Assembly: GCA_030584185.1 (NCBI GenBank)
Contig: CP129495.1
Location: 434,001 to 498,000, forward strand
Length of the DNA stretch: 64,000 nt
Origin: Acidimicrobiia bacterium
Lineage (GTDB): Bacteria > Actinomycetota > Acidimicrobiia > Spongiisociales > UBA11373
Reading direction: 5' to 3'
Part shown: positions 1 through 64,000 of the stretch, in pieces
Layout: every line of letters begins with the position of its first letter
Position numbering within the stretch: the first letter of the stretch is position 1
Position numbers and translations under genes: made by a program
Notes under the pieces: generated by a model
Databases searched by the model: none
The model's input: the letters and a program-made list of their open reading frames with translations, nothing else
What the model was told of the DNA's origin: nothing

Positions 1-312
1 GACCTCTCCGCAGCCGCGACGATCGAGTTGCGTCACCTGCACGAGCAGGACGTGATGCGGGTCCTGTCCCGGAACGAGATCGGGAAGATCGAGCGGCTCC
101 CGGTGCTCGCCTGGGCTGAGGGACGCCGGGTGATGGCTCCCGAGCCCATCGAGGTTCTCCGACGGCGACGGAACGACGACCTGGAACGACTGGATCCCGG
201 CGTGCGCCGCATGATGCACCCCCACATCCACCACGTGTCGCTCACCCGCGCCCTCTGGGACCTCCGGCAGCAGACGGTGGCGGCTGCCCTGGGCGCCACG
301 CCACCGGACTGA
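1..312 (+). CDS. pncB: Nicotinate phosphoribosyltransferase, C-terminal part (start outside window)
   Basis: The reading frame is open from base 1 and ends with TGA at 310-312, giving the last 103 residues of a gene that begins before the window. The tail reads as the nicotinate phosphoribosyltransferase C-terminus: an EGRRVMAPEPI segment, then RRRRNDDLERLDPGVRRMM, then PHIHHVSLTRALWDL. The same order (a charged helix, LdPgvRR, NPHxYxVsL) closes many family members. The enzyme makes nicotinate mononucleotide from nicotinate and PRPP in the cytoplasmic NAD salvage pathway. The catalytic barrel is not in the window, so the call rests on the tail only. A TTG at 28 could serve as a start but would leave only a 94-residue fragment, so it is not preferred. 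Confidence 0.6.
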   Translation, partial: DLSAAATIELRHLHEQDVMRVLSRNEIGKIERLPVLAWAEGRRVMAPEPIEVLRRRRNDDLERLDPGVRRMMHPHIHHVSLTRALWDLRQQTVAAALGATPPD

Positions 313-396
313 GTCTCACCCTCCTCTCATCGCATCCTGAGGGTCCGATCAGATGGGCATGTCATCGTGCCGGTCATCGACAGGAGGTTCCAGACC

Positions 397-972
397 ATGA
401 AGAAGACGATCGCCCTCGCCGTACTGATGGCCGTGACCGTCGTCGCCTGTGGCGGCGACGGTGGCGCCGCGGGAGGCGTGGCCAGCATCGACGACCCGGC
501 GGCGGTGACCACCACCGCTGCGGACCAGGCGGCCGCCGCCGCCGAGGAGGCGGCCCTCGAGTTCACCGAGTGCCTGCGCGACGAGGGCCTCGACGTGGAC
601 GATCCCGTGTTCGACGAGAACGGGAGTTGGGACTTCCGCAGCCAGCTCGGCATGAGCCAGGGGCGGCCCGACGAGGCCACCCGGGCCGCCCTCGACGCCT
701 GCCGCCCGCTCCTGGAGGGTGTGGTCACCAGTTTCGAGAGGGAGGACCTGACCGAGTTCGAGGACGACCTCCTGGCGTTCGCCCAGTGCATGCGTGATGA
801 GGGCATCGACTGGCCCGACCCCGATCTCACCGCCATCGGATCCGGAGGCGGCGAAGGTGGGGGGCGCCCGTTCGGCGACTCCGCGATCGACATGGAGGAC
901 CCCGAGGTCCAGGCGGCGATCGACGCCTGCCGGGTCGAGTTCTCGTTCGGTCCGAGCGGGGAAGGATCCTGA
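397..972 (+). CDS. Secreted lipoprotein with two Cys-Met/Leu-Arg-Asp-Glu-Gly motifs
   Basis: This 191-residue protein has a signal peptide ending in a lipobox (VVAC, lipidated Cys18), so it should sit on the outer face of the membrane. The ATG at 397 is chosen because AGGAGG at 382-387 lies 9 nt before it; the GTG at 367 has no such site. Two related segments are visible, FTECLRDEGLDVDDP (about residue 54) and FAQCMRDEGIDWPDP (about residue 128), which looks like an internal duplication. Such Cys motifs occur in actinobacterial lipoproteins encoded beside MacB-like efflux operons. The next gene begins directly after the stop codon, so it is the first gene of the adaptor-ATPase-permease operon. 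Its function is unknown; an accessory role in the pump is inferred. Confidence 0.8.
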   Translation: MKKTIALAVLMAVTVVACGGDGGAAGGVASIDDPAAVTTTAADQAAAAAEEAALEFTECLRDEGLDVDDPVFDENGSWDFRSQLGMSQGRPDEATRAALDACRPLLEGVVTSFEREDLTEFEDDLLAFAQCMRDEGIDWPDPDLTAIGSGGGEGGGRPFGDSAIDMEDPEVQAAIDACRVEFSFGPSGEGS

Positions 973-2448
973 ATGAGCAAGCGACTCATCCTCACCCTCG
1001 GCGCCTCCATCGCCGTGGTGGCGATCACCGGCGCCGCGGTCATCTACACCAACGGTGGCGGCGGATCAGCCGAGCCGGCGGACACCTCGAATCTGGAGAC
1101 GGTCCAGGTACGCGACATGGTCGAGGTGACCACCCTCGCCGGAACCCTCGGGTTCCCGGAGAGCGACCCGGTGGCGGCACGGGCCAACGGCACTGTCACC
1201 GCCGTGGCCGAGGGTGGTGCCCTCGTCGTCGAAGGGGACCAGTTGTTCGCCGTCGACGGCGAGCCGGTGGTGCTCCTGCTGGGGGCGCTGCCCGCCTACC
1301 GCGACCTGGGTCTCGACCCCGTGCTGCACCCGGTCGCCCCGGGGCGGCAGGGAACGGTCACCTCACTCCCCGCGGCGGGCGACTTGATCCCCTTCGGAGG
1401 CGAGCTGCTTCGCATCGACGATGTCCCGGTGATCCTCCTCGAGGGCGATGTGCCTGCTTGGCGCGTCCTGCGCAACGGCAGCACCGGACGCGACGTGGAG
1501 CAGTTGGAGGCGGCCCTGGTCTCCCTGGGCTACGACCCCGACGCCACGGTCGTCGTCGACGAGGAGTTCACCGCGGCCACCGAGGCGATGGTCCGGGAGT
1601 GGCAGGAGGCCTCCGGCCTCGAAGTGGATGGGCGGTTCACCCCCGGTGACGCCGTGTTCCTCCCCGGTCCCGCTGAGATCGAGCAGGTCCAGGCGAGCGT
1701 CGGGACATTCGCCTCCCCGACTGCGCCGATTCTCACCGCCCAGGTGGGCGCCGAGCCGATCGAAGGCGACGACGTGCGCCAGCTTCAGGAGGCCTTGGTG
1801 AGGCTGGGCCACGAAGTCCCGGTCTCCGGGGTGTTCGACGAGGCGACCAGGACGGCGGTGACGGCATGGCAGCGCGCCGTGGGCGCCGAGCCCGACGGCG
1901 TCGTCCACCTGGGTGAGGTGGTGTTTCTCCCGGAGCCGGTCCGGGTGACCGACGCCCTGGTGACGGTGGGCCGCCCGGTGAGCAACGGGACCCCGGTGCT
2001 CGCCACCACCGGTTCGAGCAGCGTCGTGTTGCTCGGCCTGCCCGCCGACGACCAGTCCCTGCTGGCGGTGGAACAGACGGTCACCGTCGAACTCCCCGAC
2101 GGAAGCGAGGCCGAGGGCGTGGTGGTCTCGATCTCCGGTGTGGCCACCCGGCTGCAGACCGGTGCCGTGGTGTTCGAGACCACGATCGAGCTGCTCGACG
2201 CCACCGTGGGCGCCGACCTGGATCAGGCGCCGGTCGACGTGCACGTGGTCACCGACTCCCGTCAGGGGGTCACCGCCGTGCCCGTCACCTCCCTGCTGGC
2301 GCTGGCCGAAGGCGGCTACGCCGTCGAGGTGAGCGATGGTGCCGGAGCCACCCGGCTGGTGCCGGTCACGCCCGGCCTGTACGCCGATGGCTGGGTGGAG
2401 GTCTCCTCGGACGGCCTCGCCCCCGGCGACGAGGTGGTGGTGCCGTGA
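973..2448 (+). CDS. Membrane-anchored efflux adaptor with two peptidoglycan-binding domains
   Basis: 491 residues. One N-terminal membrane anchor (about 4-26) is followed by a lipoyl-like hairpin region, two peptidoglycan-binding type 1 repeats (about 168-228 with GRDVEQLEAALVSLGY, and about 265-319 with DDVRQLQEALVRLGH), and a C-terminal beta-rich part typical of HlyD/MacA-type adaptors (VPVTSLLALAEGGYAV, then DGLAPGDEVVV). In Gram-positives such adaptors partner a MacB-like ABC transporter and are thought to hold the pump in the wall. The ATG directly abuts the stop of the lipoprotein gene, and the downstream ATPase start (GTG 2445) overlaps its stop, so the four genes should be translationally coupled. 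The exported substrate cannot be predicted. Confidence 0.85.
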   Translation: MSKRLILTLGASIAVVAITGAAVIYTNGGGGSAEPADTSNLETVQVRDMVEVTTLAGTLGFPESDPVAARANGTVTAVAEGGALVVEGDQLFAVDGEPVVLLLGALPAYRDLGLDPVLHPVAPGRQGTVTSLPAAGDLIPFGGELLRIDDVPVILLEGDVPAWRVLRNGSTGRDVEQLEAALVSLGYDPDATVVVDEEFTAATEAMVREWQEASGLEVDGRFTPGDAVFLPGPAEIEQVQASVGTFASPTAPILTAQVGAEPIEGDDVRQLQEALVRLGHEVPVSGVFDEATRTAVTAWQRAVGAEPDGVVHLGEVVFLPEPVRVTDALVTVGRPVSNGTPVLATTGSSSVVLLGLPADDQSLLAVEQTVTVELPDGSEAEGVVVSISGVATRLQTGAVVFETTIELLDATVGADLDQAPVDVHVVTDSRQGVTAVPVTSLLALAEGGYAVEVSDGAGATRLVPVTPGLYADGWVEVSSDGLAPGDEVVVP

Positions 2449-3131
2449 GCGATCGGGTACTCGAACTGCACCAGGTGGTCAAGCAGTATCCGGGCACGCC
2501 CCCGGTGGCCGCCCTCAGGTCGGTCGATCTGGTGGTGGATCGCGGGGAAGCGGTGGCGATAGTGGGGCCTTCGGGCTCCGGCAAGTCGACGCTGCTCCAT
2601 GTGATGGGAACCCTGGACCGACCCACGTCGGGCCTGGTCACAATCGCCGGGCGACCGACCGCCGGCCTCTCCGACGAGGCGCTGTCGGCGGTGCGGGCCC
2701 ATCACATCGGGTTCGTCTTCCAGCAGTTCCATCTGCTGCCGGGGTATCGGGCGATGGACAACGTCGCCGACGGGCTCCTGTACCGCGGGGTCGACCCGGC
2801 CGATCGCCGGCGCCTGGCCGCCGAGGCCCTGGATCGGGTCGGGCTCTCCCATCGCGCCGACCATCCCGCCGAGAAGCTCTCTGGCGGGGAGAGGCAGCGG
2901 GTGGCGGTGGCCCGCGCCATCGTCGGCAGCCCCGACGTGGTGCTCGCCGACGAGCCCACGGGGAACCTCGACTCCGCCACCGGCGAGGCCGTGATCGCCC
3001 TCCTCACCGGGCTCAACCGGTCCGGTGTGACCCTGGTGGTGATCACCCATGACCTCGACGTCGCCTCGCGCTTCGCCCGGCGGGTTGAGATGCGCGACGG
3101 TGTCGTGGTCGCCGATCGGAGGGCGGCATGA
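2445..3131 (+). CDS. ABC transporter ATP-binding protein, MacB/LolD type
   Basis: 228 residues with a full ATPase set: Walker A GPSGSGKST (about 41-49), Q-loop in VFQQFHLLPGY, signature LSGGERQRVAVARA (about 145), Walker B VVLADEPTGNLD (about 164-175) and the H-loop in VITHD. The HLLPGYRAMDNV stretch and the length fit the MacB/LolD/FtsE group that energises FtsX-like permeases. The GTG start at 2445 overlaps the adaptor stop (GTGA) and the permease ATG at 3128 overlaps this gene's stop, so it lies inside one operon. It acts at the inner face of the membrane as a dimer with the next gene product. Confidence 0.93.
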   Translation: MSDRVLELHQVVKQYPGTPPVAALRSVDLVVDRGEAVAIVGPSGSGKSTLLHVMGTLDRPTSGLVTIAGRPTAGLSDEALSAVRAHHIGFVFQQFHLLPGYRAMDNVADGLLYRGVDPADRRRLAAEALDRVGLSHRADHPAEKLSGGERQRVAVARAIVGSPDVVLADEPTGNLDSATGEAVIALLTGLNRSGVTLVVITHDLDVASRFARRVEMRDGVVVADRRAA

Positions 3132-4318
3132 GCGACGCCAGCAGGCTCCGCCGCGGCGATGCGGCGCGCGTGGCCGTCGTCGGCCTTCGCACCCGCACCA
3201 CCCGCGCCATCCTCTCGGCTCTCGGGATCACGATCGGCATCGCCTCGATGGTGGCGGTGCTCGGCCTCTCCGAGTCGAGCAAGTCGGATCTGCTCAGCAG
3301 CCTGGATCGTCTCGGCACCAACCTGCTGGTGGTCGAGGCCGGCAGCGGAATCGGAACCGGGACCGGCACGCTCACCAGCACCGCCGAGGCGATGGTGGAT
3401 CGGATCGGCCCGGTGGAACAGGTGAGTGCCGTGGGGGCGGTGGACGCCAAGGTGTTCCGCACCGACCTGGTCCCCGAGACCCGGTCGGGCGGCCTCTCGG
3501 TGCAGGTAGCACCCGACAACCTGCTGGCAACCCTGGGGGGCGACCTCTCCTCGGGGCGCTTCTTCGACGAAGGCACCGACCACCTTCCGGTGGCGGTCGT
3601 CGGCAGCGTCGCCGCCGAACGCCTGGGGATCACCGACACCGGGGGCACCCAGCAGATCTGGCTGGGAGGGCAGTGGTTCGGAGTCATCGGGGTGCTCGAC
3701 CCGCTGGAGCTGGCTCCAGGGTTGGACCGCGCGGTGATCATCGGCGAAGAGGCGGCGGCCGACCTGTTCGACTACGACGGGATCCCCCAGACCCTCTACG
3801 TACGCGCCGCCCCGGAGCACCTCGACGCGGTGTCCGCGGTGCTCCCCGCCACCGCCGACCCCGAAGCCCCCGACCAGGTGCAGGTCTCCCGACCCACCGA
3901 CGCCCTCGAGGCGCGCGCCGCCGCCGAAGGAGCGTTCACCGCCCTCTTCCTGGGGCTGGGGATCGTGGCGCTGGTGGTGGGAGGCGTCGGCGTGGCCAAC
4001 GTGATGGTGATCTCCGTGCTGGAACGGCGCGGCGAGATCGGGTTGCGACGCGCCCTGGGCGCCACCCGGCGCCATGTCGCCGTGCAGTTCGTCGGGGAGT
4101 CGCTGATCCTGGCCACGGCCGGCGGCATCGCCGGGGTCACCCTCGGGGCGGCGGTCACCGCCGCCTACTCGTCGCTGCGCGGCTGGACGGTGCTCATCCC
4201 GGGGATCGCCCTCTGGGGCGGCCTGACGGCTGCGATCCTGATCGGGGTCGTGGCCGGGCTGTATCCGGCGAGGAGGGCGGCACGCCTCGATCCGACCGAA
4301 GCCCTGCGGGGGGCGTGA
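3128..4318 (+). CDS. ABC transporter permease, MacB/FtsX family
   Basis: 396 residues. The order is the MacB one: an N-terminal membrane helix (about residues 28-45, GITIGIASMVAVLGL), a long extracytoplasmic MacB-PCD-like domain, then the three C-terminal FtsX helices with the family signature VGGVGVANVMVISVLERRGE followed by IGLRRALGATRRH. A final LYPARRAARLDPTEALR is the usual MacB ending. It forms the membrane channel with the ATPase encoded upstream (ATGA overlap). It is the last gene of the operon; the next gene has its own -10 box at 4362. Substrate unknown. Confidence 0.92.
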   Translation: MSDASRLRRGDAARVAVVGLRTRTTRAILSALGITIGIASMVAVLGLSESSKSDLLSSLDRLGTNLLVVEAGSGIGTGTGTLTSTAEAMVDRIGPVEQVSAVGAVDAKVFRTDLVPETRSGGLSVQVAPDNLLATLGGDLSSGRFFDEGTDHLPVAVVGSVAAERLGITDTGGTQQIWLGGQWFGVIGVLDPLELAPGLDRAVIIGEEAAADLFDYDGIPQTLYVRAAPEHLDAVSAVLPATADPEAPDQVQVSRPTDALEARAAAEGAFTALFLGLGIVALVVGGVGVANVMVISVLERRGEIGLRRALGATRRHVAVQFVGESLILATAGGIAGVTLGAAVTAAYSSLRGWTVLIPGIALWGGLTAAILIGVVAGLYPARRAARLDPTEALRGA

Positions 4319-4361
4319 GCCGGGAACCATCCGATGACACCGGCTATCGGGGTCGCCCACT

Positions 4362-4367
4362 TATCCT
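4362..4367 (+). promoter_or_regulatory. Putative -10 box (TATCCT) of a leaderless promoter
   Basis: TATCCT fits the actinobacterial TANNNT -10 element and ends 8 nt before the ATG at 4376, so transcription would start at or near the start codon. No Shine-Dalgarno is visible in front of that ATG. No clear -35 is seen. Confidence 0.4.
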
Positions 4368-4375
4368 GAGCGGCG

Positions 4376-5917
4376 ATGTCCAGCAACGCAGGCGGTCGCC
4401 CGCTCGTCGCCGCCCTGTTGTCGGCGCTGTTCCCCGGGCTCGGCCAGATCCGCGAGGGCCACCGGCGCCGCGGGTGGTGGTTCGTCTGGATCGGGCTCGC
4501 CTTCGTGGTCCCGGCGCTGGCCCTGCTCGTCCTGGTGTTCTACGTCACCGGGCTGAGCCTGGCGCTCGACCTGGCCCGCCCCTTCTTCCGCAACCCCGGC
4601 CTGCTCCTGGTCCTGCTCGCCGCCAACGTGGCCGTGCTCGGATTCCGCGCCGTGGCGGTGATGGACGCCTTCCAGATCGCCTCCCCCACCAGGGGTGTTC
4701 CCGGTCGGGGAGGGTTGGGGAAGGCGACGAACCTGGCGGCACTGGCGGTGATCCTGGCGGCGACCGCACTCCCCCACGTGTGGATCGGACATCGCAACCT
4801 GGTCTTGTACGACCTGCTCACCCACGACTTCACCGCCGACCCCGGTCAGGCCTCCACCACCACGCTCCCGGCGCCGACGACGACCACCGGCACCACGCAG
4901 CCCGGGGCGACCACGCTGCCCACGACCACCACCACGGTGGCGACGACCACCACCACGACCGAGCCCGACCCGTTCGCCGGCGAGGATCGGGTGAACGTGC
5001 TGCTGATGGGGAGCGACGCCGGGATCGGACGGGTCGGGGTCCGCACCGACACCATGATCATCGTCTCGGTCGACCCGGAAACCGGGTGGACCGCCATGTT
5101 CCAGGTGCCCCGCAACTTCATCAAGCTGCCGATTCCCGAGGGTCATCCCGCACAGCCACTCTGGGCGGACGGCGCCTGGGGTGATCCCGGGAACCTGGCC
5201 TGGGGGATATACGCCTACGGTCAGAAATACCCCGACCTGTTCTCCGGCCCCAACACCGGCGGCGACGCCGCCAAGGTGATCCTGGGCAACCTGGTCGGGC
5301 TGGAGATCGACTACTTCGCCATGGTCGACCTGCAGGGGTTCGCCGACATGATCGACGCCCTGGGCGGGGTGGAGATAACCGTCACCCGTCGCATCTACGA
5401 CTCCTCGTACCCACAGGTGGACGGGACCTCGGTGGAGATCGAGTTCCTCCCCGGGACGTATCACATGGACGGGCGGGAGGCCCTGGCATTCGCCCGCTCC
5501 CGACAGCAGTCGGACGACTTCGACCGCATGGGAAGGCAACGCTGCGTGCTGGAGGCCCTGGCGCGACAGGCCGACCCGGTGAGCCTCCTCCGGGAGCTTC
5601 CCACCCTGGCGCCGGTGATCGAGCAGAGCGTGATCACCGACATTCCGATGGCGCTCATCCCCGACTTCCTCGAAGTGCTCGAGAAGGTCGACACCGAGCA
5701 GATCGTGTCGATGCGGTTCATGCCCAACGCCCCCGAGTTCGCCGGCACCTCCACCTCATACGTCGCCTACCGCATCCAGGGGTACAACGTGCCCAACGTC
5801 GACCTGATCCGGGATCGGGTGGCGATCGCCACCACGCTCTCCCCCGACGAGGCGATCGCCGCCCTCGGGTTGCAGCCGCTCGACTCGGCGTGCGGCGTCG
5901 CCGCAGAGGAGGAGTGA
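4376..5917 (+). CDS. LytR-CpsA-Psr (LCP) family cell-wall ligase
   Basis: 513 residues. The N-terminus carries an ALLSALFPGLGQIREG segment (a TM2-like helical hairpin) and further membrane helices up to about residue 140. A Thr-rich linker (about 155-198) leads to the extracytoplasmic LCP domain from about 202: DRVNVLLMGSD, VRTDTMIIVSVDP, VPRNFIKLPIP, then MDGREALAFARSRQQSDDFDRMGRQ with the Arg and Asp residues that bind the polyprenyl pyrophosphate. LCP enzymes move glycopolymers from lipid carriers onto peptidoglycan. The extra multi-helix N-terminus is longer than the single helix of classic LCP proteins. It is expressed alone: a hairpin follows its stop at 5919-5942. Confidence 0.88.
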   Translation: MSSNAGGRPLVAALLSALFPGLGQIREGHRRRGWWFVWIGLAFVVPALALLVLVFYVTGLSLALDLARPFFRNPGLLLVLLAANVAVLGFRAVAVMDAFQIASPTRGVPGRGGLGKATNLAALAVILAATALPHVWIGHRNLVLYDLLTHDFTADPGQASTTTLPAPTTTTGTTQPGATTLPTTTTTVATTTTTTEPDPFAGEDRVNVLLMGSDAGIGRVGVRTDTMIIVSVDPETGWTAMFQVPRNFIKLPIPEGHPAQPLWADGAWGDPGNLAWGIYAYGQKYPDLFSGPNTGGDAAKVILGNLVGLEIDYFAMVDLQGFADMIDALGGVEITVTRRIYDSSYPQVDGTSVEIEFLPGTYHMDGREALAFARSRQQSDDFDRMGRQRCVLEALARQADPVSLLRELPTLAPVIEQSVITDIPMALIPDFLEVLEKVDTEQIVSMRFMPNAPEFAGTSTSYVAYRIQGYNVPNVDLIRDRVAIATTLSPDEAIAALGLQPLDSACGVAAEEE

Positions 5918-5918
5918 G

Positions 5919-5942
5919 GCCCTGCCGGGGGTTTGGCAGGGC
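5919..5942 (+). terminator. Hairpin after the LCP gene
   Basis: GCCCTGCC (5919-5926) and GGCAGGGC (5935-5942) form a perfect 8-bp stem with an 8-nt loop, starting 2 nt after the LCP stop codon. There is no U-tract, which is common in high-GC hosts, so it could be a terminator or an mRNA 3' stabiliser. Confidence 0.55.
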
Positions 5943-5998
5943 GGGTACCGTTCGTGCAGACCTCTCGATGACGCGGGGCTGATCAGGGAGACGAAGGC

Positions 5999-7159
5999 AT
6001 GGCCGACTCGAAGTCAATCGTGATCCTCGGCGGAGGCATCGGAGGGGTGGTGGCGGCCCGTGAGCTGCGCCGGAGGCTCCCCCGGCAGGATCGCGTCGTG
6101 CTGGTCGAGCGCGGCACCCACCTGCTGTTCGCCCCTTCGCTGCTGTGGGCCCTGGCCGGGACCCGCACCATCGAGCAGATCTCGCGTCCGCTCGAGCGGC
6201 TGGAGCGTCACGGCATCGAGGTGATGACCGCCGAGGTGACGGAGATCGACCCGACGCAACGCCGGGTGACCCTGGGCGATGGGCGGTCCCTAGAAGCCGA
6301 CGCCCTGATCGTGGCCCTCGGAGCCGAACTCGATCCGAATGCGGTTCCCGGTCTGGCCGCGGCAGGCCACTGCCTCTACACCGCCGACGGGGTCGCCGGG
6401 GTGCGCCGGGCCCTGGAAGGGTTCACCGGAGGCACCGTGGCCGTGCTCACCGCCGCGCCCGGCTACAAGTGCCCGGCGGCACCCTACGAGGCGGCCCTGC
6501 TCCTGGAACACATGCTCGACGAAAAGGGCCTGGGCGGCAGTGCCACGGTGGAGGTCCATGCCGCCGAGCCGGGCCCCATGGGCACCGCCGGGCCCGAGGT
6601 CTCCGCCGGGGTGCGCTCCATGCTCCAGGCCAGAGGCATCGCCTACCACCCGGACCGCCAGGTGGCACGGGTCGATCCCGAAGCCCACACCATGCAGTTC
6701 TCCGACGGGACCACGGCCGGGTACGACCTGCTCGCCTTCGTCCCCCACCATCGGGCACCGAAACCGGTCCGGGACTCCCCTCTCGTCGACGACTCCGGGT
6801 GGGTGCCGGTGGATCGCTCCACCCTGGCGACCCGGTTCGACGGGGTGTTCGCCATCGGCGACGTCACCCAGATCCCGCTGGCGATGGGCAAGCCGCTGCC
6901 ACGCGCCGGGGTGTTCGCCGAGCGCCAGGCAATCGTTGTGGCCCGCAACCTCGCCGACTCCTTCACCGGAGGCGGCCGTTCGGCCACCTTCGAGGGCAAG
7001 GGCGAGTGCTTCATCGAGACCGGTGACGGTCGCGCCGGGCTGGGTCGCGGCGACTTCTACGCCGAACCGACGCCTCGAGTCGGAATGCACCAGCCGAGCC
7101 GCCGCTGGCACGCCCTCAAGGTGGCGTTCGAGAAGTACTGGTTCCGCAGGTGGCTCTGA
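5999..7159 (+). CDS. FAD-dependent oxidoreductase, sulfide:quinone reductase-like
   Basis: 386 residues with two Rossmann folds: GGGIGG (11-16) binds FAD and the second nucleotide-like region begins near residue 145. GYKCPAAPYEAALLLE places a Cys at about 158, and GECFIETGDGRAG places a second Cys at about 337; both are where sulfide:quinone oxidoreductases keep their sulfur-bridging Cys pair. RFDGVFAIGDVTQIPL is the family FAD-ring motif. Start: GGGAG at 5986-5990 lies 8 nt before the ATG. The enzyme would oxidise sulfide and reduce quinone at the inner membrane surface, helped by the C-terminal amphipathic stretch ending in WFRRWL. Odd: the last 49 codons plus 14 nt recur at 12318-12480. 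An NADH dehydrogenase-like role is the main alternative. Confidence 0.82.
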   Translation: MADSKSIVILGGGIGGVVAARELRRRLPRQDRVVLVERGTHLLFAPSLLWALAGTRTIEQISRPLERLERHGIEVMTAEVTEIDPTQRRVTLGDGRSLEADALIVALGAELDPNAVPGLAAAGHCLYTADGVAGVRRALEGFTGGTVAVLTAAPGYKCPAAPYEAALLLEHMLDEKGLGGSATVEVHAAEPGPMGTAGPEVSAGVRSMLQARGIAYHPDRQVARVDPEAHTMQFSDGTTAGYDLLAFVPHHRAPKPVRDSPLVDDSGWVPVDRSTLATRFDGVFAIGDVTQIPLAMGKPLPRAGVFAERQAIVVARNLADSFTGGGRSATFEGKGECFIETGDGRAGLGRGDFYAEPTPRVGMHQPSRRWHALKVAFEKYWFRRWL

Positions 7160-7173
7160 ACAGAACCGCCGGG
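7011..7173 (+). repeat. Direct repeat copy A (3' end of the flavoprotein gene)
   Basis: This 163-bp segment, ending 14 nt after the flavoprotein stop codon, is repeated in the same orientation at 12318-12480 with 4 mismatches. It brackets the 5.1-kb block of efflux and lipoprotein genes. Confidence 0.95.
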
Positions 7174-7269
7174 CGCTCCACCACCCTGGGCCGGATCGTC
7201 GCAGCGCTCGAAGTCGAGACGGTCATGGGTCTCGGCGGGCCGCCGGCCAGCACCCCCACCTCCCCGTAG
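7159..7269 (+). pseudogene. Possible remnant of an XRE-type helix-turn-helix regulator C-terminus
   Basis: In the frame beginning at 7159 the DNA reads NRTAGRSTTLGRIVAALEVE and then a short tail to TAG at 7267-7269. The pattern (small polar residues, then STLxRIxxAL) is how the last helices of HTH_3 domains usually look. There is no intact gene upstream because this frame runs back into the flavoprotein gene. It may be a fragment left where the 5.1-kb block joined. Short and speculative. Confidence 0.22.
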
Positions 7270-7273
7270 CCGC

Positions 7274-8362
7274 TCAGCGGTCCTTGAGCTGGGCGGCGAT
7301 CTGCCCCCTACCCGCCCACAGCCAGGCGAGCGGAGCAGTGATCAACGCCAAGAGCAGAGCGGATCCTGCACCCCGGGCGGCGACCAGCAGCTGGTCCATC
7401 CCGGGCTGGACCTCGGCGACAGCTGCGTGGGCGACTGCGGCCCACAGGTACCCGGAGACCATCGCCGGGACCAGGACGTACGCCACCTCCAGCTGGCCGA
7501 GCAGCCACAAGGCAGGGTTGGAAGTCCCGACCGCGCGATACAGACCGATCTCCGAGGTTCGCGCCCACACGGTGAGCCAAACCAGCAGGGCAATGGCGAC
7601 GCCGATCGGGATCCAGGCATCCTTCTCCGGGCGGCCGGCCAGGTCGGCCACCGGATCGCGAGCGAAATCGTCGAGCCGAATCCACCTGCGCACCTCCAAG
7701 TCCGGTTGCAACTCGGCGAAAGTGGCGGCGAGCACCTGTAGGCCGGTCTCCAGAGTCCCAGGGGCGAACTCCACCCAACACTGGGATGCGGTGCCCGCGG
7801 GCGGACCCACCTGGATGATCCATCGGGAGACGAACGGGTTGCGGGCCTCGGTGTCGATCACCGCACCAACTGTCTGGGCGGTGTCGAGACCGTCCGCCCC
7901 CAGTAGCATCCCGGTGGCCAGACCCAGCTCGTCCGCCGCAGCCCTGCCGAGCACCGTACCCACCGCCAGGTCGGCATGGGAGGGAGGGTCGGCGGCCCAC
8001 AGCAGGATCGCACCCGGGGTGGCCGTCCCAGTCTGGAACATCGTCCCCGGCGCCTCGTGCAGTTGCACCGTGTTGCCGGCCGAGAGTGCTCCCGCTGCGA
8101 TGACCCCGACACGCTGAGCCAGGGACACGCAGCGCCCAACCGGGACCTGGTCTTGCGAGTCCGATGCCACGGCGACGAACCCGCCGAGCCGCGCGAACTC
8201 CCGCTGGAAGGCCAGGGCGTCGTCTGTGGCGGCCAGGTCCATCCAGGTCAGCCCGAAGGCAAGACCCCCCGCCAACACGACCGTGGCCACGGTTCGCACC
8301 ATGGAGACCGTCGTCGACCGCCACGCCTCCCGACCGATCTCGAGTGTCCGCCAACCGCTCAT
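7274..8362 (-). CDS. FtsX-like ABC permease of the second efflux module
   Basis: 362 residues. An N-terminal membrane helix (about 22-42) is followed by a long extracytoplasmic domain and a C-terminal group of three helices: PIGVAIALLVWLTVWARTSE (about 252-271), VAYVLVPAMVSGYLWAAVAH (about 293-312) and SALLLALITAPLAWLWAG (about 333-350). The TSEIGLYRAVGTSNPAL segment after the first of these matches the REIGlrRAiGas motif of FtsX/MacB permeases, though it is more degenerate than in the permease at 3128-4318. The ATG at 8362 overlaps the stop of the ATPase gene (ATGA). It is the last gene of a three-gene minus-strand operon. Substrate unknown. Confidence 0.82.
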   Translation of the reverse strand: MSGWRTLEIGREAWRSTTVSMVRTVATVVLAGGLAFGLTWMDLAATDDALAFQREFARLGGFVAVASDSQDQVPVGRCVSLAQRVGVIAAGALSAGNTVQLHEAPGTMFQTGTATPGAILLWAADPPSHADLAVGTVLGRAAADELGLATGMLLGADGLDTAQTVGAVIDTEARNPFVSRWIIQVGPPAGTASQCWVEFAPGTLETGLQVLAATFAELQPDLEVRRWIRLDDFARDPVADLAGRPEKDAWIPIGVAIALLVWLTVWARTSEIGLYRAVGTSNPALWLLGQLEVAYVLVPAMVSGYLWAAVAHAAVAEVQPGMDQLLVAARGAGSALLLALITAPLAWLWAGRGQIAAQLKDR

Positions 8363-9009
8363 CCCGAGACCACCTCCCCGTCCACGAGGCGGAGCACCCG
8401 GTCACAACGGGCGACGACGCTCGGATCGTGGGTAGCGATGACGATCGCCGTCTCGGGCCGTCGAGCAGCCCAGAGGGCGTCGAGCACCCGAGCCGAGGTG
8501 GAGCTGTCCAGCTGGCCGGTGGGCTCGTCACACAGCAGGAAGCGCGGCCGCACCGCCGCCGCCCTGGCGATGCACACCCGCTGTAGCTCGCCACCCGAAA
8601 GCTGCTGCACGGCTGCCAACGCCAGGTCGGCCAACCCCACGTCGCCCAGCGCCCCAGCGGCGGCGCTCTCCGCCTCAGACCGGGTCATGCCCCGAGCCAG
8701 CAGACCCACGGCGGCGTTGTCGAGCGCCGTGCGTCGCCGGACCACGTTCACCGTCTGGAACACCCAGGCAAAGGCTTCCGATCGCAGACGAACCCGGCCG
8801 CGGCGTCCCACCGGGCGCCCGTCGAGCGCCACGGTTCCAGCCGCCGGCGTCTGCAGAAGTCCCATGATCGAGAGCAGGGTCGTCTTCCCCGACCCGGACG
8901 GCCCGAGCAGAGCCACCGCCTCGCCGACGCCGACCTCCAGGTCGATTCCCCGCAGGATCCACTGACCAGGTCGATAGGCGTGCGAGACCCCGTCGAGGGT
9001 CAGCGGCAC
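8359..9009 (-). CDS. ABC transporter ATP-binding protein of the second efflux module
   Basis: 216 residues with Walker A GPSGSGKTT, Q-loop in WVFQTVNVV, signature LSGGELQRVCIARA, Walker B FLLCDEPTGQLD and H-loop IATHD, i.e. a complete MacB/LolD-like ATPase. The GTG at 9009 is chosen because it overlaps the stop of the adaptor gene, and because the frame upstream of it only reads the adaptor gene in the wrong phase. It is coupled to the permease by ATGA. It is paralogous to the ATPase at 2445-3131 but clearly diverged. Confidence 0.9.
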   Translation of the reverse strand: MPLTLDGVSHAYRPGQWILRGIDLEVGVGEAVALLGPSGSGKTTLLSIMGLLQTPAAGTVALDGRPVGRRGRVRLRSEAFAWVFQTVNVVRRRTALDNAAVGLLARGMTRSEAESAAAGALGDVGLADLALAAVQQLSGGELQRVCIARAAAVRPRFLLCDEPTGQLDSSTSARVLDALWAARRPETAIVIATHDPSVVARCDRVLRLVDGEVVSG

Positions 9010-10031
9010 GCCGGCGCCTCCAGCAGGTCGCCCGGGTTGGCGAGGACGAGGTCGCCGTCCGCCAGGCCGGAGAGCACCGCCACCGAGGCGGCGCTGCCCG
9101 GGCCGATCACTACCGGCACCGGCCGATAGGAACCGCCGTCCGGCCGGTACACGCACAGCTTGCCATCGGAGCCGACCACCACGGCGGCGGCGGGAACGTC
9201 GATCACGCGACGCGGTTCGGCGAGTCGCACCACACCGGTCAGCTCCGTGACCGACGGGTCGAGCGCATTCGTGAGAAGGGCGACATCCTCTGCCTCTGGC
9301 ATCCCGTCGACCAGATGGATGGTCACCCCCGAAGTCTCCAGCACCCACTCGCCGGTCAGCGCCAAAGGTGCCCTATCGACCCCGAGCAGGTCGATCGACG
9401 CGATGGATCGGGTGCCGACCACGATGGGCTCGCCCAGGCCGGGTGCGCTTCGGCCCGGCTCTACCAACACGCCGCCGACCTCGAAGGTGTTGACGGGTAG
9501 CCAGATCACCCACGCCGGGTCGAACGCAGACACCCGCCCGACGACGCCCAGGTCGGCACCCCACTCCTGCACGGCGGAGAGGGTCGCCCGGTCGAAGACG
9601 CCATTGGGATCTGCCTCGAGGTATCCGAAGCGGTTGAGGAGACCCTGCAACGTCTCCACGTCCGGGCCGCGGTCGTTGAGGACCAGGTGTCGATGGAACG
9701 GCACCGGCGAGACCACCGCCGGTCGGCTCACCCCGTCGATCACAACGAGGACGTCGCCGTCGCCCACGGTGTCACCGGCGGCCACCCGCACCTCGGTGAC
9801 CAACCCGAACCATGCCGGAGCAGCCACCTCTCCGGTATCACCCCACTCGACGGTGACGGCGACGCTGCGGCGGCCGTCGTCCTCCCGCAGCGACACCGCC
9901 ATCTCGACGGGCTGCGGGGCGAGGTGCAGCTCGGCGAGGCGATCCTCCGTGCCCTCCCGAATCCACAACAGCGCTGCTGCGGGAACCAGGAGCAGGAGTA
10001 GCCCGAATGTGGCGACCAGGCGGCCTCGCAT
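9000..10031 (-). CDS. Efflux adaptor with one peptidoglycan-binding domain
   Basis: 343 residues. An N-terminal signal-anchor (about 5-24) is followed by a lipoyl-like part (GLVTEVRVAAGDTVGDGDVL), one peptidoglycan-binding type 1 repeat (about 118-150, GPDVETLQGLLNRFGYL) and a C-terminal HlyD-type barrel (RVIDVPAAAVVVGSDGKLCV, then GLADGDLVLANP). This mirrors the larger adaptor at 973-2448 but has lost one wall-binding repeat and about 150 residues. It leads the three-gene minus operon. A TATCTT lies 10 nt before the ATG on the minus strand and may be its -10 box. It probably links the pump to the cell wall; cargo unknown. Confidence 0.82.
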   Translation of the reverse strand: MRGRLVATFGLLLLLVPAAALLWIREGTEDRLAELHLAPQPVEMAVSLREDDGRRSVAVTVEWGDTGEVAAPAWFGLVTEVRVAAGDTVGDGDVLVVIDGVSRPAVVSPVPFHRHLVLNDRGPDVETLQGLLNRFGYLEADPNGVFDRATLSAVQEWGADLGVVGRVSAFDPAWVIWLPVNTFEVGGVLVEPGRSAPGLGEPIVVGTRSIASIDLLGVDRAPLALTGEWVLETSGVTIHLVDGMPEAEDVALLTNALDPSVTELTGVVRLAEPRRVIDVPAAAVVVGSDGKLCVYRPDGGSYRPVPVVIGPGSAASVAVLSGLADGDLVLANPGDLLEAPACR

Positions 10032-10533
10032 GACTTAGAAAAAGATAACAGTTGGAGGGGTCATGCGGCCTCGCACCCGGTACGCGCCGACGGATGCCGG
10101 CAGCGCCTCACCTCGCACCGAGCCCGCTGTGCGTTCCGCCTCCTCCCGCCCGGGCGGGTGGGTTCGTTGATGCTGCGCCGCGTGCGACCGAGGGGCGTCG
10201 GCGCGGCACCTTCAGTACTCGCCACCCGGGATCCCGAGACTTCGGATAAGAGCCGGGGCGGCAGTGGGTTGCGAGAAGGGGTCGCAAGTCCTCGTGCTCT
10301 GCTGGGACCCACCTCCGGTGGCCGAGGGACCCTGCCGACCCTGCGCCGCAACTGGCGGGCCCCACCCATGCTCATCATCTCAGGAAGGCGACCATCCACA
10401 ACGGTCTCGGCAGTCAAGGCGCCTCCTTCCAACCCTTGACAGATACTCGCCTCAGCGTAGAATCTTTCCACAGGCACTTCAAGGGGCCGACCGTGCTCTG
10501 CGGCATCTGTGAACGGGAATTGGCGATCTGCTG
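10032..10533. other. 502-bp region between divergent operons
   Basis: Apart from the likely -10 box for the minus-strand adaptor near 10042-10047, the promoter at 10436-10463 and the short leader ORF at 10493-10537, nothing coding can be supported from 10060 to 10430. Several open frames cross it but lack start signals and protein-like composition. An 11-bp direct repeat (GCGGCCTCGCA) occurs near 10020 and 10063. Confidence 0.5.
10436..10463 (+). promoter_or_regulatory. Consensus sigma70-type promoter
   Basis: TTGACA (10436-10441), a 16-nt spacer, then TAGAAT (10458-10463). This is the closest match to the vegetative consensus noticed in the window. Transcription would start near 10470 and give a short leader that contains the 14-codon ORF at 10493 before the lipoprotein gene at 10534. 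Confidence 0.72.
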
Positions 10534-10537
10534 GTGA
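10493..10537 (+). CDS. 14-residue Cys-rich leader peptide
   Basis: AAGGGG at 10481-10486 stands 6 nt before a GTG that opens a 14-codon frame, MLCGICERELAICW. Its TGA (10535-10537) overlaps the GTG start (10534) of the lipoprotein gene, which has no ribosome site of its own. Three of 14 residues are Cys, two in a CxxC. Seen: the promoter, ribosome site, frame and overlap. Inferred: translational coupling, possibly sensing Cys or Cys-tRNA supply. It could also be chance. Confidence 0.4.
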   Translation: MLCGICERELAICW

Positions 10538-11172
10538 CTCCCCCATCTTCCCCCGCCGGCCGCGGGTTCGGTCGCCTGTCTCGTCTGCTGCTTGCCTCGG
10601 TCGTGCTCGCCTCGTCGGCCTGCTCGCAGGCCTCCACGACGACCACCTCGGAGGCCCGGTCGGGTGCGGCATTCATCGAGGAGGTCCTGAGCACGCTCGT
10701 CCCGGCCTACACGGGACCAGATGTGGGCGGAAAGGCCCTGCAAGACGAGGTGTTCGCCGACGGCATCGTCACCTTCGCCGAGTACGAGCGGGCGATGACT
10801 GCTCGCGTCGAGTGTCTCCGCGCCGAAGGATACGACGTCGAAGGCCCTCTGGCCTATCCGGATGGGGGTCTCAGCCTCGCCCCCGGCGACGATCCGCGAC
10901 TCTCCCTCAGCTTCCAAATATACGGTGACCTGCCCGCAGCCGAGAACCCTGCCGATGACGTCGACATCCGGTGTCAGTCGCAGTGGTCGCTCGCCATCGA
11001 GGCCGTGTGGGATGCACAGAACGCTCCGTCTGAGAAGGAGGTCCAAGCGTGGTTGGAGCGGGCGTGGCTGTGCGCCGCCGAGCGGGGGATGCCCCTCTCC
11101 GACCCGCCAACGGTGGACGAGGCGATGCTCTCCGTGATCCGCCCCTACAACTGCACCCCCTGGGAGGAGTGA
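10534..11172 (+). CDS. Lipoprotein with ADGxVTxAEYERA motif (paralogue 1)
   Basis: 212 residues. The signal peptide ends in a lipobox (SSAC, Cys at about 30), followed by a short Thr-rich linker. GPDVGGKALQDEVFADG, VTFAEYERAM and VECLRAEGYDVEGP form a block of about 50 residues; the VTxAEYExA...CL..GY pattern recurs in secreted proteins of actinomycetes without known function. Four further Cys residues and a C-terminal RPYNCTPWEE follow. The GTG at 10534 is favoured because the leader ORF stops across it; no separate ribosome site is seen. The neighbour at 11598 is a clear paralogue, so this is a tandem duplication. Confidence 0.78.
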   Translation: MTPPSSPAGRGFGRLSRLLLASVVLASSACSQASTTTTSEARSGAAFIEEVLSTLVPAYTGPDVGGKALQDEVFADGIVTFAEYERAMTARVECLRAEGYDVEGPLAYPDGGLSLAPGDDPRLSLSFQIYGDLPAAENPADDVDIRCQSQWSLAIEAVWDAQNAPSEKEVQAWLERAWLCAAERGMPLSDPPTVDEAMLSVIRPYNCTPWEE

Positions 11173-11597
11173 CCAGGGGGATGGCCGACGCTGCCGCCCA
11201 CGGAAGGAGCCATGTCGCCAGCCCACATGAGACCCGCATCGGTGGTCTCCTTCGAAGAGGTGGCGGCCACGGTCGGCCGGTCCGGGAGGCCTGCGATCAT
11301 GCCATGGCTCTTTGTAAGCAATCCGCTCACCCCAGCGGTCGGTGGAAACGCTAGGACTCGCCGCGACCCAGGACGTCCGGTACACGTGCGGCCGGCAGGC
11401 AAAGCTGCGGTGGCAGGAGCTGGGCGGCGGACCGTTCTACGAGACCACCTTGCAGAACTCACCAGTCTGGGCGCCACATGTACCGTCGGTCGCGGTGGCG
11501 AGTCAGCATCGGGCTCAGCATTGCTGGAACCTCGTGTGGTCCTCGCTCAAGTCCATCCACTGGTGATTGCGCCACCCGATGCGAAAGGGCCCAACGC
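11173..11597. other. 425-bp spacer between the two lipoprotein genes
   Basis: No gene is supported. An ATG frame from 11212 has a purine-rich GGAAGGAG in front, but only 2 nt separate them and the predicted product looks random. No strong hairpin or promoter was noticed, so the second lipoprotein may be transcribed from the 10436 promoter. Confidence 0.4.
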
Positions 11598-12164
11598 GTG
11601 ATCCGCATGAGGTCCGCCTTCATACTGCTGATCGGGGTGATGGTTGGCGCGTGTTCACGAGCACCTGCCGACGGGTCGCAGACCGATCCGCAACCTGATC
11701 TGATCGGACGAATCCTTGCCCAGCCGCTCCCCGACGACCCTGGCCCCGATGTCGGTGGAAAGGCACTCCAAGACGAGGTGTTCGCCGATGGGACGGTCAC
11801 ATGGGCGGAGTATGAGAGGGCCGTTCTCGCCGAAGCCGAGTGCATAGAGTCTTCCGGCTACGCCGTCGTCGGCCCCTATGAGATTCCGCCCAGCCCTGGG
11901 TATCGACCGCCGTACCTGCTTCGACTCTCTGCGGAGAGTGCTCCCGGCCTGGCAGACGTGATGGCGCGATGCGCAGCCCAATGGAGGTACTACATCGAGT
12001 GGGTGTGGTTGGAGATGACCGCGCCCACCGAGGAAGAGACCCGCGCCTGGCTGGAGCGACTGCGGGCATGCGCCGCCGAGCTGGGGATCGGCCTGCCAGA
12101 TCCCCCCAGCGACGACGACTGGGGCACGCCGATCGCCGCGGGTTGCAGGCCCTGGGAAGAGTGA
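11598..12164 (+). CDS. Lipoprotein with ADGxVTxAEYERA motif (paralogue 2)
   Basis: 188 residues from the GTG at 11598, chosen because AAAGGG at 11584-11589 is 8 nt upstream; an ATG at 11607 is the alternative. Signal peptide with lipobox VGAC, then GPDVGGKALQDEVFADG and VTWAEYERAVLAEAECI, nearly the same as in the gene at 10534. The C-termini also correspond (RAWLERLRACAAELGIGL against QAWLERAWLCAAERGMPL; CRPWEE against CTPWEE). Both are therefore copies of one ancestor, now well diverged. Function unknown; both lie inside the block bracketed by the 163-bp repeats. Confidence 0.78.
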   Translation: MIRMRSAFILLIGVMVGACSRAPADGSQTDPQPDLIGRILAQPLPDDPGPDVGGKALQDEVFADGTVTWAEYERAVLAEAECIESSGYAVVGPYEIPPSPGYRPPYLLRLSAESAPGLADVMARCAAQWRYYIEWVWLEMTAPTEEETRAWLERLRACAAELGIGLPDPPSDDDWGTPIAAGCRPWEE

Positions 12165-12317
12165 ACCGAAGTCAACCAACTCGTGTTCCGGTGTTCCCTT
12201 GTAGTTCCCCGCGGCGCGTTTGGTCTCCCACTCGCCGGCCCCGCCGCCCCCCGGAGCCAGCATGGTTGGTGCTCGCTTCACCGGACCGAGATGGCCCACA
12301 CCCGAGACGCTCGGGCC

Positions 12318-12466
12318 TCATCGAAACCGGTGACGGTCGCGGCGGGCTGGGTCGCGACGACTTCTACGCCGAACCGACGCCTCGAGTCGGAATGCACCAG
12401 CCGAGCCGCCGCTGGCACGCCCTCAAGGTGGCGTTCGAGAAGTACTGGTTCCGCAGGTGGCTCTGA
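12318..12466 (+). pseudogene. C-terminal fragment of the sulfide:quinone reductase-like gene
   Basis: The last 48 codons and the stop of the flavoprotein gene at 5999 are present in frame (ending FEKYWFRRWL), without the FAD and substrate domains and without a start. The reading frame is intact, so the fragment is young or was recently copied. It is best read as the scar of a recombination event rather than a working gene. Confidence 0.85.
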
Positions 12467-12480
12467 ACAGAGCCGCCGGG
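12318..12480 (+). repeat. Direct repeat copy B (duplicated flavoprotein 3' end)
   Basis: It matches 7011-7173 over 163 bp with 4 differences: three near its start and one past the stop codon. The middle stretch of well over 100 bp is identical. Same orientation, spaced 5,307 bp from copy A. Confidence 0.95.
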
Positions 12481-12571
12481 TCGTCCTCCCCGGGACTCTC
12501 GGCGAGTCGCCAAGGCCAATGGCGCCCGGCGTCGAGATGCGGGACCGGACCAGTGGGGCGGCCCGCTCGGA

Positions 12572-14626
12572 TCAGAGCCCCGGGCAGGACTGGTCGTACA
12601 CGGGGCCATGGTCCGTGGAGAGCGACCCGTCCGGACAAGTCACGTCATTCAGTACCAGGCCGTCGAGGTTCGCCCCCACGAACAAGGCCCCGGTGAGATC
12701 CAGGTAGCTGATGGCGGCCCGGGTGAGATCGGCGCCGGTGAAGTCGCTGCCGGCGATCGTCCCCGGGTCGAGGATCGATCCCGACAGTCGGGCGTCGACG
12801 AGTGTGGCTCCACCGAAGTCGATCGGTTCGATCGGCCCGGGGAGGAACTCCAGGTTCGCCCCGTTGGCGACGGTGTCGGCGAAGACGGCTCCCGAGGCCG
12901 CCACATCGCTCCAGTCGGTGGCGAGCAGGAAAGCTCCGCGCAGGTCGGCCCCCGTCACCTCCACCCCCCACCATCTCGTGTAGGAGAGGTTCGCCCCGCG
13001 GAGTGCGGCGCCGTCGAGCGATGTGCTCGAGATCACCGCGGCGCGCAGATCGGCATCGGAGAGATCGGCACCGGCGAGATTCGAGCCGTACACCTCCGAG
13101 TGGCGGAAATCGGCGCCGGTCAGGTTCGCCCCGCCCATGTCGACCTCGGAGAGAAGGGCCCCCACGAAGGAGGCGCCGCGCAGGTCCATGCCCGAGAGAT
13201 CCAGTCCCTCCAGAACTGCCCAGGAACAGTCGACGCCGGGACCCGGATCGCACACGGCAGGCTCGGGAGTGGTCACCTCGCCGGGACCGCTCACCCAAGC
13301 CATCAAGTCGTCGGCCCCGAATCCACGGTCCTCGGCCAGGGCGACCAGGTCCGATCCCAAGACGGCGACCCCCGCGATCGTCCCCCGAATGGCATCACGC
13401 CCATACCCGCCGGGCTGTGGCGGTGCCATCGGCAGTTCTCGCCAGCCAATCTCGGCCTCGATGTGAGCCCGGAAGGTGACCAGGTTCGTAGCCGATCTGG
13501 AGACCTCCTCCAACAGCATCAGCCCGTCGGGTACAGCCGCCGCCACGACGACGTCCGCCCGCACCAGGTCCGACACATCGATCCAGGCGCCCCGATCCTG
13601 CGCAACCAGCCAGGTGACATCCTCCTGATCGGGCGGCTCGATTCGGAGGGTGCTCGCCTCGACACCGCGGAGCACGCGCAGGTCTGGTGGTCCTACGGCC
13701 TCCCCGCACTCGGTGATGGGAAGGGTGTCCAAGGGCAGCGGTCCCAGGGCATCGAGGCGGTCCCAGGTGACCCCTTCGGCGGTGGCATGGGCCGCAAGGC
13801 GTGCCACCTTTTCGTCGCAAAGGTGCTCCTCCGAGATGGCGACAACCATCCCGTCGGCGATCACCACCGCCCGAGGCACGAGGATGCCAGGCGTTTCGAG
13901 AACGCCGGTCTCCTCCCAGGCCACTCCGTCCGCCGAGACGAAGGCATGGACCAGAGGTTCCTGGTCGCCCGGAGCCAGGACGGAGGCGGTCAGGATGAAA
14001 CCCACATCGGTGCCGGCCAGCCCGCCTGCTACGAACCAGGCATTGGCGTCGACCGATCCGAAAGTCTCAGGGTCGATCCGCTGCCAGGTCGCGCCCTCGT
14101 CGATGGACACCCAGACTGCCGCGAGACGCGTGTCACAAGAGAACTGGACCATTCCCTCGGCGACCATGTCGACGCACTCGTAGCCGGCGGCCACCACGGA
14201 TTCCTGCGACACCGCCAGGTACTCCGGGAGGAACATGGGCCACTCCGGGTCCGGCAATTCCGGGCGCCGGGCAGTGGGAAGGGCCACGGATGCCCACTCC
14301 CGCCCGTCCGTGCTGTACCAGGCGACGGGCTCCCCCGACCTTCCCTCGATCACCTCATCGAAGCCGAGACCGACGACACGCTCCCCCACCGACACGATCG
14401 CCGTCGCCTGAAGGGTGTTCGTCCCCTCGAACGCCTCGTGGCGCACCGGCTCCCAGATCACCCCGGCGGGCACGGCAACGGGCCCCGCTGCGACGGTCGA
14501 GGTGGTGACGGAAGCAGTGGTGGTCGTGGTGACGGTGGACGGCAGAGTCGAAGTCGGGCTGCCACCGGGGTCACCGCACGCAGTGAGGAAGAGGATGACC
14601 ACCGTCAGGACTCTGGGCCGCCTCAC
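12572..14626 (-). CDS. Lipoprotein with pentapeptide-repeat C-terminal domain
   Basis: 684 residues. The GTG at 14626 is chosen because GGAGGAG (minus strand, 14632-14639) sits just upstream; longer frames lack this. A lipobox (FLTAC, Cys at about 17) is followed by a Thr/Ser-rich linker (about 25-50). The middle (about 55-470) has recurring motifs such as VAWYSTDGREWASV, AVWVSIDEGATWQRI and HAFVSADGVAWEET, i.e. S-x-D-G/E-x-x-W blades as in BNR/sialidase-like beta-propellers. From about 480 to 670 come pentapeptide repeats (LDLSGMDLRGASFVGALL, ADLSDADLRAAVI), which should fold as a right-handed beta helix. A wall-side propeller joined to a beta helix suggests binding or scaffolding; no enzyme motif is seen. 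Confidence 0.85.
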   Translation of the reverse strand: MRRPRVLTVVILFLTACGDPGGSPTSTLPSTVTTTTTASVTTSTVAAGPVAVPAGVIWEPVRHEAFEGTNTLQATAIVSVGERVVGLGFDEVIEGRSGEPVAWYSTDGREWASVALPTARRPELPDPEWPMFLPEYLAVSQESVVAAGYECVDMVAEGMVQFSCDTRLAAVWVSIDEGATWQRIDPETFGSVDANAWFVAGGLAGTDVGFILTASVLAPGDQEPLVHAFVSADGVAWEETGVLETPGILVPRAVVIADGMVVAISEEHLCDEKVARLAAHATAEGVTWDRLDALGPLPLDTLPITECGEAVGPPDLRVLRGVEASTLRIEPPDQEDVTWLVAQDRGAWIDVSDLVRADVVVAAAVPDGLMLLEEVSRSATNLVTFRAHIEAEIGWRELPMAPPQPGGYGRDAIRGTIAGVAVLGSDLVALAEDRGFGADDLMAWVSGPGEVTTPEPAVCDPGPGVDCSWAVLEGLDLSGMDLRGASFVGALLSEVDMGGANLTGADFRHSEVYGSNLAGADLSDADLRAAVISSTSLDGAALRGANLSYTRWWGVEVTGADLRGAFLLATDWSDVAASGAVFADTVANGANLEFLPGPIEPIDFGGATLVDARLSGSILDPGTIAGSDFTGADLTRAAISYLDLTGALFVGANLDGLVLNDVTCPDGSLSTDHGPVYDQSCPGL

Positions 14627-14847
14627 AGTTGCCTCCTCCCTGGTCACACGATCGGCAGGAACGATAGAAGTCGAGTCACACGGATGCCCCGCCCGCTCGC
14701 CAAGGGTCGGCCCCGGGGGTCGGCACCCACCCACAACACTCCAGAACGGTGAGACGGCACGATTCGGAGGCGGCGGCTAGCTGAACCTCCCCGGGTTTGG
14801 TGGAGGCTTTGGGGTGTCCTGGGTTTGGCGGAGGCAGCTTTCTGGAT

Positions 14848-15699
14848 TCATGCTGCCGGTGTCGATTGATGTCGAGCTTCGAACTCGACTGGTGTGATCA
14901 TGCCAAGTGCCGAGTGCCGTCGCTGCCGATTGTGCCAGATCTCGAGATACTCGAAGATTGCCGTCGCCAGCTCGACTCGAGTCTTCCACCGCCGGGTGTT
15001 CAACAGTTCGACCTGCATCCGGCTCCAGAACGATTCGATGACCGCATTGTCGAAGCAATCCCCGATCGAGCCCATCGACGGGACCAATCCGGAATCGACG
15101 GCGCGTTGGGTGAACGCCCACGACGTGAACTGCGTGCCCTGGTCGCTGTGGATCACGGTCACACCGCCGATGGGCCGGCGGTTATCGATGGCCATCCCGA
15201 GGGCGTTGGTCACCAGGCTGGCGGTGGCAGTCGAATCGATTGACCAGCCGACCACGCGTCGAGAGAATGTGTCCAGGACAACAGCGCAGTAGACCTTGCC
15301 TTCCCGGGTGGGATGTTCGGTGATGTCAGTTACCCACAAACGATCTGGCCGGTCACGACCGAAACGGCGGTCGACCAGGTCCGATGCGGTCGCCATGTTG
15401 GGAACCTTGCGAAACTTCGGCCTTCCGGATAGACCGTGGATGCCAGCCCGGCGCATCAGCATCGCCACCGCCTCAAGCCCGACGGCGATGCCGTGGCCGA
15501 GGGTGAGTTCGGCGTGCACCCGCCGAGCACCGTAGGCAGCCTTGGCGTCGGCGTGGATCTTGCTGATCAGCTCGCTCAACCATGCGTGACGCACCGCTCG
15601 AGGCGACAGCGGACGGTCCAGCCACCCGTAATAGCCCGACACCGACACCCCCAACACCCGACAGGCCTTCTCCACGGGGAGTCCTTCTGCGGCCATCAC
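14848..15699 (-). CDS. IS3-family transposase OrfB (DDE catalytic domain)
   Basis: About 284 codons. An HTH_21-like N-terminus (CRVLGVSVSGYYGWLDR) precedes an rve-type DDE core: LWVTDITEHPTREGKVY (first Asp), VTVIHSDQGTQF (second Asp) and DNAVIESFWSRMQVELL (Glu). The end, RRHSALGMITPVEFE, is typical. It is made mainly as an OrfAB fusion by -1 slippage on C CCA AAA (minus strand, 15726-15720); its own GTG at 15699 may give free OrfB. All catalytic residues are present, so it may be active. Confidence 0.92.
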   Translation of the reverse strand: MMAAEGLPVEKACRVLGVSVSGYYGWLDRPLSPRAVRHAWLSELISKIHADAKAAYGARRVHAELTLGHGIAVGLEAVAMLMRRAGIHGLSGRPKFRKVPNMATASDLVDRRFGRDRPDRLWVTDITEHPTREGKVYCAVVLDTFSRRVVGWSIDSTATASLVTNALGMAIDNRRPIGGVTVIHSDQGTQFTSWAFTQRAVDSGLVPSMGSIGDCFDNAVIESFWSRMQVELLNTRRWKTRVELATAIFEYLEIWHNRQRRHSALGMITPVEFEARHQSTPAA

Positions 15700-16001
15700 C
15701 CGGATCGCCGCGAATCGCCTTTTGGGGAGGCCTCGCCCTTCAACAACTCGGTGGCTCGCCGGTGGATAGCGACCTCGATCTCCAACTCCCGAATCCGCCT
15801 CCGGGCAGCGACCAGCTCGGCCTTCTCCCCAGACGTCAACCCCGGCTCCACGCCAGCGTCGATGCGGGCCTGACGTCGCCACGTGTAGATCGACTGGTCG
15901 CTGATCCCCAGCTCGGCCGCCACCTCCGCCACCCGGCGGCCACCCTCGACCAGGTCCACCACACGGCGCCGGAACTCCCCCGGATACCCTCTGCGTGCCA
16001 T
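15696..16001 (-). CDS. IS3-family transposase OrfA (helix-turn-helix)
   Basis: 101 residues. YPGEFRRRVVDLVEGGR and AELGISDQSIYTWRRQA form the DNA-binding helix-turn-helix, followed by a leucine-zipper-like helix (LVAARRRIRELEIEVAI). The ATG at 16001 has GAGGAGG just upstream on the minus strand. Near the end the mRNA contains the slippery heptamer C CCA AAA, where ribosomes can shift -1 into OrfB. Confidence 0.92.
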   Translation of the reverse strand: MARRGYPGEFRRRVVDLVEGGRRVAEVAAELGISDQSIYTWRRQARIDAGVEPGLTSGEKAELVAARRRIRELEIEVAIHRRATELLKGEASPKGDSRRSG

Positions 16002-16174
16002 AGGTCCTCCTCACAGACCATGACAGCAGAATCCAACAATCCGCCTCCGCAGAACCCGGGGCACACCACGACGTGGGCCTAACTGGACAGAACGCGGACC
16101 TCGCAACCGCCTTGCTTGAGTAGATGGGACGGTGCGCGAAGCCTCGCATTATGAGAACCTCGTAGCATGAGGAT

Positions 16175-16576
16175 GTGGTGGTAGCTATCACTCCCGGGGC
16201 CATTCAACTCGGCGCGGTTGGTCTCCTTGTTTTCGGGGTCCTAGCACTCGTGCGCGCGCAGCGATCAGAGTTCCGTTCGCTACCACTCGCCGGTCTAGGG
16301 TCTCTGCTCGCAACCCTTGGCGCCGGAACCGCCTGGCGAGCACTGACGGCGCGTAGCTCGGTTGGAGGCCCCCTATGGGCTTCGATTAGGGACGTCTACC
16401 GGAGCATGTTCGACTCCTGGTTGTACGTGTTCGTGGTCGGCTCGTCTGCCGCCTTGCTCTGGGTTGTCGTGGCGGGGCTCATATTTCACAAGTGGTCCGT
16501 TCGGTCGACTGTCGCGACACTTATAGGCTCCCTCGTGGGATCTATGTCAATGGGGCTACTGGACTCCTCCATCTGA
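16175..16576 (+). CDS. Small multi-helix membrane protein, unknown function
   Basis: 133 residues with about four membrane helices: GAIQLGAVGLLVFGVLALV (8-26), LPLAGLGSLLATLGAGTAW (36-54), WLYVFVVGSSAALLWVVVAG (about 82-101) and VATLIGSLVGSMSMGLL (about 113-129). The GTG at 16175 is supported by TAGCAT at 16163-16168, a -10 box 6 nt upstream (leaderless). Base composition is visibly less GC-rich than in flanking operons, which together with the IS3 on its left suggests acquired DNA. No family recognised. Confidence 0.6.
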   Translation: MVVAITPGAIQLGAVGLLVFGVLALVRAQRSEFRSLPLAGLGSLLATLGAGTAWRALTARSSVGGPLWASIRDVYRSMFDSWLYVFVVGSSAALLWVVVAGLIFHKWSVRSTVATLIGSLVGSMSMGLLDSSI

Positions 16577-16691
16577 CCTTGTGGCGACAGCGAGGCGAAC
16601 GCGCCGGATCTCCCTTGCGGTTAGAGACCCTTGTCCGAGGAGCTGAGCGGCCGTCGGCTCCGGTGGGCAGGCACGCGCACCACACTGGGTG

Positions 16692-16697
16692 TACCAT
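16692..16697 (+). promoter_or_regulatory. Putative -10 box (TACCAT) of a leaderless promoter
   Basis: TACCAT fits TANNNT and ends 6 nt before the ATG at 16704. It supports that ATG over the GTG at 16689, which would overlap the box. Confidence 0.45.
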
Positions 16698-16703
16698 CCA
16701 GGT

Positions 16704-17861
16704 ATGGGCGACCCCCGAAGGCCGAGGCCCGAACAGACGGTCAATCCGAGCGAGTGCCCCTCCAATGCTGATGAGGGCCATTCGGCCTCGTGGCACTGGC
16801 CGTTACTGGTGTTGGCCGTATCCGTGTTCTCGATAGGTTTGGGCTTCTTCGCGTCGCGGGCGGTTGCCTATCCCCTGCGGTCAGGTACCTACTGCACTGG
16901 CGTTTCGAGTCTCGGGTACAACTTCGCAGGGAGTGGCTGGACAACTGACCTGCAGGCCTACTTCACGTCTGGAGCAACTCATTGGGACGCCGTCAGGAAC
17001 CCATTTGGTGGCACCTTCACATCGTCATACACGGGCGGCGCAATAGAGATATTCGTAGTGGACCTTCCTGGGAAGGTGGGTACTACGAACTGCGACATCT
17101 TCGGCAACCTCCACGACATAAGTATTGACCCGGCAGGTCTATCAATAGATGACTTCATCGGCGTGGCCGCCCATGAAGTCGGACATGCCCATGGACTCGG
17201 TCACACAGGTCCCACCGACAGCTTCGATTCGTCGATCTCAACGATGACCGACGCTTGTGGGCTGGGCGGTGCTCCCTATGGGACGTTCCGGTTCCTGGAG
17301 CAGGACGACTACGCAAACCTCGCGTCCCATTTCGGCGACAATGCGCATGCCAACGCGAGCTTCGAGAACGGCTTCAGTTTCTGGGGAAGTGGGGGTGGCG
17401 CTTCAGTCACCGCCGTGAGCTCCGGTGGCACGGACGGACCCCGATACGCTCGCGTCTTCGGCTACGGCGGGTACATCTACCAGACGGTGAGGATCACGGA
17501 CCCACCTTCGAGCTTGACTGCGCGAGTCAACTACAAGAGGTACTTCTCAACGAGTTCGGGCACCATCTACCTCGCAATGTATGGCCGACAGGTGTCCTAC
17601 GGCTCGGAGCCTGAGGGATGCAGCTATCACAACGGCTGGAACCTGAACGCGCCCCAGTTCCCAAACGGCACCAGCTTCGTGTTCCAGAAGGGTCTGACCG
17701 TGACACCAGGAACCAGCTGGACCTATAGCACCACCTCCTCGTGGACGTCGGTAGGTAGTTGGCAGGGGGCTGACGTCAGAATCTATGTTTACAACTACAT
17801 GACGATGGCGGGCAACCCAACGTATGTCTCTATCGACCACACCCGAACCCGGATACCGTAG
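16704..17861 (+). CDS. Secreted matrixin-like zinc metalloprotease
   Basis: 385 residues. A cytoplasmic N-terminus of about 30 residues leads to a membrane helix (WPLLVLAVSVFSIGLGFFA, about 33-51). The catalytic motif is HEVGHAHGLGH (about 160-170), the extended HExxHxxGxxH of metzincins, with three His zinc ligands and the catalytic Glu. STMTDACG after it supplies the Met-turn. The C-terminal 200 residues are beta-rich (FENGFSFWGSGGGASVTAV and onward), like a carbohydrate-binding or adhesion module. It should cleave proteins outside the cell. The start is set by the -10 box at 16692. It probably belongs to the same transferred segment as its two neighbours. Confidence 0.8.
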   Translation: MGDPRRPRPEQTVNPSECPSNADEGHSASWHWPLLVLAVSVFSIGLGFFASRAVAYPLRSGTYCTGVSSLGYNFAGSGWTTDLQAYFTSGATHWDAVRNPFGGTFTSSYTGGAIEIFVVDLPGKVGTTNCDIFGNLHDISIDPAGLSIDDFIGVAAHEVGHAHGLGHTGPTDSFDSSISTMTDACGLGGAPYGTFRFLEQDDYANLASHFGDNAHANASFENGFSFWGSGGGASVTAVSSGGTDGPRYARVFGYGGYIYQTVRITDPPSSLTARVNYKRYFSTSSGTIYLAMYGRQVSYGSEPEGCSYHNGWNLNAPQFPNGTSFVFQKGLTVTPGTSWTYSTTSSWTSVGSWQGADVRIYVYNYMTMAGNPTYVSIDHTRTRIP

Positions 17862-17879
17862 AGGGTAGAGGAGATCCCG

Positions 17880-19052
17880 GTGCCGTTCTCACGAAGAAAG
17901 ACTGTGGTGGGAGCCGTTGCGGCGGCAGGTTTCGTGGTCGGGTTGGCGGCTGGAGTCGCTCTGTACATGGGTGGGGGAGAGAATGCGATCGAGGTCGGAG
18001 CGCCTGCAGGACTCCCGCGTGTCCTCCGTACCGGCGATTCGTTGGTCGTTGTCGAGGGCGTCTCCCTGATTGGGATCGAACAGGACGAGGTGGCTGCCTA
18101 TCTCGTCGCCGATGTGACCATAAGCGAGGTGCTCTTCACCGCGCCATACGCGTCGCAAGGCATGCTGCATGATGACTACCCAAGCCCCCCTGTAATAGGC
18201 AAAGGTCGCCTTCGCGTTTACGAGCCTCTCGGATCAGTCCGTGACGGAGCGGCCGATGCCGTCGGACGACTGGCCGGCCTAGCCGATGACCAGACTCGGT
18301 TGGTCCTACTTCTTGGGTATTGGGCCCCCGGCCTATATCCGGACTGGCCTGCTGAATGGGGCGTGGAGTGGGTCGGCACTACCGATAGCAGGGGTTCCAT
18401 TGACTTCCTGAGCACTGCCGACAGCGATCAGGCGCAAGTCATGGCCCGCGATCTGGAAGCAGCAGGTCGAGGAGGCGATCCATTCTCGACCGATGTCGAG
18501 AAGCTTGAGGCATGGTTCGCCGAGATAGCCATCGAACGTGGCGGCGGATCAAAGGGTCCGATGCAAGTCGCTTTTGAACTTGCGACGCGCGTCGACCCGT
18601 ATGCCGATTGGTATGCGGCAGAGCCAACGCAGCGCGCTCTTGACCCGGAGTCCGTACCCCCTGAGGTGTTCGACGGCCTTCTAGAGGTGGTGGTCTTTGT
18701 CGAAGTCGAGGAGAGTGCGAGGCTCGAAGGGCAGTACCTTGCGGTCTTGAGCGACCTCGGTGTTCTGCACATAGCTTATCTTTCGGGCGGAACCCACCCA
18801 GCCACTGTGTTCACGGACGCAGTCGGCGACTGGCGAGTCGTGATTACCGACGACCTGTCGCAGCTGGGAACGTCTACAGCCATCGCCGTTATCGACGCGA
18901 GCGAGTTCAGCCCTGAGCGGGGTCTATCGGTACTCGTCACCAAAGAGACCGAGGGCGAGTGGAGAGTATCTTCTCGATCCCTGGGATCTAGCGAGCTGTC
19001 GGGCGTGATCGCAGATTGGCTGGGGCGTCAAAGTTCGACGCCCAGCCCCTAA
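17880..19052 (+). CDS. Membrane-anchored secreted protein of unknown function
   Basis: 390 residues with a signal-anchor at about 9-30 (VGAVAAAGFVVGLAAGVALY) and an extracytoplasmic remainder. The GTG start is supported by GAGGGTAGAGGAG at about 17861-17873. Acidic and beta-rich stretches recur (LLEVVVFVEVEESARLEGQY), but no catalytic motif or known fold was recognised. The start lies 18 nt after the protease stop, so it is probably co-transcribed and may be a substrate, inhibitor or helper of the protease. Confidence 0.65.
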   Translation: MPFSRRKTVVGAVAAAGFVVGLAAGVALYMGGGENAIEVGAPAGLPRVLRTGDSLVVVEGVSLIGIEQDEVAAYLVADVTISEVLFTAPYASQGMLHDDYPSPPVIGKGRLRVYEPLGSVRDGAADAVGRLAGLADDQTRLVLLLGYWAPGLYPDWPAEWGVEWVGTTDSRGSIDFLSTADSDQAQVMARDLEAAGRGGDPFSTDVEKLEAWFAEIAIERGGGSKGPMQVAFELATRVDPYADWYAAEPTQRALDPESVPPEVFDGLLEVVVFVEVEESARLEGQYLAVLSDLGVLHIAYLSGGTHPATVFTDAVGDWRVVITDDLSQLGTSTAIAVIDASEFSPERGLSVLVTKETEGEWRVSSRSLGSSELSGVIADWLGRQSSTPSP

Positions 19053-19164
19053 GCTTCACTCTTGGATGCGATGACTATTCGGGTAGCTATCGCAGCCTCG
19101 CTCGCATTTTGATTGCGTGTGGGGCTTGCCGCTCTGTCGGGGTCAAGCCGCGCCACGCCTTGGT

Positions 19165-19182
19165 GTGTTGTCGTAACAACAC
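19165..19182 (-). terminator. Small hairpin downstream of tRNA-Val
   Basis: GTGTTG (19165-19170) and CAACAC (19177-19182) form a 6-bp stem with a 6-nt loop, 4 nt beyond the CCA end of the minus-strand tRNA. It may end tRNA transcription or mark processing; it is short. Confidence 0.3.
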
Positions 19183-19186
19183 CGGT

Positions 19187-19263
19187 TGGTGGGCGCTGAG
19201 GGACTCGAACCCCCGGCCTCTTCCTTGTAAGGGAAGCGCTCTGGCCAGCTGAGCTAAGCGCCC
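19187..19263 (-). tRNA. tRNA-Val (anticodon TAC)
   Basis: On the minus strand GGGCGCT (5') pairs with AGCGCCC (3'). The D-arm is GCTC...GAGC, the anticodon stem CTTCC/GGAAG encloses CTTACAA with anticodon TAC (reads GUA), and the T-arm loop is TTCGAGT. CCA is encoded at 19187-19189. Its 3' end faces the IS3/protease segment, an orientation often used by integrating elements. Confidence 0.95.
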
Positions 19264-19347
19264 GTGTCCCCAGGCTACCGGCAGATAAGCCGGTCACGGG
19301 TCGCCGCCAACTGGACCGCCGGAACGTCATTCCGACACGGACGCCGG

Positions 19348-20142
19348 TCAGGATCCGGGTATCGCCAACAACGCCCCCTGGGGCACCTGTCGGGGGACGG
19401 AAGTCGCCTGAACGATCCCCAGCTCGTCGACCGAGGCGGTGGTGTTGTCGCAGCCGCCCTCGCTTCTCGACTGGTAGTTGACCCGAACCCGGGCCGGCCG
19501 CAGTTGTCGTCCCGCCTGGTCGACCGCCCGCAGGTCCGACCACCGGACCGCAACACCGGGATGCTCACATCGGGCGAACGACTCGGTCCACACCATCGGT
19601 GTGGCGAGGTAGGCGCCGTCGGTGTACAGGTCGCGCACCACGGTCTCCCTGCCCGACTCGACATCGGTGATGCTCCCCCGCCAGGCGTGCACCTCCGGGG
19701 GCGAGTCGGGGGAAGGCGCCACCCGCAGGAGATACCGACGCCCCGGCTCCCACGGGAACTGCCTGGTGTTCGGATCGGACCGAAGGCCCGGCAGAGACGA
19801 CTCACTCCCCCTGAGCGTCGCGCCGTGGTCGCCGGGGGCGTACCCGCCCCAGTTGGCGGCGGTACATCCGCGATGGCGACGGTTCCACTGCAAGCCCAGA
19901 TGGGCGCCGCCACGCAAGGTTCGCTCGCTGGCAAAGCTCACCTGAAGTGCCCAGAAGTAGGTCCTGCGCACGGCCGGGGGCTGCAGCACCTCCAGGGTGG
20001 CCGACACCTCGATCAGCGGCACCTGTGGCAGCTCCCAGGCGAGATGCAGCGACGAGGCGCCGTTGCGGCTCGACGGCTCTCCGGACACCCGCTCTCGGGC
20101 GGTGACGGCGGATCGAACGCGGCGCCACATGTCACCGATCAT
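19348..20142 (-). CDS. Hypothetical beta-rich protein coupled to the coiled-coil hydrolase
   Basis: 264 residues. The ATG at 20142 overlaps the stop of the upstream gene (ATGA). No signal peptide is clear (begins MIGDMWRRVRSAV). Alternating hydrophobic strands (SSLHLAWELPQVPLIEVSAT, RTYFWALQVSFASE) and Trp/Gly-rich segments (GLQWNRRHRGCTAANWGGY) suggest a beta-sandwich, such as a lectin-like or ligand-binding domain. No family is assigned. Tight coupling implies a function together with the peptidoglycan protein upstream. Confidence 0.65.
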   Translation of the reverse strand: MIGDMWRRVRSAVTARERVSGEPSSRNGASSLHLAWELPQVPLIEVSATLEVLQPPAVRRTYFWALQVSFASERTLRGGAHLGLQWNRRHRGCTAANWGGYAPGDHGATLRGSESSLPGLRSDPNTRQFPWEPGRRYLLRVAPSPDSPPEVHAWRGSITDVESGRETVVRDLYTDGAYLATPMVWTESFARCEHPGVAVRWSDLRAVDQAGRQLRPARVRVNYQSRSEGGCDNTTASVDELGIVQATSVPRQVPQGALLAIPGS

Positions 20143-21431
20143 GGCGGGCTCTGCTGGCTGGCCCAGGGGTGGACCCACGAGTTGGAGTAGATCCCGGGAT
20201 ACCGGGCGCACGACCAGTGGCCCCACGGGTTCGGTCCCTTGCCCCACGCCGAGTAGCCGTACCCCGAATTGGCGTACTTCTCCCAGTTGAACTCCGGCCA
20301 CACCGCCGGGCTGATCGCCCCCCCATTGCGGTTGCCGAGCAGGGTCTCGCGCGACTCCCAGACCAGGAGGGCGGCGACGATCGCGTTGTGCTCCGGGTTG
20401 AGGATGTCGGCATCCGCCGGCAGGTTCGGCGCCTTGTCCGAGTGGTAGGCCCGCACCCGGTCGACGCGGCTCTGCCAGTAGTACGGGTGGTTCTGGAACA
20501 GCCCGGCGGTGCCGCTGCGCGAGTTCACGGCATAGGGCACGCCGTTGCTCTCGCACGCCATCACCGCCATAGCGTTGTCCACCTGTGATCCGACGCAGAA
20601 CTCGGTCCCGTTGCGAGTGGCGCACTTGGTCTGGGCCAGGCCCCACGACTGGAACACGGACGTCACCATCGGCCGCCACTGTTCGACGCCGGCAGTGGGC
20701 ACGTAGCCGTAGTCGGGCGTGGTGGTCGTCGTGGTCGAGGCCGGCGTAGACGCCTGCGTGGTAGTGGTGAGCTGAGATGCCAGCAGCTCCTCCTGGCGCC
20801 GCAGCTCCTCCTCCTCGGCGGCTCGGCGCGCCTCCTCCTGCGCCTGCCAGGTGCTGCGCAACTCGGTGACGCGACCACGGGCGGTCTCGACGGCGGCGGT
20901 ACGGGCGGCGGCCTCCTCCTGGAGTGGACCGAGACGGCTCCTCTCCTCGGCGAGTCGCTGTTCCGCCGAGGCGAGCAGGTCGCCCAGATCGTTGGTCGAG
21001 ACCACCAAGCGGTTGAGCAGGTCACGGTCCCCCTCACCGATGGCGGCCAGGTAGGCGAGTCGGGCGGAGAACGAGGCCACGTCGGTGACCACTATCGGGG
21101 TGCTGCCGCCGGCGGTCATGTACATGGCGGCGATCCGCGTCCGGATCGCCGAGTCCTGATAGTCGATGGAGGCGATCCCCTCACTGCGGCGTTCCCCCAG
21201 CCGCAGCATGGTGGCCTGGAGCCTCGCCACCGCCTGCTCGGTCTCCTCGATGGCGCGCCGCGTCTCGGCGAGCCGGGCCTCGGCCTGCCTCGCCTCGGCC
21301 TCGGCGGCGGCGATGTCGTCGAGGGTGACGGTCTTGGCGGAGGCGGTACCGGCCGAGAGCAGCCCTCCCGCCATGAGTGCCAGGACGATCGTGGCGGCGA
21401 GCCGCCGCCTCCGGCGGTTCGGGGCGTTCAT
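20139..21431 (-). CDS. Secreted coiled-coil protein with transglycosylase-like domain
   Basis: 430 residues. A signal peptide (about 1-32) precedes a long coiled coil (about 38-225, heptads rich in Ala, Glu, Leu and Arg) like the N-termini of PcsB/CwlO/RipC hydrolases. A Thr-rich linker (about 222-242) leads to a lysozyme-like C-terminal domain with MACESNGVPYAVNSRSGTAG and GLFQNH; the Glu in CESNG is the likely catalytic acid. It would cut, or regulate cutting of, wall glycan, perhaps controlled by the coiled coil as in FtsEX-linked hydrolases. TAGGAT (minus strand, 21445-21440) ends 8 nt before the ATG, a probable leaderless -10 box. Confidence 0.82.
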   Translation of the reverse strand: MNAPNRRRRRLAATIVLALMAGGLLSAGTASAKTVTLDDIAAAEAEARQAEARLAETRRAIEETEQAVARLQATMLRLGERRSEGIASIDYQDSAIRTRIAAMYMTAGGSTPIVVTDVASFSARLAYLAAIGEGDRDLLNRLVVSTNDLGDLLASAEQRLAEERSRLGPLQEEAAARTAAVETARGRVTELRSTWQAQEEARRAAEEEELRRQEELLASQLTTTTQASTPASTTTTTTPDYGYVPTAGVEQWRPMVTSVFQSWGLAQTKCATRNGTEFCVGSQVDNAMAVMACESNGVPYAVNSRSGTAGLFQNHPYYWQSRVDRVRAYHSDKAPNLPADADILNPEHNAIVAALLVWESRETLLGNRNGGAISPAVWPEFNWEKYANSGYGYSAWGKGPNPWGHWSCARYPGIYSNSWVHPWASQQSPP

Positions 21432-21439
21432 CGACGCCG

Positions 21440-21445
21440 ATCCTA
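21440..21445 (-). promoter_or_regulatory. Putative -10 box (TAGGAT) of a leaderless promoter
   Basis: Reading on the minus strand, TAGGAT lies 8 nt before the ATG at 21431. No Shine-Dalgarno is seen for that gene. Confidence 0.42.
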
Positions 21446-21551
21446 TTCGTACCCGGGAGACACGGTTCGGGTGATTCCCGCGGCGAGCAATCTCACCACC
21501 TTCTCATCGGAATCCAGGCCGGTAGCGACCGGGGCCGGTCAAGATGCCCAC

Positions 21552-22268
21552 ATGTCATTCAAGAAGAAGCTGATCGTCACTTCGGGCGCGACTCTCGGCG
21601 TGATCCTGGTCGCCGGGTTCGCCGCCTGGTGGTTCCTGCTCCGCTCCGACGCCCCGCCGCCGGTGGATCTGGGGGAGGCGGTTGCGGCGGCCACCTCGAC
21701 CACCGTTCCCGGGGCGCCGGCCGAATCGAGCAGCCCTGACGGCGTCGAAGGACCCTGGTCCATATCGCCCGGCTCGTTCGCCGGCTACCGCGTCCAGGAG
21801 GAGCTGGTGAGGGTGGGCTTCACCACGGCGGCAGGTCGCACCGAGGACGTGACCGGATCACTGACAATTGAGGGCGGAGAGGTCACGGAGGTCGAGGTCG
21901 AGGTCGACGTGACCACGCTCACCAGCGACTCGAGCCGCCGCGACCGATCCCTGCGCGATCAGGCGCTGGAGACCGACCTCTTCCCCACCGCCTCCTTCGT
22001 GTTGGTGGAGCCGGTGACTCTCCCTGCCGAGGCCGAGTCGGGCGATCCGTTCGCCATCCCCGCCGTCGGCGATCTGACCATCCACGGCGTCACCAACCGG
22101 GTGACGATCGACTTGGAGGCCCAGTTGGTGGGAGACGTGATCATCGTGGTCGGATCGACCCCGATCGTGTTCGCCGACTACGACGTCGCGACGCCGTCGG
22201 CGCTGGCGGTGCTCTCGATAGAAGACAACGGGATCATGGAGTTCCAGTTGACCTTCGCCCGGGGGTGA
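21552..22268 (+). CDS. YceI-family membrane-anchored protein
   Basis: 238 residues from the ATG at 21552 (MSFKKKLIV). One N-terminal membrane helix (about 9-28), a Ser/Thr/Pro linker, then a YceI lipocalin-like barrel: GPWSISPGSFAGYRVQEEL, VTGSLTIEGGEVTEVEVEVD, SSRRDRSLRDQALETDLFPT and VGDLTIHGVTNRVTIDLEA. YceI proteins bind amphiphilic lipids such as polyprenoids, and the domain here would lie outside the membrane. Only 2 nt separate its stop from the stop of the convergent EamA gene. Confidence 0.88.
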   Translation: MSFKKKLIVTSGATLGVILVAGFAAWWFLLRSDAPPPVDLGEAVAAATSTTVPGAPAESSSPDGVEGPWSISPGSFAGYRVQEELVRVGFTTAAGRTEDVTGSLTIEGGEVTEVEVEVDVTTLTSDSSRRDRSLRDQALETDLFPTASFVLVEPVTLPAEAESGDPFAIPAVGDLTIHGVTNRVTIDLEAQLVGDVIIVVGSTPIVFADYDVATPSALAVLSIEDNGIMEFQLTFARG

Positions 22269-22270
22269 CG

Positions 22271-23197
22271 TCAGGCCGGTTCGATGCCGGCCATCGGCTT
22301 GCGTGTCCGCCGGCGCTGCGCCGCCCCCACCAGGCCGACCCCGAGCAGGATGATCGGCAGCCCGACGATGGTCCACCCGCCGATCACCTCGTCGCCGAGT
22401 GTCACCCCGAGGAGTACCGCCACGACCGGGTTCACGTAGGCGTAGGAGGTGGCGACGGCCGGACGCGTCGTGGCCAGCAGGTAGGCGTATGCGGTGTAGG
22501 CGAAGAGGGATCCGAACACCGCCAGGTAGACCAGGGCCAGTACCGATCGAAGCGTCGGGGTCCCGCCGAGCCGCTCCCCCCGGGCGAGCCCGACCAGGGC
22601 GAGGGCCATGCCGCCGGTGAGCATCTGGGTTGCAGACGCCATCAGCCCCTTCGGCATCCGCATCCGGCCCGCCAGCACCGAGCCGAACGCCCACAGAAAC
22701 GGTGACAGGACCATCAACAGGGTGCCCAGGGGCGACCCCCGAAAGTCGCCCTCGCGGCTGAGCAGGACCACCCCGGCGAGGCCCACCAGGAGACCGGCCC
22801 ACTCCAAGCGGTCCGGCCAGCGGCCGAACACCCCACTCCACAGGGCCGCCCACAGGGGCATCACCGCCACGGCGGAGGCGACCAGGCCGGACCCCACCCC
22901 GTTGTCCTCGGCCACCGCCACCAGGCCGAGGCCGCCGATGAACAGCACCGTCCCCACCAGGGCCGAGTTGCGCCACTCGACTGCGTCGGGATGGGAACGG
23001 CCGCGGGCCCGGGCGATGGCGTAGAGGGCGGCGCCGGCGACCACCAGCCGGATCCCGTTCATGAGGAACGGCGGGAACGACTCCAGCCCGTACTTGATCG
23101 CCAGGTAGGTAGAGCCCCACACCACATAGACCAGGAAGAGGGAGGCGGCGACCAAAGCGGTTCGGGACCCTTCGGGTGTGTCGGTGCTCGGTGCCAT
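22271..23197 (-). CDS. EamA/DMT-family permease (YedA-like)
   Basis: 308 residues with about ten membrane helices in two EamA halves. FLVYVVWGSTYLAIKYGLESFPP is split over the first helix and carries the WGSTYLAIK signature of the YedA/RhaT-like exporters, and the second half ends SYAYVNPVVAVLLGVTLGDE. The ATG at 23197 puts this signature about 24-32 residues from the start, as in relatives; an upstream ATG at 23230 is possible. Such carriers export amino acids, drugs or metabolites across the membrane; substrate unknown. Confidence 0.88.
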   Translation of the reverse strand: MAPSTDTPEGSRTALVAASLFLVYVVWGSTYLAIKYGLESFPPFLMNGIRLVVAGAALYAIARARGRSHPDAVEWRNSALVGTVLFIGGLGLVAVAEDNGVGSGLVASAVAVMPLWAALWSGVFGRWPDRLEWAGLLVGLAGVVLLSREGDFRGSPLGTLLMVLSPFLWAFGSVLAGRMRMPKGLMASATQMLTGGMALALVGLARGERLGGTPTLRSVLALVYLAVFGSLFAYTAYAYLLATTRPAVATSYAYVNPVVAVLLGVTLGDEVIGGWTIVGLPIILLGVGLVGAAQRRRTRKPMAGIEPA

Positions 23198-23288
23198 CTT
23201 CCGTTCGGGTCGTCGATGGCATTCTGCCACCGCGGTGAAATCGTCACCCGCTCAAGACCACGCAGCGTGGTGCCGATGAATACTTATC

Positions 23289-23918
23289 GTGTTCAAGCGT
23301 ACCGTCACCGCCCTGGTCGTCCTGGTCGCCATCCTTATGGGAATGGCTGCCCCGGCGATGGCCAATGTGACGAGGCGCGCCGAGGGGCTCACCATCTCCG
23401 GGGAGCCGACAATCGACGAGGCCTCCGAGATCTCGCACCAGTGGTCTCGCATCCACCTCTTCTTCCCGGCGGCCGCAGCCTGCGTGCCACCGGTCTCCGT
23501 GGTGGTGGTCGACAGGGCCGAGGACGCCTGGGCCAGCGGCAAGGTGTCCGGCATCGCCGCCTTCTATCGGCGGTCCGAGCAGACCGTGTTCGTCGAGCAC
23601 GGCAAGGTGCGCGCCGAGCACCTGATCCACGAGTTCGCCCACCACCTCGACCTCTCCTGCGGCTTCAACGAAGGCGGCCTCGGTGCCGAGTTCCTCGGGG
23701 CTCAGGGGTTCGCCGCCGACCAGCAGTGGACCCAGGGATCGACCTGGGGCCGGGTGCCGGCCGAGCACTTCGCCGAGGCCGTGGTCGGATTCATGGGGAT
23801 CGACTCGGTGGACCTGCCGGTGTCCTCGGCCGCCTTCGCCCTGGTTCGCCGCTTCGCCATCTGGGGCGCCGGTGGGAACGAGGCGGCTGCGGCGCCGCTC
23901 TCCGAGCCGCGGAACTGA
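23289..23918 (+). CDS. Secreted zincin-like protein (HEFAHH)
   Basis: 209 residues. The signal peptide (about 1-26) ends AMA-N. HLIHEFAHHLDLSCGFNEGG holds an HExxH motif (about 117-121), and the later AEHFAEAVVGFMG supplies a downstream Glu as third ligand, as in small gluzincin-like proteases (compare the E-x-x-A-E segment of such folds). Two Cys (about 65 and 126) may form a disulfide. No pro-domain is seen. The GTG start is the only one before the signal peptide. It opens the cell-surface cluster and may process the CAP or LPNTG proteins encoded next to it; this is inference. Confidence 0.65.
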   Translation: MFKRTVTALVVLVAILMGMAAPAMANVTRRAEGLTISGEPTIDEASEISHQWSRIHLFFPAAAACVPPVSVVVVDRAEDAWASGKVSGIAAFYRRSEQTVFVEHGKVRAEHLIHEFAHHLDLSCGFNEGGLGAEFLGAQGFAADQQWTQGSTWGRVPAEHFAEAVVGFMGIDSVDLPVSSAAFALVRRFAIWGAGGNEAAAAPLSEPRN

Positions 23919-23955
23919 AGTTCATGACCCGGGCTGGGGTACCCTGCGGCCCCAG

Positions 23956-25737
23956 ATGAGATCCCGTCTCCCAGCCGCCGTCGCCTTTATGCTGCTCATG
24001 GTGACCCCGGTCGCCATGGCCGCTCCCGAGGACGTGACCGCCGAGGAGCAGTGGTTCGTCTACGACCTCAACCGGGCCCGGTGGGATCCGCAGGGGTACG
24101 CCGCCGAGATCGAGGCCGCCTACCCGGGGGCGTACGGCCTGTCAGAGGCGGCCGGCCTGCTCCCTCAGCCGCCGCTCGCGCCCAACACCTCCCTGTACGC
24201 CTCGTCGGGGTTCAAGTCGAACGAGATGGCCTGGTACGACTACTTCGCCCACAAGAGCCCGATCACCGGGAAGTGGCCGAATGGCCTCGCAAGGTCGTAC
24301 GGGTATCCCCTCCCGTCCTACTGGTCCAGCAATGACAACTACATCGAGGTCCTGTGGGCTTCGAATGGTGGTGGCAGTGTGCCGCCGCCGGCCGCCATCT
24401 TCATGGACTCGCCGTACCACACCCCGATCCTGTTCCAGTGGACCCGACACGAGATCGGCGTCGGCCACACCGACCTCTGTTCCACGCGGGGCGGATCGTG
24501 CCGGGCACTTTCCGTGAACGCAGCGTCGCGCACCGAATCCGCCCCGTGGACGCTCTTCGTCACCGGCGTCGCGTACGACGACGCCAACGGGAACGGCAGG
24601 ATGGATCTCGGCGAGGGTCGCAGCGGGGTTCAGGTGAGTGCGGGTGGGTCCTCGACCACCACGAACGCCGGTGGTGGCTACTCGCTGATGCTCCCCCCCG
24701 GGAAGCACACCATCTCCACTTCCGGTGCCGGGTTCGGGGCGTCCACGGCTTTGGTCCTGGTGATCGGGCACAACGTCGGGGTCGATTTCGAGAAGGGCAC
24801 GCCTGTCGGGGAGGTGCGCGCCTATCCGAGCCGGCTCGCAGGTGCCGACCGGTACGCCACGGCGGTCCAGACCTCCCAGTACTCCCACCCGACAGCCAGC
24901 GGAGGAACCGTGTACCTGGCCACCGGCGGCAACTACCCGGACGCCCTCTCTGCCGGTCCCGCCGCCGCCCGTGAGGACGCCCCGATCCTACTCACCGCTC
25001 CCACCGCCCTCCCCGGCAGCACCCGCAGCGAGCTGGCCCGCCTCCAGCCCTCCAAGGTGGTGGCGGTGGGGGGACCGGTGGCCATCGCCGACGAAGTGCT
25101 AGCCGAGGTGAAGGCGCTCCTCCCTGCGGCCACCATGGTGCGTCGCTCCGGGCCCACGAGGTACGGGACCGCCGCCGCCGTCTCCGCAGGAGCCTTCCCC
25201 CAGGGGGCGGATGTGGTGTACGTCGCAACCGGGCTCAACTTTCCCGACGCCCTGGTGGCGTCGCCGAACGCCATCCTGGATGAGGCTCCCCTGCTGCTGG
25301 TGCCGTCCACCGGCATCCCGTCCGACGTCGGAGCCGAGTTGACCCGTCTCGGGCCGAGCCGGATCGTCATCGTCGGCGGGACCGAGGCGGTGTCGGCCCA
25401 GACCGAGACGGCACTCCGGGCCTACGCCCCGACCGTGACCCGCATCCCCGCCTCCAGCCGGTACTCGCTCTCGGCCGAGATGTCCAAGCGGGCGTACCCC
25501 CAGGGGGCGAACACCGTGTACGTGGCCACCGGGGAGAACTACCCGGATGCTCTCGCCGCCGGACCGGCTGCCGGCACCAACCCTGGCCCGCTGCTCCTGG
25601 TCACCCCGTGGGGCGTTCCCGACGCCGTTCGAGATGAGTTCGAGCGGCTCGACCCCACCAACGTGGTGATACTCGGCGGCCCGGCTGCGGTGCCCGACTC
25701 GGTCCTGGCGGCACTGGTCCGGCTGCTCGAGCCCTGA
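23956..25737 (+). CDS. CAP (SCP/PR1) domain protein with SdrD-B-like domain and CWB2 wall-binding repeats
   Basis: 593 residues from ATG 23956. Signal peptide (1-22), CAP domain (about 28-190: WFVYDLNRARWDPQGYAAEI, DYFAHKSPITGKWPNGLARS, NYIEVLW, HEIGVGH), an SdrD-B-like beta module (about 198-265: VTGVAYDDANGNGRMDLGEG, then GGGYSLMLPPG), and three cell-wall-binding type 2 repeats (about 292-590: RLAGADRYATA, VYLATGGNYPDALSAGPAAA, KVVAVGGPVAI and equivalents). CWB2 repeats hold proteins on anionic wall polymers without a covalent bond. It is a paralogue of the gene at 27540. The role of CAP domains in bacteria is mostly unclear. Confidence 0.9.
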   Translation: MRSRLPAAVAFMLLMVTPVAMAAPEDVTAEEQWFVYDLNRARWDPQGYAAEIEAAYPGAYGLSEAAGLLPQPPLAPNTSLYASSGFKSNEMAWYDYFAHKSPITGKWPNGLARSYGYPLPSYWSSNDNYIEVLWASNGGGSVPPPAAIFMDSPYHTPILFQWTRHEIGVGHTDLCSTRGGSCRALSVNAASRTESAPWTLFVTGVAYDDANGNGRMDLGEGRSGVQVSAGGSSTTTNAGGGYSLMLPPGKHTISTSGAGFGASTALVLVIGHNVGVDFEKGTPVGEVRAYPSRLAGADRYATAVQTSQYSHPTASGGTVYLATGGNYPDALSAGPAAAREDAPILLTAPTALPGSTRSELARLQPSKVVAVGGPVAIADEVLAEVKALLPAATMVRRSGPTRYGTAAAVSAGAFPQGADVVYVATGLNFPDALVASPNAILDEAPLLLVPSTGIPSDVGAELTRLGPSRIVIVGGTEAVSAQTETALRAYAPTVTRIPASSRYSLSAEMSKRAYPQGANTVYVATGENYPDALAAGPAAGTNPGPLLLVTPWGVPDAVRDEFERLDPTNVVILGGPAAVPDSVLAALVRLLEP

Positions 25738-25773
25738 TCCTCCGAGGGGCCGATGGCTCTCTGTGACTCCGAC

Positions 25774-25813
25774 GCGACCGACGCCCCGGGTGTGGCCCCG
25801 GGGCGTCGGTCGC
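25774..25813. terminator. Strong bidirectional hairpin between convergent genes
   Basis: GCGACCGACGCCCC (25774-25787) pairs perfectly with GGGGCGTCGGTCGC (25800-25813). It lies between the stops of the CAP/CWB2 gene (+) and the LPNTG gene (-) and probably ends both transcripts. Confidence 0.8.
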
Positions 25814-25829
25814 GGTCGATGACCGCAGG

Positions 25830-27311
25830 TCAGATTCCGCGGTAGAGGCGACGCTTCTCGTCGGCGGTCACCAGGAGGCCGGCGCCCGAGAGCAGCAATC
25901 CCAGGCCGGCCAGGGCCACCAGCAGCAGGTTGCCTCCACCGCCGGTGTTGGGCAGGTCGGGCACGGTGGTGGTCGGCCCCGCCACCGTCGAGGTGGTCTG
26001 ACCGACCGTCGTGCTCGGCCCCGCCACGGTGGTGCTCGTCTGAACGACCGTCGTGGTCGTCGGATCCGTGGTGCTCGTCGTCGTGGTCGTCGGATCCGTG
26101 GTGCTGGTGGTCGTGCTCGGACCACCGATCGTGGTGCTCGTAGTAGTCGGCGGCTCCGTAGTCGTAGTCGTCGGCGGCTCCGTAGTCGTAGTCGTCGGCG
26201 GCTCCGTAGTCGTAGTCGTCGGCGGCTCCGTAGTCGTAGTCGTCGGCGGCTCCGTAGTCGTAGTCGTCGGCGGCTCCGTAGTCGTAGTCGTCGGCGGCTC
26301 CGTAGTCGTAGTCGTCGGCGGCTCCGTAGTCGTAGTCGTCGGCGGCTCCGTAGTCGTCGTAGTCGGCGGCTCCGTAGTCGTAGTCGTCGGCGGCTCCGTA
26401 GTCGTAGTCGTCGGCGGCTCCGTAGTCGTAGTCGGCGGCTCCGTAGTCGTCGTAGTCGGCGGCTCCGTAGTCGTAGTCGTCGGCGGCTCCGTAGTCGTAG
26501 TAGTGGCGGTCGGATCCACGCAGATGTCGAGGTGCGAGATCCCGTACGGCGCCCCACCCGGGCCTGCCGGAGTGGTGTAGGGAAGCGTGCCCGGGTACAC
26601 GAGGTAGTGCGTGTCCGGGCCTCCACCGGTCTTGACGTAGACCAGGGCCGATCCCGTGGGGTCGTCCACCGAGGTCACCCCGTCGTACTCACCTGGTTCC
26701 CCGGCCTTTGGATGGAGGTAGACGGTCACGCCACCGGCGGACACCGCTGCGCCCGGCGAGAGGTCCTCGTATCGCGTGTACCCCTCGGGGCACGACGGGT
26801 GCGGCCCATCCGGCACTGTGGTGGTCGTCGAAGGCCCGGCGACGGTGGTCGTCGTGGTCGGGCAGTTCTTGCCGACCTTCAGGTTGCTGTGGTTCCAGGG
26901 CCCGTGGCTGGTGTTGCCGTTCCCCCAGTTGGAGTTGGCCACGACCTTGAAGTCGAGGTCGTTGGTGGCGGCGAGGTAGATCGAACCGCCGAAGGACAAG
27001 TTCGGGTAATCGAATGCGCCTGTCTGGATCTCGACCCATGATCCGCCGTTCACACGGTAGGAAACCGTGATGCTCGAGTTCTCATACTTGACGTTGTTGC
27101 CCGTCCCCCATGACGTCGTGAGCCAGTCGACCTTGTAGAGGCCGCCCTCGTTGGTCTCACACGTGGGAGTGCCGGTGATAGTGGCGTGGTGGGCGAAGGC
27201 GGGGACCGCGACGGCCACCCCGAACGCCATCAAGACCATCACAAGGCCGATCACGGTCAGCCCGGAACCTGCGCGCGCCCTCGGCGAGCTCGCATGTGTA
27301 GAACGAATCAT
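25830..27311 (-). CDS. LPNTG-anchored surface protein with TTTTTEPP stalk
   Basis: 493 residues from ATG 27311 (MIRSTHASS). Signal peptide (about 1-41, ending AFA-HH), a beta-rich domain with two Cys (about 42-150, FDYPNLSFGGSIYLAATND), a Thr-rich link, a second domain (about 170-260, containing PSCPEGYTRYEDLSPGAAVS), then 15 EPP-ended Thr repeats (about 263-382), more Thr/Ser/Pro, and at the C-terminus LPNTG, a hydrophobic helix (NLLLVALAGLGLLLSGAGLL) and a basic tail (DEKRRLYRG). This is a complete sortase signal, so the protein should be covalently fixed to the wall with the stalk lifting the N-terminal domains outward. A sortase gene lies 2 kb away. Confidence 0.88.
   Translation of the reverse strand: MIRSTHASSPRARAGSGLTVIGLVMVLMAFGVAVAVPAFAHHATITGTPTCETNEGGLYKVDWLTTSWGTGNNVKYENSSITVSYRVNGGSWVEIQTGAFDYPNLSFGGSIYLAATNDLDFKVVANSNWGNGNTSHGPWNHSNLKVGKNCPTTTTTVAGPSTTTTVPDGPHPSCPEGYTRYEDLSPGAAVSAGGVTVYLHPKAGEPGEYDGVTSVDDPTGSALVYVKTGGGPDTHYLVYPGTLPYTTPAGPGGAPYGISHLDICVDPTATTTTTEPPTTTTTEPPTTTTTEPPTTTTEPPTTTTTEPPTTTTTEPPTTTTTEPPTTTTTEPPTTTTTEPPTTTTTEPPTTTTTEPPTTTTTEPPTTTTTEPPTTTTTEPPTTTTTEPPTTTSTTIGGPSTTTSTTDPTTTTTSTTDPTTTTVVQTSTTVAGPSTTVGQTTSTVAGPTTTVPDLPNTGGGGNLLLVALAGLGLLLSGAGLLVTADEKRRLYRGI
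26142..26504 (-). repeat. In-frame tandem repeat encoding (TTTTTEPP)n
   Basis: Fifteen units, most 24 bp (TTTTTEPP) with one or two of 21 bp (TTTTEPP). DNA units are nearly identical (GGCGGCTCCGTAGTCGTAGT and so on), so the array is young and likely to change copy number by slippage. Confidence 0.9.
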
Positions 27312-27539
27312 CTTGGACCGCGCCTTTCCTGCATTGCCACATGCACTTCTGTCCTCGGCGTTCCGGCTCCCACCGGCACACCCCCTCATCACCACTCAAC
27401 GTAGCACTTTCCACAACCCACTTCCAGATGAACGCCCAAAGTGATCAGATCGTTCGGCCAGCAGCGAACTGACTAGTCACTCGCCGGGCTTTCGCGATCT
27501 CGATCAATCCCTTCAGGTCCACCCCCGCCACTCCGATGA

Positions 27540-29465
27540 GTGGTTGAAGTGACCACCTTCCGTAACCGCCTCTCGATCTTCGCCGCCGCGGCCCTGGCTT
27601 CTGCTCTGCTGCCGACCGTCGCGGCGGTCGCTGCCACCGATCCAGCAGTCGACGCCCAGCAACTGGTCTACGAGCTCAACCGGGCCCGCTGGAACCCGGG
27701 GGCATTCGCCGCCGAGATGGGATCCTCGATGCCGGCGATACCGGCGGCTCCTCCCGTTGCACCCAATCCCGCCCTCACCTCGTCGGCCATGTTCAAGGCC
27801 AACGAGATCGCCGACAACGGCTACTTCTCCCACCAGAGCGCCGTCACCGGAATCTGGCCCAACCGACTGGTGCGCGACCACGGCTATCCGCTCCCTCCCG
27901 GCTGGCCCGACGACGCCAACTACCTCGAGTCCCTCCACGGCGGCAGCCCCAACCCGCGCAACGTGCTGCTCTCCTTCGCCGACTCGCCTTCCCACCGGGT
28001 TCACGTCTTCGGTGAGGGCGGGTTCCTCGCCCACAACGAGATCGGGGTCGGACGGAGCACCAACCAGAACTACTGGGCGGTCCACCTCACCCCCCGCGCC
28101 GGGTCGCCGCTGTTCGTGACCGGCGTGGTGTTCGCCGACACCAACGGGAACGGCCTGATGGACCTCGGGGAGGCCATGCCCGGGGTCACCATCGCCACCA
28201 CGGCAGGTACGACGACGACCAACGCCGGCGGTGGTTACAGCATCTCCCTCGCCCCGGGCTCCTACGCCATCACGGCGTCGGGTGGCGGGATGGCGGCCTC
28301 GGTCGGCGCCTCCTTCGATCTCGGCTCCTACAACGTCGGGGTCGACTTCATCAAGGGTGCGCCTCGCGGCGTGGTTCGCGCCTACGAACTCTGCCAGGGC
28401 CTGCAACCCACGATCTTGGGGACCGACTGGGATGACGTCCTGGTCGGCACCTCGGGCAACGACGTCATCCACGGGCTCGGGGGTGACGACCAGATAGACG
28501 GCATGGGCGGCAACGACGTCATCTGCGGCGGAGACGGCAACGACGTCGTCGAAGGTGTCGCCGAGAACCCACGCCTCGCCGGCGGTGACCGTTACGACAC
28601 CGCAGCGGTGGTGGCCCGCTACTCGCACCCCGATGTCACCGGAGGCGTCGTCTACCTCGCCACCGGCACCAACTATCCGGACGCCATTGCCGCCGGACCC
28701 GCCGCCGCCCGGCAGAACGCACCGATCCTCCTCGCCTCCCCGACCGGCCTCCCGGGAGACACCCAGCGCGAGCTGACCCGTCTGCGCCCCGCTCAGGTGG
28801 TGGTCCTCGGTGGGTCGACGGCGGTCTCCGACGCCACACTCGACCAGGTCCGCAATCTTCTGCCCGGCGCTCAGGTGACCCGTCGCGCCGGCAGCAACCG
28901 CTACGCGACGGCGGTCGAAGTCTCCAAGGCTGCGTTCCCGTCAGGTGCCGGCACCGTGTTCGTCGCCACCGGGACCGCCTTCCCCGACGCCCTCGCCGCC
29001 GCCCCGGCCGCCATCGCCGCCGCTGCCCCGCTCCTCCTGCTGCCCGCCACCGGGGTCCCGTCGGTGGTCGCCGACGAGCTGCGACGCCTCGCCCCGACCC
29101 GGATCGTGGTGGTGGGTGACGCCAGCGTGGTCAGCGATGTCACCCTGGATCAGCTGGGAGGCCTTGCTCCAACGGTCACCCGCCTTGCGGGCGCCACTCG
29201 GTACGCCACGGCGGCGCAGGTGTCGAGGGCGACCTACCCCGACGGGGCCGACACGGTGTACATCGCCACCGGCGAGAACTTCCCCGACGCCCTGGCCGCC
29301 GGTCCCGCCACCCGGATCGGCGACGGGCCGCTCCTCTTCGTGTCCTCGACCTCGGTGCCAGACGTGATCCGCGACGAGATCGCCCGGCTGGCTCCGACCA
29401 AGATCATCATCCTCGGCGGGCCCGCCGTGGTGAGCGAAGCGGTGGCCGCCCAACTCGGGCGATGA
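27540..29465 (+). CDS. CAP domain protein with SdrD-B-like, RTX calcium-binding and CWB2 domains
   Basis: 641 residues. Signal peptide (about 1-32), CAP domain (about 38-185: LVYELNRARWNPGAFAAEM, YFSHQSAVTGIWPNRLVRD, NYLESLHGG, HNEIGVGR), SdrD-B-like module (about 195-275: VTGVVFADTNGNGLMDLGEA), then RTX nonapeptides (about 300-340: GTSGNDVIHGLGGDDQIDG, GGNDVICGGDGNDVV) and three CWB2 repeats (about 343-640). It is a paralogue of the gene at 23956 with an RTX block inserted between SdrD-B and CWB2. The calcium-binding block may stiffen the protein outside the cell. The start is weakly marked (GTG 27540 or 27549). Its stop overlaps the sortase ATG, so the two are coupled. Confidence 0.88.
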   Translation: MVEVTTFRNRLSIFAAAALASALLPTVAAVAATDPAVDAQQLVYELNRARWNPGAFAAEMGSSMPAIPAAPPVAPNPALTSSAMFKANEIADNGYFSHQSAVTGIWPNRLVRDHGYPLPPGWPDDANYLESLHGGSPNPRNVLLSFADSPSHRVHVFGEGGFLAHNEIGVGRSTNQNYWAVHLTPRAGSPLFVTGVVFADTNGNGLMDLGEAMPGVTIATTAGTTTTNAGGGYSISLAPGSYAITASGGGMAASVGASFDLGSYNVGVDFIKGAPRGVVRAYELCQGLQPTILGTDWDDVLVGTSGNDVIHGLGGDDQIDGMGGNDVICGGDGNDVVEGVAENPRLAGGDRYDTAAVVARYSHPDVTGGVVYLATGTNYPDAIAAGPAAARQNAPILLASPTGLPGDTQRELTRLRPAQVVVLGGSTAVSDATLDQVRNLLPGAQVTRRAGSNRYATAVEVSKAAFPSGAGTVFVATGTAFPDALAAAPAAIAAAAPLLLLPATGVPSVVADELRRLAPTRIVVVGDASVVSDVTLDQLGGLAPTVTRLAGATRYATAAQVSRATYPDGADTVYIATGENFPDALAAGPATRIGDGPLLFVSSTSVPDVIRDEIARLAPTKIIILGGPAVVSEAVAAQLGR

Positions 29466-30469
29466 CCCGGCCAGGAAGAGATGTCGTAACACAGCAACCG
29501 TCCACCGGTACCCTGCCACCGGTGGACTTCACCCAGCGTCACGACACCGGTTCGGCACTTCTGACCTTCGAGAAGGCGATAGACATCGGCGTGTTCGACG
29601 GGAGGATCGGCCCGGGAGTCGTCGAGGCACCGACACCGCTGCCGGCGGAAGATGAACTTCCCCCCGGCGCCCTTGTGCCGGACCCGGAGAACACGGGACG
29701 CAGGTGGAATCCGTGGGCGCTCACACTCGGCGTGGCCATGGTGCTCGCCGGGCTGTCCTTCATCGGATTCGCTGCCTTCCAGAAGTTCGGCACCGACGCC
29801 ATCGCCGCCTCCCATCAGGCCGACCTCGAGGTGGAGTTCGAGGCCAGGAAGGAGGGACCGGTCCCGGTCACCACCGAGACGCCACCGGACACGAGTTCCG
29901 CCGATCCTGCAGAGTTCGACGACCCCGAGGACGTCCCGATCCTCATCGGCACCGCCGGGGACCCGCTGCTCGCCGAGTCCGACAACATCGTGGTCGAGGC
30001 ACCGCCCGCCTCCGGGATGGCGCTGGGAAGGATCGTGATCCCCCAGGCCGGGGTCGACTGGGTCCTGGTGGAGGGCGTCAGCGCCGCCGACCTCCGCAAA
30101 GGACCCGGGCACATGCCGTGGACTGCCGTACCCGGGCAACCCGGCAACGCGGTCATCAGCGGCCACCGGACCACCTACGGATCGCCGTTCAACCGGCTCG
30201 ACCTGCTGGTGCCCGGCGATCGGTTCACCGTGGAGACCCTCATCGGCGACCACACCTACGAGGTGGTGTCCACGCTGATAGTGGCACCCGACGACGTCTG
30301 GGTGACCGAGCAGTGGACCGGGGGCTGGCTCACGCTCACGACATGCCACCCGAAGGGTTCGTCACGTCAGCGTCTGATCGTGTTCTCGAAGCTGGTGGAC
30401 GGGCCCAACGCCGCCGCCATCAGGGTCGAGTACCCGTCGCTGTACACGCCTCCGCAGCCGCCCGCCTGA
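29462..30469 (+). CDS. Sortase, class E-like
   Basis: 335 residues. A cytoplasmic N-terminus of about 80 residues is unusually long. One membrane helix (about 85-104, LTLGVAMVLAGLSFIGFAAF) and an acidic linker precede the sortase barrel (about 185-320). Catalytic residues are visible: His in NAVISGHRTTYGSPF, Cys in LTLTTCHPKGSSRQR, and Arg in the same SRQR. The TTCHP-x4-RQR arrangement is that of class E sortases. It would join LPxTG-type proteins to peptidoglycan; the obvious client is the LPNTG protein at 25830. Its ATG overlaps the stop of the CAP-RTX-CWB2 gene. Confidence 0.9.
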   Translation: MTRPGRDVVTQQPSTGTLPPVDFTQRHDTGSALLTFEKAIDIGVFDGRIGPGVVEAPTPLPAEDELPPGALVPDPENTGRRWNPWALTLGVAMVLAGLSFIGFAAFQKFGTDAIAASHQADLEVEFEARKEGPVPVTTETPPDTSSADPAEFDDPEDVPILIGTAGDPLLAESDNIVVEAPPASGMALGRIVIPQAGVDWVLVEGVSAADLRKGPGHMPWTAVPGQPGNAVISGHRTTYGSPFNRLDLLVPGDRFTVETLIGDHTYEVVSTLIVAPDDVWVTEQWTGGWLTLTTCHPKGSSRQRLIVFSKLVDGPNAAAIRVEYPSLYTPPQPPA

Positions 30470-30477
30470 CGGGGCGC

Positions 30478-31932
30478 CTACCAGGGGGCCCCTATGTACT
30501 TGGGCTCCAGGAACTCGTGCATCCCGTGGTGGGAGCCCTCCCGGCCCAACCCCGACTGCTTGACGCCACCGAAGGGGGTGGCCGGATCGGAGATGAGGCC
30601 GCGGTTCAGCGCCACCATCCCCGCCTCCAGCCGCTCGGCGACACCCATCCCCACCCGCTCGTCGGCCGTGTACACATAGGAGATGAGGCCCATGTCGGTG
30701 TCGTTGGCCTGCTCCACCGCATCGTCGAGATCGTCGAAGGCGACGATCGGCGCCACCGGACCGAAGATCTCGGTTCCGAGGATTCCCGCTCCCCTGGCCA
30801 CGTCCTTGATCACCGTCGGCAGGTAGAAGTAACCCCGACGCTCGGGCGCCTTGCCACCGGTCACCACCGCCCCATCGGCCGCCGCCTCCTCGACCATCTC
30901 GGCGATCTTGTCCCGGCTGGCGGCGTTGATCAGCGGCCCGACGTCGGTCCCGGGCTCCATTCCCGGACCCACCTGCAGCGACTCCATCGCCGTCGCCAGG
31001 CGCGCCGCGAACTCGTCGACCACGGGTCGCGCCACATAGAAGCGGTTGGCAGCGGTACAGGCCTCGCCGGCGTTGCGCATCTTGGCCTGCATCGCCCCGG
31101 TCACGGCGGCGTCGATGTCGGCGTCGGCGAGCACCAGGAAGGGCGCGTTTCCACCGAGTTCCATCGAGACGTTGAGAACTCGTTGTGCGGCGTTGGCCAG
31201 CAGCAGACGGCCAACCTCCGTGGAGCCTGTGAAGGAGAGCTTGCGGACCCGGCGGTCGGCCATCATCGCCGCCACCACCGGGCCCGACCGCCCCGCCGGA
31301 ACCACGTTCACCACCCCGGGCGGACACCCCGCCTCGGCCAGGAGGTCGGCCAGAGCGAGCGCCACCAGCGGGGTGTCGGAGGCCGGCTTGAGCACCACGG
31401 TGCAGCCGGCGGCAAGGGCCGGACCGATCTTGCGGGTTCCCATGGCGATCGGGAAGTTCCACGGGGTGACCAGCAGCGACACGCCCACGGGCTGATAGAG
31501 GACGGTGACCCGCTTGTCCCCGGCAGGTGACCGGTACACCTCGCCCCGGATCCTCACCGCCTCCTCGGAGAACCATCGGAAGAACTCGGCCCCGTAGCGG
31601 ACCTCGCCGATGGCGTCGCCGAGGGCCTTCCCGTTCTCCCGGGTGATCAGCTCGGCGAACTCCTTCTCGCGTTCCACGATCAGGTCGAACGCGCGGCGCA
31701 GGACTTCGGCGCGGCGCCGAGGTGCGGTGTCGGCCCATTCCCCCGCCGCTCCCTGGGCGGCGGTCACCGCCTCGAGCCCGTCCTCCTCGGTGCCGCTGGC
31801 CACCGATGCGATGGCCTCCTCGGTCGCCGGGTCGATGACCTCCATGGTCGAGCCGTCGGATGCCGCTCTCCACTCACCCCCGATGAACAGCCCGGTCTTG
31901 CCCTCCGCGAGGAGTCGGTCGAGTAGTGCCAT
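30478..31932 (-). CDS. NAD(P)-dependent aldehyde dehydrogenase, succinate-semialdehyde dehydrogenase type
   Basis: 484 residues from ATG 31932. All aldehyde dehydrogenase landmarks are present: TPWNFPIAM (cofactor site), FTGSTEVGR, ELGGNAPFLV (general-base Glu) and the nucleophile Cys in NAGEACTAANRFYV, plus EIFGPVAPIV and TPFGGVKQSGLGREG. Length and motifs fit the GabD group, which oxidises succinate semialdehyde to succinate in 4-aminobutyrate breakdown; related semialdehydes are possible. It stands alone, convergent with the sortase gene. The upstream side holds a REP-like cluster. Confidence 0.9.
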   Translation of the reverse strand: MALLDRLLAEGKTGLFIGGEWRAASDGSTMEVIDPATEEAIASVASGTEEDGLEAVTAAQGAAGEWADTAPRRRAEVLRRAFDLIVEREKEFAELITRENGKALGDAIGEVRYGAEFFRWFSEEAVRIRGEVYRSPAGDKRVTVLYQPVGVSLLVTPWNFPIAMGTRKIGPALAAGCTVVLKPASDTPLVALALADLLAEAGCPPGVVNVVPAGRSGPVVAAMMADRRVRKLSFTGSTEVGRLLLANAAQRVLNVSMELGGNAPFLVLADADIDAAVTGAMQAKMRNAGEACTAANRFYVARPVVDEFAARLATAMESLQVGPGMEPGTDVGPLINAASRDKIAEMVEEAAADGAVVTGGKAPERRGYFYLPTVIKDVARGAGILGTEIFGPVAPIVAFDDLDDAVEQANDTDMGLISYVYTADERVGMGVAERLEAGMVALNRGLISDPATPFGGVKQSGLGREGSHHGMHEFLEPKYIGAPW

Positions 31933-31978
31933 GTCCGGGATGGTAGAGAAGGTGCCGGTGACAGTCGCGGGCGACATG

Positions 31979-32023
31979 CCCTCCCCCGCAGGGGGAGCCG
32001 GCCCGAAGGGCCGCAGGGGGCAC
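31979..32023. repeat. REP-like palindromic repeat, form A
   Basis: CTCCCCCGCAGGGGGAG, then GGCCCGAAGGGCC, then GCAGGGGGCAC. Two short palindromes in tandem, shared with copies at 32049, 48429 and 51955. Confidence 0.75.
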
Positions 32024-32048
32024 CAGCACTACCAATGTGTGTGAGGCA

Positions 32049-32106
32049 TTCCCTCCCCCGCAGGGGGAGCCGGCCCGAAGGGCCGGAGGGGGCACAAACG
32101 CGACAT
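32049..32106. repeat. REP-like palindromic repeat, form A (second copy)
   Basis: CCCTCCCCCGCAGGGGGAG, GGCCCGAAGGGCC, GGAGGGGGCAC and ACGCGAC in the same order as the copy 70 bp upstream. Confidence 0.75.
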
Positions 32107-32148
32107 CACCCGCAGCAACACCCTGCCAGGACCGTCGTTGCTTCTGCC

Positions 32149-32285
32149 CCCTCCCGGCTCCGCCGTACTCCCCCCTCCGGGGGGAGGAAACACCGAACCG
32201 ACCCGCCCGACGCCATTCCCTCCCCCGAAGGCGAGGAAACACCGACACCTCCCGGCTTCGCCGTACCCGCCCCTGCCCGCGCACT
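32149..32285. repeat. REP-like repeats, inverted form B (two degenerate copies)
   Basis: Two units run as the approximate reverse complement of form A: CCCTCCCGGCTCCGCCGTAC followed by CTCCCCCCTCCGGGGGGAG (from 32150), and a decayed unit with CCCTCCCCCGAAGGCGAGG then CTCCCGGCTTCGCCGTAC (from 32217). With form A they make a head-to-head pair able to form a large hairpin. Together these repeats fill the 387-bp gap 31933-32319, where no gene is seen. Confidence 0.65.
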
Positions 32286-32319
32286 CCAGGAGGGGAAGCC
32301 CCGGAGCCGCTATCGCTCG

Positions 32320-33279
32320 TCAGGCGTCCAGGACCGCCCTCCAGGTCTCCTCGCCCACATTCCCTCCGCTGAGCACCACGGCCGTCACCGGGCTCGGCGG
32401 CACCTTTCCGCTGAGCAGCGCCGCAGCACCCACCGCTCCCCCGCCTTCGACTCGGAGCCCGTGTTCCCGCCAGAGGTGACGCATCGCCCCGGAGATATCC
32501 TCCTCCGACACCAGAACGGTCGAGTCGACCAGGTCCCGGCACATGCCAAAGGTGAGGTGGTTCTCTCGGCCCAGGCCGCCGGCGAGGGCATCGGCAAGGG
32601 TGTCCTCCTCGACGACATCCACGACCCTTCGCGCCTGGAGCGAGAGGTGCATGGCCGGGCCCCTCTCCTGGCTCACGCCCACCACCCTCACTCCAGGGAT
32701 CAGGTGTTTCACCGCCGTGGCCACACCTGAGATGAGCCCGCCTCCTGAGAGCGGCACCACGAGGGTGATTGCCTGCGACACCTGCTCGGCGATCTCCAGA
32801 CCGACGGTGCCCTGGCCGGCGATCACGCGAGGATCGTCGAAGGGATGCACGTAGGTCACGCCGGTGGCCGCCAGGTCGAGGGCGGCCGCCTCCGCCTCGT
32901 CCTGGCCGGGGCCGCCGACCACAACCTCTGCGCCGAGTGCTCGGATTGCCTCGACCTTCGATGAGGGCACCCGCTCCGAGAGACAGATCGTGGCCCGGAC
33001 GCCGAGCCGGGCGGCGACGAAGGCCACGGCCCGCCCGTGGTTACCGCTGGACACCGCCACCACCCCGGCGGAACGCTCCTCTTCGGTCAGGGAGAGCAGC
33101 GTGTTGGCGGCGCCCCGGACCTTGAACGAGCCCGTCTCCTGCAGGCACTCGGCCTTCAGCCAGACCTCACCGCCGCCCGGAAAGCCCGATCCGCCCAGGA
33201 CCGGAGTCACCACGGCGATGCTGGAGATTCGTTGGGCGGCGCCGGCGACTTCCTCGAACGTCGGGCGCCCGACGATCAC
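32320..33279 (-). CDS. PLP-dependent threonine/serine dehydratase
   Basis: 319 residues. ETGSFKVRGAAN holds the PLP-binding Lys, SSGNHGRAVAF the Asn-Gly phosphate site, and LVVPLSGGGLISG the Gly-rich loop of fold-type II enzymes; it ends VVLSGGNV. The length, without an ACT domain, fits catabolic threonine dehydratase or serine racemase-like proteins that turn L-Thr or L-Ser into 2-oxobutyrate or pyruvate and ammonia. The GTG at 33279 overlaps the stop of the upstream lipoprotein gene (GTGA), so both are on one mRNA although unrelated in function. Confidence 0.88.
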   Translation of the reverse strand: MIVGRPTFEEVAGAAQRISSIAVVTPVLGGSGFPGGGEVWLKAECLQETGSFKVRGAANTLLSLTEEERSAGVVAVSSGNHGRAVAFVAARLGVRATICLSERVPSSKVEAIRALGAEVVVGGPGQDEAEAAALDLAATGVTYVHPFDDPRVIAGQGTVGLEIAEQVSQAITLVVPLSGGGLISGVATAVKHLIPGVRVVGVSQERGPAMHLSLQARRVVDVVEEDTLADALAGGLGRENHLTFGMCRDLVDSTVLVSEEDISGAMRHLWREHGLRVEGGGAVGAAALLSGKVPPSPVTAVVLSGGNVGEETWRAVLDA

Positions 33280-33914
33280 CCGGCAGAGACGACGAACGGT
33301 CCGGGGATCGTGGTGCCGTCGCCGAAGGTGAGGTTGCTCACCGTCGCCTCGAAGCGGTCTGTCTCCAGGATGGTGAACTCGATCTCTCCGGAAGCCGAGC
33401 CGTCGGCGCCCGAAACCGGGATCGGGCCGGGGCCATCGGCGTCGAAGTAGACACAGATCCCGGTGCCGGCCGACGAACAGTCGATGTCGAACGTCCCCAG
33501 CTCGCCGGTCCAACCCGGTCCGTAGACCGTGTAAGCCTCGATCGACAGGAAGAAGCCGTCGGTGTCCGGGTCGTTGTGGACATGGTAGAACGGGTCGCTC
33601 GAGCCACCCTGCGGGGGGATGTACGAGATCGGACCGCTGAGTGCGCTCCAGTCGACGGTGTAGGAGCCATCGGGGTTCTGGACCAAGGCCCCCTCCCCGG
33701 AAGCGGCTTCCGTGGTGGTCGTCGCAGCAGCCTCAGTGGTCGTGGTGGCGGCCGTCGCTTCGGTGGTCGTCGCCGCAGCCGCGGTGGTCGTCGCCGCAGC
33801 CGCGGTGGTCGTCGCCGCAGCCGCGGTGGTCGTGGTTGCGGCGTCGTCGTCGCCACAGGCGCCGACGATGAGCGTCAAAGCGGCCAGAATGAACAGCAGG
33901 CCCTTCCGGAACAT
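33276..33914 (-). CDS. Lipoprotein with Ala/Thr-rich repeat linker
   Basis: 212 residues. ATG 33914 has GGGAGGG about 5 nt upstream on the minus strand. Lipobox VGAC (Cys20), then an Ala/Thr-rich linker (about 25-72) from near-identical 21-bp units (33766-33840), then a domain of about 140 residues beginning NPDGSYTVDWSALSGPISYI, with FYHVHNDPDTDGFFLSIEAY and one Cys pair (DCSSAGTGIC). No family recognised. The only partner is the dehydratase gene coupled behind it. Confidence 0.75.
   Translation of the reverse strand: MFRKGLLFILAALTLIVGACGDDDAATTTTAAAATTTAAAATTTAAAATTTEATAATTTTEAAATTTTEAASGEGALVQNPDGSYTVDWSALSGPISYIPPQGGSSDPFYHVHNDPDTDGFFLSIEAYTVYGPGWTGELGTFDIDCSSAGTGICVYFDADGPGPIPVSGADGSASGEIEFTILETDRFEATVSNLTFGDGTTIPGPFVVSAG
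33766..33835 (-). repeat. Short 21-bp tandem repeat coding an Ala/Thr linker
   Basis: About three tandem units of roughly 21 bp (GTGGTCGTCGCCGCAGCCGC on the plus strand) encode alternating Ala and Thr runs inside the lipoprotein gene. Confidence 0.75.
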
Positions 33915-34041
33915 GGATCCCTCCCAGGAAGCGGCACCTTGCCGCGATACGGGGACTGTAGTTGCCAGGCCCGATGGCGTTCGGCATCCAAGCCGGTGGG
34001 ATTGCCCGACCGACCCAACCCACCGACGCCCGATACGGCAA

Positions 34042-34047
34042 TAGGCT
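34042..34047 (+). promoter_or_regulatory. Putative -10 box (TAGGCT) of a leaderless promoter
   Basis: TAGGCT ends 6 nt before the ATG at 34054; no Shine-Dalgarno is present between them. Confidence 0.42.
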
Positions 34048-34053
34048 GCGAAG

Positions 34054-35298
34054 ATGACTTCCGGCGAGATCATCGCCCACTTCCTGCTCGCCGCAGCCCT
34101 CGGCGGGCTGATCGGGATGGAGCGCCAGGTGGGTCGCGCCGACCGCAGCCACGACTTCGCCGGGTTGCGCACCTTCGCCCTGTACTCGGTGTGGGGGGCC
34201 GGCGCCGCCTACCTCGGAGATCGATTCACCTCGGTCGCCTTTGCCGCTGCCGCCGCCGCCTTCGGTGGTCTGATCGTGGTCGAGTACTGGCTTGCCGGCA
34301 GGCGGGGCGAGACGGGGACCACCACCGAGGCTGCCGCCTTCGCCGCTTTCGTAGCAGGAGTGCTCGTCTGGTCAGGTGAGGAGGTGGCGGCGACGGCGCT
34401 GGCGGTCGGGGTTGCCGCCGTCCTCCAGTCGAAGGCGTGGGTGCACGGCCTCGTGGGTCGGTTCTCCGACGAGGACATGCGGGCGGTGCTGCGCTTCGGG
34501 GTCCTCACGGCCGTGATCCTGCCTCTTGTACCCGACCGTCGCATGGGCCCATTCGCCGCAATCAACCCCCGAGAGATCTGGCTGATGGTGGTGCTGGTCG
34601 CCGGAATCGGGCTCGCCGGGTACGTGACGCTTCGCCTGCTCGGCCCGCGCGGGCTGGCACCGACCGGGCTGATCGGGGGCCTGGTCTCCTCGACCGCCGT
34701 GACCCTCGGGTTCTCCCGCATGTCGCGCAGGGTGCCGACAGCGACTTCGGCTCTTGCCGCCGGAGTTGTGGCGGCCTCCGGGCTGATGTACGTGCGGGTG
34801 CTCATCGAGACCTTCGTCGTCGAGCCGGAGGTCGGCCGCCTGCTCGTCATGCCCCTGGTCGTGCTGTTCTGTGCCGTCGAAGGGATCGCCCTGGTCATGT
34901 GGTGGCGTTCGGGTCACGCCGAGGCGGACCAGCCGCTCGACGTGCGCAATCCCGTGACCCTCACCGCAGCGCTGCAATTCGGAGTCCTGTACGGGGCGGT
35001 GGTGCTCGTCGCCGCCGCTCTGGTCGATCGGGTGTCGGAGGCATCACTCTCGGCGGTGGCCGCCATTTCGGGTATCAACGACGTCGACGCCATCACCCTG
35101 GCCACCGCCAACCTGGTGCGCGAAGGCAAGGTGTCGGCGGTATCGGCGGCGCAGGCGGTGCTGGCCGCTGCCACGGTGAACACGCTGGTCAAGGCGGCAC
35201 TCTCCGCCTTCCTGGGTGGTCGCAGGTTCCGGCTGCAAGTTCTTGCCGTCCTGGGCCCGGCGGCGGCCGCCACGGCTCTGGCGTGGATGCTGGTTTGA
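34054..35298 (+). CDS. MgtC/SapB-like membrane protein with DUF4010 domain
   Basis: 414 residues, nearly all hydrophobic, with about 11-12 membrane helices. The N-terminal MgtC-like part holds LGGLIGMERQVGR and GLRTFALYSVWGA; from about residue 170 comes the DUF4010 part with GPRGLAPTGLIGGLVSSTAV and SGINDVDAITLATANL. Proteins of this architecture are common and uncharacterised; a role in magnesium or envelope homeostasis is only suggested by MgtC. Probably leaderless, see the -10 box at 34042. The next gene starts 27 nt after its stop. Confidence 0.85.
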   Translation: MTSGEIIAHFLLAAALGGLIGMERQVGRADRSHDFAGLRTFALYSVWGAGAAYLGDRFTSVAFAAAAAAFGGLIVVEYWLAGRRGETGTTTEAAAFAAFVAGVLVWSGEEVAATALAVGVAAVLQSKAWVHGLVGRFSDEDMRAVLRFGVLTAVILPLVPDRRMGPFAAINPREIWLMVVLVAGIGLAGYVTLRLLGPRGLAPTGLIGGLVSSTAVTLGFSRMSRRVPTATSALAAGVVAASGLMYVRVLIETFVVEPEVGRLLVMPLVVLFCAVEGIALVMWWRSGHAEADQPLDVRNPVTLTAALQFGVLYGAVVLVAAALVDRVSEASLSAVAAISGINDVDAITLATANLVREGKVSAVSAAQAVLAAATVNTLVKAALSAFLGGRRFRLQVLAVLGPAAAATALAWMLV

Positions 35299-35325
35299 TG
35301 GGATGCGACTCGGAGGCGTGGTGAG

Positions 35326-36705
35326 ATGAGCCGGACAGCCTGCGTGGCCAGAGCACTGCAAGCCCACGTGGCGCTCGCCCTGCTGCTCTCCGGATGCACG
35401 ACAGGGACCCCCGCCCTCTTCTCGGAGGTTTCCACCACGACCACCGTGGCCCCCCCGGGGACGACCACCCCCGGCGTTGCTCCGGAGTCGACATCGACGA
35501 CCGCCGCCCCATACCGCCGGGTCGACGCCTTTGGTGTGCTGCTCCGCTACGAAGGCGGCTCCGACGAGGGGACCATCGAGGTCGTCGTGTGCAACGCTAC
35601 CGCCGGCGACTCGGGAGAGTTCACGGTGACCATCACGGCACCGGTGCAGGCGACTCTTGTCACCGGGGAGGCGCTGGAGTCGCGGACCTGCGCCGGGTAC
35701 CACGACGCGACCGTGACGCTCGGGTCCGTGGCCGTGGCCGGACCCGGCACCTATCCGGTGACGGTGGCCGTGACCGAACCGGAGGGCACCGCCGAGACGA
35801 CCTTCGAGGTTTCGATTGAGGAGCTCACCATCACACCGGACGCGGCGCAGTACGCCGACTACGAGGCATGCGTCGACCGCGGCGAGATCGGATGTGCCGA
35901 CTACGTCTGGTACCAGCCGGTTCCTGGCGAGGTACTGAAGCGACTAGGTGTCGTGCAGTCGATCGCTCCGGCAGAGCTGGAACCGCTCGCCACCAGGTCG
36001 GTGTTCGCCAACGCCAACTGCATCGTGCGGATCGAAGAGTTCCTGGGAATCACCGGACCGAGGCCGATCTCGCACCGTTTCCTGGTCTCCGAGTACGCGG
36101 GCGGGTACGCATCGCCCATGAGCAGGTGGACGTCGGCGGCCTCCCTCGAGTTCCACCTGGAGAGCATCGCCCTGTGGCTCGACTCGGAGTGGCCCGCAGT
36201 CCAGGACGGCCAATGCGATCCGACGACCGCTCACGAGCTCACCCATGTCGTGCTGGGCGACACGCCGCTTGGCGGCTTCCTGAACGAGGGGCTCGCCACC
36301 TGGATGCAGATCACGGAACGCTCCAACGGCGCGAACCGGTCCTCCGACATCACATGTGGCGACGACGCCTGGTACGGGTACGACATCGCAAGCGGTACCG
36401 ACACCTGGATCCCGTACTCGAACCTCTCCACATTCGATCCCGACGCACCGGGCATCTATGCGTACTACACGGGGGAGTGCTTCTGGAACTGGCTCGAGAC
36501 CACCTACGGGACGGCCAAGGTCATCGAGATCGTTCAGGCGGCCCACGCCCTGCACGACACCGAGGTGTACAACGGCTGCCGGCCCGGAGGGCCCCCCGTG
36601 CTCTTCATACGCGACATCGTCAACCCGATAATCGGCGAAGACGTAAGCGTCGTTACCGAGCCGATGTTCGGCGTCGGACTGGAGTGGCACGCCTGCCTGG
36701 CGTAG
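35326..36705 (+). CDS. Lipoprotein with HExxH gluzincin-like peptidase domain
   Basis: 459 residues. Lipobox LLLSGC (Cys24) with a Thr-rich linker after it (about 35-62). A beta-sandwich (about 65-170) precedes an alpha/beta domain with TTAHELTHVVLG (HExxH about 303-307) and GGFLNEGLATWMQ about 15 residues later, whose Glu is the usual third zinc ligand. Paired Cys residues suggest disulfides. GGAGG lies about 11 nt before the ATG. It should be a membrane-tethered metallopeptidase facing outward; substrate unknown. Confidence 0.78.
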   Translation: MSRTACVARALQAHVALALLLSGCTTGTPALFSEVSTTTTVAPPGTTTPGVAPESTSTTAAPYRRVDAFGVLLRYEGGSDEGTIEVVVCNATAGDSGEFTVTITAPVQATLVTGEALESRTCAGYHDATVTLGSVAVAGPGTYPVTVAVTEPEGTAETTFEVSIEELTITPDAAQYADYEACVDRGEIGCADYVWYQPVPGEVLKRLGVVQSIAPAELEPLATRSVFANANCIVRIEEFLGITGPRPISHRFLVSEYAGGYASPMSRWTSAASLEFHLESIALWLDSEWPAVQDGQCDPTTAHELTHVVLGDTPLGGFLNEGLATWMQITERSNGANRSSDITCGDDAWYGYDIASGTDTWIPYSNLSTFDPDAPGIYAYYTGECFWNWLETTYGTAKVIEIVQAAHALHDTEVYNGCRPGGPPVLFIRDIVNPIIGEDVSVVTEPMFGVGLEWHACLA

Positions 36706-36764
36706 ATGCCGGCGTTCGTCACCCATGTCAGACCGACCCGTCTCGCCTTCTAGGCTTGGTGCCG

Positions 36765-36840
36765 GGGCCCGTAGCTCAACGGTCAGAGCGCCGGACTCAT
36801 AATCCGACAGATGCAGGTTCGAGTCCTGCCGGGCCCACCA
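36765..36840 (+). tRNA. tRNA with CAT anticodon (elongator Met or Ile2)
   Basis: GGGCCCG (5') pairs with CGGGCCC (3'), the D-arm is GCTC...GAGC, the anticodon loop CTCATAA gives CAT, the T-arm is GCAGG/CCTGC, and CCA is encoded at 36838-36840. A perfect acceptor stem argues against initiator tRNA. Met or lysidine-modified Ile2 cannot be told apart here. An IS481 element begins within 2 nt of its CCA. Confidence 0.93.
36826..36838 (+). repeat. 13-bp direct repeat at the tRNA 3' end, left copy
   Basis: CTGCCGGGCCCAC from the T-arm and acceptor stem of the tRNA is repeated at 37851-37863, beyond the IS481 element. It may be the IS target duplication or an attachment-site core. Confidence 0.7.
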
Positions 36841-36841
36841 G

Positions 36842-37850
36842 TCTAGAACTGACGGACATTTCTTACATCTCGGCTCTCCGGATCCAACCGAGGAGAGTGA
36901 TGACCGAGAGACAACAGCAGCGGCTGGTGAACCATCGGCTGGCGGTGATCCGCCACGCCGAGGAAGTGACCGGCAACGTCGCCCAGACCTGCCGCTACTT
37001 CGGGATCAGCCGCCAGACCTTCTACGTCTGGCTGCGCCGCTACGAAGAGAAAGGGCTCGAAGGTCTGCGGGATCGGTCCCGACGTCCCCACCACAGCCCC
37101 AACGCCACCTCAGCCGAGGTGGTGGGAAAGATCATCTACCTGCGCCAGAACTACCACTTCGGGCCGGGGAAGATCGCCATGTATCTCCGCCGCTACCACG
37201 AGATCACCATCAGCCCCTCGGGGATATGGCGGATCCTGTGCCGGCTCGAGCTGAACCGACTCCCCAGCTCGCAACGCCACAAGACCTACCAGAAGCGATG
37301 GAAACGCTACGAGAAACCCCAACCAGGCCACCGCGTCCAGGTCGACGTCAAGTTCATCACCCCCGTCGGGGCAGCCGGGAAACGGTTCTACCAGTTCACC
37401 GCCATCGACGACTGCACCCGGCTCCGGGTCCTGCGGGCATATCCCCGCTGCAACCAGAAGACCGCCATCCAGTTCCTCGACTACCTCCTGGCCAAGCTGC
37501 CGTTCCGAGTCGAGGTCATCCAAACCGACAACGGAGCCGAATTCGGATCCCAGTTCCACTACCACGTCCTCGACCGCGGCATCAGACACGTATACATCAA
37601 ACCGGCCACCCCCCGACTCAACGGCAAAGCGGAACGATCTCACCGCATCGACGAAGAAGAGTTCTACCGGATGCTCGACGGCGTCGTCATCGACGACACC
37701 GACCTGTTCAACGACAAGCTGCAAGAGTGGGAGGACTTCTACAACTTCAACCGACCACACGGCTGCCTCGACGGCCAGACCCCCTACGAACGGCTAAGGC
37801 AGAAGACCACCGAGAGCCAACCGGTGTAAGCAGACACCGTCAATTGCACA
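36842..37850 (+). mobile_element. IS481-family insertion sequence at the tRNA 3' end
   Basis: Imperfect inverted ends TCTAGAACTGACGG (36842-36855) and, reading inward, TGTGCAATTGACGG (37850-37837) flank a single transposase gene. A 13-bp repeat of the tRNA end stands on both sides, in the size range of IS481 target duplications, though 3 nt separate the left copy from the left inverted end. Confidence 0.78.
36900..37829 (+). CDS. IS481-family transposase
   Basis: 309 residues from ATG 36900, with GAGGAGAG just upstream. An HTH (TCRYFGISRQTFYVWLRRYE) is followed by an integrase core with RVQVDVKFI (first Asp), VIQTDNGAEF (second Asp) and RLNGKAERSHRIDEEEF (Glu). The single-ORF layout and HTH-rve order are those of IS481. 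All catalytic residues are kept, so it may be active. Confidence 0.92.
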   Translation: MTERQQQRLVNHRLAVIRHAEEVTGNVAQTCRYFGISRQTFYVWLRRYEEKGLEGLRDRSRRPHHSPNATSAEVVGKIIYLRQNYHFGPGKIAMYLRRYHEITISPSGIWRILCRLELNRLPSSQRHKTYQKRWKRYEKPQPGHRVQVDVKFITPVGAAGKRFYQFTAIDDCTRLRVLRAYPRCNQKTAIQFLDYLLAKLPFRVEVIQTDNGAEFGSQFHYHVLDRGIRHVYIKPATPRLNGKAERSHRIDEEEFYRMLDGVVIDDTDLFNDKLQEWEDFYNFNRPHGCLDGQTPYERLRQKTTESQPV

Positions 37851-37863
37851 CTGCCGGGCCCAC
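37851..37863 (+). repeat. 13-bp direct repeat, right copy
   Basis: CTGCCGGGCCCAC, identical to 36826-36838 in the tRNA, directly after the right IS481 end. Confidence 0.7.
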
Positions 37864-38165
37864 TGCGACTCACTCGAACCGCGATCGCGTCGATCCTCTC
37901 GGATGATCGAGCGCCGCCCGCGAGCGTGCTGTCGGGCAGGAGACACTACCCGCTCAAACCAGGGACGCTCAATGTCGGCCCAGCAACACGCAATGCCGCT
38001 CGAAAGCGACTGAGGCGGCATTCGACTCCCGGTTCTTAGGGGATGCAGATTCTTGCGGACAAGCACCGACGGATCGACCTCTACCGAGTCGTGGCGCGTG
38101 CAAGCACCACCAGGTCAACCGCGAACCGTAAGGAGCCCGAGACTGGCCGCCCCACCACGCGAATC
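37864..38165. other. About 300 bp without recognised gene
   Basis: Two overlapping open frames cross this stretch on opposite strands, but neither has a start signal or recognisable protein. Base composition is more mixed than in the core operons. It may be debris between the IS481 and the transporter operon. Confidence 0.4.
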
Positions 38166-38750
38166 TCATTGCCCGCGTGGCGCCATTGAGCCGGGGCCTT
38201 TGACGAGAAAGACGCCGAGCCCGCAGACCAGCAGGGTGAGGGCGGCGACCGCAGCAGCAGTTGACCCGCTGTCGTGCACTAGGAAGGCCCACGAGGATGG
38301 CGGAATCCCTGGGGACTGGGTGCCGATAAGCCACATCACCGCAGGCGTTAGAACCTGGATGAGCATTGCCCACGTGCGCGGGACCAATCCGGAGAGTGCG
38401 TATCCTTGCCCGACCAGAAAGCAAGAATTTCGGCAGGCAACTGAAGGATTCACCCCCGGTGGACTCAAAGCGATCAGTGTCGCGATGGCCACCACCGATA
38501 GCGCGACGTGCCCGACCTTACGTTCGGCCATGGACCGGACGCTGATTCGCTCGAGATCGTCGCCAAGGTAGTAGCAGGCATTCAAGAGAACACCGGCAGG
38601 GATCACGGGAAGCAACGGCCATAGATCTGCGACGACTTCGACACGGCCAGGCACCCGAACGGCAGTGCTGAACGCAGCCGACAGAAGCAGCGCAACAGCT
38701 ACCGAGATGCCCACTGCCGCTGAATCCAGTCGTCTAAGTAGAAGTCGCAC
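38166..38750 (-). CDS. Multi-helix membrane protein of the secreted-protein/ABC operon
   Basis: 194 residues with about five membrane helices (AAVGISVAVALLLSAAFST, LWPLLPVIPAGVLLNACYYL, HVALSVVAIATLIALSPPG, TWAMLIQVLTPAVMWLIGT, STAAAVAALTLLVCGLGVFL). The GTG start at 38750 overlaps the stop of the preceding gene by 17 nt, so the two are coupled. No family recognised; it probably forms part of the membrane complex with the 388-residue protein and the ATPase. Confidence 0.68.
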   Translation of the reverse strand: MRLLLRRLDSAAVGISVAVALLLSAAFSTAVRVPGRVEVVADLWPLLPVIPAGVLLNACYYLGDDLERISVRSMAERKVGHVALSVVAIATLIALSPPGVNPSVACRNSCFLVGQGYALSGLVPRTWAMLIQVLTPAVMWLIGTQSPGIPPSSWAFLVHDSGSTAAAVAALTLLVCGLGVFLVKGPGSMAPRGQ

Positions 38751-39900
38751 AGTCGATCAAGGTCCGGCTTGCCGCGGCTAGGAGTGGCGGGGGTTCTTCT
38801 CGTATGCCGTGGGCGTAGTCGTAAATCTCGTCCACCCATCTCACAATCGACCCCACGATCTCCAGTTGAGCGGGATCATCCGGATCGCCACTTAGGCAGT
38901 CGTGTATGTAGGAGTTGATCACCGCGCCAGTCGCTACCAACCGAGGGTCCTCGGCCGTATCGCGCACCTGCGGAATGAATCCGACCAGCGGACCTACGTC
39001 GGAGAGGTCTTGCGTCAAACGCACCGGCGCTGGGTGGCCACTCGCCTTGATGGCTGCGACCAGTGGATCGAGCGCCGCGATGAGATCGGGTCGGTATCGC
39101 TCATACTCAACGGTGAGGCAGACCTCCGGCCTGTCGCCTTCACACGCGACATCGGCTCGAACCACCTCGAGTGTGTCCTCGGTCCCCGCCAGCAAGATCG
39201 CAGCAGCGATCACCACACCGATGCTCGCGAAGACGCCGCGGGACAACATACCTGGCATTCGAGGTGACAGCCCAAGGGCTGTGATCGTTGCCGCGGCGTA
39301 GAACGAGAACTGGACGGCACTCACCGGCTGTCGAGGTGAGAGGGAGATGAGGGACGCGCCGGCCCCTCCGACGCGAACAAACGCGTAGTCAACCGAGTAC
39401 CCGAAGAGAATCATCGCGAAGACGACGAGGGGCATCATCGCAACCGAAATCCACTTCTCAGTCTTCCAGCCAACGACCAACCCACTAGCACATGCAAAAC
39501 CAACCAAGGCCAACGCTGGAGGCGTTGTTTGGAGGGCCGTTCCATACGGATGACCTGGCGTTCCATGCAGCTTGACAGCAATCACGACTGAGGTGAGCCC
39601 GACGAGGTACGCGAGGCTGGTCCACGTCATCAGACTGGCCCAAATGGCTGTGACGGCACGTCTTGCTTCGTTCCGGGCGTCCACAGCTTCCTTAGTCGCA
39701 GAGAACCGTACGCCCTCCCACGCTCCGAGCCCGGCGACGAGCGGTGCAAGGAGCACCGTGACGAAGTGGAAGTTGTATATCGCCCATTGCATCTCATGCA
39801 GCGAGTCGAGGGGCCGTAGGAAGTAGTTGAAGATCACTAGCGATACGATCGCCGCAAACGCAGTGCGGCCGATCGACCGTCGGAGTCCCAGAGTGATCAC
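38734..39900 (-). CDS. ABC-2-like membrane protein with C-terminal extracytoplasmic domain
   Basis: 388 residues. About seven helices between residues 10 and 215 (AAIVSLVIFNYFLRPL, FVTVLLAPLVAGLGAW, SLAYLVGLTSVVIAVKL, ALALVGFACASGLVVGW, SVAMMPLVVFAMILFGYSV, then GVFASIGVVIAAAILLAG), followed by a soluble tail of about 170 residues with VACEGDRPEVCLTVEYERY. A Cys-x(n)-VC motif followed by a helical domain is also seen in actinobacterial ABC-2-type permeases. The GTG at 39900 is 7 nt after the ATPase stop. It is the likely permease for that ATPase. Confidence 0.72.
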   Translation of the reverse strand: MITLGLRRSIGRTAFAAIVSLVIFNYFLRPLDSLHEMQWAIYNFHFVTVLLAPLVAGLGAWEGVRFSATKEAVDARNEARRAVTAIWASLMTWTSLAYLVGLTSVVIAVKLHGTPGHPYGTALQTTPPALALVGFACASGLVVGWKTEKWISVAMMPLVVFAMILFGYSVDYAFVRVGGAGASLISLSPRQPVSAVQFSFYAAATITALGLSPRMPGMLSRGVFASIGVVIAAAILLAGTEDTLEVVRADVACEGDRPEVCLTVEYERYRPDLIAALDPLVAAIKASGHPAPVRLTQDLSDVGPLVGFIPQVRDTAEDPRLVATGAVINSYIHDCLSGDPDDPAQLEIVGSIVRWVDEIYDYAHGIREEPPPLLAAASRTLIDCATST

Positions 39901-39907
39901 TTGAGCC

Positions 39908-40741
39908 TCACTCGGCCTGCAAGTCTGGCCGTGGGGTGCACGAGTGGCTCTCCGTGAGGAACCGCAACGCGGTCTCGATCGGCCGTTCGTCGCCGATCGC
40001 TTGGTTCGGGGGTGCCAGCTCCTCCAACCCTCTCGCGCTGCCGTCGAATAGGACGAGCCCCCGGTCGAGGACGACGACACGATCACCCAGGAGCTCGACC
40101 TCCTCAACCAGGTGCGTTGCTAGCACCACCAACCGACTACGCGACCAGGCACGGAGCAGGTGCCTCAGTCGGGCACGATGAGAAGAATCGACTGAAGATG
40201 ATGGCTCGTCAAGGAGCAGCAACCGGGGTTCATGCACGGTGGCTTGTGCGAGATAGACCGTCTGCCTTTCGCCGACCGACATTTGGCCGATCCTCCTATC
40301 TGCCAGGTGAGTTGCACCGAACGCGCCAAGCGCCGCTCTTGCAGCCTTCCGCCTGTGTCCGCGCGCGACCTTCGCGAGCCAAGCGGCATACTCGACGGCG
40401 TCGATGGCCGTGAAGTGGCCCGGAAACGAGGCGTCTTGGGGGAGGTACCCAATCCAGGAACGAGCGCGCCGCAGTTGCCTTCGATCCGACAGGGAGTTGC
40501 CTGCAATGAAGACAGACCCCGAGGACGGGGGATACAAACTGGCGAGCGTACGAATCAGAGATGATTTCCCGGCCCCATTCGGGCCAGCCAGCACCAGGAG
40601 CCCGGTGTCCGCCTCCAGGGTTATGTCGTCTAAGACCAGTCGATCGCCGCGCCTGAGCGAGAGATTCTGGACACGAAGGGTGGGTGGAGGCCCGTCCTCC
40701 ACCCACCCTTCCCCATTGGGCCGTTGTGGTGCTCCGTTCAC
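39908..40741 (-). CDS. ABC transporter ATPase of the secreted-protein operon
   Basis: About 277 residues. Walker A GPNGAGKSS, Q-loop in YLPQDASFPGHF, a variant signature MSVGERQTVYLA (SVGER rather than SGGQ), Walker B LLLLDEPSSSVD and H-loop ATHLVEEVE. The FPGHFTAIDAVEYAAWL stretch resembles ABC-2-type exporters. The start is uncertain: TTG 40747, GTG 40741 or GTG 40702 are in frame, and only the last would leave the hairpin at 40676-40710 partly outside the gene. It acts with the membrane proteins encoded next. Confidence 0.85.
   Translation of the reverse strand: MNGAPQRPNGEGWVEDGPPPTLRVQNLSLRRGDRLVLDDITLEADTGLLVLAGPNGAGKSSLIRTLASLYPPSSGSVFIAGNSLSDRRQLRRARSWIGYLPQDASFPGHFTAIDAVEYAAWLAKVARGHRRKAARAALGAFGATHLADRRIGQMSVGERQTVYLAQATVHEPRLLLLDEPSSSVDSSHRARLRHLLRAWSRSRLVVLATHLVEEVELLGDRVVVLDRGLVLFDGSARGLEELAPPNQAIGDERPIETALRFLTESHSCTPRPDLQAE
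40676..40710 (-). promoter_or_regulatory. Perfect 15-bp hairpin at the secreted-protein/ATPase junction
   Basis: AAGGGTGGGTGGAGG (40676-40690) and CCTCCACCCACCCTT (40696-40710) pair without mismatch around a 5-nt loop. The hairpin covers the region where ATPase translation may begin, 65 nt after the stop of the secreted-protein gene. It could lower transporter expression relative to the secreted product by attenuation, mRNA protection or masking of the start. No U-tract. Confidence 0.55.
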
Positions 40742-40774
40742 CCTCAAGCGGGGCGTCTCCAGACTAAGGGACGG

Positions 40775-41176
40775 CTAGGGGATGATGACCCAACTTGAGC
40801 AACTATCCGGCACCGGCCAACCCATCTCGGCACACGCGATCGTCTTGATCGTATAGTACGACCCTGGAGCGGTGTGCGAGAAGTACCTTGTTGTATTCTC
40901 GATCTCAGGAGTGGTTCGTTGATAGAGCAAGCTGTACGGATACCACGACGAATAGAATCTCGTCTTCGCGTAGACCGTGTTTCCGTCGTTGATCGGGTCC
41001 TGCAAATAGAAGTTATTCCAGCTGGTTGATCCGTGGCCGGCGTCGCCCCACGCCTTGACAACTCGGTGTCCGTTGTACCAGGAGTCAATCGGCCCCCAGG
41101 CTGTCGCAGCCGCGGGACCGGCGCCGAGCAACAGGGCCAACGCAGCCCCCAGGATGACTCGGATCGTCTTTGTCAT
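40775..41176 (-). CDS. Small secreted protein with a C-terminal Cys pair, cargo candidate
   Basis: 133 residues from ATG 41176, supported by GGAAGGAGAAGG about 9 nt upstream. Signal peptide (about 1-25, ending AAATA), then a mature part of about 107 residues rich in aromatic residues (WGPIDSWYNGHRVVKAWGD, STSWNNFYLQDP) and a C-terminus CAEMGWPVPDSCSSW with two Cys that may bond. No family recognised. Small size, Sec-type signal, strong ribosome site and first place before an ABC ATPase and two membrane proteins resemble layouts of secreted peptide/immunity systems such as lactococcin-972-type loci, but sequence likeness to such peptides is not evident. Confidence 0.7.
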   Translation of the reverse strand: MTKTIRVILGAALALLLGAGPAAATAWGPIDSWYNGHRVVKAWGDAGHGSTSWNNFYLQDPINDGNTVYAKTRFYSSWYPYSLLYQRTTPEIENTTRYFSHTAPGSYYTIKTIACAEMGWPVPDSCSSWVIIP

Positions 41177-41419
41177 GAGTGCCTTCTCCTTCCCCCGGAA
41201 CCAGTGCGTTGACACCGCGTACGTTTTCCTGTTCCAGGCAATCATTTCATCCCAGTTACTGTCTGATAGGGCCCAAAGACCCTATTTCGAGATCAAGGAG
41301 ATTCTCGCCAGAGGTGCGAGCTCGCACCTCGCTGACCTGACCATCGAACGATGGGCCTGATGCACGGATAGTTGACAATGAGTCTGGCTTGCTTCGGTGG
41401 GCCGGGAAGGATGTTGCCT

Positions 41420-41713
41420 ATGCCAAAGCCGTATCCCCGAGAGTTCCGTGACGATGTCGTGCGGGTGGCCCGCAGCCGAGACGAGGGGGTGACACTGGAT
41501 CAGATCGCGGCGGAGTTCGGGATTCATCCGATGACGTTGACCAAGTGGCTGCGTCAGGCCCGGATCGATGCCGGTGAGCAGCCGGGACGCTCCACGACCG
41601 AGTCGGGGGATCTGCGGGCTGCTCGGCGTCGGATCCGCCTGTTGGAGCAGGAGAACGAGGTGCTGCGCCGGGCTGCGGCGTATCTCGGCCGGGCCAACCT
41701 CCCAAAAGGGTGA
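41420..41713 (+). CDS. IS3-family transposase OrfA
   Basis: 97 residues. YPREFRDDVVRVARSRDEG and AAEFGIHPMTLTKWLRQA form the helix-turn-helix; RRRIRLLEQENEVLRRA is a leucine-zipper-like helix. ATG 41420 lies 9 nt after GGAAGG. The slippery heptamer C CCA AAA (41701-41707) stands 3 nt before the stop codon, where a -1 shift leads into OrfB. Confidence 0.92.
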   Translation: MPKPYPREFRDDVVRVARSRDEGVTLDQIAAEFGIHPMTLTKWLRQARIDAGEQPGRSTTESGDLRAARRRIRLLEQENEVLRRAAAYLGRANLPKG

Positions 41714-42585
41714 TGTATCCGGTGATTCGCGAGCTCGCTGCCGACGGGATCCCCGTTGTGGTGGCGTGCCGGGTACTCGATGTCGCTCGCCAACCCTACT
41801 ACCGGTGGCTGCATCGCCCGATCGGCCCGGTCGAGGCCCGCCGTGGGGTGTTGACCGAGGCGATCCGGGAGGCACACACCGATGATCCCGAGTTCGGGTA
41901 CCGGTTCTTGGCCGACGAGGTCCGTGCCGGCGGCTATGACGTGTGTGACCGCACCGTGTGGCGGATCTGCGCCGCGAATGGCTGGTGGGCCAGTTTCTCC
42001 GTTGCCAACCGGCGCCGCAAGACCACCATCGGGCGTCTCCCCGCCCACGATGACCTGGTTCGCCGGGAGTTCACCGCCGAGGCCCCCAACGAGGTGTGGG
42101 TCGCCGACATCACCGAACACCCCACCGGCGAAGGCAATCTCTATCTGTGTGCCGTCAAAGACCTGTGGTCGAACCGGATCGTCGGCTACGCCCTCGACGA
42201 ACGCATGAAAGCCCGCCTCGCCGTCGCCGCCATCGAGATCGCCGTCGCCCGCCGCGGTGGCGTGGCCGGATGCATCGTCCACACCGACCGCGGGTCGCAG
42301 TTCCGTGCCCGGGCACTGAAACGCTGCCTGGACCGTCACGGCCTGGTCGGGTCGATGGGCCAGGTCGGCTCAGCCGCCGACAACGCCGCCGCCGAATCGT
42401 TCTTCTCGCTCCTACAGAACAACGTTCTGAACCGGCGACACTGGCGCACCCGAGACGAGCTCCGAATCGCCATCATCACCTGGATCGAACGCACCTACCA
42501 CCGCCGACGCCGCCAACAAGCCCTCGGCCGATTGACCCCCATCGAATACGAGATGATCATGACCCCAGCCGCCAAGGCGGCCTAA
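41710..42585 (+). CDS. IS3-family transposase OrfB (DDE catalytic domain)
   Basis: 291 residues. CRVLDVARQPYYRWLHRP (HTH_21), then VWVADITEHPTGEGNLYLC (Asp), CIVHTDRGSQFRA (Asp) and DNAAAESFFSLLQNNVL (Glu); it ends RQQALGRLTPIEYE. The catalytic triad is intact. It is made as the OrfAB fusion by -1 frameshifting; the GTG at 41710, overlapping the orfA stop, may also start free OrfB. Confidence 0.92.
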   Translation: MMYPVIRELAADGIPVVVACRVLDVARQPYYRWLHRPIGPVEARRGVLTEAIREAHTDDPEFGYRFLADEVRAGGYDVCDRTVWRICAANGWWASFSVANRRRKTTIGRLPAHDDLVRREFTAEAPNEVWVADITEHPTGEGNLYLCAVKDLWSNRIVGYALDERMKARLAVAAIEIAVARRGGVAGCIVHTDRGSQFRARALKRCLDRHGLVGSMGQVGSAADNAAAESFFSLLQNNVLNRRHWRTRDELRIAIITWIERTYHRRRRQQALGRLTPIEYEMIMTPAAKAA

Positions 42586-42624
42586 CCCAAACCACCCGTC
42601 ACCAAAACGTGTACCAGGCCCCAT

Positions 42625-42708
42625 CGCCAGGCGGCTGAGGTCGCTGCCAGCGGCCACCAAGCCGACGATCAGGCGTTCATCGACGCCGTCAGCCTCGACG
42701 AGAGGTGA
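42625..42708 (+). pseudogene. C-terminal remnant of a MazE-like antitoxin, cut by IS3 copy 2
   Basis: Directly after the IS3 end a frame reads RQAAEVAASGHQADDQAFID and ends AVSLDER at TGA 42706-42708. That stop overlaps the MazF GTG (GTGA), the usual antitoxin-toxin arrangement. The acidic, Ala-rich helix fits the toxin-binding tail of a MazE-type antitoxin. Its N-terminal DNA-binding part is missing and was not found left of the IS. Confidence 0.55.
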
Positions 42709-43037
42709 GACGCTCCGAGATCTGGACCGCCTCAGCAGGTAGCGGATACGCGGGCAAGCCGCGCCCGGTGGTCATCGTTCAAGACGACCGCTTTGATGCG
42801 ACACACTCGGTGACCGTATGCGCCTTCACCACCGATCCGACCGAGGCGCCACTGATTCGGCTCCCCGTGGCCCCCGACGATCAGAACGGCCTCCGGATGC
42901 CCTGCAGCCTCATGGTGGACAAGATCACCACCGTGCCTCGCACCAAGCTGAGAGAACCGGTCGGGCGTCTCGCCGATCAGGACATGGTCAGGCTGGGTCG
43001 TGCCATCGTGGTCTTCTTCGGGCTGGCCGGCGCCTAA
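42705..43037 (+). CDS. mazF: PemK/MazF-family endoribonuclease toxin
   Basis: 110 residues, the full family length. RRSEIWTASAGSGYAGKPRP and VVIVQDDRFDAT form the first strands with the conserved Arg and Pro; CSLMVDKITTVPRTKL and REPVGRLADQDM are the central family motifs, with Ser and Asp in place. MazF proteins cut single-stranded mRNA at short motifs and stop growth unless held by their antitoxin. Here the antitoxin gene is truncated by an IS3 element, so the toxin may be unexpressed, weak or controlled in trans. The GTG start overlaps the antitoxin stop. Confidence 0.9.
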   Translation: MRRSEIWTASAGSGYAGKPRPVVIVQDDRFDATHSVTVCAFTTDPTEAPLIRLPVAPDDQNGLRMPCSLMVDKITTVPRTKLREPVGRLADQDMVRLGRAIVVFFGLAGA

Positions 43038-43238
43038 CCGACCTGAGTACCGCCTCTCCCTTCGGCCTTGCTCTCCCGCAGGCTGCCGCCACCTGCGATG
43101 TGACGACTTCCACTCGAAACCGGCCTGCGGTTGGCGTCGCCTGCCCGGCCGGCGCTCGGCTCGGTCCACCGGAGTGGTGTGCTTCATGGGGAGCCTGTGC
43201 CGGCCCCACTCGTCGATCGTCCCGGACCAGACCAACGA

Positions 43239-43269
43239 CCTGGGGGGCCGGGTGAGCCGACCCCCCAGG
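43239..43269. terminator. Hairpin between mazF and the helical-repeat gene
   Basis: CCTGGGGGG (43239-43247) and CCCCCCAGG (43261-43269) form a perfect 9-bp stem with a 13-nt loop between two convergent genes, so it may end both. The rest of the 279-bp gap 43038-43316 shows nothing else. Confidence 0.55.
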
Positions 43270-43316
43270 ACATGGCCGACGACGGCATGCCGCCTCATGC
43301 GATGTGCTTCTCTGCG

Positions 43317-44159
43317 CTACTGAGGCTCCGTCGATCGGCCGATTCCCGATCCGAGGCCCTTGTGCCACACGAATGCCTCCACGCGAGCGGTGACCTCTCG
43401 CAGGATGGCGGCGGCGGCATCGTGACGAAGGCATCCGGCCTCCACCAGGGCCGCCAGCTCATCGGCAGCCGTTGCCGTGAGGGCGGCGACGACCTCACCT
43501 GGATCGAAACCGTTCTGGCGTGCCACCTCGGCGATCGACTTGCCGGAGTGGAGGTTGCGGACCAGCTCGAGCACATCGATACCGATCGCGTGAGCGGCAC
43601 CCTTGAGCATGCCGCGCAGGGTCGGCTGCCGGTACAGGTCGGGCCGCTCGCACTCGTCACCTCCCAGCGGCCCACCCGGCTTCTCCACGAAGGCGGTGAA
43701 CCTCGCCGTGACATGAGCCTTCAGCCGCTCACCATGGGCGGGGCGAATGCACCCCTCGCCGACCAGGTAGTCGATCCTGCGGTGCAGCGGTGCCGCCAGG
43801 GCGGCGACGACCACCATCGGATCCACACCGTTGGCGCGCGCCACCCAGGCGATCGATTCCCCCTCAGCAAGGAGCCGGACCAACTCGGTGGTCGGGATCC
43901 CGATCACCTCGGCCGCCGTGTTCAGGTATGACCTGAGGAACGGGAACCGATACACGTCGGGGATGGCGCAGTCCGGCCGATGCCTGGCATCGGACTCGGC
44001 CCCGGCATCATCGGCGAGCGTCGTCGTGGTCGGCTCGGAGTCCACGATCGTGGTTCGTGTCGGCTCCCCATCCGTCTGCTGAGCCAACACCGGGGTGACA
44101 CCGGACAGCGCCAGTGCCGCCACGATCCCCACAGTCGTCAGTCGATATCGCAGCCCCAT
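43317..44159 (-). CDS. Secreted helical protein with two internal repeats
   Basis: 280 residues from ATG 44159; AAGGAG about 6 nt upstream fixes the start. Signal peptide (about 1-26, ending VLA-QQ), Thr-rich linker, then two matching helical units: AAEVIGIPTTELVRLLAEGE followed by SIAWVARANGVDPMVVVAAL, and AAHAIGIDVLELVRNLHSGK followed by SIAEVARQNGFDPGEVVAAL. Each is preceded by a Cys-x-x-P-D-x-Y-R motif. The SIAxVAxxNGxDPxxV pattern also occurs in actinobacterial secreted proteins without known role. It is divergent from the two-component genes and may be their target; inference only. Confidence 0.78.
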   Translation of the reverse strand: MGLRYRLTTVGIVAALALSGVTPVLAQQTDGEPTRTTIVDSEPTTTTLADDAGAESDARHRPDCAIPDVYRFPFLRSYLNTAAEVIGIPTTELVRLLAEGESIAWVARANGVDPMVVVAALAAPLHRRIDYLVGEGCIRPAHGERLKAHVTARFTAFVEKPGGPLGGDECERPDLYRQPTLRGMLKGAAHAIGIDVLELVRNLHSGKSIAEVARQNGFDPGEVVAALTATAADELAALVEAGCLRHDAAAAILREVTARVEAFVWHKGLGSGIGRSTEPQ

Positions 44160-44289
44160 CGGTTACTCCTTCTCTAGGTGCGACATCCGGAGCATCGGCC
44201 GCCCACCTCGGGAATCCCTCGGAGCGGGCTGTGAACTCTCTGGGACGGGTAGCACCTTCGACTCTCAGCAAACTCCCAGGAAAAGCCGA

Positions 44290-44295
44290 TAGGTT
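44290..44295 (+). promoter_or_regulatory. Putative -10 box (TAGGTT) of a leaderless promoter
   Basis: TAGGTT ends 7 nt before the ATG at 44303, the ideal distance for transcription from the start codon. Confidence 0.5.
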
Positions 44296-44302
44296 GGACC
44301 TG

Positions 44303-45013
44303 ATGTCTGAAACCGACGATCCGGTGAGGATCCTCGTCGTCGACGATGAGGAGTCGCTGCGCGACCTAGTGGGCAGCGCCCTGCGGTTCGCCGGCTACCA
44401 GGTCGCCGCCGTCGCCGGCGGCCTCGAGGCCCTGCAATCGCTTCGGGCGGACCCGCCCGATCTCGTGGTCCTCGACGTCAACCTCCCCGACATGGATGGT
44501 TTCGAGGTGTGCCGGAGGATGCGTCGCGACTCGATCGCCACACCGGTCGTATTCCTCACGGCCCGCGACGAGATGGAAGATCTGCGAACCGGGTTCAGGC
44601 ACGGGGGGGACGACTACCTCACCAAACCATTCAGTCTCGAAGAGCTGGGGCTCCGTATCGAAGCGGTGCTCCGGCGGTCCCGTGGCCCTGCCGAGGACCG
44701 GCATCGCCTGCAACGCGGGAGCCTGATCCTCGACGAAGACGCCCACCAGGTGTGGCATGACGACCAGGAGGTGGTGCTCTCGCCGACAGAGTTCCGGCTG
44801 CTGCGCTATCTGCTCATGAACCAGGGCAGGGTCCTGTCCAGGGGCCAGATCCTCGACCACGTCTGGGAGTACGACTTCGATGGCAACCACAACGTCGTGG
44901 AGACCTATGTCAGCTACCTGAGGCGCAAGCTCGGAGACGGTAGCGGGCGGATCATCTCCACGGTTCGTGGTGTCGGTTACGTGATCCGGCCCCCGACCAC
45001 CCCCCGACCGTGA
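44303..45013 (+). CDS. OmpR/PhoB-family response regulator
   Basis: 236 residues. The receiver domain has ILVVDDEESLRDLV (acidic pocket), LVVLDVNLPDMDGFEV (phospho-acceptor Asp about 58), PVVFLTARDE (Thr) and DDYLTKPFSLEEL (Lys). The C-terminal winged helix has VVLSPTEFRLLRYLLMNQGR and VVETYVSYLRRKLGDG. It should be phosphorylated by the kinase encoded next (GTGA overlap) and bind DNA as a dimer. The ATG at 44303 is supported by a -10 box 7 nt upstream. Confidence 0.93.
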   Translation: MSETDDPVRILVVDDEESLRDLVGSALRFAGYQVAAVAGGLEALQSLRADPPDLVVLDVNLPDMDGFEVCRRMRRDSIATPVVFLTARDEMEDLRTGFRHGGDDYLTKPFSLEELGLRIEAVLRRSRGPAEDRHRLQRGSLILDEDAHQVWHDDQEVVLSPTEFRLLRYLLMNQGRVLSRGQILDHVWEYDFDGNHNVVETYVSYLRRKLGDGSGRIISTVRGVGYVIRPPTTPRP

Positions 45014-46392
45014 CGCTTCGGGCCCGACTCGTCGCCGGTTTCACGGTGCTGCTCCTCGTGGCGGTGGGCATCACCGGGGTCGTGGCGACTTCTGCGGTCC
45101 GGGCGACCCTCACCGCCCAGGTCGAAGAGTCCCTCCACGAGGTGGCGCGCCGCGGGACCGAGATCGACCTGCGGACGCTGGTGCGCGGCGGCGACGTGTT
45201 CCCCAGAAACGTGGCTGTGGTCGTCATCGGCCCGGAAGGTAGGGTCCTGCGCTCCACTCCGTCCGGGTTCGGCGACGCACCCGATCCCCTACCGGACGTG
45301 TCGACCCTCGCCCACACCCCGACCGGGTTCTCGACCTTGCCCGCCGACGACGGGTCGTTCGACTACCTGGTGGTGATCACCCGTCCGACCGACACCGCAA
45401 CGGTGGTGTGGGCGTCGCCTCTCAAGGAGGTCGACCGGGCCGTCGGCCTGGTCGCCAGGATGCTCATCATCGCCGGAGCCGTCGTCTTGATCCTCGGCGT
45501 CGCCGCAACCTGGTGGACCGTCCGCCGCGGCATGCGGCCGGTGGACCGGATGGTGGCGACCGCCGGTGCCATCGCCTCCGGCGCGACCGGGCGTCGAGTC
45601 GATGCTCAATCGGCGAAGACCGAGCTGGGTCGTCTGGGCCGCGCCCTCAATGAGATGCTTACCCAGATCGAGGCGGCCAAGGCATCCGATCGAGAGTCCC
45701 AAGATCGTCTGCGGAGGTTCGTCTCAGACGCCTCCCACGAACTGCGCACCCCCATCACGGCCATCGGCGGCTACGCCGAGCTGTACCGGCAGGGCGGCCT
45801 TCCGACCGCCGAGGACGTCGGGCGCGCCATGGGCCGCATCGAGGCGGAGAGCACCCGCATGCACCGACTGGTCGAGGACCTGCTGCTGCTGGCGCGAATG
45901 GACGAAGGCTCCCCGATCCGGCGCGAGCGGGTGGACCTGGGGAGGCTCGCCACAGACGGCGTGGCCGACCATCGAGCCGTCGATCCGACCCGACCGGTCT
46001 CGCTGATCGCCCCGGAAGGGATCGTCGTGTCCGGCGATCCCCAGGCACTCGCCCAGGTCGTCGCCAACCTGCTGGCCAACACCCGTGTCCACACCCCGGA
46101 AGGGACGACGGTGGTGGTCGACGTCCGCCACCAAGACGGCCGCGCAGTCCTCGAGGTGAGCGACGACGGTCCCGGGTTGGCCGACGGTGATCACGCCAGG
46201 GTGTTCGAGCGATTCGCCCGGGGCGATCGCTCGCGATCCCGGAGCAGTGGTGGCGCCGGTCTGGGCCTGTCCATCGCAGCCACCATCGTGCGCGGCCACG
46301 GCGGCTCCATCGACGCCGACCAAGCACCCCAGGGCGGTTTCCGGGTGACGGTGGGGCTGCCCGCGGTCGCCTCGGTGTCGTCCGCCGACTGA
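45010..46392 (+). CDS. Sensor histidine kinase, EnvZ/PrrB type
   Basis: 460 residues. Membrane helix 1 (about 9-28), an extracytoplasmic sensor of about 110 residues, helix 2 (about 151-171), HAMP, then HisKA with SDASHELRTPITAIGGY (phospho-His about 243) and HATPase with QVVANLLANTRVHTP (N box), VSDDGPGLADGD (G1) and SSGGAGLGLSIAATIV (G2). It pairs with the regulator upstream through a 4-nt overlap. The sensed signal is unknown. Confidence 0.93.
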   Translation: MTLRARLVAGFTVLLLVAVGITGVVATSAVRATLTAQVEESLHEVARRGTEIDLRTLVRGGDVFPRNVAVVVIGPEGRVLRSTPSGFGDAPDPLPDVSTLAHTPTGFSTLPADDGSFDYLVVITRPTDTATVVWASPLKEVDRAVGLVARMLIIAGAVVLILGVAATWWTVRRGMRPVDRMVATAGAIASGATGRRVDAQSAKTELGRLGRALNEMLTQIEAAKASDRESQDRLRRFVSDASHELRTPITAIGGYAELYRQGGLPTAEDVGRAMGRIEAESTRMHRLVEDLLLLARMDEGSPIRRERVDLGRLATDGVADHRAVDPTRPVSLIAPEGIVVSGDPQALAQVVANLLANTRVHTPEGTTVVVDVRHQDGRAVLEVSDDGPGLADGDHARVFERFARGDRSRSRSSGGAGLGLSIAATIVRGHGGSIDADQAPQGGFRVTVGLPAVASVSSAD

Positions 46393-46429
46393 AGCGCCAC
46401 CAGACCGCGAATTTCAGTCTTAGGCCCAT

Positions 46430-46450
46430 CCTGCCGATGGTGACGGCAGG
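46430..46450 (+). terminator. Hairpin after the two-component operon
   Basis: CCTGCCG (46430-46436) and CGGCAGG (46444-46450) form a 7-bp stem with a 7-nt loop, 38 nt past the kinase stop. No U-tract. Confidence 0.4.
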
Positions 46451-46512
46451 CGCACTCGAGTCGCCACGACCGCCCGACCCGCTCGGGGCCACGGACCATC
46501 GGGGTCGATCCA

Positions 46513-48360
46513 ATGCATCGCTTTCTAACTGCAGCAATCGCCATCACGATCTCGGCGACCGCTCTCCTCGTAGCACCCGCGGCAACCGCCGCCGGCGTCA
46601 CCGAGATCGTCATCGTGGGCGGTCCCGGGGCCATTGACGACGCCGTCCTGGAGCACCTGGCGACGTGTTCTGCCGTCCCGGTTCGCCGGGTGGCCGGGCC
46701 GAACCGCCACCAGACGGCTGCCGCCGCATCGGCGGACGCCTTCAGCGCATCGGACGAGGTCTTCGTCGCCACGGCATCCGATTACCCGGACGCAGTCGCC
46801 GCCGGAGCGCCGGCTGCACTGGCCGGGGCACCCGTCCTGCTCACTGACCCGGACCTGCTGCCCCAGGCCACACGCGACGAGATCTCCAGGCTGGGTGCCA
46901 CCCGGATCTTCCTGCTCGGGGGCGAGGCAGCCGTGTCACCTGCGGTGCAAGAAGCCCTCTCCTCGTACGGCGAAGTCATCCGGATCGCCGGCCCCGACCG
47001 TTACGCCACCGCCGCCGCCATCTCGCGGGAACGCTTCGGCTCCGCCGACACTGTGTTCGTGGCAACTGGTGACGACTTTCCCGACGCCGTCGCCGCCGCG
47101 CCGGCCGCCGCAGCAGCAGGCGCTCCCATCCTCCTCGTCTCCAGGGACGCCGTCCCTGCACCCACCCGCGCCGAACTGGAGCGCCTCGACCCGGCCACCG
47201 TGGTGATCCTCGGCGGCGCCGCCGCCATCTCCGAAGCCGTGGCGTCCCAGATGCCCGGAAATGTGGTCCGGGTCGCCGGATCGAACCGATTCGCCACGGC
47301 GGCCGCCATCTCCCGGGTGGCCTTCACCGCCGGCGAAACCGACGTCATCTACGTCACCACCGGCCTGGCCGCCCCCGACGCCCTGGCCGGGGGACCGGCG
47401 GCCGGACACCGAGGAGGACCGGTTCTGCTCGCCACGAGGACCGGGCTCCCCTCCGCCACCGCGGCCGAGATCTCCCGCCTCACCGGGCTTCCATGCGCAC
47501 AATTCGAGGCGCCCACACCCGAATTCCGGTTCGGTCTCGAGCCGGGGACCGTCCTCGGCGGCCATGTGCTTCCCCTGGACTGGTCGAAGCGACCATCGCC
47601 CTGCGGCGTCACCGAGGAGACCCGGCTTGTCGCCGCAACCGCCTCCGGCCGACCCGCCCTGTGCCCGGGTGATGCCTCACCGGCGGTGGCCGACCTGCAG
47701 CGCTTGCTCCGGCAGAAGCTGTTGTACCGCCAGCCGATCACCGGCGCCTACGACGAGCCCACCGCCTACGCCGTGGCCACCTTCCACAAGCTGATCGGGC
47801 GGGCCCATCGCGACCCGGCAACCGCACAGGCCGAGTGGCTGAGCGATCCGCCGCCTGAGGACTGGACAAACGCCGACTGGGAGATGCTCGAGTCGTTCCA
47901 TCCCCTGCCTCCGAAGCCGCGCGACGGGCAGCCGGACCGGGTGGAGGTGGACATCGGTCGCCAGGTCCTGTACCTGATCGGAGGCGACGAGGTGCGGGCG
48001 ATCATCCCGGTGAGCACCGGGGCCGGCACCGGGGTTCGGGGATGCACCTGGGTCGGGTGCGGAGCGCAGGTGACGCCGCGAACCGACCGCCTACCCGCTG
48101 GAAGCGTGTTCTACACCCAGCACTCCTACGCCAACGGATGGTCGCCTCGGCCCGGGGCCTGGTCGATCTACAAGGCGATCTTCTACAGAGGCAACCATGG
48201 GGAGTGGAACTACGGCATCCACGGCTACCGGTCGGTGCCCCACTACCCCGCCTCCCACGGCTGCATCCGGGTGACCGTGTGGGACATGGATCATCTCCGC
48301 CCGTTCGGAGCACCGGCCCTGGTTTGGATCGGGATGCCGATCCACGTGTGGGACGGCTAG
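46513..48360 (+). CDS. Secreted CWB2 / peptidoglycan-binding / L,D-transpeptidase (YkuD) protein
   Basis: 615 residues. Signal peptide (about 1-25), three CWB2 repeats (about 30-320: VVGGPGAIDDAV region, RIAGPDRYATAAAISRERFG, RVAGSNRFATAAAIS), a peptidoglycan-binding type 1-like unit (about 378-430, DASPAVADLQRLLRQKLLY), and a YkuD catalytic domain (about 475-613) with YGIHGYRSVPHYPASHGCIR, the H-x(14-15)-SHGC motif that carries the catalytic His and Cys. It should form 3-3 cross-links or attach proteins to peptidoglycan while bound to wall polymers. No ribosome site is obvious at ATG 46513. Confidence 0.9.
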   Translation: MHRFLTAAIAITISATALLVAPAATAAGVTEIVIVGGPGAIDDAVLEHLATCSAVPVRRVAGPNRHQTAAAASADAFSASDEVFVATASDYPDAVAAGAPAALAGAPVLLTDPDLLPQATRDEISRLGATRIFLLGGEAAVSPAVQEALSSYGEVIRIAGPDRYATAAAISRERFGSADTVFVATGDDFPDAVAAAPAAAAAGAPILLVSRDAVPAPTRAELERLDPATVVILGGAAAISEAVASQMPGNVVRVAGSNRFATAAAISRVAFTAGETDVIYVTTGLAAPDALAGGPAAGHRGGPVLLATRTGLPSATAAEISRLTGLPCAQFEAPTPEFRFGLEPGTVLGGHVLPLDWSKRPSPCGVTEETRLVAATASGRPALCPGDASPAVADLQRLLRQKLLYRQPITGAYDEPTAYAVATFHKLIGRAHRDPATAQAEWLSDPPPEDWTNADWEMLESFHPLPPKPRDGQPDRVEVDIGRQVLYLIGGDEVRAIIPVSTGAGTGVRGCTWVGCGAQVTPRTDRLPAGSVFYTQHSYANGWSPRPGAWSIYKAIFYRGNHGEWNYGIHGYRSVPHYPASHGCIRVTVWDMDHLRPFGAPALVWIGMPIHVWDG

Positions 48361-48372
48361 ACCCCAGGGCGA

Positions 48373-48416
48373 CGTTCGCTCCTCCGAAGGACGGAGTGGG
48401 CACAGACGCGACACAG
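48373..48416. repeat. Degenerate REP-like repeat
   Basis: GCTCCTCCGAAGGACGGAG followed by TGGGCACAGACGCGAC matches the outer parts of form A but lacks the GGCCCGAAGGGCC core. It lies directly before a full copy. Confidence 0.5.
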
Positions 48417-48428
48417 GTCCGCGACGCG

Positions 48429-48485
48429 TTCCCTCCCCCGAAGGGGGAGGTGGCCCGAAGGGCCGGAGGGGGCACAGGCGCGACC
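48429..48485. repeat. REP-like palindromic repeat, form A
   Basis: CCCTCCCCCGAAGGGGGAGG, TGGCCCGAAGGGCC, GGAGGGGGCACAGGCGCGAC. Same order as the copies at 31979, 32049 and 51955. Confidence 0.78.
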
Positions 48486-48498
48486 TTGGTCCGCCATC

Positions 48499-48504
48499 TA
48501 CCGT
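48499..48504 (+). promoter_or_regulatory. Putative -10 box (TACCGT) of a leaderless promoter
   Basis: TACCGT ends 6 nt before the GTG at 48511. Confidence 0.35.
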
Positions 48505-48510
48505 GGGCCC

Positions 48511-49836
48511 GTGTTTGCCCGCCTACGGCGCCTTGGCGCCCGCATCGCCGAGAGCCTCTTCTACCTGCCCGCCCTCGGCGTGGCTGCGGCAGCATTCCTG
48601 GCGTTCTTCGTCACCTGGGCCGATAGAGCCAGAGCCGACACGATCGCCGAGATCCCGCTGCTCATGCGCACCACGGTCGACGGGGCCCGTGCGGTCCTGA
48701 CCACCGCGGCGGCAGCCACGATCACGGTCGCCGGCATCGTGCTCTCGGTGACCGTGGTGGCGGTCCAACTGGCCGCCAGTCAGTTCTCACCGCGGGTCGT
48801 TGTCACCATCTTCGGATCCCGCTTCCAGCAGGTGGTCATCGCAATCGTGACCGGCGCCTTCACCTATGACCTGCTGGTGCTGAGCACCATCCACAGCGCC
48901 TCGGTGCTCGAGGGCGAACCTACCAGGACTCTCTCGGTCACCCTGGCGCTGGTCCTAGCGGTGGTGTCGGTCATGGCGATCATCGCCTTCATCGATCACA
49001 GCGTGGGCGTGATGCAGGTCGGCGAGATCATCCGGCGCACCTCCGACGCCACTCTGGCGGTGCTGCGGCGACACCTCCCCGAGCGCGGAACCGCCCCCGG
49101 CACCGACGACCAGGTCCGCCTGCCTCCGGCACCGGCCACCACGATCCGAAGCACGCTCGACGGGTGGATCCAGCACGTCGACACCGAGGCCCTCCTCGAA
49201 GCCTTGCCTCCCGGATCCGTGGCCCGGCTCGACGTGGACACCGGCTGGTTCGTCGGCGTCGGATCCCCCCTGGCCACCGTGTGGATGAACCATGAGGATG
49301 CCGACGACTTGGTCGAAGACCGGGTCTGTCGGGCTGTCGGCATCGGGAGATCACGATCCACGCAGAGCGATCCCACTTACGGCGTCCGACAGTTGGTGGA
49401 TGTGGCCCTGCGGGCGCTCTCGCCGGGGATCAACGATCCAACCACCGCCAATGAGGTGATCCTCCACCTCACGGAGATCCTGCGCGAGGTCTTGGTGCGT
49501 GACATGCCGCCTCGCGTCATCCACGGTGCCGGCGGGCGGAGGCTGTTTCGCCCCCACCAGTGGACGCGAGGCGATTGGGTCGGACACGCCTTCCAGGAGG
49601 TTCGCATCGCCTCGACCGATCAGCCCGAGGTGGCGCGGGCGCTGATCCGCTCCATGGGCTCCCTGCTCGAACACCTCGAGCACGTCGGACTGGCAGGGCG
49701 CGCCGAGATCCTTCCCAAGGAGGCGGCGTTGGTCCTCGCCGGGATCGAGTCCAACGGATCCCTTCTCGAGGAGGACACCGCCCCGATCAGGGACCTGGCC
49801 GTCGCACTCCGGCTGGCGCCGACCGAGGAGCACTGA
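48511..49836 (+). CDS. DUF2254-family membrane protein
   Basis: 441 residues. Four membrane helices (about 18-38, 65-88, 102-122, 140-160) are followed by a cytoplasmic part. ITVAGIVLSVTVVAVQLAAS and QFSPRVVVTIFGSRFQQ with FIDHSVGVMQVGEIIRR and VDVALRALSPGINDPTTA are the DUF2254 landmarks. The family is widespread and uncharacterised; the topology hints at a channel or regulator of membrane state. GTG 48511 follows a -10 box by 6 nt; the ribosome site is poor, in line with leaderless translation. Confidence 0.85.
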   Translation: MFARLRRLGARIAESLFYLPALGVAAAAFLAFFVTWADRARADTIAEIPLLMRTTVDGARAVLTTAAAATITVAGIVLSVTVVAVQLAASQFSPRVVVTIFGSRFQQVVIAIVTGAFTYDLLVLSTIHSASVLEGEPTRTLSVTLALVLAVVSVMAIIAFIDHSVGVMQVGEIIRRTSDATLAVLRRHLPERGTAPGTDDQVRLPPAPATTIRSTLDGWIQHVDTEALLEALPPGSVARLDVDTGWFVGVGSPLATVWMNHEDADDLVEDRVCRAVGIGRSRSTQSDPTYGVRQLVDVALRALSPGINDPTTANEVILHLTEILREVLVRDMPPRVIHGAGGRRLFRPHQWTRGDWVGHAFQEVRIASTDQPEVARALIRSMGSLLEHLEHVGLAGRAEILPKEAALVLAGIESNGSLLEEDTAPIRDLAVALRLAPTEEH

Positions 49837-50080
49837 TCGAGCCGACTCACAGAGGCGCCAGAGGCCGACGCCCAGAATCAGGCGACCCTGACGGAACCGC
49901 CTTCTTCGGTGAGCGCAACCGTCGCCCGTGTAGACAGCAGAGTCCGCGGTGCTCGGTCTCCTGGTCCTCATTGGCGTAGAGCATCATGTCGAGGTCGATC
50001 GTCCACCTCCACCGATCCAACTCCAGGCCAGCCCCCGCGGCGGGTCCGACTGATAGCCTGCCCGACAAGACGGAGGAACG

Positions 50081-50911
50081 ATGGACCTCACTGGCGCGAC
50101 CGCCCTGATCACCGGAGCCGCCTCGGGGATCGGGCTCGCCCTCTCCGAAGAATCGCTTCGGCGCGGAGCCGGGGTCGTCATGGTCGATGTCGAAGAGGGG
50201 CGCCTGCAGGCCGAGGCTGCCCGCCTGCGGGCTCGGGGCACGGTGACGCCGATCGCTGCCGACGTCGCCCAGCGCGAAGCCTGGAGCGCGATCGTCGGGC
50301 GGTCCAGAGCGGTCGACCTCCTGATCGCCAATGCGGGTGTGGGAACGGTCGGTGTGCCCGTGTGGGAACTCACCGCCGAGGACTGGCAGTGGGTTCTCGG
50401 GGTGAACCTGTGGGGCACGCTTCTCGCCATCGACGCCATCCTGCCCGGGATGGTGGAGCGGGACCGTGGTCACGTCGTCATCGTGTCTTCGGCCGCCGGC
50501 CTGCTCTCCCCGCGAGGCATGGCTCCCTACACGACCTCCAAGCACGCGCTCACCGCTCTGGCCGAGACCCTGCACCATGAGTTGACGGCGGCAGGATCGG
50601 CCGTCGGTGTCACCTTGGTGTGTCCCGGCTTGGTGAAGACCCGCATGGCCGACAACGAGCGAAACCGCCCCCCGTCGTTCGAACCTCCGGCGGCTGTCAG
50701 GGAAGCGCGCAGGAGGGCCCATGAAGGCGACATCGAAGCGATGCGGCTTGCAGTCGCCTCGGGTAGGGATCCGGCCGAACTGGCGCGCCAGACGCTCGAT
50801 GCCGTCGAGCAGAGCCGCTTCTATGTGATCCTCGACGACTGGATCAAGGATGCGATGAGCACCCGCGCCGCAGACATCGCCAAGGGACGCCCTCCGACAG
50901 ATCCAAGTTGA
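50081..50911 (+). CDS. Short-chain dehydrogenase/reductase (SDR)
   Basis: 276 residues. TGAASGIG (about 10-17) binds NAD(P), IANAGVG is the NAG motif, a Ser near VIVSSAAG (about 139-146) and YTTSKHA (Tyr/Lys about 152-156) complete the catalytic set. An Asp at the end of the second strand (MVDVEEG) suggests NAD preference. GGAGG lies about 7 nt before the ATG and TAGCCT at 50054 may be the -10 box. Substrate unknown; the gene is alone. Confidence 0.9.
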   Translation: MDLTGATALITGAASGIGLALSEESLRRGAGVVMVDVEEGRLQAEAARLRARGTVTPIAADVAQREAWSAIVGRSRAVDLLIANAGVGTVGVPVWELTAEDWQWVLGVNLWGTLLAIDAILPGMVERDRGHVVIVSSAAGLLSPRGMAPYTTSKHALTALAETLHHELTAAGSAVGVTLVCPGLVKTRMADNERNRPPSFEPPAAVREARRRAHEGDIEAMRLAVASGRDPAELARQTLDAVEQSRFYVILDDWIKDAMSTRAADIAKGRPPTDPS

Positions 50912-50914
50912 GGC

Positions 50915-51268
50915 TCAGCCGAGAGTGCCTCCGTGCTCCAGACGCAGTTCGCGGGTGATGACACGCTGTGCCGTCATCAACCCTTCCAGCACCTCGGCGT
51001 ACAGCGGGATCCGCCCCGGGGCGCAGCAGCCCACCTGCAGCCTCCCGGCGGCGGCCCCGGCGTCCTCGAGGCGAGCGATCACGGGCAATGGGTCCATGGC
51101 GGCGGTCAGATCGGTGATCTGCTCCGAAGCCTGGCCCAGCAACCCTGCCAGCGCCTCCAGATGGGGGGTGCGGTGGGGCTCACAGCAGTCGGCGGCGAGT
51201 CCTAGTACGGCGGTGCGGGACCGCTCGAGTGCGGCCACCGCACTGGTGAGATCCGGCTCGCTGGACAC
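50915..51268 (-). CDS. Small conserved-looking protein with two CC motifs
   Basis: 117 residues from GTG 51268. Mostly helical, with DCCEPHRTPHLEALAGLL and, half a protein later, GCCAPGRIPLYAEVLEGLM, which line up as two related halves (x-C-C-x-P-x-R-x-P-x-L/Y-x-E-x-L-x-G-L). The Cys pairs with a following His or Pro might bind a metal or form disulfides. No signal peptide. TATCCT lies 9 nt upstream on the minus strand. No family recognised. Confidence 0.55.
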   Translation of the reverse strand: MSSEPDLTSAVAALERSRTAVLGLAADCCEPHRTPHLEALAGLLGQASEQITDLTAAMDPLPVIARLEDAGAAAGRLQVGCCAPGRIPLYAEVLEGLMTAQRVITRELRLEHGGTLG

Positions 51269-51343
51269 GAGACGACGAGGATAGGTCCGTCACGCCGACA
51301 CTCGGTTCGGTAGCCTCGCAACCAAGCGACCAAGGGAGTGCCC

Positions 51344-51925
51344 ATGTCCGGATTCGGTGACGGCGCGCGCAGGATGCTGGAAGGCGAGACGCCGGAGGTG
51401 AAGGGAATGTGGGCGTGGACGGCCCTCCGGCTGCTTCTCGGATGGTCGTTCCTCTGGGCGTTCCTCGACAAGATGTTCGGTCTGGGGTTCGCCACCTGCC
51501 GGATCCCCGACTCCGGCGGGTCGATCGACTTCCTGTGCGATGCTGCGATGGTCAATGGGGGCTCCCCCACGTACGGTTTCCTCAACTTCGCCACCCAGGG
51601 CAGCCACACCGGAGGTCTGTTCGAGTGGATGGCGCCTGCTGCTCCAGACGCGATCAATCTGGCCGACATCGGGTTCATGGCGGCGCTGCTGCTCGGGGGG
51701 CTCACGCTAATGCTCGGCATCGGGGTTCGACTTGGCGCCATCGGCGGGGCTCTGCTCATGGCCTTCATGTTCCTGGCCGCCGACGTGTGGCCGGAGAACA
51801 ACCCGGTCAACAGCAGCCATGTGATCGAGATGGTCGCCCTGCTCGGGGTCGCCACGGTCGGTGCCGGGCATTTCTCGCTTCAGGGGTGGTTCGACCGGAC
51901 CATCGGGTGGCGCTGGGTCAGGTAG
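51344..51925 (+). CDS. DoxX-like membrane protein
   Basis: 193 residues with four membrane helices: WTALRLLLGWSFLWAFLDKM (about 23-42), INLADIGFMAALLLGGLTLM (about 104-123), VRLGAIGGALLMAFMFLAAD (about 129-148) and HVIEMVALLGVATVGAGHF (about 161-179). RLLLGWSFLWAFLDKMFGL is the DoxX/TQO-small-subunit signature. Members sit in quinone-linked thiosulfate oxidation or redox complexes, so a link to the sulfide:quinone-type enzyme 44 kb away is possible but unproven. GGGAG at 51334-51338 supports ATG 51344. Confidence 0.8.
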   Translation: MSGFGDGARRMLEGETPEVKGMWAWTALRLLLGWSFLWAFLDKMFGLGFATCRIPDSGGSIDFLCDAAMVNGGSPTYGFLNFATQGSHTGGLFEWMAPAAPDAINLADIGFMAALLLGGLTLMLGIGVRLGAIGGALLMAFMFLAADVWPENNPVNSSHVIEMVALLGVATVGAGHFSLQGWFDRTIGWRWVR

Positions 51926-51954
51926 CCGGGTCGACGGACTGAAGACGGCGCATG

Positions 51955-52012
51955 CGCTCCCCCGCAGGGGGAGGTGGCCCGAAGGGCCGCAGGGGGCACA
52001 GACGCGACCCAG
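51955..52012. repeat. REP-like palindromic repeat, form A
   Basis: CTCCCCCGCAGGGGGAGG, TGGCCCGAAGGGCC, GCAGGGGGCACAGACGCGAC. It stands between the convergent stops of the DoxX-like and kinase genes. Confidence 0.78.
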
Positions 52013-52029
52013 GCCTCTCAGGGTCCGCC

Positions 52030-52075
52030 CCAGTCCCGGCTACGCCGTACTCCCCCATGCGGGGGGAGGAACGAA
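52030..52075. repeat. REP-like repeat, inverted form B
   Basis: CAGTCCCGGCTACGCCGTAC followed by TCCCCCATGCGGGGGGAGG, the same form B as at 32150, facing the form A copy 20 bp to its left. The pair could fold into one long structure ending both transcripts. Confidence 0.7.
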
Positions 52076-52088
52076 CCGGACGGAAGGG

Positions 52089-54056
52089 CTACGAGGCCAA
52101 GCCCTCGCTCGGACCGACCGCCGGCCTCGGCGCCGCCGGGAGGCTCAGCTCGAAAACGGTCTGTCCGTCCTCACGGCGATAGACGAGGTCGCCGCCCATC
52201 AGCCGCGCCAACGACCGCGACACGGTCAATCCCAGCCCGACCGCAGCCGGTTGCTCGCTGTACGACGGAGCCCGGTGATAGGCGTCGAACACAGACTCGG
52301 GGTCGTCCTCGGCCACACCCGGCCCGTTGTCTCTGACCCGGACGAAGGCAGACGCCTCGGAGACCGTGACCTCGACACCCACGCGCTCGCCCCCATACCG
52401 AACCGCGTTGGTGAGCAGGTTGCGCACCACCTGGCGGACCCGCCCCGGATCTCCGATCGCCCAGGTCTCGTCGCCGGTCAGGTTCGCCGATTGGGGACAT
52501 GGCCGGCAGGACTCGACCACCCGCGCGACCAGCGAGCGAAGCTCGAACTCGACGCGATCGACCCTCAGGTTCCCGATGTCGGCGCGGGCCGCCACCAGGA
52601 GATCCTCGATGATCTCGGCCATGTCGCCCGCCTCGACGGCGATGGACTCGATCATCCCCGTCCGTTCCCCCTCGGTCAGATCAGTCCCCTCACTCCGGAG
52701 CACCTCGGCAAACCCGAGGACTGCGGTGAGCGGGGTGCGGACCTCGTGGCTGATCGAGGCGATCAGCTCGTCCTTGGAGCGGACCGCCGCCTCCAGGTGA
52801 CGGGTCCTCTCCGCTACCTGCCGCTCGAGGGATCGGTTGACCTCGACGATGTCGGCGGTCATGGCGTTGAACGCCTCCGCCAGCTCGCTCAGCTCATCGG
52901 ACCCGGTGACATCGGCGCGCAGGTCCAGGTCGCCCTCGCGAATGGCGCGGGTGACCGTGACCAGTGCCTTGATCCGACCCACGATGTGGCGCGCCACCCG
53001 CACCGCCACGAAGAGCGCCGCCGCCACGACGAGCAGACCCAGGACCAGGAACCAGATGGCGGCGACCTCGGCGCTGCGGGCGAGCGCGTGCCCGCGGACA
53101 CGGACATCGTCGAGGAGGGCATCACCGATCGCCGCCATGGCGTCGATCCTCTCCGTCGTCGCGGCGAACCACTCGGCGGGGGTCACCGAGGGCGGGTCCT
53201 CATCTGCTCGCAGGCGGAGGTCGGCGAGCACAGGCGAGTCGAGCACCGTGAGGTGCTCCCGGAACTCCTCCTGCATCGCCGGGTCCAGTGCCGAGCGAAA
53301 GGTGGCCAGGGCGGCGTCCTGGCGTTGGCGCATCACGATCACCAACGACTCAGGCGAAGGGAAACCGGCTCCGTCGGCGAGATCGGCGGCGACAAGGGCA
53401 CGTTCCATCCCGGCAGCCTCACCGGCCTCCACGATCAGCGCCCACAACGCCAGCGACACGTCCAGCTCGGGGTCCTCACCGGAAGCCGCCACCAGCAGCA
53501 GGCTCGCGTCCTGCAGCCCCTCCACGCGTGTGGAGTAGAAGGAGACGACCTCCGTGGTGGACGCCTCGAATGAGAGCACCCTCGCCCGGACCTCGGCAAC
53601 CGAGGCGAGCAGCTCGGCGCCGATGTCGGCGTTGGCGAGAGATCCGATCGAGGTCGCCATTCCGGCTATGGCGACGGAGTACGAAGCACCGGCCGCGTCA
53701 GTCGCCTGATGTTGGGCGAGCAGACCTGCCAGGTCACCGGCAGACCTGGTAGTGAGGTAGACGGAGGACCGGCCCCGCTCGCGCTGCAGCTCGATCACCA
53801 GGCCCTGCGTCACCGAGGCCAGATCCGCCGCCTCGGCGAGCTCGTTCATCACCCGTCGGTCCTCGACCTTGTCGGCGATCCCGACGACGAGCAATGCCAG
53901 CACCGCCAGCAGGGGGATGAGCACCATCACCACCAGCTTGGTGGCAACGCTCATGTGGAACAGACGACGGCGAACGGGCCCATCCCTGAAGGAGGGTGGA
54001 GACGTCGCGTCGTGCCCCGCTCGCCGCGAACCGTTGGACCGATCGTCGTCGCTCAT
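52089..54056 (-). CDS. Sensor histidine kinase with NIT (nitrate/nitrite-sensing type) domain
   Basis: 655 residues. Membrane helix 1 (about 37-58), a helical extracytoplasmic NIT domain (about 70-310: LVIELQRERGRSSVYLTT carries the ERG-S signature), helix 2 (about 318-338), HAMP (about 340-390), a coiled coil, HisKA with IASISHEVRTPLTAVLGFAE (phospho-His) and HATPase with NLLTNAVRYG, RVRDNGPGV and GLGLTVSRSL. NIT domains sense nitrate, nitrite or other small ligands. No response regulator lies beside it, so it is an orphan kinase. Start ATG 54056; GTG 54062 is also possible. Confidence 0.9.
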   Translation of the reverse strand: MSDDDRSNGSRRAGHDATSPPSFRDGPVRRRLFHMSVATKLVVMVLIPLLAVLALLVVGIADKVEDRRVMNELAEAADLASVTQGLVIELQRERGRSSVYLTTRSAGDLAGLLAQHQATDAAGASYSVAIAGMATSIGSLANADIGAELLASVAEVRARVLSFEASTTEVVSFYSTRVEGLQDASLLLVAASGEDPELDVSLALWALIVEAGEAAGMERALVAADLADGAGFPSPESLVIVMRQRQDAALATFRSALDPAMQEEFREHLTVLDSPVLADLRLRADEDPPSVTPAEWFAATTERIDAMAAIGDALLDDVRVRGHALARSAEVAAIWFLVLGLLVVAAALFVAVRVARHIVGRIKALVTVTRAIREGDLDLRADVTGSDELSELAEAFNAMTADIVEVNRSLERQVAERTRHLEAAVRSKDELIASISHEVRTPLTAVLGFAEVLRSEGTDLTEGERTGMIESIAVEAGDMAEIIEDLLVAARADIGNLRVDRVEFELRSLVARVVESCRPCPQSANLTGDETWAIGDPGRVRQVVRNLLTNAVRYGGERVGVEVTVSEASAFVRVRDNGPGVAEDDPESVFDAYHRAPSYSEQPAAVGLGLTVSRSLARLMGGDLVYRREDGQTVFELSLPAAPRPAVGPSEGLAS

Positions 54057-54119
54057 GCTCACCCGGCGGAGACCCCGCCGCCGGCAGCGCACGATAGCGA
54101 CCACCGAGAGTTGTCGCGG

Positions 54120-54869
54120 TCAGGGTCGGGACTCGCCTCCGATCGAGCCGCCCAGGTAGGCGGCCCGAACCCTCTCGTCGGCGGCCAGGTCCGTCGCCGA
54201 CCCCTCCAGGGCGACCCGGCCCACCTCGAGGACGTAGGCCCGGTCGGCCAACCGCAGGGCGGCGCGAGCGTTCTGCTCCACCAGGAGCACGGTCATCCCC
54301 TCCTCCGCCCGCAGCCGCTGCACAATGCCGAACAGCTCGCGCACCACCAGCGGCGCCAGGCCCAAGGAGGGTTCGTCGAGGAGCATGAGGCGGGGATGGG
54401 CCATCATTCCCCGGGCGATCGCCAGCATCTGCTGCTGGCCCCCGCTCAGGGTTCCGGCCCGCTGATGGCGACGCTCCTTGAGAATGGGGAAGATGGCGAA
54501 CGCCTGGTCGCGGTCGGCGTCCACCGCAGACCGGCCATCCCTTCGATGGCGCCGGTAGGCGCCGAGATCCAGGTTCTCGTCCACCGTCATCGTGGCGAAC
54601 ACCTGCCGGTTCTCCGGCACGTGCGCCATGCCCAGGGACACGACCTTCTCCGCACCGAGACGGGTGACGTCCTGCCCGTCGAAGATGACCCGCCCCTCCC
54701 TGGCCCTCAACATCCCGCTCACCGTCTTCAGCAGTGTGGTCTTGCCCGCCCCGTTGGCGCCGATGAGGGCCACGATCTCACCCGGCTCGACCGTCAACGA
54801 GACGCCGTCGAGAGCGCGGATCTTCCCGTAGTAGGAAGAAACCGCCGAGACCTGGAGGCCGGCGCTCAT
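54120..54869 (-). CDS. livF: Branched-chain amino acid-type ABC importer, ATPase LivF
   Basis: 249 residues. Walker A GANGAGKTT, Q-loop area LGMAHVPENRQVFATMTVDE (the VPE.R.vF pattern is specific to LivF), signature LSGGQQQMLAIARGMM, Walker B LMLLDEPSLGLAPLV and a variant switch region VLLVEQNARAAL. The ATG overlaps the livG stop (ATGA). It is the last gene of livHMGF, here ordered H-M-G-F on the minus strand. Confidence 0.93.
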   Translation of the reverse strand: MSAGLQVSAVSSYYGKIRALDGVSLTVEPGEIVALIGANGAGKTTLLKTVSGMLRAREGRVIFDGQDVTRLGAEKVVSLGMAHVPENRQVFATMTVDENLDLGAYRRHRRDGRSAVDADRDQAFAIFPILKERRHQRAGTLSGGQQQMLAIARGMMAHPRLMLLDEPSLGLAPLVVRELFGIVQRLRAEEGMTVLLVEQNARAALRLADRAYVLEVGRVALEGSATDLAADERVRAAYLGGSIGGESRP

Positions 54870-55645
54870 TCCTCCGCCTCCCCGAGGTAGGCGGCGATCA
54901 CCACCGGGTCGGCCTGGACGCTGGCAGGCAGGCCATCGGCGATCACGGCGCCATGGTCGAGCACCAGCAGATCGTCGACCAGGCCCATCACGAACTCGAC
55001 GTCGTGCTCGACCAGGATCACCGTCGTGCCCGACTCCCTGATCCCGGCCACCAGGGCGGCGAGAGCGCGGCGCTCCTCCGAGTTGAGTCCGGCTGCCGGT
55101 TCGTCGAGGAGCAGCAGTCGCGGCTCCGTGGCCAGTGCTCGAGCGATCTCCAGGGTGCGCTGCAGTCCGAACGGCAGATCCAGAGCCTGCTCGCCGGCCC
55201 GGTCGGCCAGGCCGACACGATCGAGCACTTCCATCGTGGCCCTATGGATTTCGGCCTCTTCGCGGCGCGAGGTTCCGCTGTTCAGAGCGGCCGCGAGCAT
55301 CCCGACCCGGCCATGGAGGTGCCTCCCAACCATCACGTTCTCCATGACGGTCATGTGAGCGAAGAGGCGCACGTTCTGGAAGGTCCGGGTGATTCCCCTG
55401 CGAGCGACCTCGTGGGGCTCCAGTGCCCCGATCGGAGACCCATCGAAGATCACCTCGCCCTTGCTCGGGGCGTACACCCCGGCGATGACGTTGAACAGCG
55501 TCGTCTTGCCCGCCCCGTTGGGGCCGATGAGGCCCTTGATCTCGCCGCGGCCGACCTCGGTGGAGACATCGCTGAGAGCCACCAGGCCCCCGAAGAACAT
55601 CGAGAGCCCTTCGACGACGAGCAGCGGCCCGTTGGATGCGGTCAC
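54866..55645 (-). CDS. livG: Branched-chain amino acid-type ABC importer, ATPase LivG
   Basis: 259 residues. Walker A GPNGAGKTT, GITRTFQNVRLFAHMTV (the LivG-type Q-loop), a signature changed to LPFGLQRTLEIARAL, Walker B LLLLDEPAAGLN and VILVEHDVEFVM. The GTG at 55645 overlaps the livM stop. LPFGLQRT is a looser version of the LSYGQQR usual in LivG, and no other defect is seen. Confidence 0.92.
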   Translation of the reverse strand: MTASNGPLLVVEGLSMFFGGLVALSDVSTEVGRGEIKGLIGPNGAGKTTLFNVIAGVYAPSKGEVIFDGSPIGALEPHEVARRGITRTFQNVRLFAHMTVMENVMVGRHLHGRVGMLAAALNSGTSRREEAEIHRATMEVLDRVGLADRAGEQALDLPFGLQRTLEIARALATEPRLLLLDEPAAGLNSEERRALAALVAGIRESGTTVILVEHDVEFVMGLVDDLLVLDHGAVIADGLPASVQADPVVIAAYLGEAEE

Positions 55646-56751
55646 TCCGACCTCCAGCGTCGCGTCGCCTGCTTCAGCCTGGCGATCACGCCCTCGGGCA
55701 TGAAGATCATGATCAGGACCAGCATCAACCCGAAGGCGACCACCTCCTGCTGCCCACCGGCCTCTCCGACCAGCGAGCCGAGGTGGGTGCGCAACAGCTC
55801 CCGAACCACGAGCACGGCAGCGACCCCGAACGGCGCACCCCACACCGACGCCATACCGCCCACGGCGGCCATCACCACCAACTCGAGAGAGGCGGCGAAC
55901 CCGAACGGGCCCGGGGAGACCGCCACCCTGAAGTGGGCGAACAGGCTTCCGGCGAGGCTGGCGTACATGGCGCTGATCACCAGGACTCGCACCTTGAAAC
56001 GGGCGGTGTCTATTCCCAGGGTCTCGGCGGCGAGCTCGTTGCCGTGCAGCGCCCGCAGCGCCCGCCCCGAGCGGGACCGCACCAGGTTCAGGGCCAGCAC
56101 GATCCCTACGATCGCCACCAGCCACACCAGGTAGTAGTACCGCTCGACCGGCCACAGATCGAATGAGCCGATCCGCAGTCGAGGCACCCCGTACAGGCCG
56201 TCGAAGCCGCCGGTGATGTTGCGCGACCCCAGCGAGTATCCGAAGTTCTCCCGGAAGACGATGACGATGATGATCCCCAGGCCGAGGGTGGCCATGGCCA
56301 GGTAATGGCCGTGCAACTTCAGGATCGGCCGGCCCACCAGGTAGGCGACTCCCCCGGCGAGCGCCATCCCGCCGACGATGAGCAACCACGGCCACCACCA
56401 CTGATTCGCCAGGCCGGCCCCGATCCCCAGCACGTCGGCGCGGGTCGTCAGGATGGCCGAGACGTAGGCTCCGATCCCGAAGAACGCCGCCTGTCCCAGC
56501 GAGACCTGCCCGGCGTAACCCATCAGCAGGTTGAGGCCCACCACCACGGTGGTGAGGATCCCGATCCGCACCATGGTGTCGAAGGTGATGACGCCACCGG
56601 TCAGGCGCGAGATGTCGAAGCCGCCCGGTGCCAGCTGCTGGAGCAAGCCGATCAGCACCACGAACCCGGAGAATGCGACCACGCCGTACAGAGTTGCGCG
56701 GCGACGGGCCGACACCGGCGGCGTCTCGGCCACGAAGTCGGGGGCGGTCAC
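55642..56751 (-). CDS. livM: Branched-chain amino acid-type ABC importer, permease LivM
   Basis: 369 residues with about ten helices. LNLLMGYAGQVSLGQAAFFG (about 74-93) is the LivM hallmark, and RSRSGRALRALHGNELAAET then LGIDTARFKV is the ATPase-contacting EAA-like loop. The GTG at 56751 overlaps the livH stop. Confidence 0.93.
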   Translation of the reverse strand: MTAPDFVAETPPVSARRRATLYGVVAFSGFVVLIGLLQQLAPGGFDISRLTGGVITFDTMVRIGILTTVVVGLNLLMGYAGQVSLGQAAFFGIGAYVSAILTTRADVLGIGAGLANQWWWPWLLIVGGMALAGGVAYLVGRPILKLHGHYLAMATLGLGIIIVIVFRENFGYSLGSRNITGGFDGLYGVPRLRIGSFDLWPVERYYYLVWLVAIVGIVLALNLVRSRSGRALRALHGNELAAETLGIDTARFKVRVLVISAMYASLAGSLFAHFRVAVSPGPFGFAASLELVVMAAVGGMASVWGAPFGVAAVLVVRELLRTHLGSLVGEAGGQQEVVAFGLMLVLIMIFMPEGVIARLKQATRRWRSE

Positions 56752-57743
56752 TGGAACCTCCCGGCACGGGACCTTCCGCGCAAGAGCACGGCGATCAACA
56801 CGATGAAGGCGAACACGTCGCGCAGGCCCGCCTTGGTGACACCGGCGGCCAGGTTCTCGACCAACCCGAGCAGCAGGCCGCCCCCAACAGCGGCGGGGAG
56901 GCTGATCAGACCGCCCATGGCGGCGGCCACGAAGCCCTTGAGCCCGATGGTGAGGCCCATGTCGTACACCGGCTTGGTCAGGGGGGCGAGCACGATCCCG
57001 GCAACCGCACCGAGTGCGGCGGCGATGCCGAATGCGATCGCCGACATCCGGCTGGGGTTGATCCCCATCAGGCGAGAGGCGTCACGGTTCACCGAGCAAG
57101 CCCGCAGTGCCTTTCCCAACATCGTCTTGTCGAGAAAGAGCGACAGGACGGCGAAGGCCAGAACCATCGTGGCCAGGACCCACAGGGTCTGTGCCTTGAT
57201 CACCAGCCCCCAGGGCCGGAAGATGCTGTCGGAACCGGTCGCCGTCGTGAACGACGGCAGCGTTCGCCCGGCATGGCCCCAGTAGATCAGGGCCAGGCCC
57301 TGGATGGCGATGTACACCCCCACGGTGATGATGATCAAGGTGAGGGGATCTGCGTTGCGGGCGGGAAGGATGGTGAGTCGTTCGACGACGACACCGATGA
57401 CAGTGGTGAGCACCACGGCCAGCAGGGCGGAGATGATCAGGCCGGTACGGCCCTCCCCGGTGAACGGCGTCTCGTAGAGGGTCACGGTGAACAGGGCACC
57501 GAGCATCACGAAGGCGCCCTGGGCGAAGTTGATGATCCCGGTCACGGTGAACACCATGACGAAACCGAGGGCCACCAGGGCGTAGACGGCGCCGGTGCCG
57601 ATACCTGCCACCACCAGCTGCCCGTACTGCTGTAGGCCGAAGTTCTGCCGCGATCCCAGCAGCCAGATGACGGCGACGACGAGGAGAACGCCCGCAGCCT
57701 TCAATGCGAGGCGGGAGGTCCTCTTCTCGATCAGCGCCAGCAC
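56748..57743 (-). CDS. livH: Branched-chain amino acid-type ABC importer, permease LivH
   Basis: 331 residues from GTG 57743, supported by GGAAGGGG about 5 nt upstream. About eight helices. GIGTGAVYALVALGFVMVF and TGIINFAQGAFVMLGALF are the LivH signature, LRACSVNRDASRLMGINPSR the coupling loop. A hairpin at 57810-57843 separates it from the binding-protein gene. Confidence 0.93.
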   Translation of the reverse strand: MLALIEKRTSRLALKAAGVLLVVAVIWLLGSRQNFGLQQYGQLVVAGIGTGAVYALVALGFVMVFTVTGIINFAQGAFVMLGALFTVTLYETPFTGEGRTGLIISALLAVVLTTVIGVVVERLTILPARNADPLTLIIITVGVYIAIQGLALIYWGHAGRTLPSFTTATGSDSIFRPWGLVIKAQTLWVLATMVLAFAVLSLFLDKTMLGKALRACSVNRDASRLMGINPSRMSAIAFGIAAALGAVAGIVLAPLTKPVYDMGLTIGLKGFVAAAMGGLISLPAAVGGGLLLGLVENLAAGVTKAGLRDVFAFIVLIAVLLRGRSRAGRFQ

Positions 57744-57809
57744 GGTGCCCCTTCCTGCCTGCGGTCGTCTCGCGCCGCATCGTCGGGGCACGAGAGGGTA
57801 GTGGTTTGG

Positions 57810-57843
57810 TTTGGGGGGTCGGCCTCACGGCCGACCCCCCAAA
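57810..57843 (-). terminator. Perfect 15-bp hairpin between the binding-protein gene and livH
   Basis: TTTGGGGGGTCGGCC (57810-57824) and GGCCGACCCCCCAAA (57829-57843) pair without mismatch around TCAC. It starts 15 nt after the binding-protein stop. It probably stops part of the transcription or protects the upstream mRNA, so that more binding protein than transporter is made. Confidence 0.8.
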
Positions 57844-57858
57844 CCTCTTCGTCTTGGG

Positions 57859-59184
57859 TTACCAGTCGCTCGACGGGAAGTTGATGTACCCGCCGTCTTG
57901 CACCTTGACGAACCCGAGACCGGTGTAGTCCAGTCCGAGGTGATCGTCGGCGCTGATGTTGAACACGCCTCCGGTCCCCGGCCAGTCTGTGATTTCGGTC
58001 TCGACGTAGTCGCGAATCGCCGCCCGGCGAGCATCCAGGTCGGCGTTCTCCTCCAGGCTGCTCAGCGCCTCGCCGGCCCACATGAGGGCGTCCCATGCGT
58101 GGCCCCCGAAGGTGCTGATCGGCTCACCTCCGGTGAAGGCCGTGTAGTCGGCGATGTACTGCAGCAGGTTGGCCTTCTGCGGATCGCTGTCGGGCAGCGT
58201 GTCGGCGAAGAGCAGCTTGCCGCAGGGCAGCACCGTGCCCTCGACCGCATCGGGAGCCAACGAGATGTACTGCGAGTTGCAGGATCCGTGGCCACCGATG
58301 ATCGGCAGGTCGGGGAGGAACTCCCTCGCCGCCTGGGTCACCGAGGACGAGCCCGGGGGGATCGACCCCACGACCACCGCGCCACATCCCGACGCCTGGG
58401 CGCCGGTCATGATCGGGAACTCGGTGTCGGTCCGCTCGAACGAGCCCTCGAAGGCGATGGTGATCCCGGCCGGCTCGAAGAACTGCTTGGCGCTGTTCAG
58501 CGTGTCCTGACCGTAGGCACCGTTCTCATACAGGTAGCACACCGAGGTGACACCCAGTGAGTTCAGGTACTCGGCCTGCCAGGCTGCACTGTGCTGGTTG
58601 TCCTGTGGCGTCTTGAACAGCCAGGGACGGGTCTGTCCCTCGCTCTCGATGATGCCGCGCGACGACGCCATGGAGATCATGGCGATCATCGCCTCCTCGG
58701 CGATCGGCGCCATGGCCAGGGCGTTGCCCGACAGCGTTCCCGCCACCAGCACATCGACCTGGTCCTCCTCGATCAGCCGGGTTACGAGGGCGGCCCCGTT
58801 GTCGGCGTTCGACTCGTCGTCGAGGATGATCACCTCGACCGAATGGTGGACGCCGTCAGGTCCTGTCACTCCACCCGCCCACTGCTCGGCGAGCATCCGG
58901 GCGGTGTTTGCCTCGGGCACGCCCAGTCCGGAGCCGGGCCCGGTCTCCGAAGCCACGAACCCGATCTTGTAGGCGGTTCCCTCGACCGGCGGGGCCTCGG
59001 TGGTTGCCGACGCCGCCGTGGTCGTGGTTTCCTCAGCAGCAGTCGTCGTGGTTTCCTCAGCAGCAGTCGTGGTGGTGCCGGCGTCGTCGTCGCCGCAGGC
59101 GGCCACAACGAGGAGCATCACCACCGTGAGCAGGCCCAGGCGCCACCACCGGTGACCCTTCGCCTGCCGTTTCGCTTCTTTCAT
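57859..59184 (-). CDS. ABC importer substrate-binding lipoprotein (LivK-like, Peripla_BP_6)
   Basis: 441 residues from ATG 59184, with GGAGG about 5 nt upstream. Lipobox VVAAC (Cys about 30), Thr/Glu linker with TTTTAAEE repeats, then a type I periplasmic-binding fold: YKIGFVASETGPGSGLGVPE, VEVIILDDESNADNGAALVT, LIEEDQVDVLVAGTLSGNAL, and VCYLYENGAYGQDTLNSAKQ. This is the leucine/isoleucine/valine-type family, which also includes binders of aromatic acids, amides and urea. It captures ligand outside the membrane for LivHMGF. The nearby aryl-CoA ligase suggests an aromatic or branched acid; inference. Confidence 0.9.
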   Translation of the reverse strand: MKEAKRQAKGHRWWRLGLLTVVMLLVVAACGDDDAGTTTTAAEETTTTAAEETTTTAASATTEAPPVEGTAYKIGFVASETGPGSGLGVPEANTARMLAEQWAGGVTGPDGVHHSVEVIILDDESNADNGAALVTRLIEEDQVDVLVAGTLSGNALAMAPIAEEAMIAMISMASSRGIIESEGQTRPWLFKTPQDNQHSAAWQAEYLNSLGVTSVCYLYENGAYGQDTLNSAKQFFEPAGITIAFEGSFERTDTEFPIMTGAQASGCGAVVVGSIPPGSSSVTQAAREFLPDLPIIGGHGSCNSQYISLAPDAVEGTVLPCGKLLFADTLPDSDPQKANLLQYIADYTAFTGGEPISTFGGHAWDALMWAGEALSSLEENADLDARRAAIRDYVETEITDWPGTGGVFNISADDHLGLDYTGLGFVKVQDGGYINFPSSDW

Positions 59185-59632
59185 CTCGCCTCCTGACTCA
59201 GTTATCGAGGAGAAGGTGGGTCCCTCCCCCGCACTCGAGATGATCGACCCGGTGGCGGCGAGATCTCCCTCCGCCACGCGAGTCATCCACGGCACCAAGA
59301 CCCGGTCGGCTCACGGCCGCAGCTGAGGGTGTGAAGGCGGAAGACCCGACCCGGCCGACATGATCGGTCACGGTGACTCGCCCCTGCCACGCGCCCTCTC
59401 GCTGCCGCCCCTTTCCTCTCGCCTTCCGGGACCTGTGTGGGTCCATCGTCGGGCCCATCCACGGCGCCGGTCCGGCCCCTCATGGAGGCCGCGACACACG
59501 GGAATGTACCGAGCGGGCCCTGCCGGAGGCAGGCCGAATTCGGGACTAAGGTCCCTATCTCACCGGAAGCGAGCCAGCCCGTCCGATCGGTAGGTTCGAC
59601 CTTCGATTGCGAACAGAACGGGGGCGATCCGC
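59185..59632. other. 448-bp divergent control region between liv and paaK
   Basis: It carries the start signals of both operons: GGAGG for the binding-protein gene, and on the plus strand TAGGTT (59591-59596), a possible -10 box 36 nt before the paaK ATG, followed by a G-run near 59620. No open frame in between is protein-like. No operator palindrome was identified. Confidence 0.45.
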
Positions 59633-60934
59633 ATGATTCTTCCAGAGATCGAGACCCTTGCGCGTGCCGACCTGGAACGCCTGCAGTCGCAACGACTGTC
59701 GGACCTCGTCGATCGCCTCAAGGGATGCGAGGCTCCCTTCTGGCAGGCCAAGATGTCCGGGGTGGGCGAGGTCCGCTCGCTTGCCGACCTCGCCTCGCTT
59801 CCCTTCACCGAAAAGGCCGAGTTCCGAGACCACTACCCCTTCGGGATGCTGGCCTTGCCCCTCACCGAAGTGGTGCGGCTCCACGCCTCGTCGGGCACCT
59901 CCGGCAAGCCGACCATCGTCGCCTACACGGCGAACGACGTCGCCGTGTTCGCCGAGGTCAACGCCCGGGCCCTGGCGGGGATGGGCGCCACCCCCGACGA
60001 CGTCGTCCAGGTGGCCTATGGATACGGACTGTTCACCGGCGGGCTGGGACTCCACTACGGCGTCGAGCGCCTCGGCGCCGTGGCGGTGCCCACATCGGGG
60101 GGAAACGTCCGGTCGCAGCTCACCTTCCTGCTCGACCTGGGCGTGACCGGTCTGGCCTGCACCCCCTCATTCGCGCTGCTCCTCGCTGAACAGGCGGCCG
60201 CCGAGGGCGTCATGGATCGCCTCCGGCTCCGTTGGGGAATACACGGTGCAGAACCCTGGTCCGAGTCGATGAGGGCGAAGATCGAACAGGCCTGGGGCGG
60301 CGAGTACGACGCTTGTGACGTCTACGGGCTGTCCGAGGTGATCGGACCCGGCGTGGCCGCCGAGTGCCGGGACAACAAGGGGGGCCTCCACGTCATGGAG
60401 GACCACTTCTATCCGGAGATCGTCGATCCGGAGACCGGCGAGCCGGTGGCCGATGGGGAGATCGGCGAGCTGGTCCTGACTTCGCTCACCAAGGAGGCCC
60501 AGCCGGTCATCCGCTACCGGACCCGAGACCTCACCCGGTTCCTGGATGACGGTTGCCCCTGCGGGCGGACATCGCGTCGGATCGACCGCCTCCACGGCAG
60601 GGCCGACGACATGCTGATCATCCGCGGGGTGAACGTGTACCCGAGGGCGATCGAATCGGTGCTGCTAGAGGACCCCGCCCTGTCCGGGCAGTTCGCCATC
60701 ATCATCGATCGGCGCCCGACCCTCCCCGAGATGGAGGCGCGGGTCGAACTGGCCGATGCCTCCCACGCATCCCGGCGTGCGGAAATCACCCAGGCGCTCG
60801 AGAAGCGGCTGGCCACGGTGCTGCGGTTGCGCGTCTCCGTCACGGTCGGCGACCCGGGAAGCGTCCCCCGCCAGGAGGTCGGCAAGGCGAAGCGAGTCTT
60901 CGAGCGCATCGACGATCGGGACCCGCTGGCCTGA
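59633..60934 (+). CDS. paaK: Phenylacetate-CoA ligase (AMP-forming) or related aryl-CoA ligase
   Basis: 433 residues, the family length. LHASSGTSGKPTIVAYTAND (about 84-103) is the P-loop; VYGLSEVIGPGVAAEC and GELVLTSLTKEAQPVIRYRT are PaaK adenylation motifs; DLTRFLDDGCPCGRTSRRID and GRADDMLIIRGVNVYPRAIE lead into the C-terminal swivel domain. The enzyme joins phenylacetate or a similar acid to CoA with ATP in the cytoplasm. No paa oxygenase genes are in view, so the route afterwards may be anaerobic-type or the enzyme may serve indoleacetate or arylpyruvate breakdown with the oxidoreductase encoded convergently 6 nt away. Confidence 0.9.
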   Translation: MILPEIETLARADLERLQSQRLSDLVDRLKGCEAPFWQAKMSGVGEVRSLADLASLPFTEKAEFRDHYPFGMLALPLTEVVRLHASSGTSGKPTIVAYTANDVAVFAEVNARALAGMGATPDDVVQVAYGYGLFTGGLGLHYGVERLGAVAVPTSGGNVRSQLTFLLDLGVTGLACTPSFALLLAEQAAAEGVMDRLRLRWGIHGAEPWSESMRAKIEQAWGGEYDACDVYGLSEVIGPGVAAECRDNKGGLHVMEDHFYPEIVDPETGEPVADGEIGELVLTSLTKEAQPVIRYRTRDLTRFLDDGCPCGRTSRRIDRLHGRADDMLIIRGVNVYPRAIESVLLEDPALSGQFAIIIDRRPTLPEMEARVELADASHASRRAEITQALEKRLATVLRLRVSVTVGDPGSVPRQEVGKAKRVFERIDDRDPLA

Positions 60935-60940
60935 GCCTCC

Positions 60941-61489
60941 TCAGGCGGGGGCGGCGACCCCCGTCACCAGGGCCGCCCCGGCCGCCAGGGCCTCCATGTT
61001 CATGGAGCGGTGACGCGCCGGAACGCGAGCGGCAACCGCCTGCCGCAAGGCTTCGAACTCGACCACCGGGGTGTGCGCCTGCAGAAGCCCGAGCGCGACC
61101 ACACCCGATACCAGCTGCCCGCCCGACACCAGCCTTGCGGTCTCGACGATGGGAAAGGCCTCGACTCCACTGGGGGGTTCCTCGCCCCCGAGGGCGACGG
61201 AGTCCACGAGGATGCGAGTGACTCCTCCCGTCTCCTTGCGACCCTTCGTCCACGACTCGCCGTTGAGCACCAGCATCAGGTCGACGGTGTCGGCAAGGGG
61301 GAACCCGAGCTCGCCACGCGTGATCACCACGTCGGAACGGCTGTTGCCGCCGCGCGACTGCGGCCCGTAGACCTGGGAGTGCGCCGATCGCAGCCCGGAG
61401 AGCACGGCCGCCTCGGCGAGCATGAGGCCGGCGGTGACCACTCCCTGGCCGCCGGCGCCGGCGATTCGGATCTCGATCCGGTCGTTCAT
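60941..61489 (-). CDS. 2-oxoacid:ferredoxin oxidoreductase, gamma subunit
   Basis: 182 residues. RIAGAGGQGVVTAGLMLAEA and HSQVYGPQSRGGNSRSDVVI are the gamma-domain signatures (GxGGQG, then S-x-G-x-x-x-RGG). The ATG at 61489 overlaps the beta stop (ATGA). It is the last gene of the operon. A separate gamma domain is also fused to a ferredoxin domain in the first gene visible (63443), so two gamma-type subunits are encoded here. Confidence 0.88.
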   Translation of the reverse strand: MNDRIEIRIAGAGGQGVVTAGLMLAEAAVLSGLRSAHSQVYGPQSRGGNSRSDVVITRGELGFPLADTVDLMLVLNGESWTKGRKETGGVTRILVDSVALGGEEPPSGVEAFPIVETARLVSGGQLVSGVVALGLLQAHTPVVEFEALRQAVAARVPARHRSMNMEALAAGAALVTGVAAPA

Positions 61490-62301
61490 GGCGTCGCCTT
61501 CCTGGCGCCGGTGAACACCGGCCGCTCCTCGCGTTGCAGGACGCCGGTGGCCAAACCGGCCGGAGCGCCCGCCCCGGGAACGAACTCGACGAATCGCTTC
61601 TCGGCGAGAGGATCGGCGACCCCCTGTTCCAGGCGGGTCATCCAGGTGAGCATGTCGGCCCCCTCGCCGATCTTGTTGTAGCGCCCGTAGTACACCGGGC
61701 AGTCGCTCACCACCTCGACGAAGGCAAAGCCCCGATGTGCCATCGCATCGGCGATGATGTCGGTCATGGCGCCGGGGTTGGCCGCCAGCACACGGCCCAC
61801 GAAAGAGGCGCCCGCCCCGGCAAGCAACCGGCAGGCGTCGAAGGGGGTCTCCACGCTCCCCTGGGGCGTGGTCGAGGCGATGCTCCCCTGGGGCGTGGTG
61901 GGGGCGGCCTGGCCACCGGTCATCCCGTAGATCGAGTTGTTGAGCATGAGGACCGTCATGTCGACGTTGCGGCGGGCGGCGTGGATCAGATGGTTGCCGC
62001 CGATCGCCAGCGCATCGCCGTCCCCGGTGATCACCACCACTTCGAGGTCGGGGCGCGCCAGCTTGAGCCCGGTGGCGAATGCGGGGGCACGACCGTGAGT
62101 CCCGTGAAGGGTGCAGAAGTCGGCGTAGCCGACCAGCCTGCTGCTGCACCCGATGCCGGCCACCATCGCCACCTTGTCCTGATCGAGCCCGAGCCGATCC
62201 ACCGCCCCGAAGAACGACCGCAGCACGATGCCGTGGGCGCACCCGGGACACAGGACGTGGGGCATCGCCCACTGGCGCAGGTACACGTCGACGTCGAGCA
62301 T
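61486..62301 (-). CDS. korB: 2-oxoacid:ferredoxin oxidoreductase, beta subunit
   Basis: 271 residues. HVLCPGCAHGIVLRSF (start of the thiamine-binding fold), GIGCSSRLVGYADF, then VVVITGDGDALAIGGNHLIH with the GDGD...N thiamine-diphosphate/Mg motif, and MLNNSIYGMTGGQAAPTTPQ. The length fits two-subunit KorAB-type enzymes. Its ATG is 2 nt from the alpha stop. Confidence 0.9.
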   Translation of the reverse strand: MLDVDVYLRQWAMPHVLCPGCAHGIVLRSFFGAVDRLGLDQDKVAMVAGIGCSSRLVGYADFCTLHGTHGRAPAFATGLKLARPDLEVVVITGDGDALAIGGNHLIHAARRNVDMTVLMLNNSIYGMTGGQAAPTTPQGSIASTTPQGSVETPFDACRLLAGAGASFVGRVLAANPGAMTDIIADAMAHRGFAFVEVVSDCPVYYGRYNKIGEGADMLTWMTRLEQGVADPLAEKRFVEFVPGAGAPAGLATGVLQREERPVFTGARKATP

Positions 62302-62303
62302 CC

Positions 62304-63443
62304 CTATCCCTTCCTCGCCGCCATCAGCCCGTCGAGGGCCGCCAGGATCTCGGTGGGTGTGATCGGCTCGCCGTCGGCGCGCATGTGCCCCACGACCGAC
62401 GCCCGGCCGGCTGCGGCGCGCTCCACTTCACCGATCATCTGGCCCCGATTCATCTCGGCCACCAGGATCGTGTGCACCCGGGCGGCCGCTGCGGAGATCG
62501 CCGCCGTCGGGAACGGCCACAGGGTCCGCGGCCGGATCAGGCCGACGGCCATCCCCTCGTCGCGAGCCCGGTCCACAGCCTCGCGTGCCGAACGGCCGAC
62601 GATCCCGTAGGCGAAGATCGCCACGTCCGCATCATCCATCCGGTACTCGATCAGGTCCTCCACCTCGTCGAGATGGTCTTCGACCTTGCTGTGGAGCCGG
62701 TCGATGAGGGCACCCGCCTTCTCGGGATCCCCGGTGGGAAACCCGCGTTCGTCGTGGGTGAGCCCGGTCACGTGAAAGCGGTAGCCCTCGCCGAAGGCGG
62801 GAAGTGGCGGCACACCATCGGCCGGAGCAGCCTTGGGAAGAAACTCCGAGGGGGGAACCTGTGGCTGCTTGCGATCGACCACCGCCACCTCTGCGGAAAC
62901 CTCGACACCCTCACGGGTGTGGCCGACCACCTCGTCGTAGAGCAGGATCACCGGGGTCCGGAAGCGCTCCGCCAGGTTGAACGCCCGGACGGTCAGCTCG
63001 TAGACCTCCTCGACGGATGCGGGGGCGAGCACGATCGCCGGGTGGTCGCCGTGGGTGCCCCAGCGGGCCTGCATCACGTCGCCCTGCGAAGGCGAAGTCG
63101 GCAGCCCGGTGCTGGGCCCGCCCCGCATCACGTTCACGATCACGCAGGGGACCTCGGCCATCGTGGCGTAACCGATGTGCTCCTGCATCAAGGAGAAGCC
63201 CGGGCCGCTGGTGGCGGTCATCGCCTTGCGCCCCCCGAGCGACGCCCCGATCACGGCCGCCAGGGAGCCGATCTCGTCCTCCATCTGGACGAACACCCCG
63301 CCGCGGGCCGGCAGGGCGCGTGCCATGTACTCGGCGATCTCCGAGGAGGGCGTGATCGGGTAGCCGGCGTAAAAGGTGCAGCCGGCGGCCACGGCGGCAC
63401 GCGCCGCCGCCTCGTTGCCCTGGAGGAGCTCGATCTTGCCCAT
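62304..63443 (-). CDS. korA: 2-oxoacid:ferredoxin oxidoreductase, alpha subunit
   Basis: 379 residues. LLQGNEAAARAAVAAGCTFY, AGYPITPSSEIAEYMA, FVQMEDEIGSLAAVIGASLG and KAMTATSGPGFSLMQEHIGY are the alpha-subunit landmarks; domain II begins near DVAIFAYGIVGRSAREAVD. With beta it decarboxylates a 2-oxoacid onto CoA and passes electrons to ferredoxin. The ATG at 63443 shares one base with the stop of the upstream gamma-ferredoxin gene (TGATG). KorA-type for 2-oxoglutarate is the default; aryl or branched 2-oxoacids are possible. Confidence 0.9.
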   Translation of the reverse strand: MGKIELLQGNEAAARAAVAAGCTFYAGYPITPSSEIAEYMARALPARGGVFVQMEDEIGSLAAVIGASLGGRKAMTATSGPGFSLMQEHIGYATMAEVPCVIVNVMRGGPSTGLPTSPSQGDVMQARWGTHGDHPAIVLAPASVEEVYELTVRAFNLAERFRTPVILLYDEVVGHTREGVEVSAEVAVVDRKQPQVPPSEFLPKAAPADGVPPLPAFGEGYRFHVTGLTHDERGFPTGDPEKAGALIDRLHSKVEDHLDEVEDLIEYRMDDADVAIFAYGIVGRSAREAVDRARDEGMAVGLIRPRTLWPFPTAAISAAAARVHTILVAEMNRGQMIGEVERAAAGRASVVGHMRADGEPITPTEILAALDGLMAARKG

Positions 63444-64000
63444 CAGGAGGCACCCTCCCCCGCGGCGACACCGGCCACGACCGGCGGGTGGATCCGGATG
63501 GCGAAGTCGGGACAGAGGATCTCGCAGAGACGGCATCCGGTGCAGGCGTCGGGATCGACCACGGCCAGCTTGCCGTCGAGGGTGAGGGCAAGGCAGTACT
63601 CGGGACACACCCGAGAACAGATGTCGCACGCCTTGCACCAGTCGTGCTTCACCTCGATCACGTGCGGCCCGGCGACGCCGGTCGCTTCCGGGGCGGGCTG
63701 CGCCGGGATCACGACGGTGCCCGCCTCCTTGCCCGCCCGAAAGGCGGCCAGGTTGATCTCGGCGGTCCCCTTCGGAACCAACGACGAGATGGCGGCCTCC
63801 CAGTACTGGTCATCGATGTCGAGGAACCCGGCCACCGATCCCAGGATGACGCTGTTGGCGGCCCGGACGTTCCCCAACCCGGAGGCGATCGCCGCCGCGT
63901 TGAGCAGACGGGGCTGCAGCCGCCGATCGGCGATGGGGCCGTCGTCGATGCGCGGGTACGCCGTCGCCCATCCCCGGCGGTCGACACACGCCCCGGGCGG
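63443..64000 (-). CDS. Gamma-domain/ferredoxin fusion of 2-oxoacid:ferredoxin oxidoreductase (partial)
   Basis: The frame is open to the window edge, giving at least 185 residues without the start. The visible N-terminal part reads as the end of a gamma domain (LLNAAAIASGLGNVRAANSV, ILGSVAGFLDIDDQYWEAAI, then VPKGTAEINLAAFRAGKEAG). A short linker leads to a 2x[4Fe-4S] ferredoxin domain with CKACDICSRVCPEYC and CTGCRLCEILCPDF. It is first in a coupled operon with alpha, beta and a second gamma. The ferredoxin part likely carries electrons from the thiamine site to the soluble acceptor. Confidence 0.85.
   Translation of the reverse strand, partial: PPGACVDRRGWATAYPRIDDGPIADRRLQPRLLNAAAIASGLGNVRAANSVILGSVAGFLDIDDQYWEAAISSLVPKGTAEINLAAFRAGKEAGTVVIPAQPAPEATGVAGPHVIEVKHDWCKACDICSRVCPEYCLALTLDGKLAVVDPDACTGCRLCEILCPDFAIRIHPPVVAGVAAGEGAS

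What the first reader, a model, noticed from the sequence alone, without database searches (positions are those of the whole stretch)
38166..41176. Candidate undescribed secretion or defence system: small secreted protein, ABC ATPase and two membrane proteins
Gene order on the minus strand is: 133-residue secreted protein with an aromatic-rich body and a C-terminal Cys pair, ATPase with an odd SVGER signature, 388-residue membrane protein with an external Cys-bearing tail, and a 194-residue membrane protein. The last three are overlapped or nearly so. The set lies in a tRNA-linked mosaic between IS elements. The plan resembles lactococcin-972-type loci (secreted bacteriocin plus ATPase plus membrane immunity protein), but no sequence likeness is evident, so it may be a new peptide-toxin/immunity or envelope-stress system.
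Basis: partly seen in the sequence, partly recalled or inferred. Interest (0 to 1): 0.62.

Follow-up and report, generated by a model that had tools for sequence, protein, structure and literature searches.

The report
Secreted protein with ABC immunity cassette
Four linked bacterial genes (a small secreted protein, an ABC-transporter ATPase and two membrane proteins) form a mobile cassette shared by Acidimicrobiia and Streptomyces plasmids; it is probably an uncharacterised antibacterial protein together with the transporter that protects its maker, though no activity has been shown.

Summary
On the minus strand lie a 133-aa Sec-secreted protein, an ABC ATPase, a 388-aa permease with a four-Cys acidic tail and a 194-aa membrane protein, AT-rich and between two IS elements. 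It is a real, conserved cassette: the same order recurs in two other Acidimicrobiia and on two Streptomyces plasmids, and in more distant form in further Acidimicrobiia and Streptomyces. The permease belongs, by full-length profile homology, to the ABC family carrying Pfam DUF7224. In Streptomyces, members of that family are headed by at least three sequence-unrelated small secreted proteins; the permease tree splits by head type. In 131 unselected Streptomyces genomes, 28 of 29 type-B head genes lie in such an ABC locus, whereas about a third of type-B ABC sets have no head or a broken one. One lone plasmid head is truncated. This asymmetry fits toxin plus immunity best, so I read it as a Sec-secreted antibacterial protein with ABC self-protection. 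It works like lactococcin 972 loci but is not a member: no head, immunity-protein or profile match. No toxicity is shown, and heads are as conserved as the transporter, so a substrate or ligand role stays open. New variant of a known kind.

The parts
40775..41176 (-). Secreted 'head' protein, 133 aa, Sec signal about residues 1-25, predicted all-beta mature domain of about 108 aa
   Evidence: homologues at the same place in L019/L012, L018/L013, L041, L042
40799..40834 (-). C-terminal Cys pair motif ACAEMGWPVPDSCS (C115 and C126); ACAxMGWPVPDSCS invariant in the three closest loci, CxQLGFPVxDxCS on the plasmids
39908..40747 (-). ABC ATPase, 279 aa, complete motifs, signature SVGER
   Evidence: (PF00005, E 4e-27)
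38734..39900 (-). Permease, 388 aa, 6-7 transmembrane helices; full-length profile homologue of Streptomyces DUF7224 ABC permeases
   Evidence: (hhalign E 5.3e-26 over 386 columns)
38737..39180 (-). Acidic permease tail (residues 241-388) with C253, C261, C335, C384; equivalent to DUF7224, probably extracellular
   Evidence: (sub-threshold PF23866, E 0.055)
38166..38750 (-). Second membrane protein, 194 aa, overlaps the permease gene by 17 bp; conserved RN...W-A motifs
   Evidence: hhalign E 8e-14 with the Streptomyces type-B set
36765..36840 (+). tRNA-Met flanking the island (context)
36930..37829 (+). IS481-like transposase flanking the cassette (context)
   Evidence: rve, LZ_Tnp_IS481
41372..42585 (+). 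Two-ORF insertion element flanking the cassette on the promoter side (context)
   Evidence: rve, HTH_21

Best explanation
A mobile antibacterial-protein cassette. The head protein is exported by Sec, folds as a small all-beta domain closed by a C-terminal disulfide, and acts on the envelope of related cells that lack the cassette. The ATPase, the Cys-bearing permease and the second membrane protein form one DUF7224-type ABC machine that removes the head protein, or its complex with its target, from the producer's membrane and so gives immunity. Shown by sequence: the four-gene linkage, the Sec signal, the beta fold (predicted), the ABC family, its pairing with unrelated head families, and loss of heads while the ABC set stays. 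Inferred: the disulfide, the killing activity, the target and the immunity role.
For: Same four genes in the same order in Acidimicrobiia and on two Streptomyces plasmids, each plasmid found independently by the permease and by the head. One permease family serves at least three unrelated secreted head families; mature-domain profiles show no likeness, and the permease tree separates by head type (type A needs 2 changes on the tree against 8.5 for shuffled labels). Heads depend on the ABC set: 28 of 29 type-B heads in 131 Streptomyces genomes lie in an ABC locus. ABC sets persist without heads: of 20 genomic type-B-clade sets, 6 have no trace of a head and 1 has a head that lost its N-terminus (Fisher p 0.005 for 7/20 against 1/29, post hoc); on plasmids one set has no head and another has only a possible head-end remnant. 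The lone plasmid head is truncated by a stop. Mobile setting: plasmids, IS elements, low G+C, patchy distribution. Precedents: lactococcin 972 with orf2-orf3 as putative ABC immunity (PMC4055356); one ABC immunity transporter shared by different enterocins, with one component tracking the enterocin (PMC10598978).
Against: No toxin family, motif or known fold in the head; fold search gave only weak ties (best Z 7.3, MspA porin). Heads of types A and B are about as conserved as the permease or more so (window against L019: head 53%, permease 40%), not the hypervariability of an arms race. One intact chromosomal head has no ABC genes (L157). Some loci have two to four heads for one ABC set. Headless ABC sets could have another substrate.
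Confidence: 0.5

Rival explanations
1. The ABC set handles the head as a substrate for release, folding or surface assembly: Sec brings the protein across and the DUF7224 machine extracts it from the membrane or passes it to the wall, for a structural or matrix role rather than a toxic one.
For: Strict linkage, head first in the operon, heads as conserved as the transporter, several heads served by one ABC set, Cys-bearing permease tail where a secreted partner could bind.
Against: Heads carry ordinary Sec signals, so no exporter is needed for translocation; ABC sets persist without heads in about a third of type-B-clade loci; very patchy, mobile distribution is odd for a structural role.
Confidence: 0.22
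2. The head is an extracellular signal or sensor ligand for the ABC complex, as in peptide-sensing or cell-wall antibiotic detoxification modules, and the set answers envelope damage.
For: Ectodomain with conserved Cys, one ABC family with several different small secreted partners, tree congruence of permease with head type.
Against: No sensor kinase or dedicated regulator in the conserved cassette; next genes differ between loci.
Confidence: 0.13
3. ABC importer with a substrate-binding protein.
For: ATPase, two membrane proteins and one secreted protein in an operon.
Against: No lipobox in the head; head families are small, unrelated to each other and match no binding-protein family.
Confidence: 0.05
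4. Anti-phage defence system.
For: Mobile setting near IS elements, tRNA and a PemK-like toxin gene.
Against: PADLOC hits are generic ATPase matches only; no phage record has the permease; a constitutively exported protein is not typical of known defence systems (own knowledge).
Confidence: 0.03

Closest known systems
Lactococcin 972 family bacteriocin loci (lcn972-orf2-orf3; streptococcin scbABC)
   Same: Sec-type small secreted protein, followed by genes for a membrane protein and an ABC ATPase regarded as immunity (PMC4055356, PMC11796350); often mobile; a beta-rich protein without lanthionines (own knowledge for the Lcn972 fold).
   Different: Head does not match Lactococcin_972 (PF09683/TIGR01653) nor align with it profile to profile; no ~650-aa TIGR01654-type protein; real lactococcin 972-type loci in Streptomyces have no DUF7224-type ABC genes within the 1.5 kb examined.
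DUF7224 (PF23866) ABC permeases of Streptomyces
   Same: Full-length homology of the permease and of the second membrane protein, same gene order, same kind of small secreted gene at the head.
   Different: The window protein scores below Pfam's cut-off for DUF7224 and its head is of a different family (type A) from most Streptomyces ones; the family has no described function (no held paper mentions DUF7224).
Mr10EFGH / As-48EFGH enterocin ABC immunity transporters
   Same: One transporter family associated with different bacteriocins, one component tracking the associated bacteriocin (PMC10598978).
   Different: Different proteins and hosts; enterocins are leaderless or circular and share a saposin-like fold; here heads are Sec-exported and the modelled one is all-beta.
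LanFEG lantibiotic immunity transporters
   Same: One ATPase plus two membrane proteins.
   Different: No lanthionine genes seen nearby; Q-loop glutamine kept (GYLPQ) where LanF proteins are reported to have Glu (own knowledge); a 388-aa permease with a Cys tail.

Membership tests
Lactococcin 972 locus | Head matches PF09683/TIGR01653 | tested here: not met
   (0 families at E<=1); hhalign of mature heads against four Streptomyces members E 0.19
Lactococcin 972 locus | Large ~650-aa membrane protein (TIGR01654 type) | tested here: not met
   membrane proteins of 388 and 194 aa, no NCBIfam match
Lactococcin 972 locus | Sec-exported small protein | tested here: met
   (signal segment 7-25, AAA-T cleavage region); by hydropathy, no dedicated predictor
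Lactococcin 972 locus | Same beta-sandwich fold | tested here: inconclusive
   all-beta model, pLDDT 75; no direct comparison with the lactococcin 972 structure was possible
Lactococcin 972 locus | Lipid II binding and septum inhibition | not testable with these tools
   needs experiment
DUF7224 ABC transporter family | Permease homologous over its length including the tail | tested here: met
   hhalign E 5.3e-26 over 386 columns with type-B permeases, one of which has DUF7224 at 4.6e-47
DUF7224 ABC transporter family | Pfam gathering score for PF23866 | tested here: not met
   13.9 bits against 27; the other type-A-clade permeases tested are also below it or unmatched
DUF7224 ABC transporter family | ATPase and small second membrane protein alongside | tested here: met
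LanFEG immunity transporter | Glu in place of the Q-loop Gln | tested here: not met
   GYLPQ in the window and most relatives
LanFEG immunity transporter | Lanthionine synthetase genes in the locus | tested here: not met
   no such ORF in the cassette or its flanks (annotation and translations read, no dedicated search)
ABC importer with binding protein | Lipoprotein binding protein | tested here: not met
   no Cys at the signal cleavage region
Toxin-immunity pair (generic) | Head toxic without the ABC genes, ABC genes protect | not tested
   only the indirect genomic asymmetry was tested

The most novel reading that the evidence does not exclude
A so far unrecognised superfamily of polymorphic Sec-secreted antibacterial proteins of actinomycetes: several unrelated small secreted proteins, each with its own branch of one DUF7224 ABC immunity machine, carried on linear plasmids and islands.
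Probability: 0.42. Interest if true: 0.76.

Novelty: new variant of a known kind. Interest (0 to 1): 0.6.

Why it matters
If true, it gives a function to DUF7224 and its ABC family and adds several families of ribosomally made, Sec-exported antibacterial proteins in Streptomyces, whose protein bacteriocins are little known compared with their small-molecule antibiotics. The cassettes are small, genetically simple (four genes) and found on plasmids, so toxicity and immunity can be tested directly in laboratory strains. The pairing of unrelated heads with one transporter family would also help show how an ABC immunity machine recognises its protein.

Tried and rejected
Lactococcin 972 membership: rejected by family scans, profile alignment and neighbourhood. 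PADLOC defence families: generic ATPase hits only. Weak A1 hits in other Acidimicrobiia (L022-L039): taken as chance; L025/L026 are antisense to a penicillin-binding-protein-like gene. PF23866 phylum search: only a spurious hit, L040. Search of viral contigs with the head profile found none, and P0003 has no match in phages. Homology of head types A, B and C: the first hhalign signal (E 6e-6) lay over the signal peptide and vanished on mature domains. AlphaFold of the permease was too poor to use (pLDDT 45). Fold search of the head: MspA porin, CBM56 and Ig-like domains tied at Z 6-7, not taken as kinship; no lactococcin 972 structure among the rows shown. Head swapping between ABC branches: not seen, types follow the tree, although L081's place is on a long branch. 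Eight headless Streptomyces loci form a separate branch and were not counted as orphans. PDB sequence search: nothing significant. Empty-site comparison in relatives: not informative, neighbours too diverged.

Full report
What is there. The four ORFs of the finding are real. From the promoter side on the minus strand: a 133-aa secreted protein (41176-40775), an ABC ATPase (40747-39908), a 388-aa permease (39900-38734) and a 194-aa membrane protein (38750-38166). The gap between head and ATPase is 27 bp, between ATPase and permease 7 bp, and the two membrane genes overlap by 17 bp. Start codons of the last three (TTG, GTG, GTG) are the fitting choice, not proven. The block has lower G+C than its surroundings (57.5-63.7% against 68%) and lies between an IS481-like element beside tRNA-Met and another two-ORF insertion element.

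Conservation. In 198 related genomes the permease was found only in the window's genome and two others; both have all four genes in the same order (named contigs JALVQZ010000279.1 and JAGNEX010000015.1, Acidimicrobiia). A profile found a fourth, cut by the contig end before the head, and two distant sets with the same order. Among 72,556 plasmids the permease matched only Streptomyces californicus NZ_CP070262.1 and S. longhuiensis NZ_CP085174.1. The head, searched separately, matched only the same two, directly upstream. Both carry the complete four-gene operon. The head has an invariant C-terminal motif in the three closest loci, ACAxMGWPVPDSCS.

The wider family. The 8-row permease profile matched 39 of 247 Streptomyces genomes. 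Forty loci were fetched. Most have ATPase, permease and second membrane protein in that order, and many have a small secreted protein in front. These head proteins fall into types. Type A is that of the window (L075, L081, plasmids L041 and L042, Acidimicrobiia). Type B has 13 loci here, motif ESxRW...C...C...YYF. Type C has six loci plus one plasmid, motif CRGYWY...GHxYC...ECTFKIN. Type D is a single case. Mature domains of A, B and C show no profile similarity. Type-B permeases carry DUF7224, in the best case at 4.6e-47; the window's does so only sub-threshold, but the two permease groups align over their whole length (E 5.3e-26) and so do the second membrane proteins (E 8e-14). None of the heads scanned matches a Pfam or NCBIfam family above its cut-off.

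Tree. In a tree of 52 permeases the type-A rows group together (with L014, whose head end is off the contig), type B and type C each form their own branch with some headless sets inside, and eight headless sets with long ATPases form a separate branch. Long branches (L081, L018, L082) make some placements unsure.

Linkage and its asymmetry. A type-B head profile found 29 genes in 131 Streptomyces genomes not chosen for the ABC set; 28 lie in an ABC locus, one (L157) is alone. Several loci have two heads in tandem, and one has four heads round one ABC set, some on the other strand. Of 20 genomic type-B-clade ABC sets, 13 have a head, one (L114) has a head that lost its N-terminus, six show no trace by tblastn. 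L113 lacks a detectable ATPase and may itself be decaying. Fisher's test for 7/20 against 1/29 gives p 0.005; it is post hoc and the loci are not independent. On plasmids eight of ten records with a type-B-like permease have a head. One, NBC_01166, has none; in NBC_01224 the upstream ORF is a methyltransferase fragment ending in VKSLTVTY, like the end of type-B heads, which I read as a possible deletion scar. The only lone plasmid head (L124) stops early.

Structure. The head is predicted all-beta (seven strands, pLDDT 75, three-row alignment). Searches against solved structures gave only tied, weak matches. The permease model is not usable.

Mechanism. Shown: Sec signal, linkage, family membership of the ABC set, unrelated heads on one ABC family, and head loss with ABC retention. 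Inferred: the head acts on the envelope of competitors, and the ABC set with its Cys-bearing tail recognises and expels it. Heads with no ABC are rare and the plasmid one is broken, whereas ABC sets without a head are common; that is the pattern expected of toxin and immunity genes. Against it, heads are not hypervariable, and there is no toxin signature. A conserved target such as a wall precursor would reconcile this, by analogy with lactococcin 972, which binds lipid II (PMC4055356), but this is not tested.

Comparison. Lactococcin 972 loci share the plan but no homologous head or immunity protein. Real lactococcin 972-type loci found in the same Streptomyces set have no DUF7224-type ABC genes within 1.5 kb. 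In those systems too the role of the membrane and transporter genes has been called experimentally unverified (PMC11796350). The closest functional precedent for different bacteriocins sharing one ABC immunity family is the enterocin MR10/AS-48 transporter (PMC10598978). No paper in the held library mentions DUF7224; most subscription papers are missing from it, so prior description cannot be excluded.

Verdict. A real, mobile, conserved cassette of uncharacterised families; most likely a Sec-secreted antibacterial protein plus ABC immunity (0.5), a new variant of a known kind.

Noticed in passing
window 25830-27395 (-) and 29462-30469 (+): A secreted protein with a long PPTTTTTE repeat and a C-terminal LPNTG-hydrophobic-RR anchor, a few kb from a gene that looks like a class E sortase (by sequence reading, not scanned).
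   Followed up: no
window 23683-25737 and 27540-29465 (+): Two proteins with three C-terminal repeats each that look like cell-wall-binding repeat 2 (GG...YPDALAAGPAA) behind a CAP-like domain; neighbours and apparently paralogous (by sequence reading).
   Followed up: no
window 42705-43037 (+): PemK/MazF-like toxin gene (PF02452, E 1.7e-19) next to the insertion element, with no antitoxin ORF obvious in the list read.
   Followed up: partly
window 43317-44159 (-): Secreted 280-aa protein with two internal repeats of the kind PDVYRxPxLRxxLxxAAxxIGIxxxELVRxLxxGxSIAxVAxxxGVDP.
   Followed up: no
L168 2108-2497: On a Streptomyces plasmid the ORF before a headless ABC set is a methyltransferase N-terminus ending in VKSLTVTY, the end of type-B head proteins: a possible recombination scar that removed the head.
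   Followed up: partly
L158 (G744:C1:6107000-6118500): Four type-B head genes, on both strands, around a single ABC set whose gene order is permease, second membrane protein, ATPase.
   Followed up: partly
L092, L104, L105, L109: A related headless ABC branch in Streptomyces with very long ATPase ORFs; L092 has a sigma-factor-like ORF directly upstream. Possibly a house-keeping or differently regulated cousin.
   Followed up: no
L166 982-1668: A ScbR-type autoregulator receptor gene sits just before a type-B head cassette on a 62-kb Streptomyces plasmid, suggesting gamma-butyrolactone control there.
   Followed up: no
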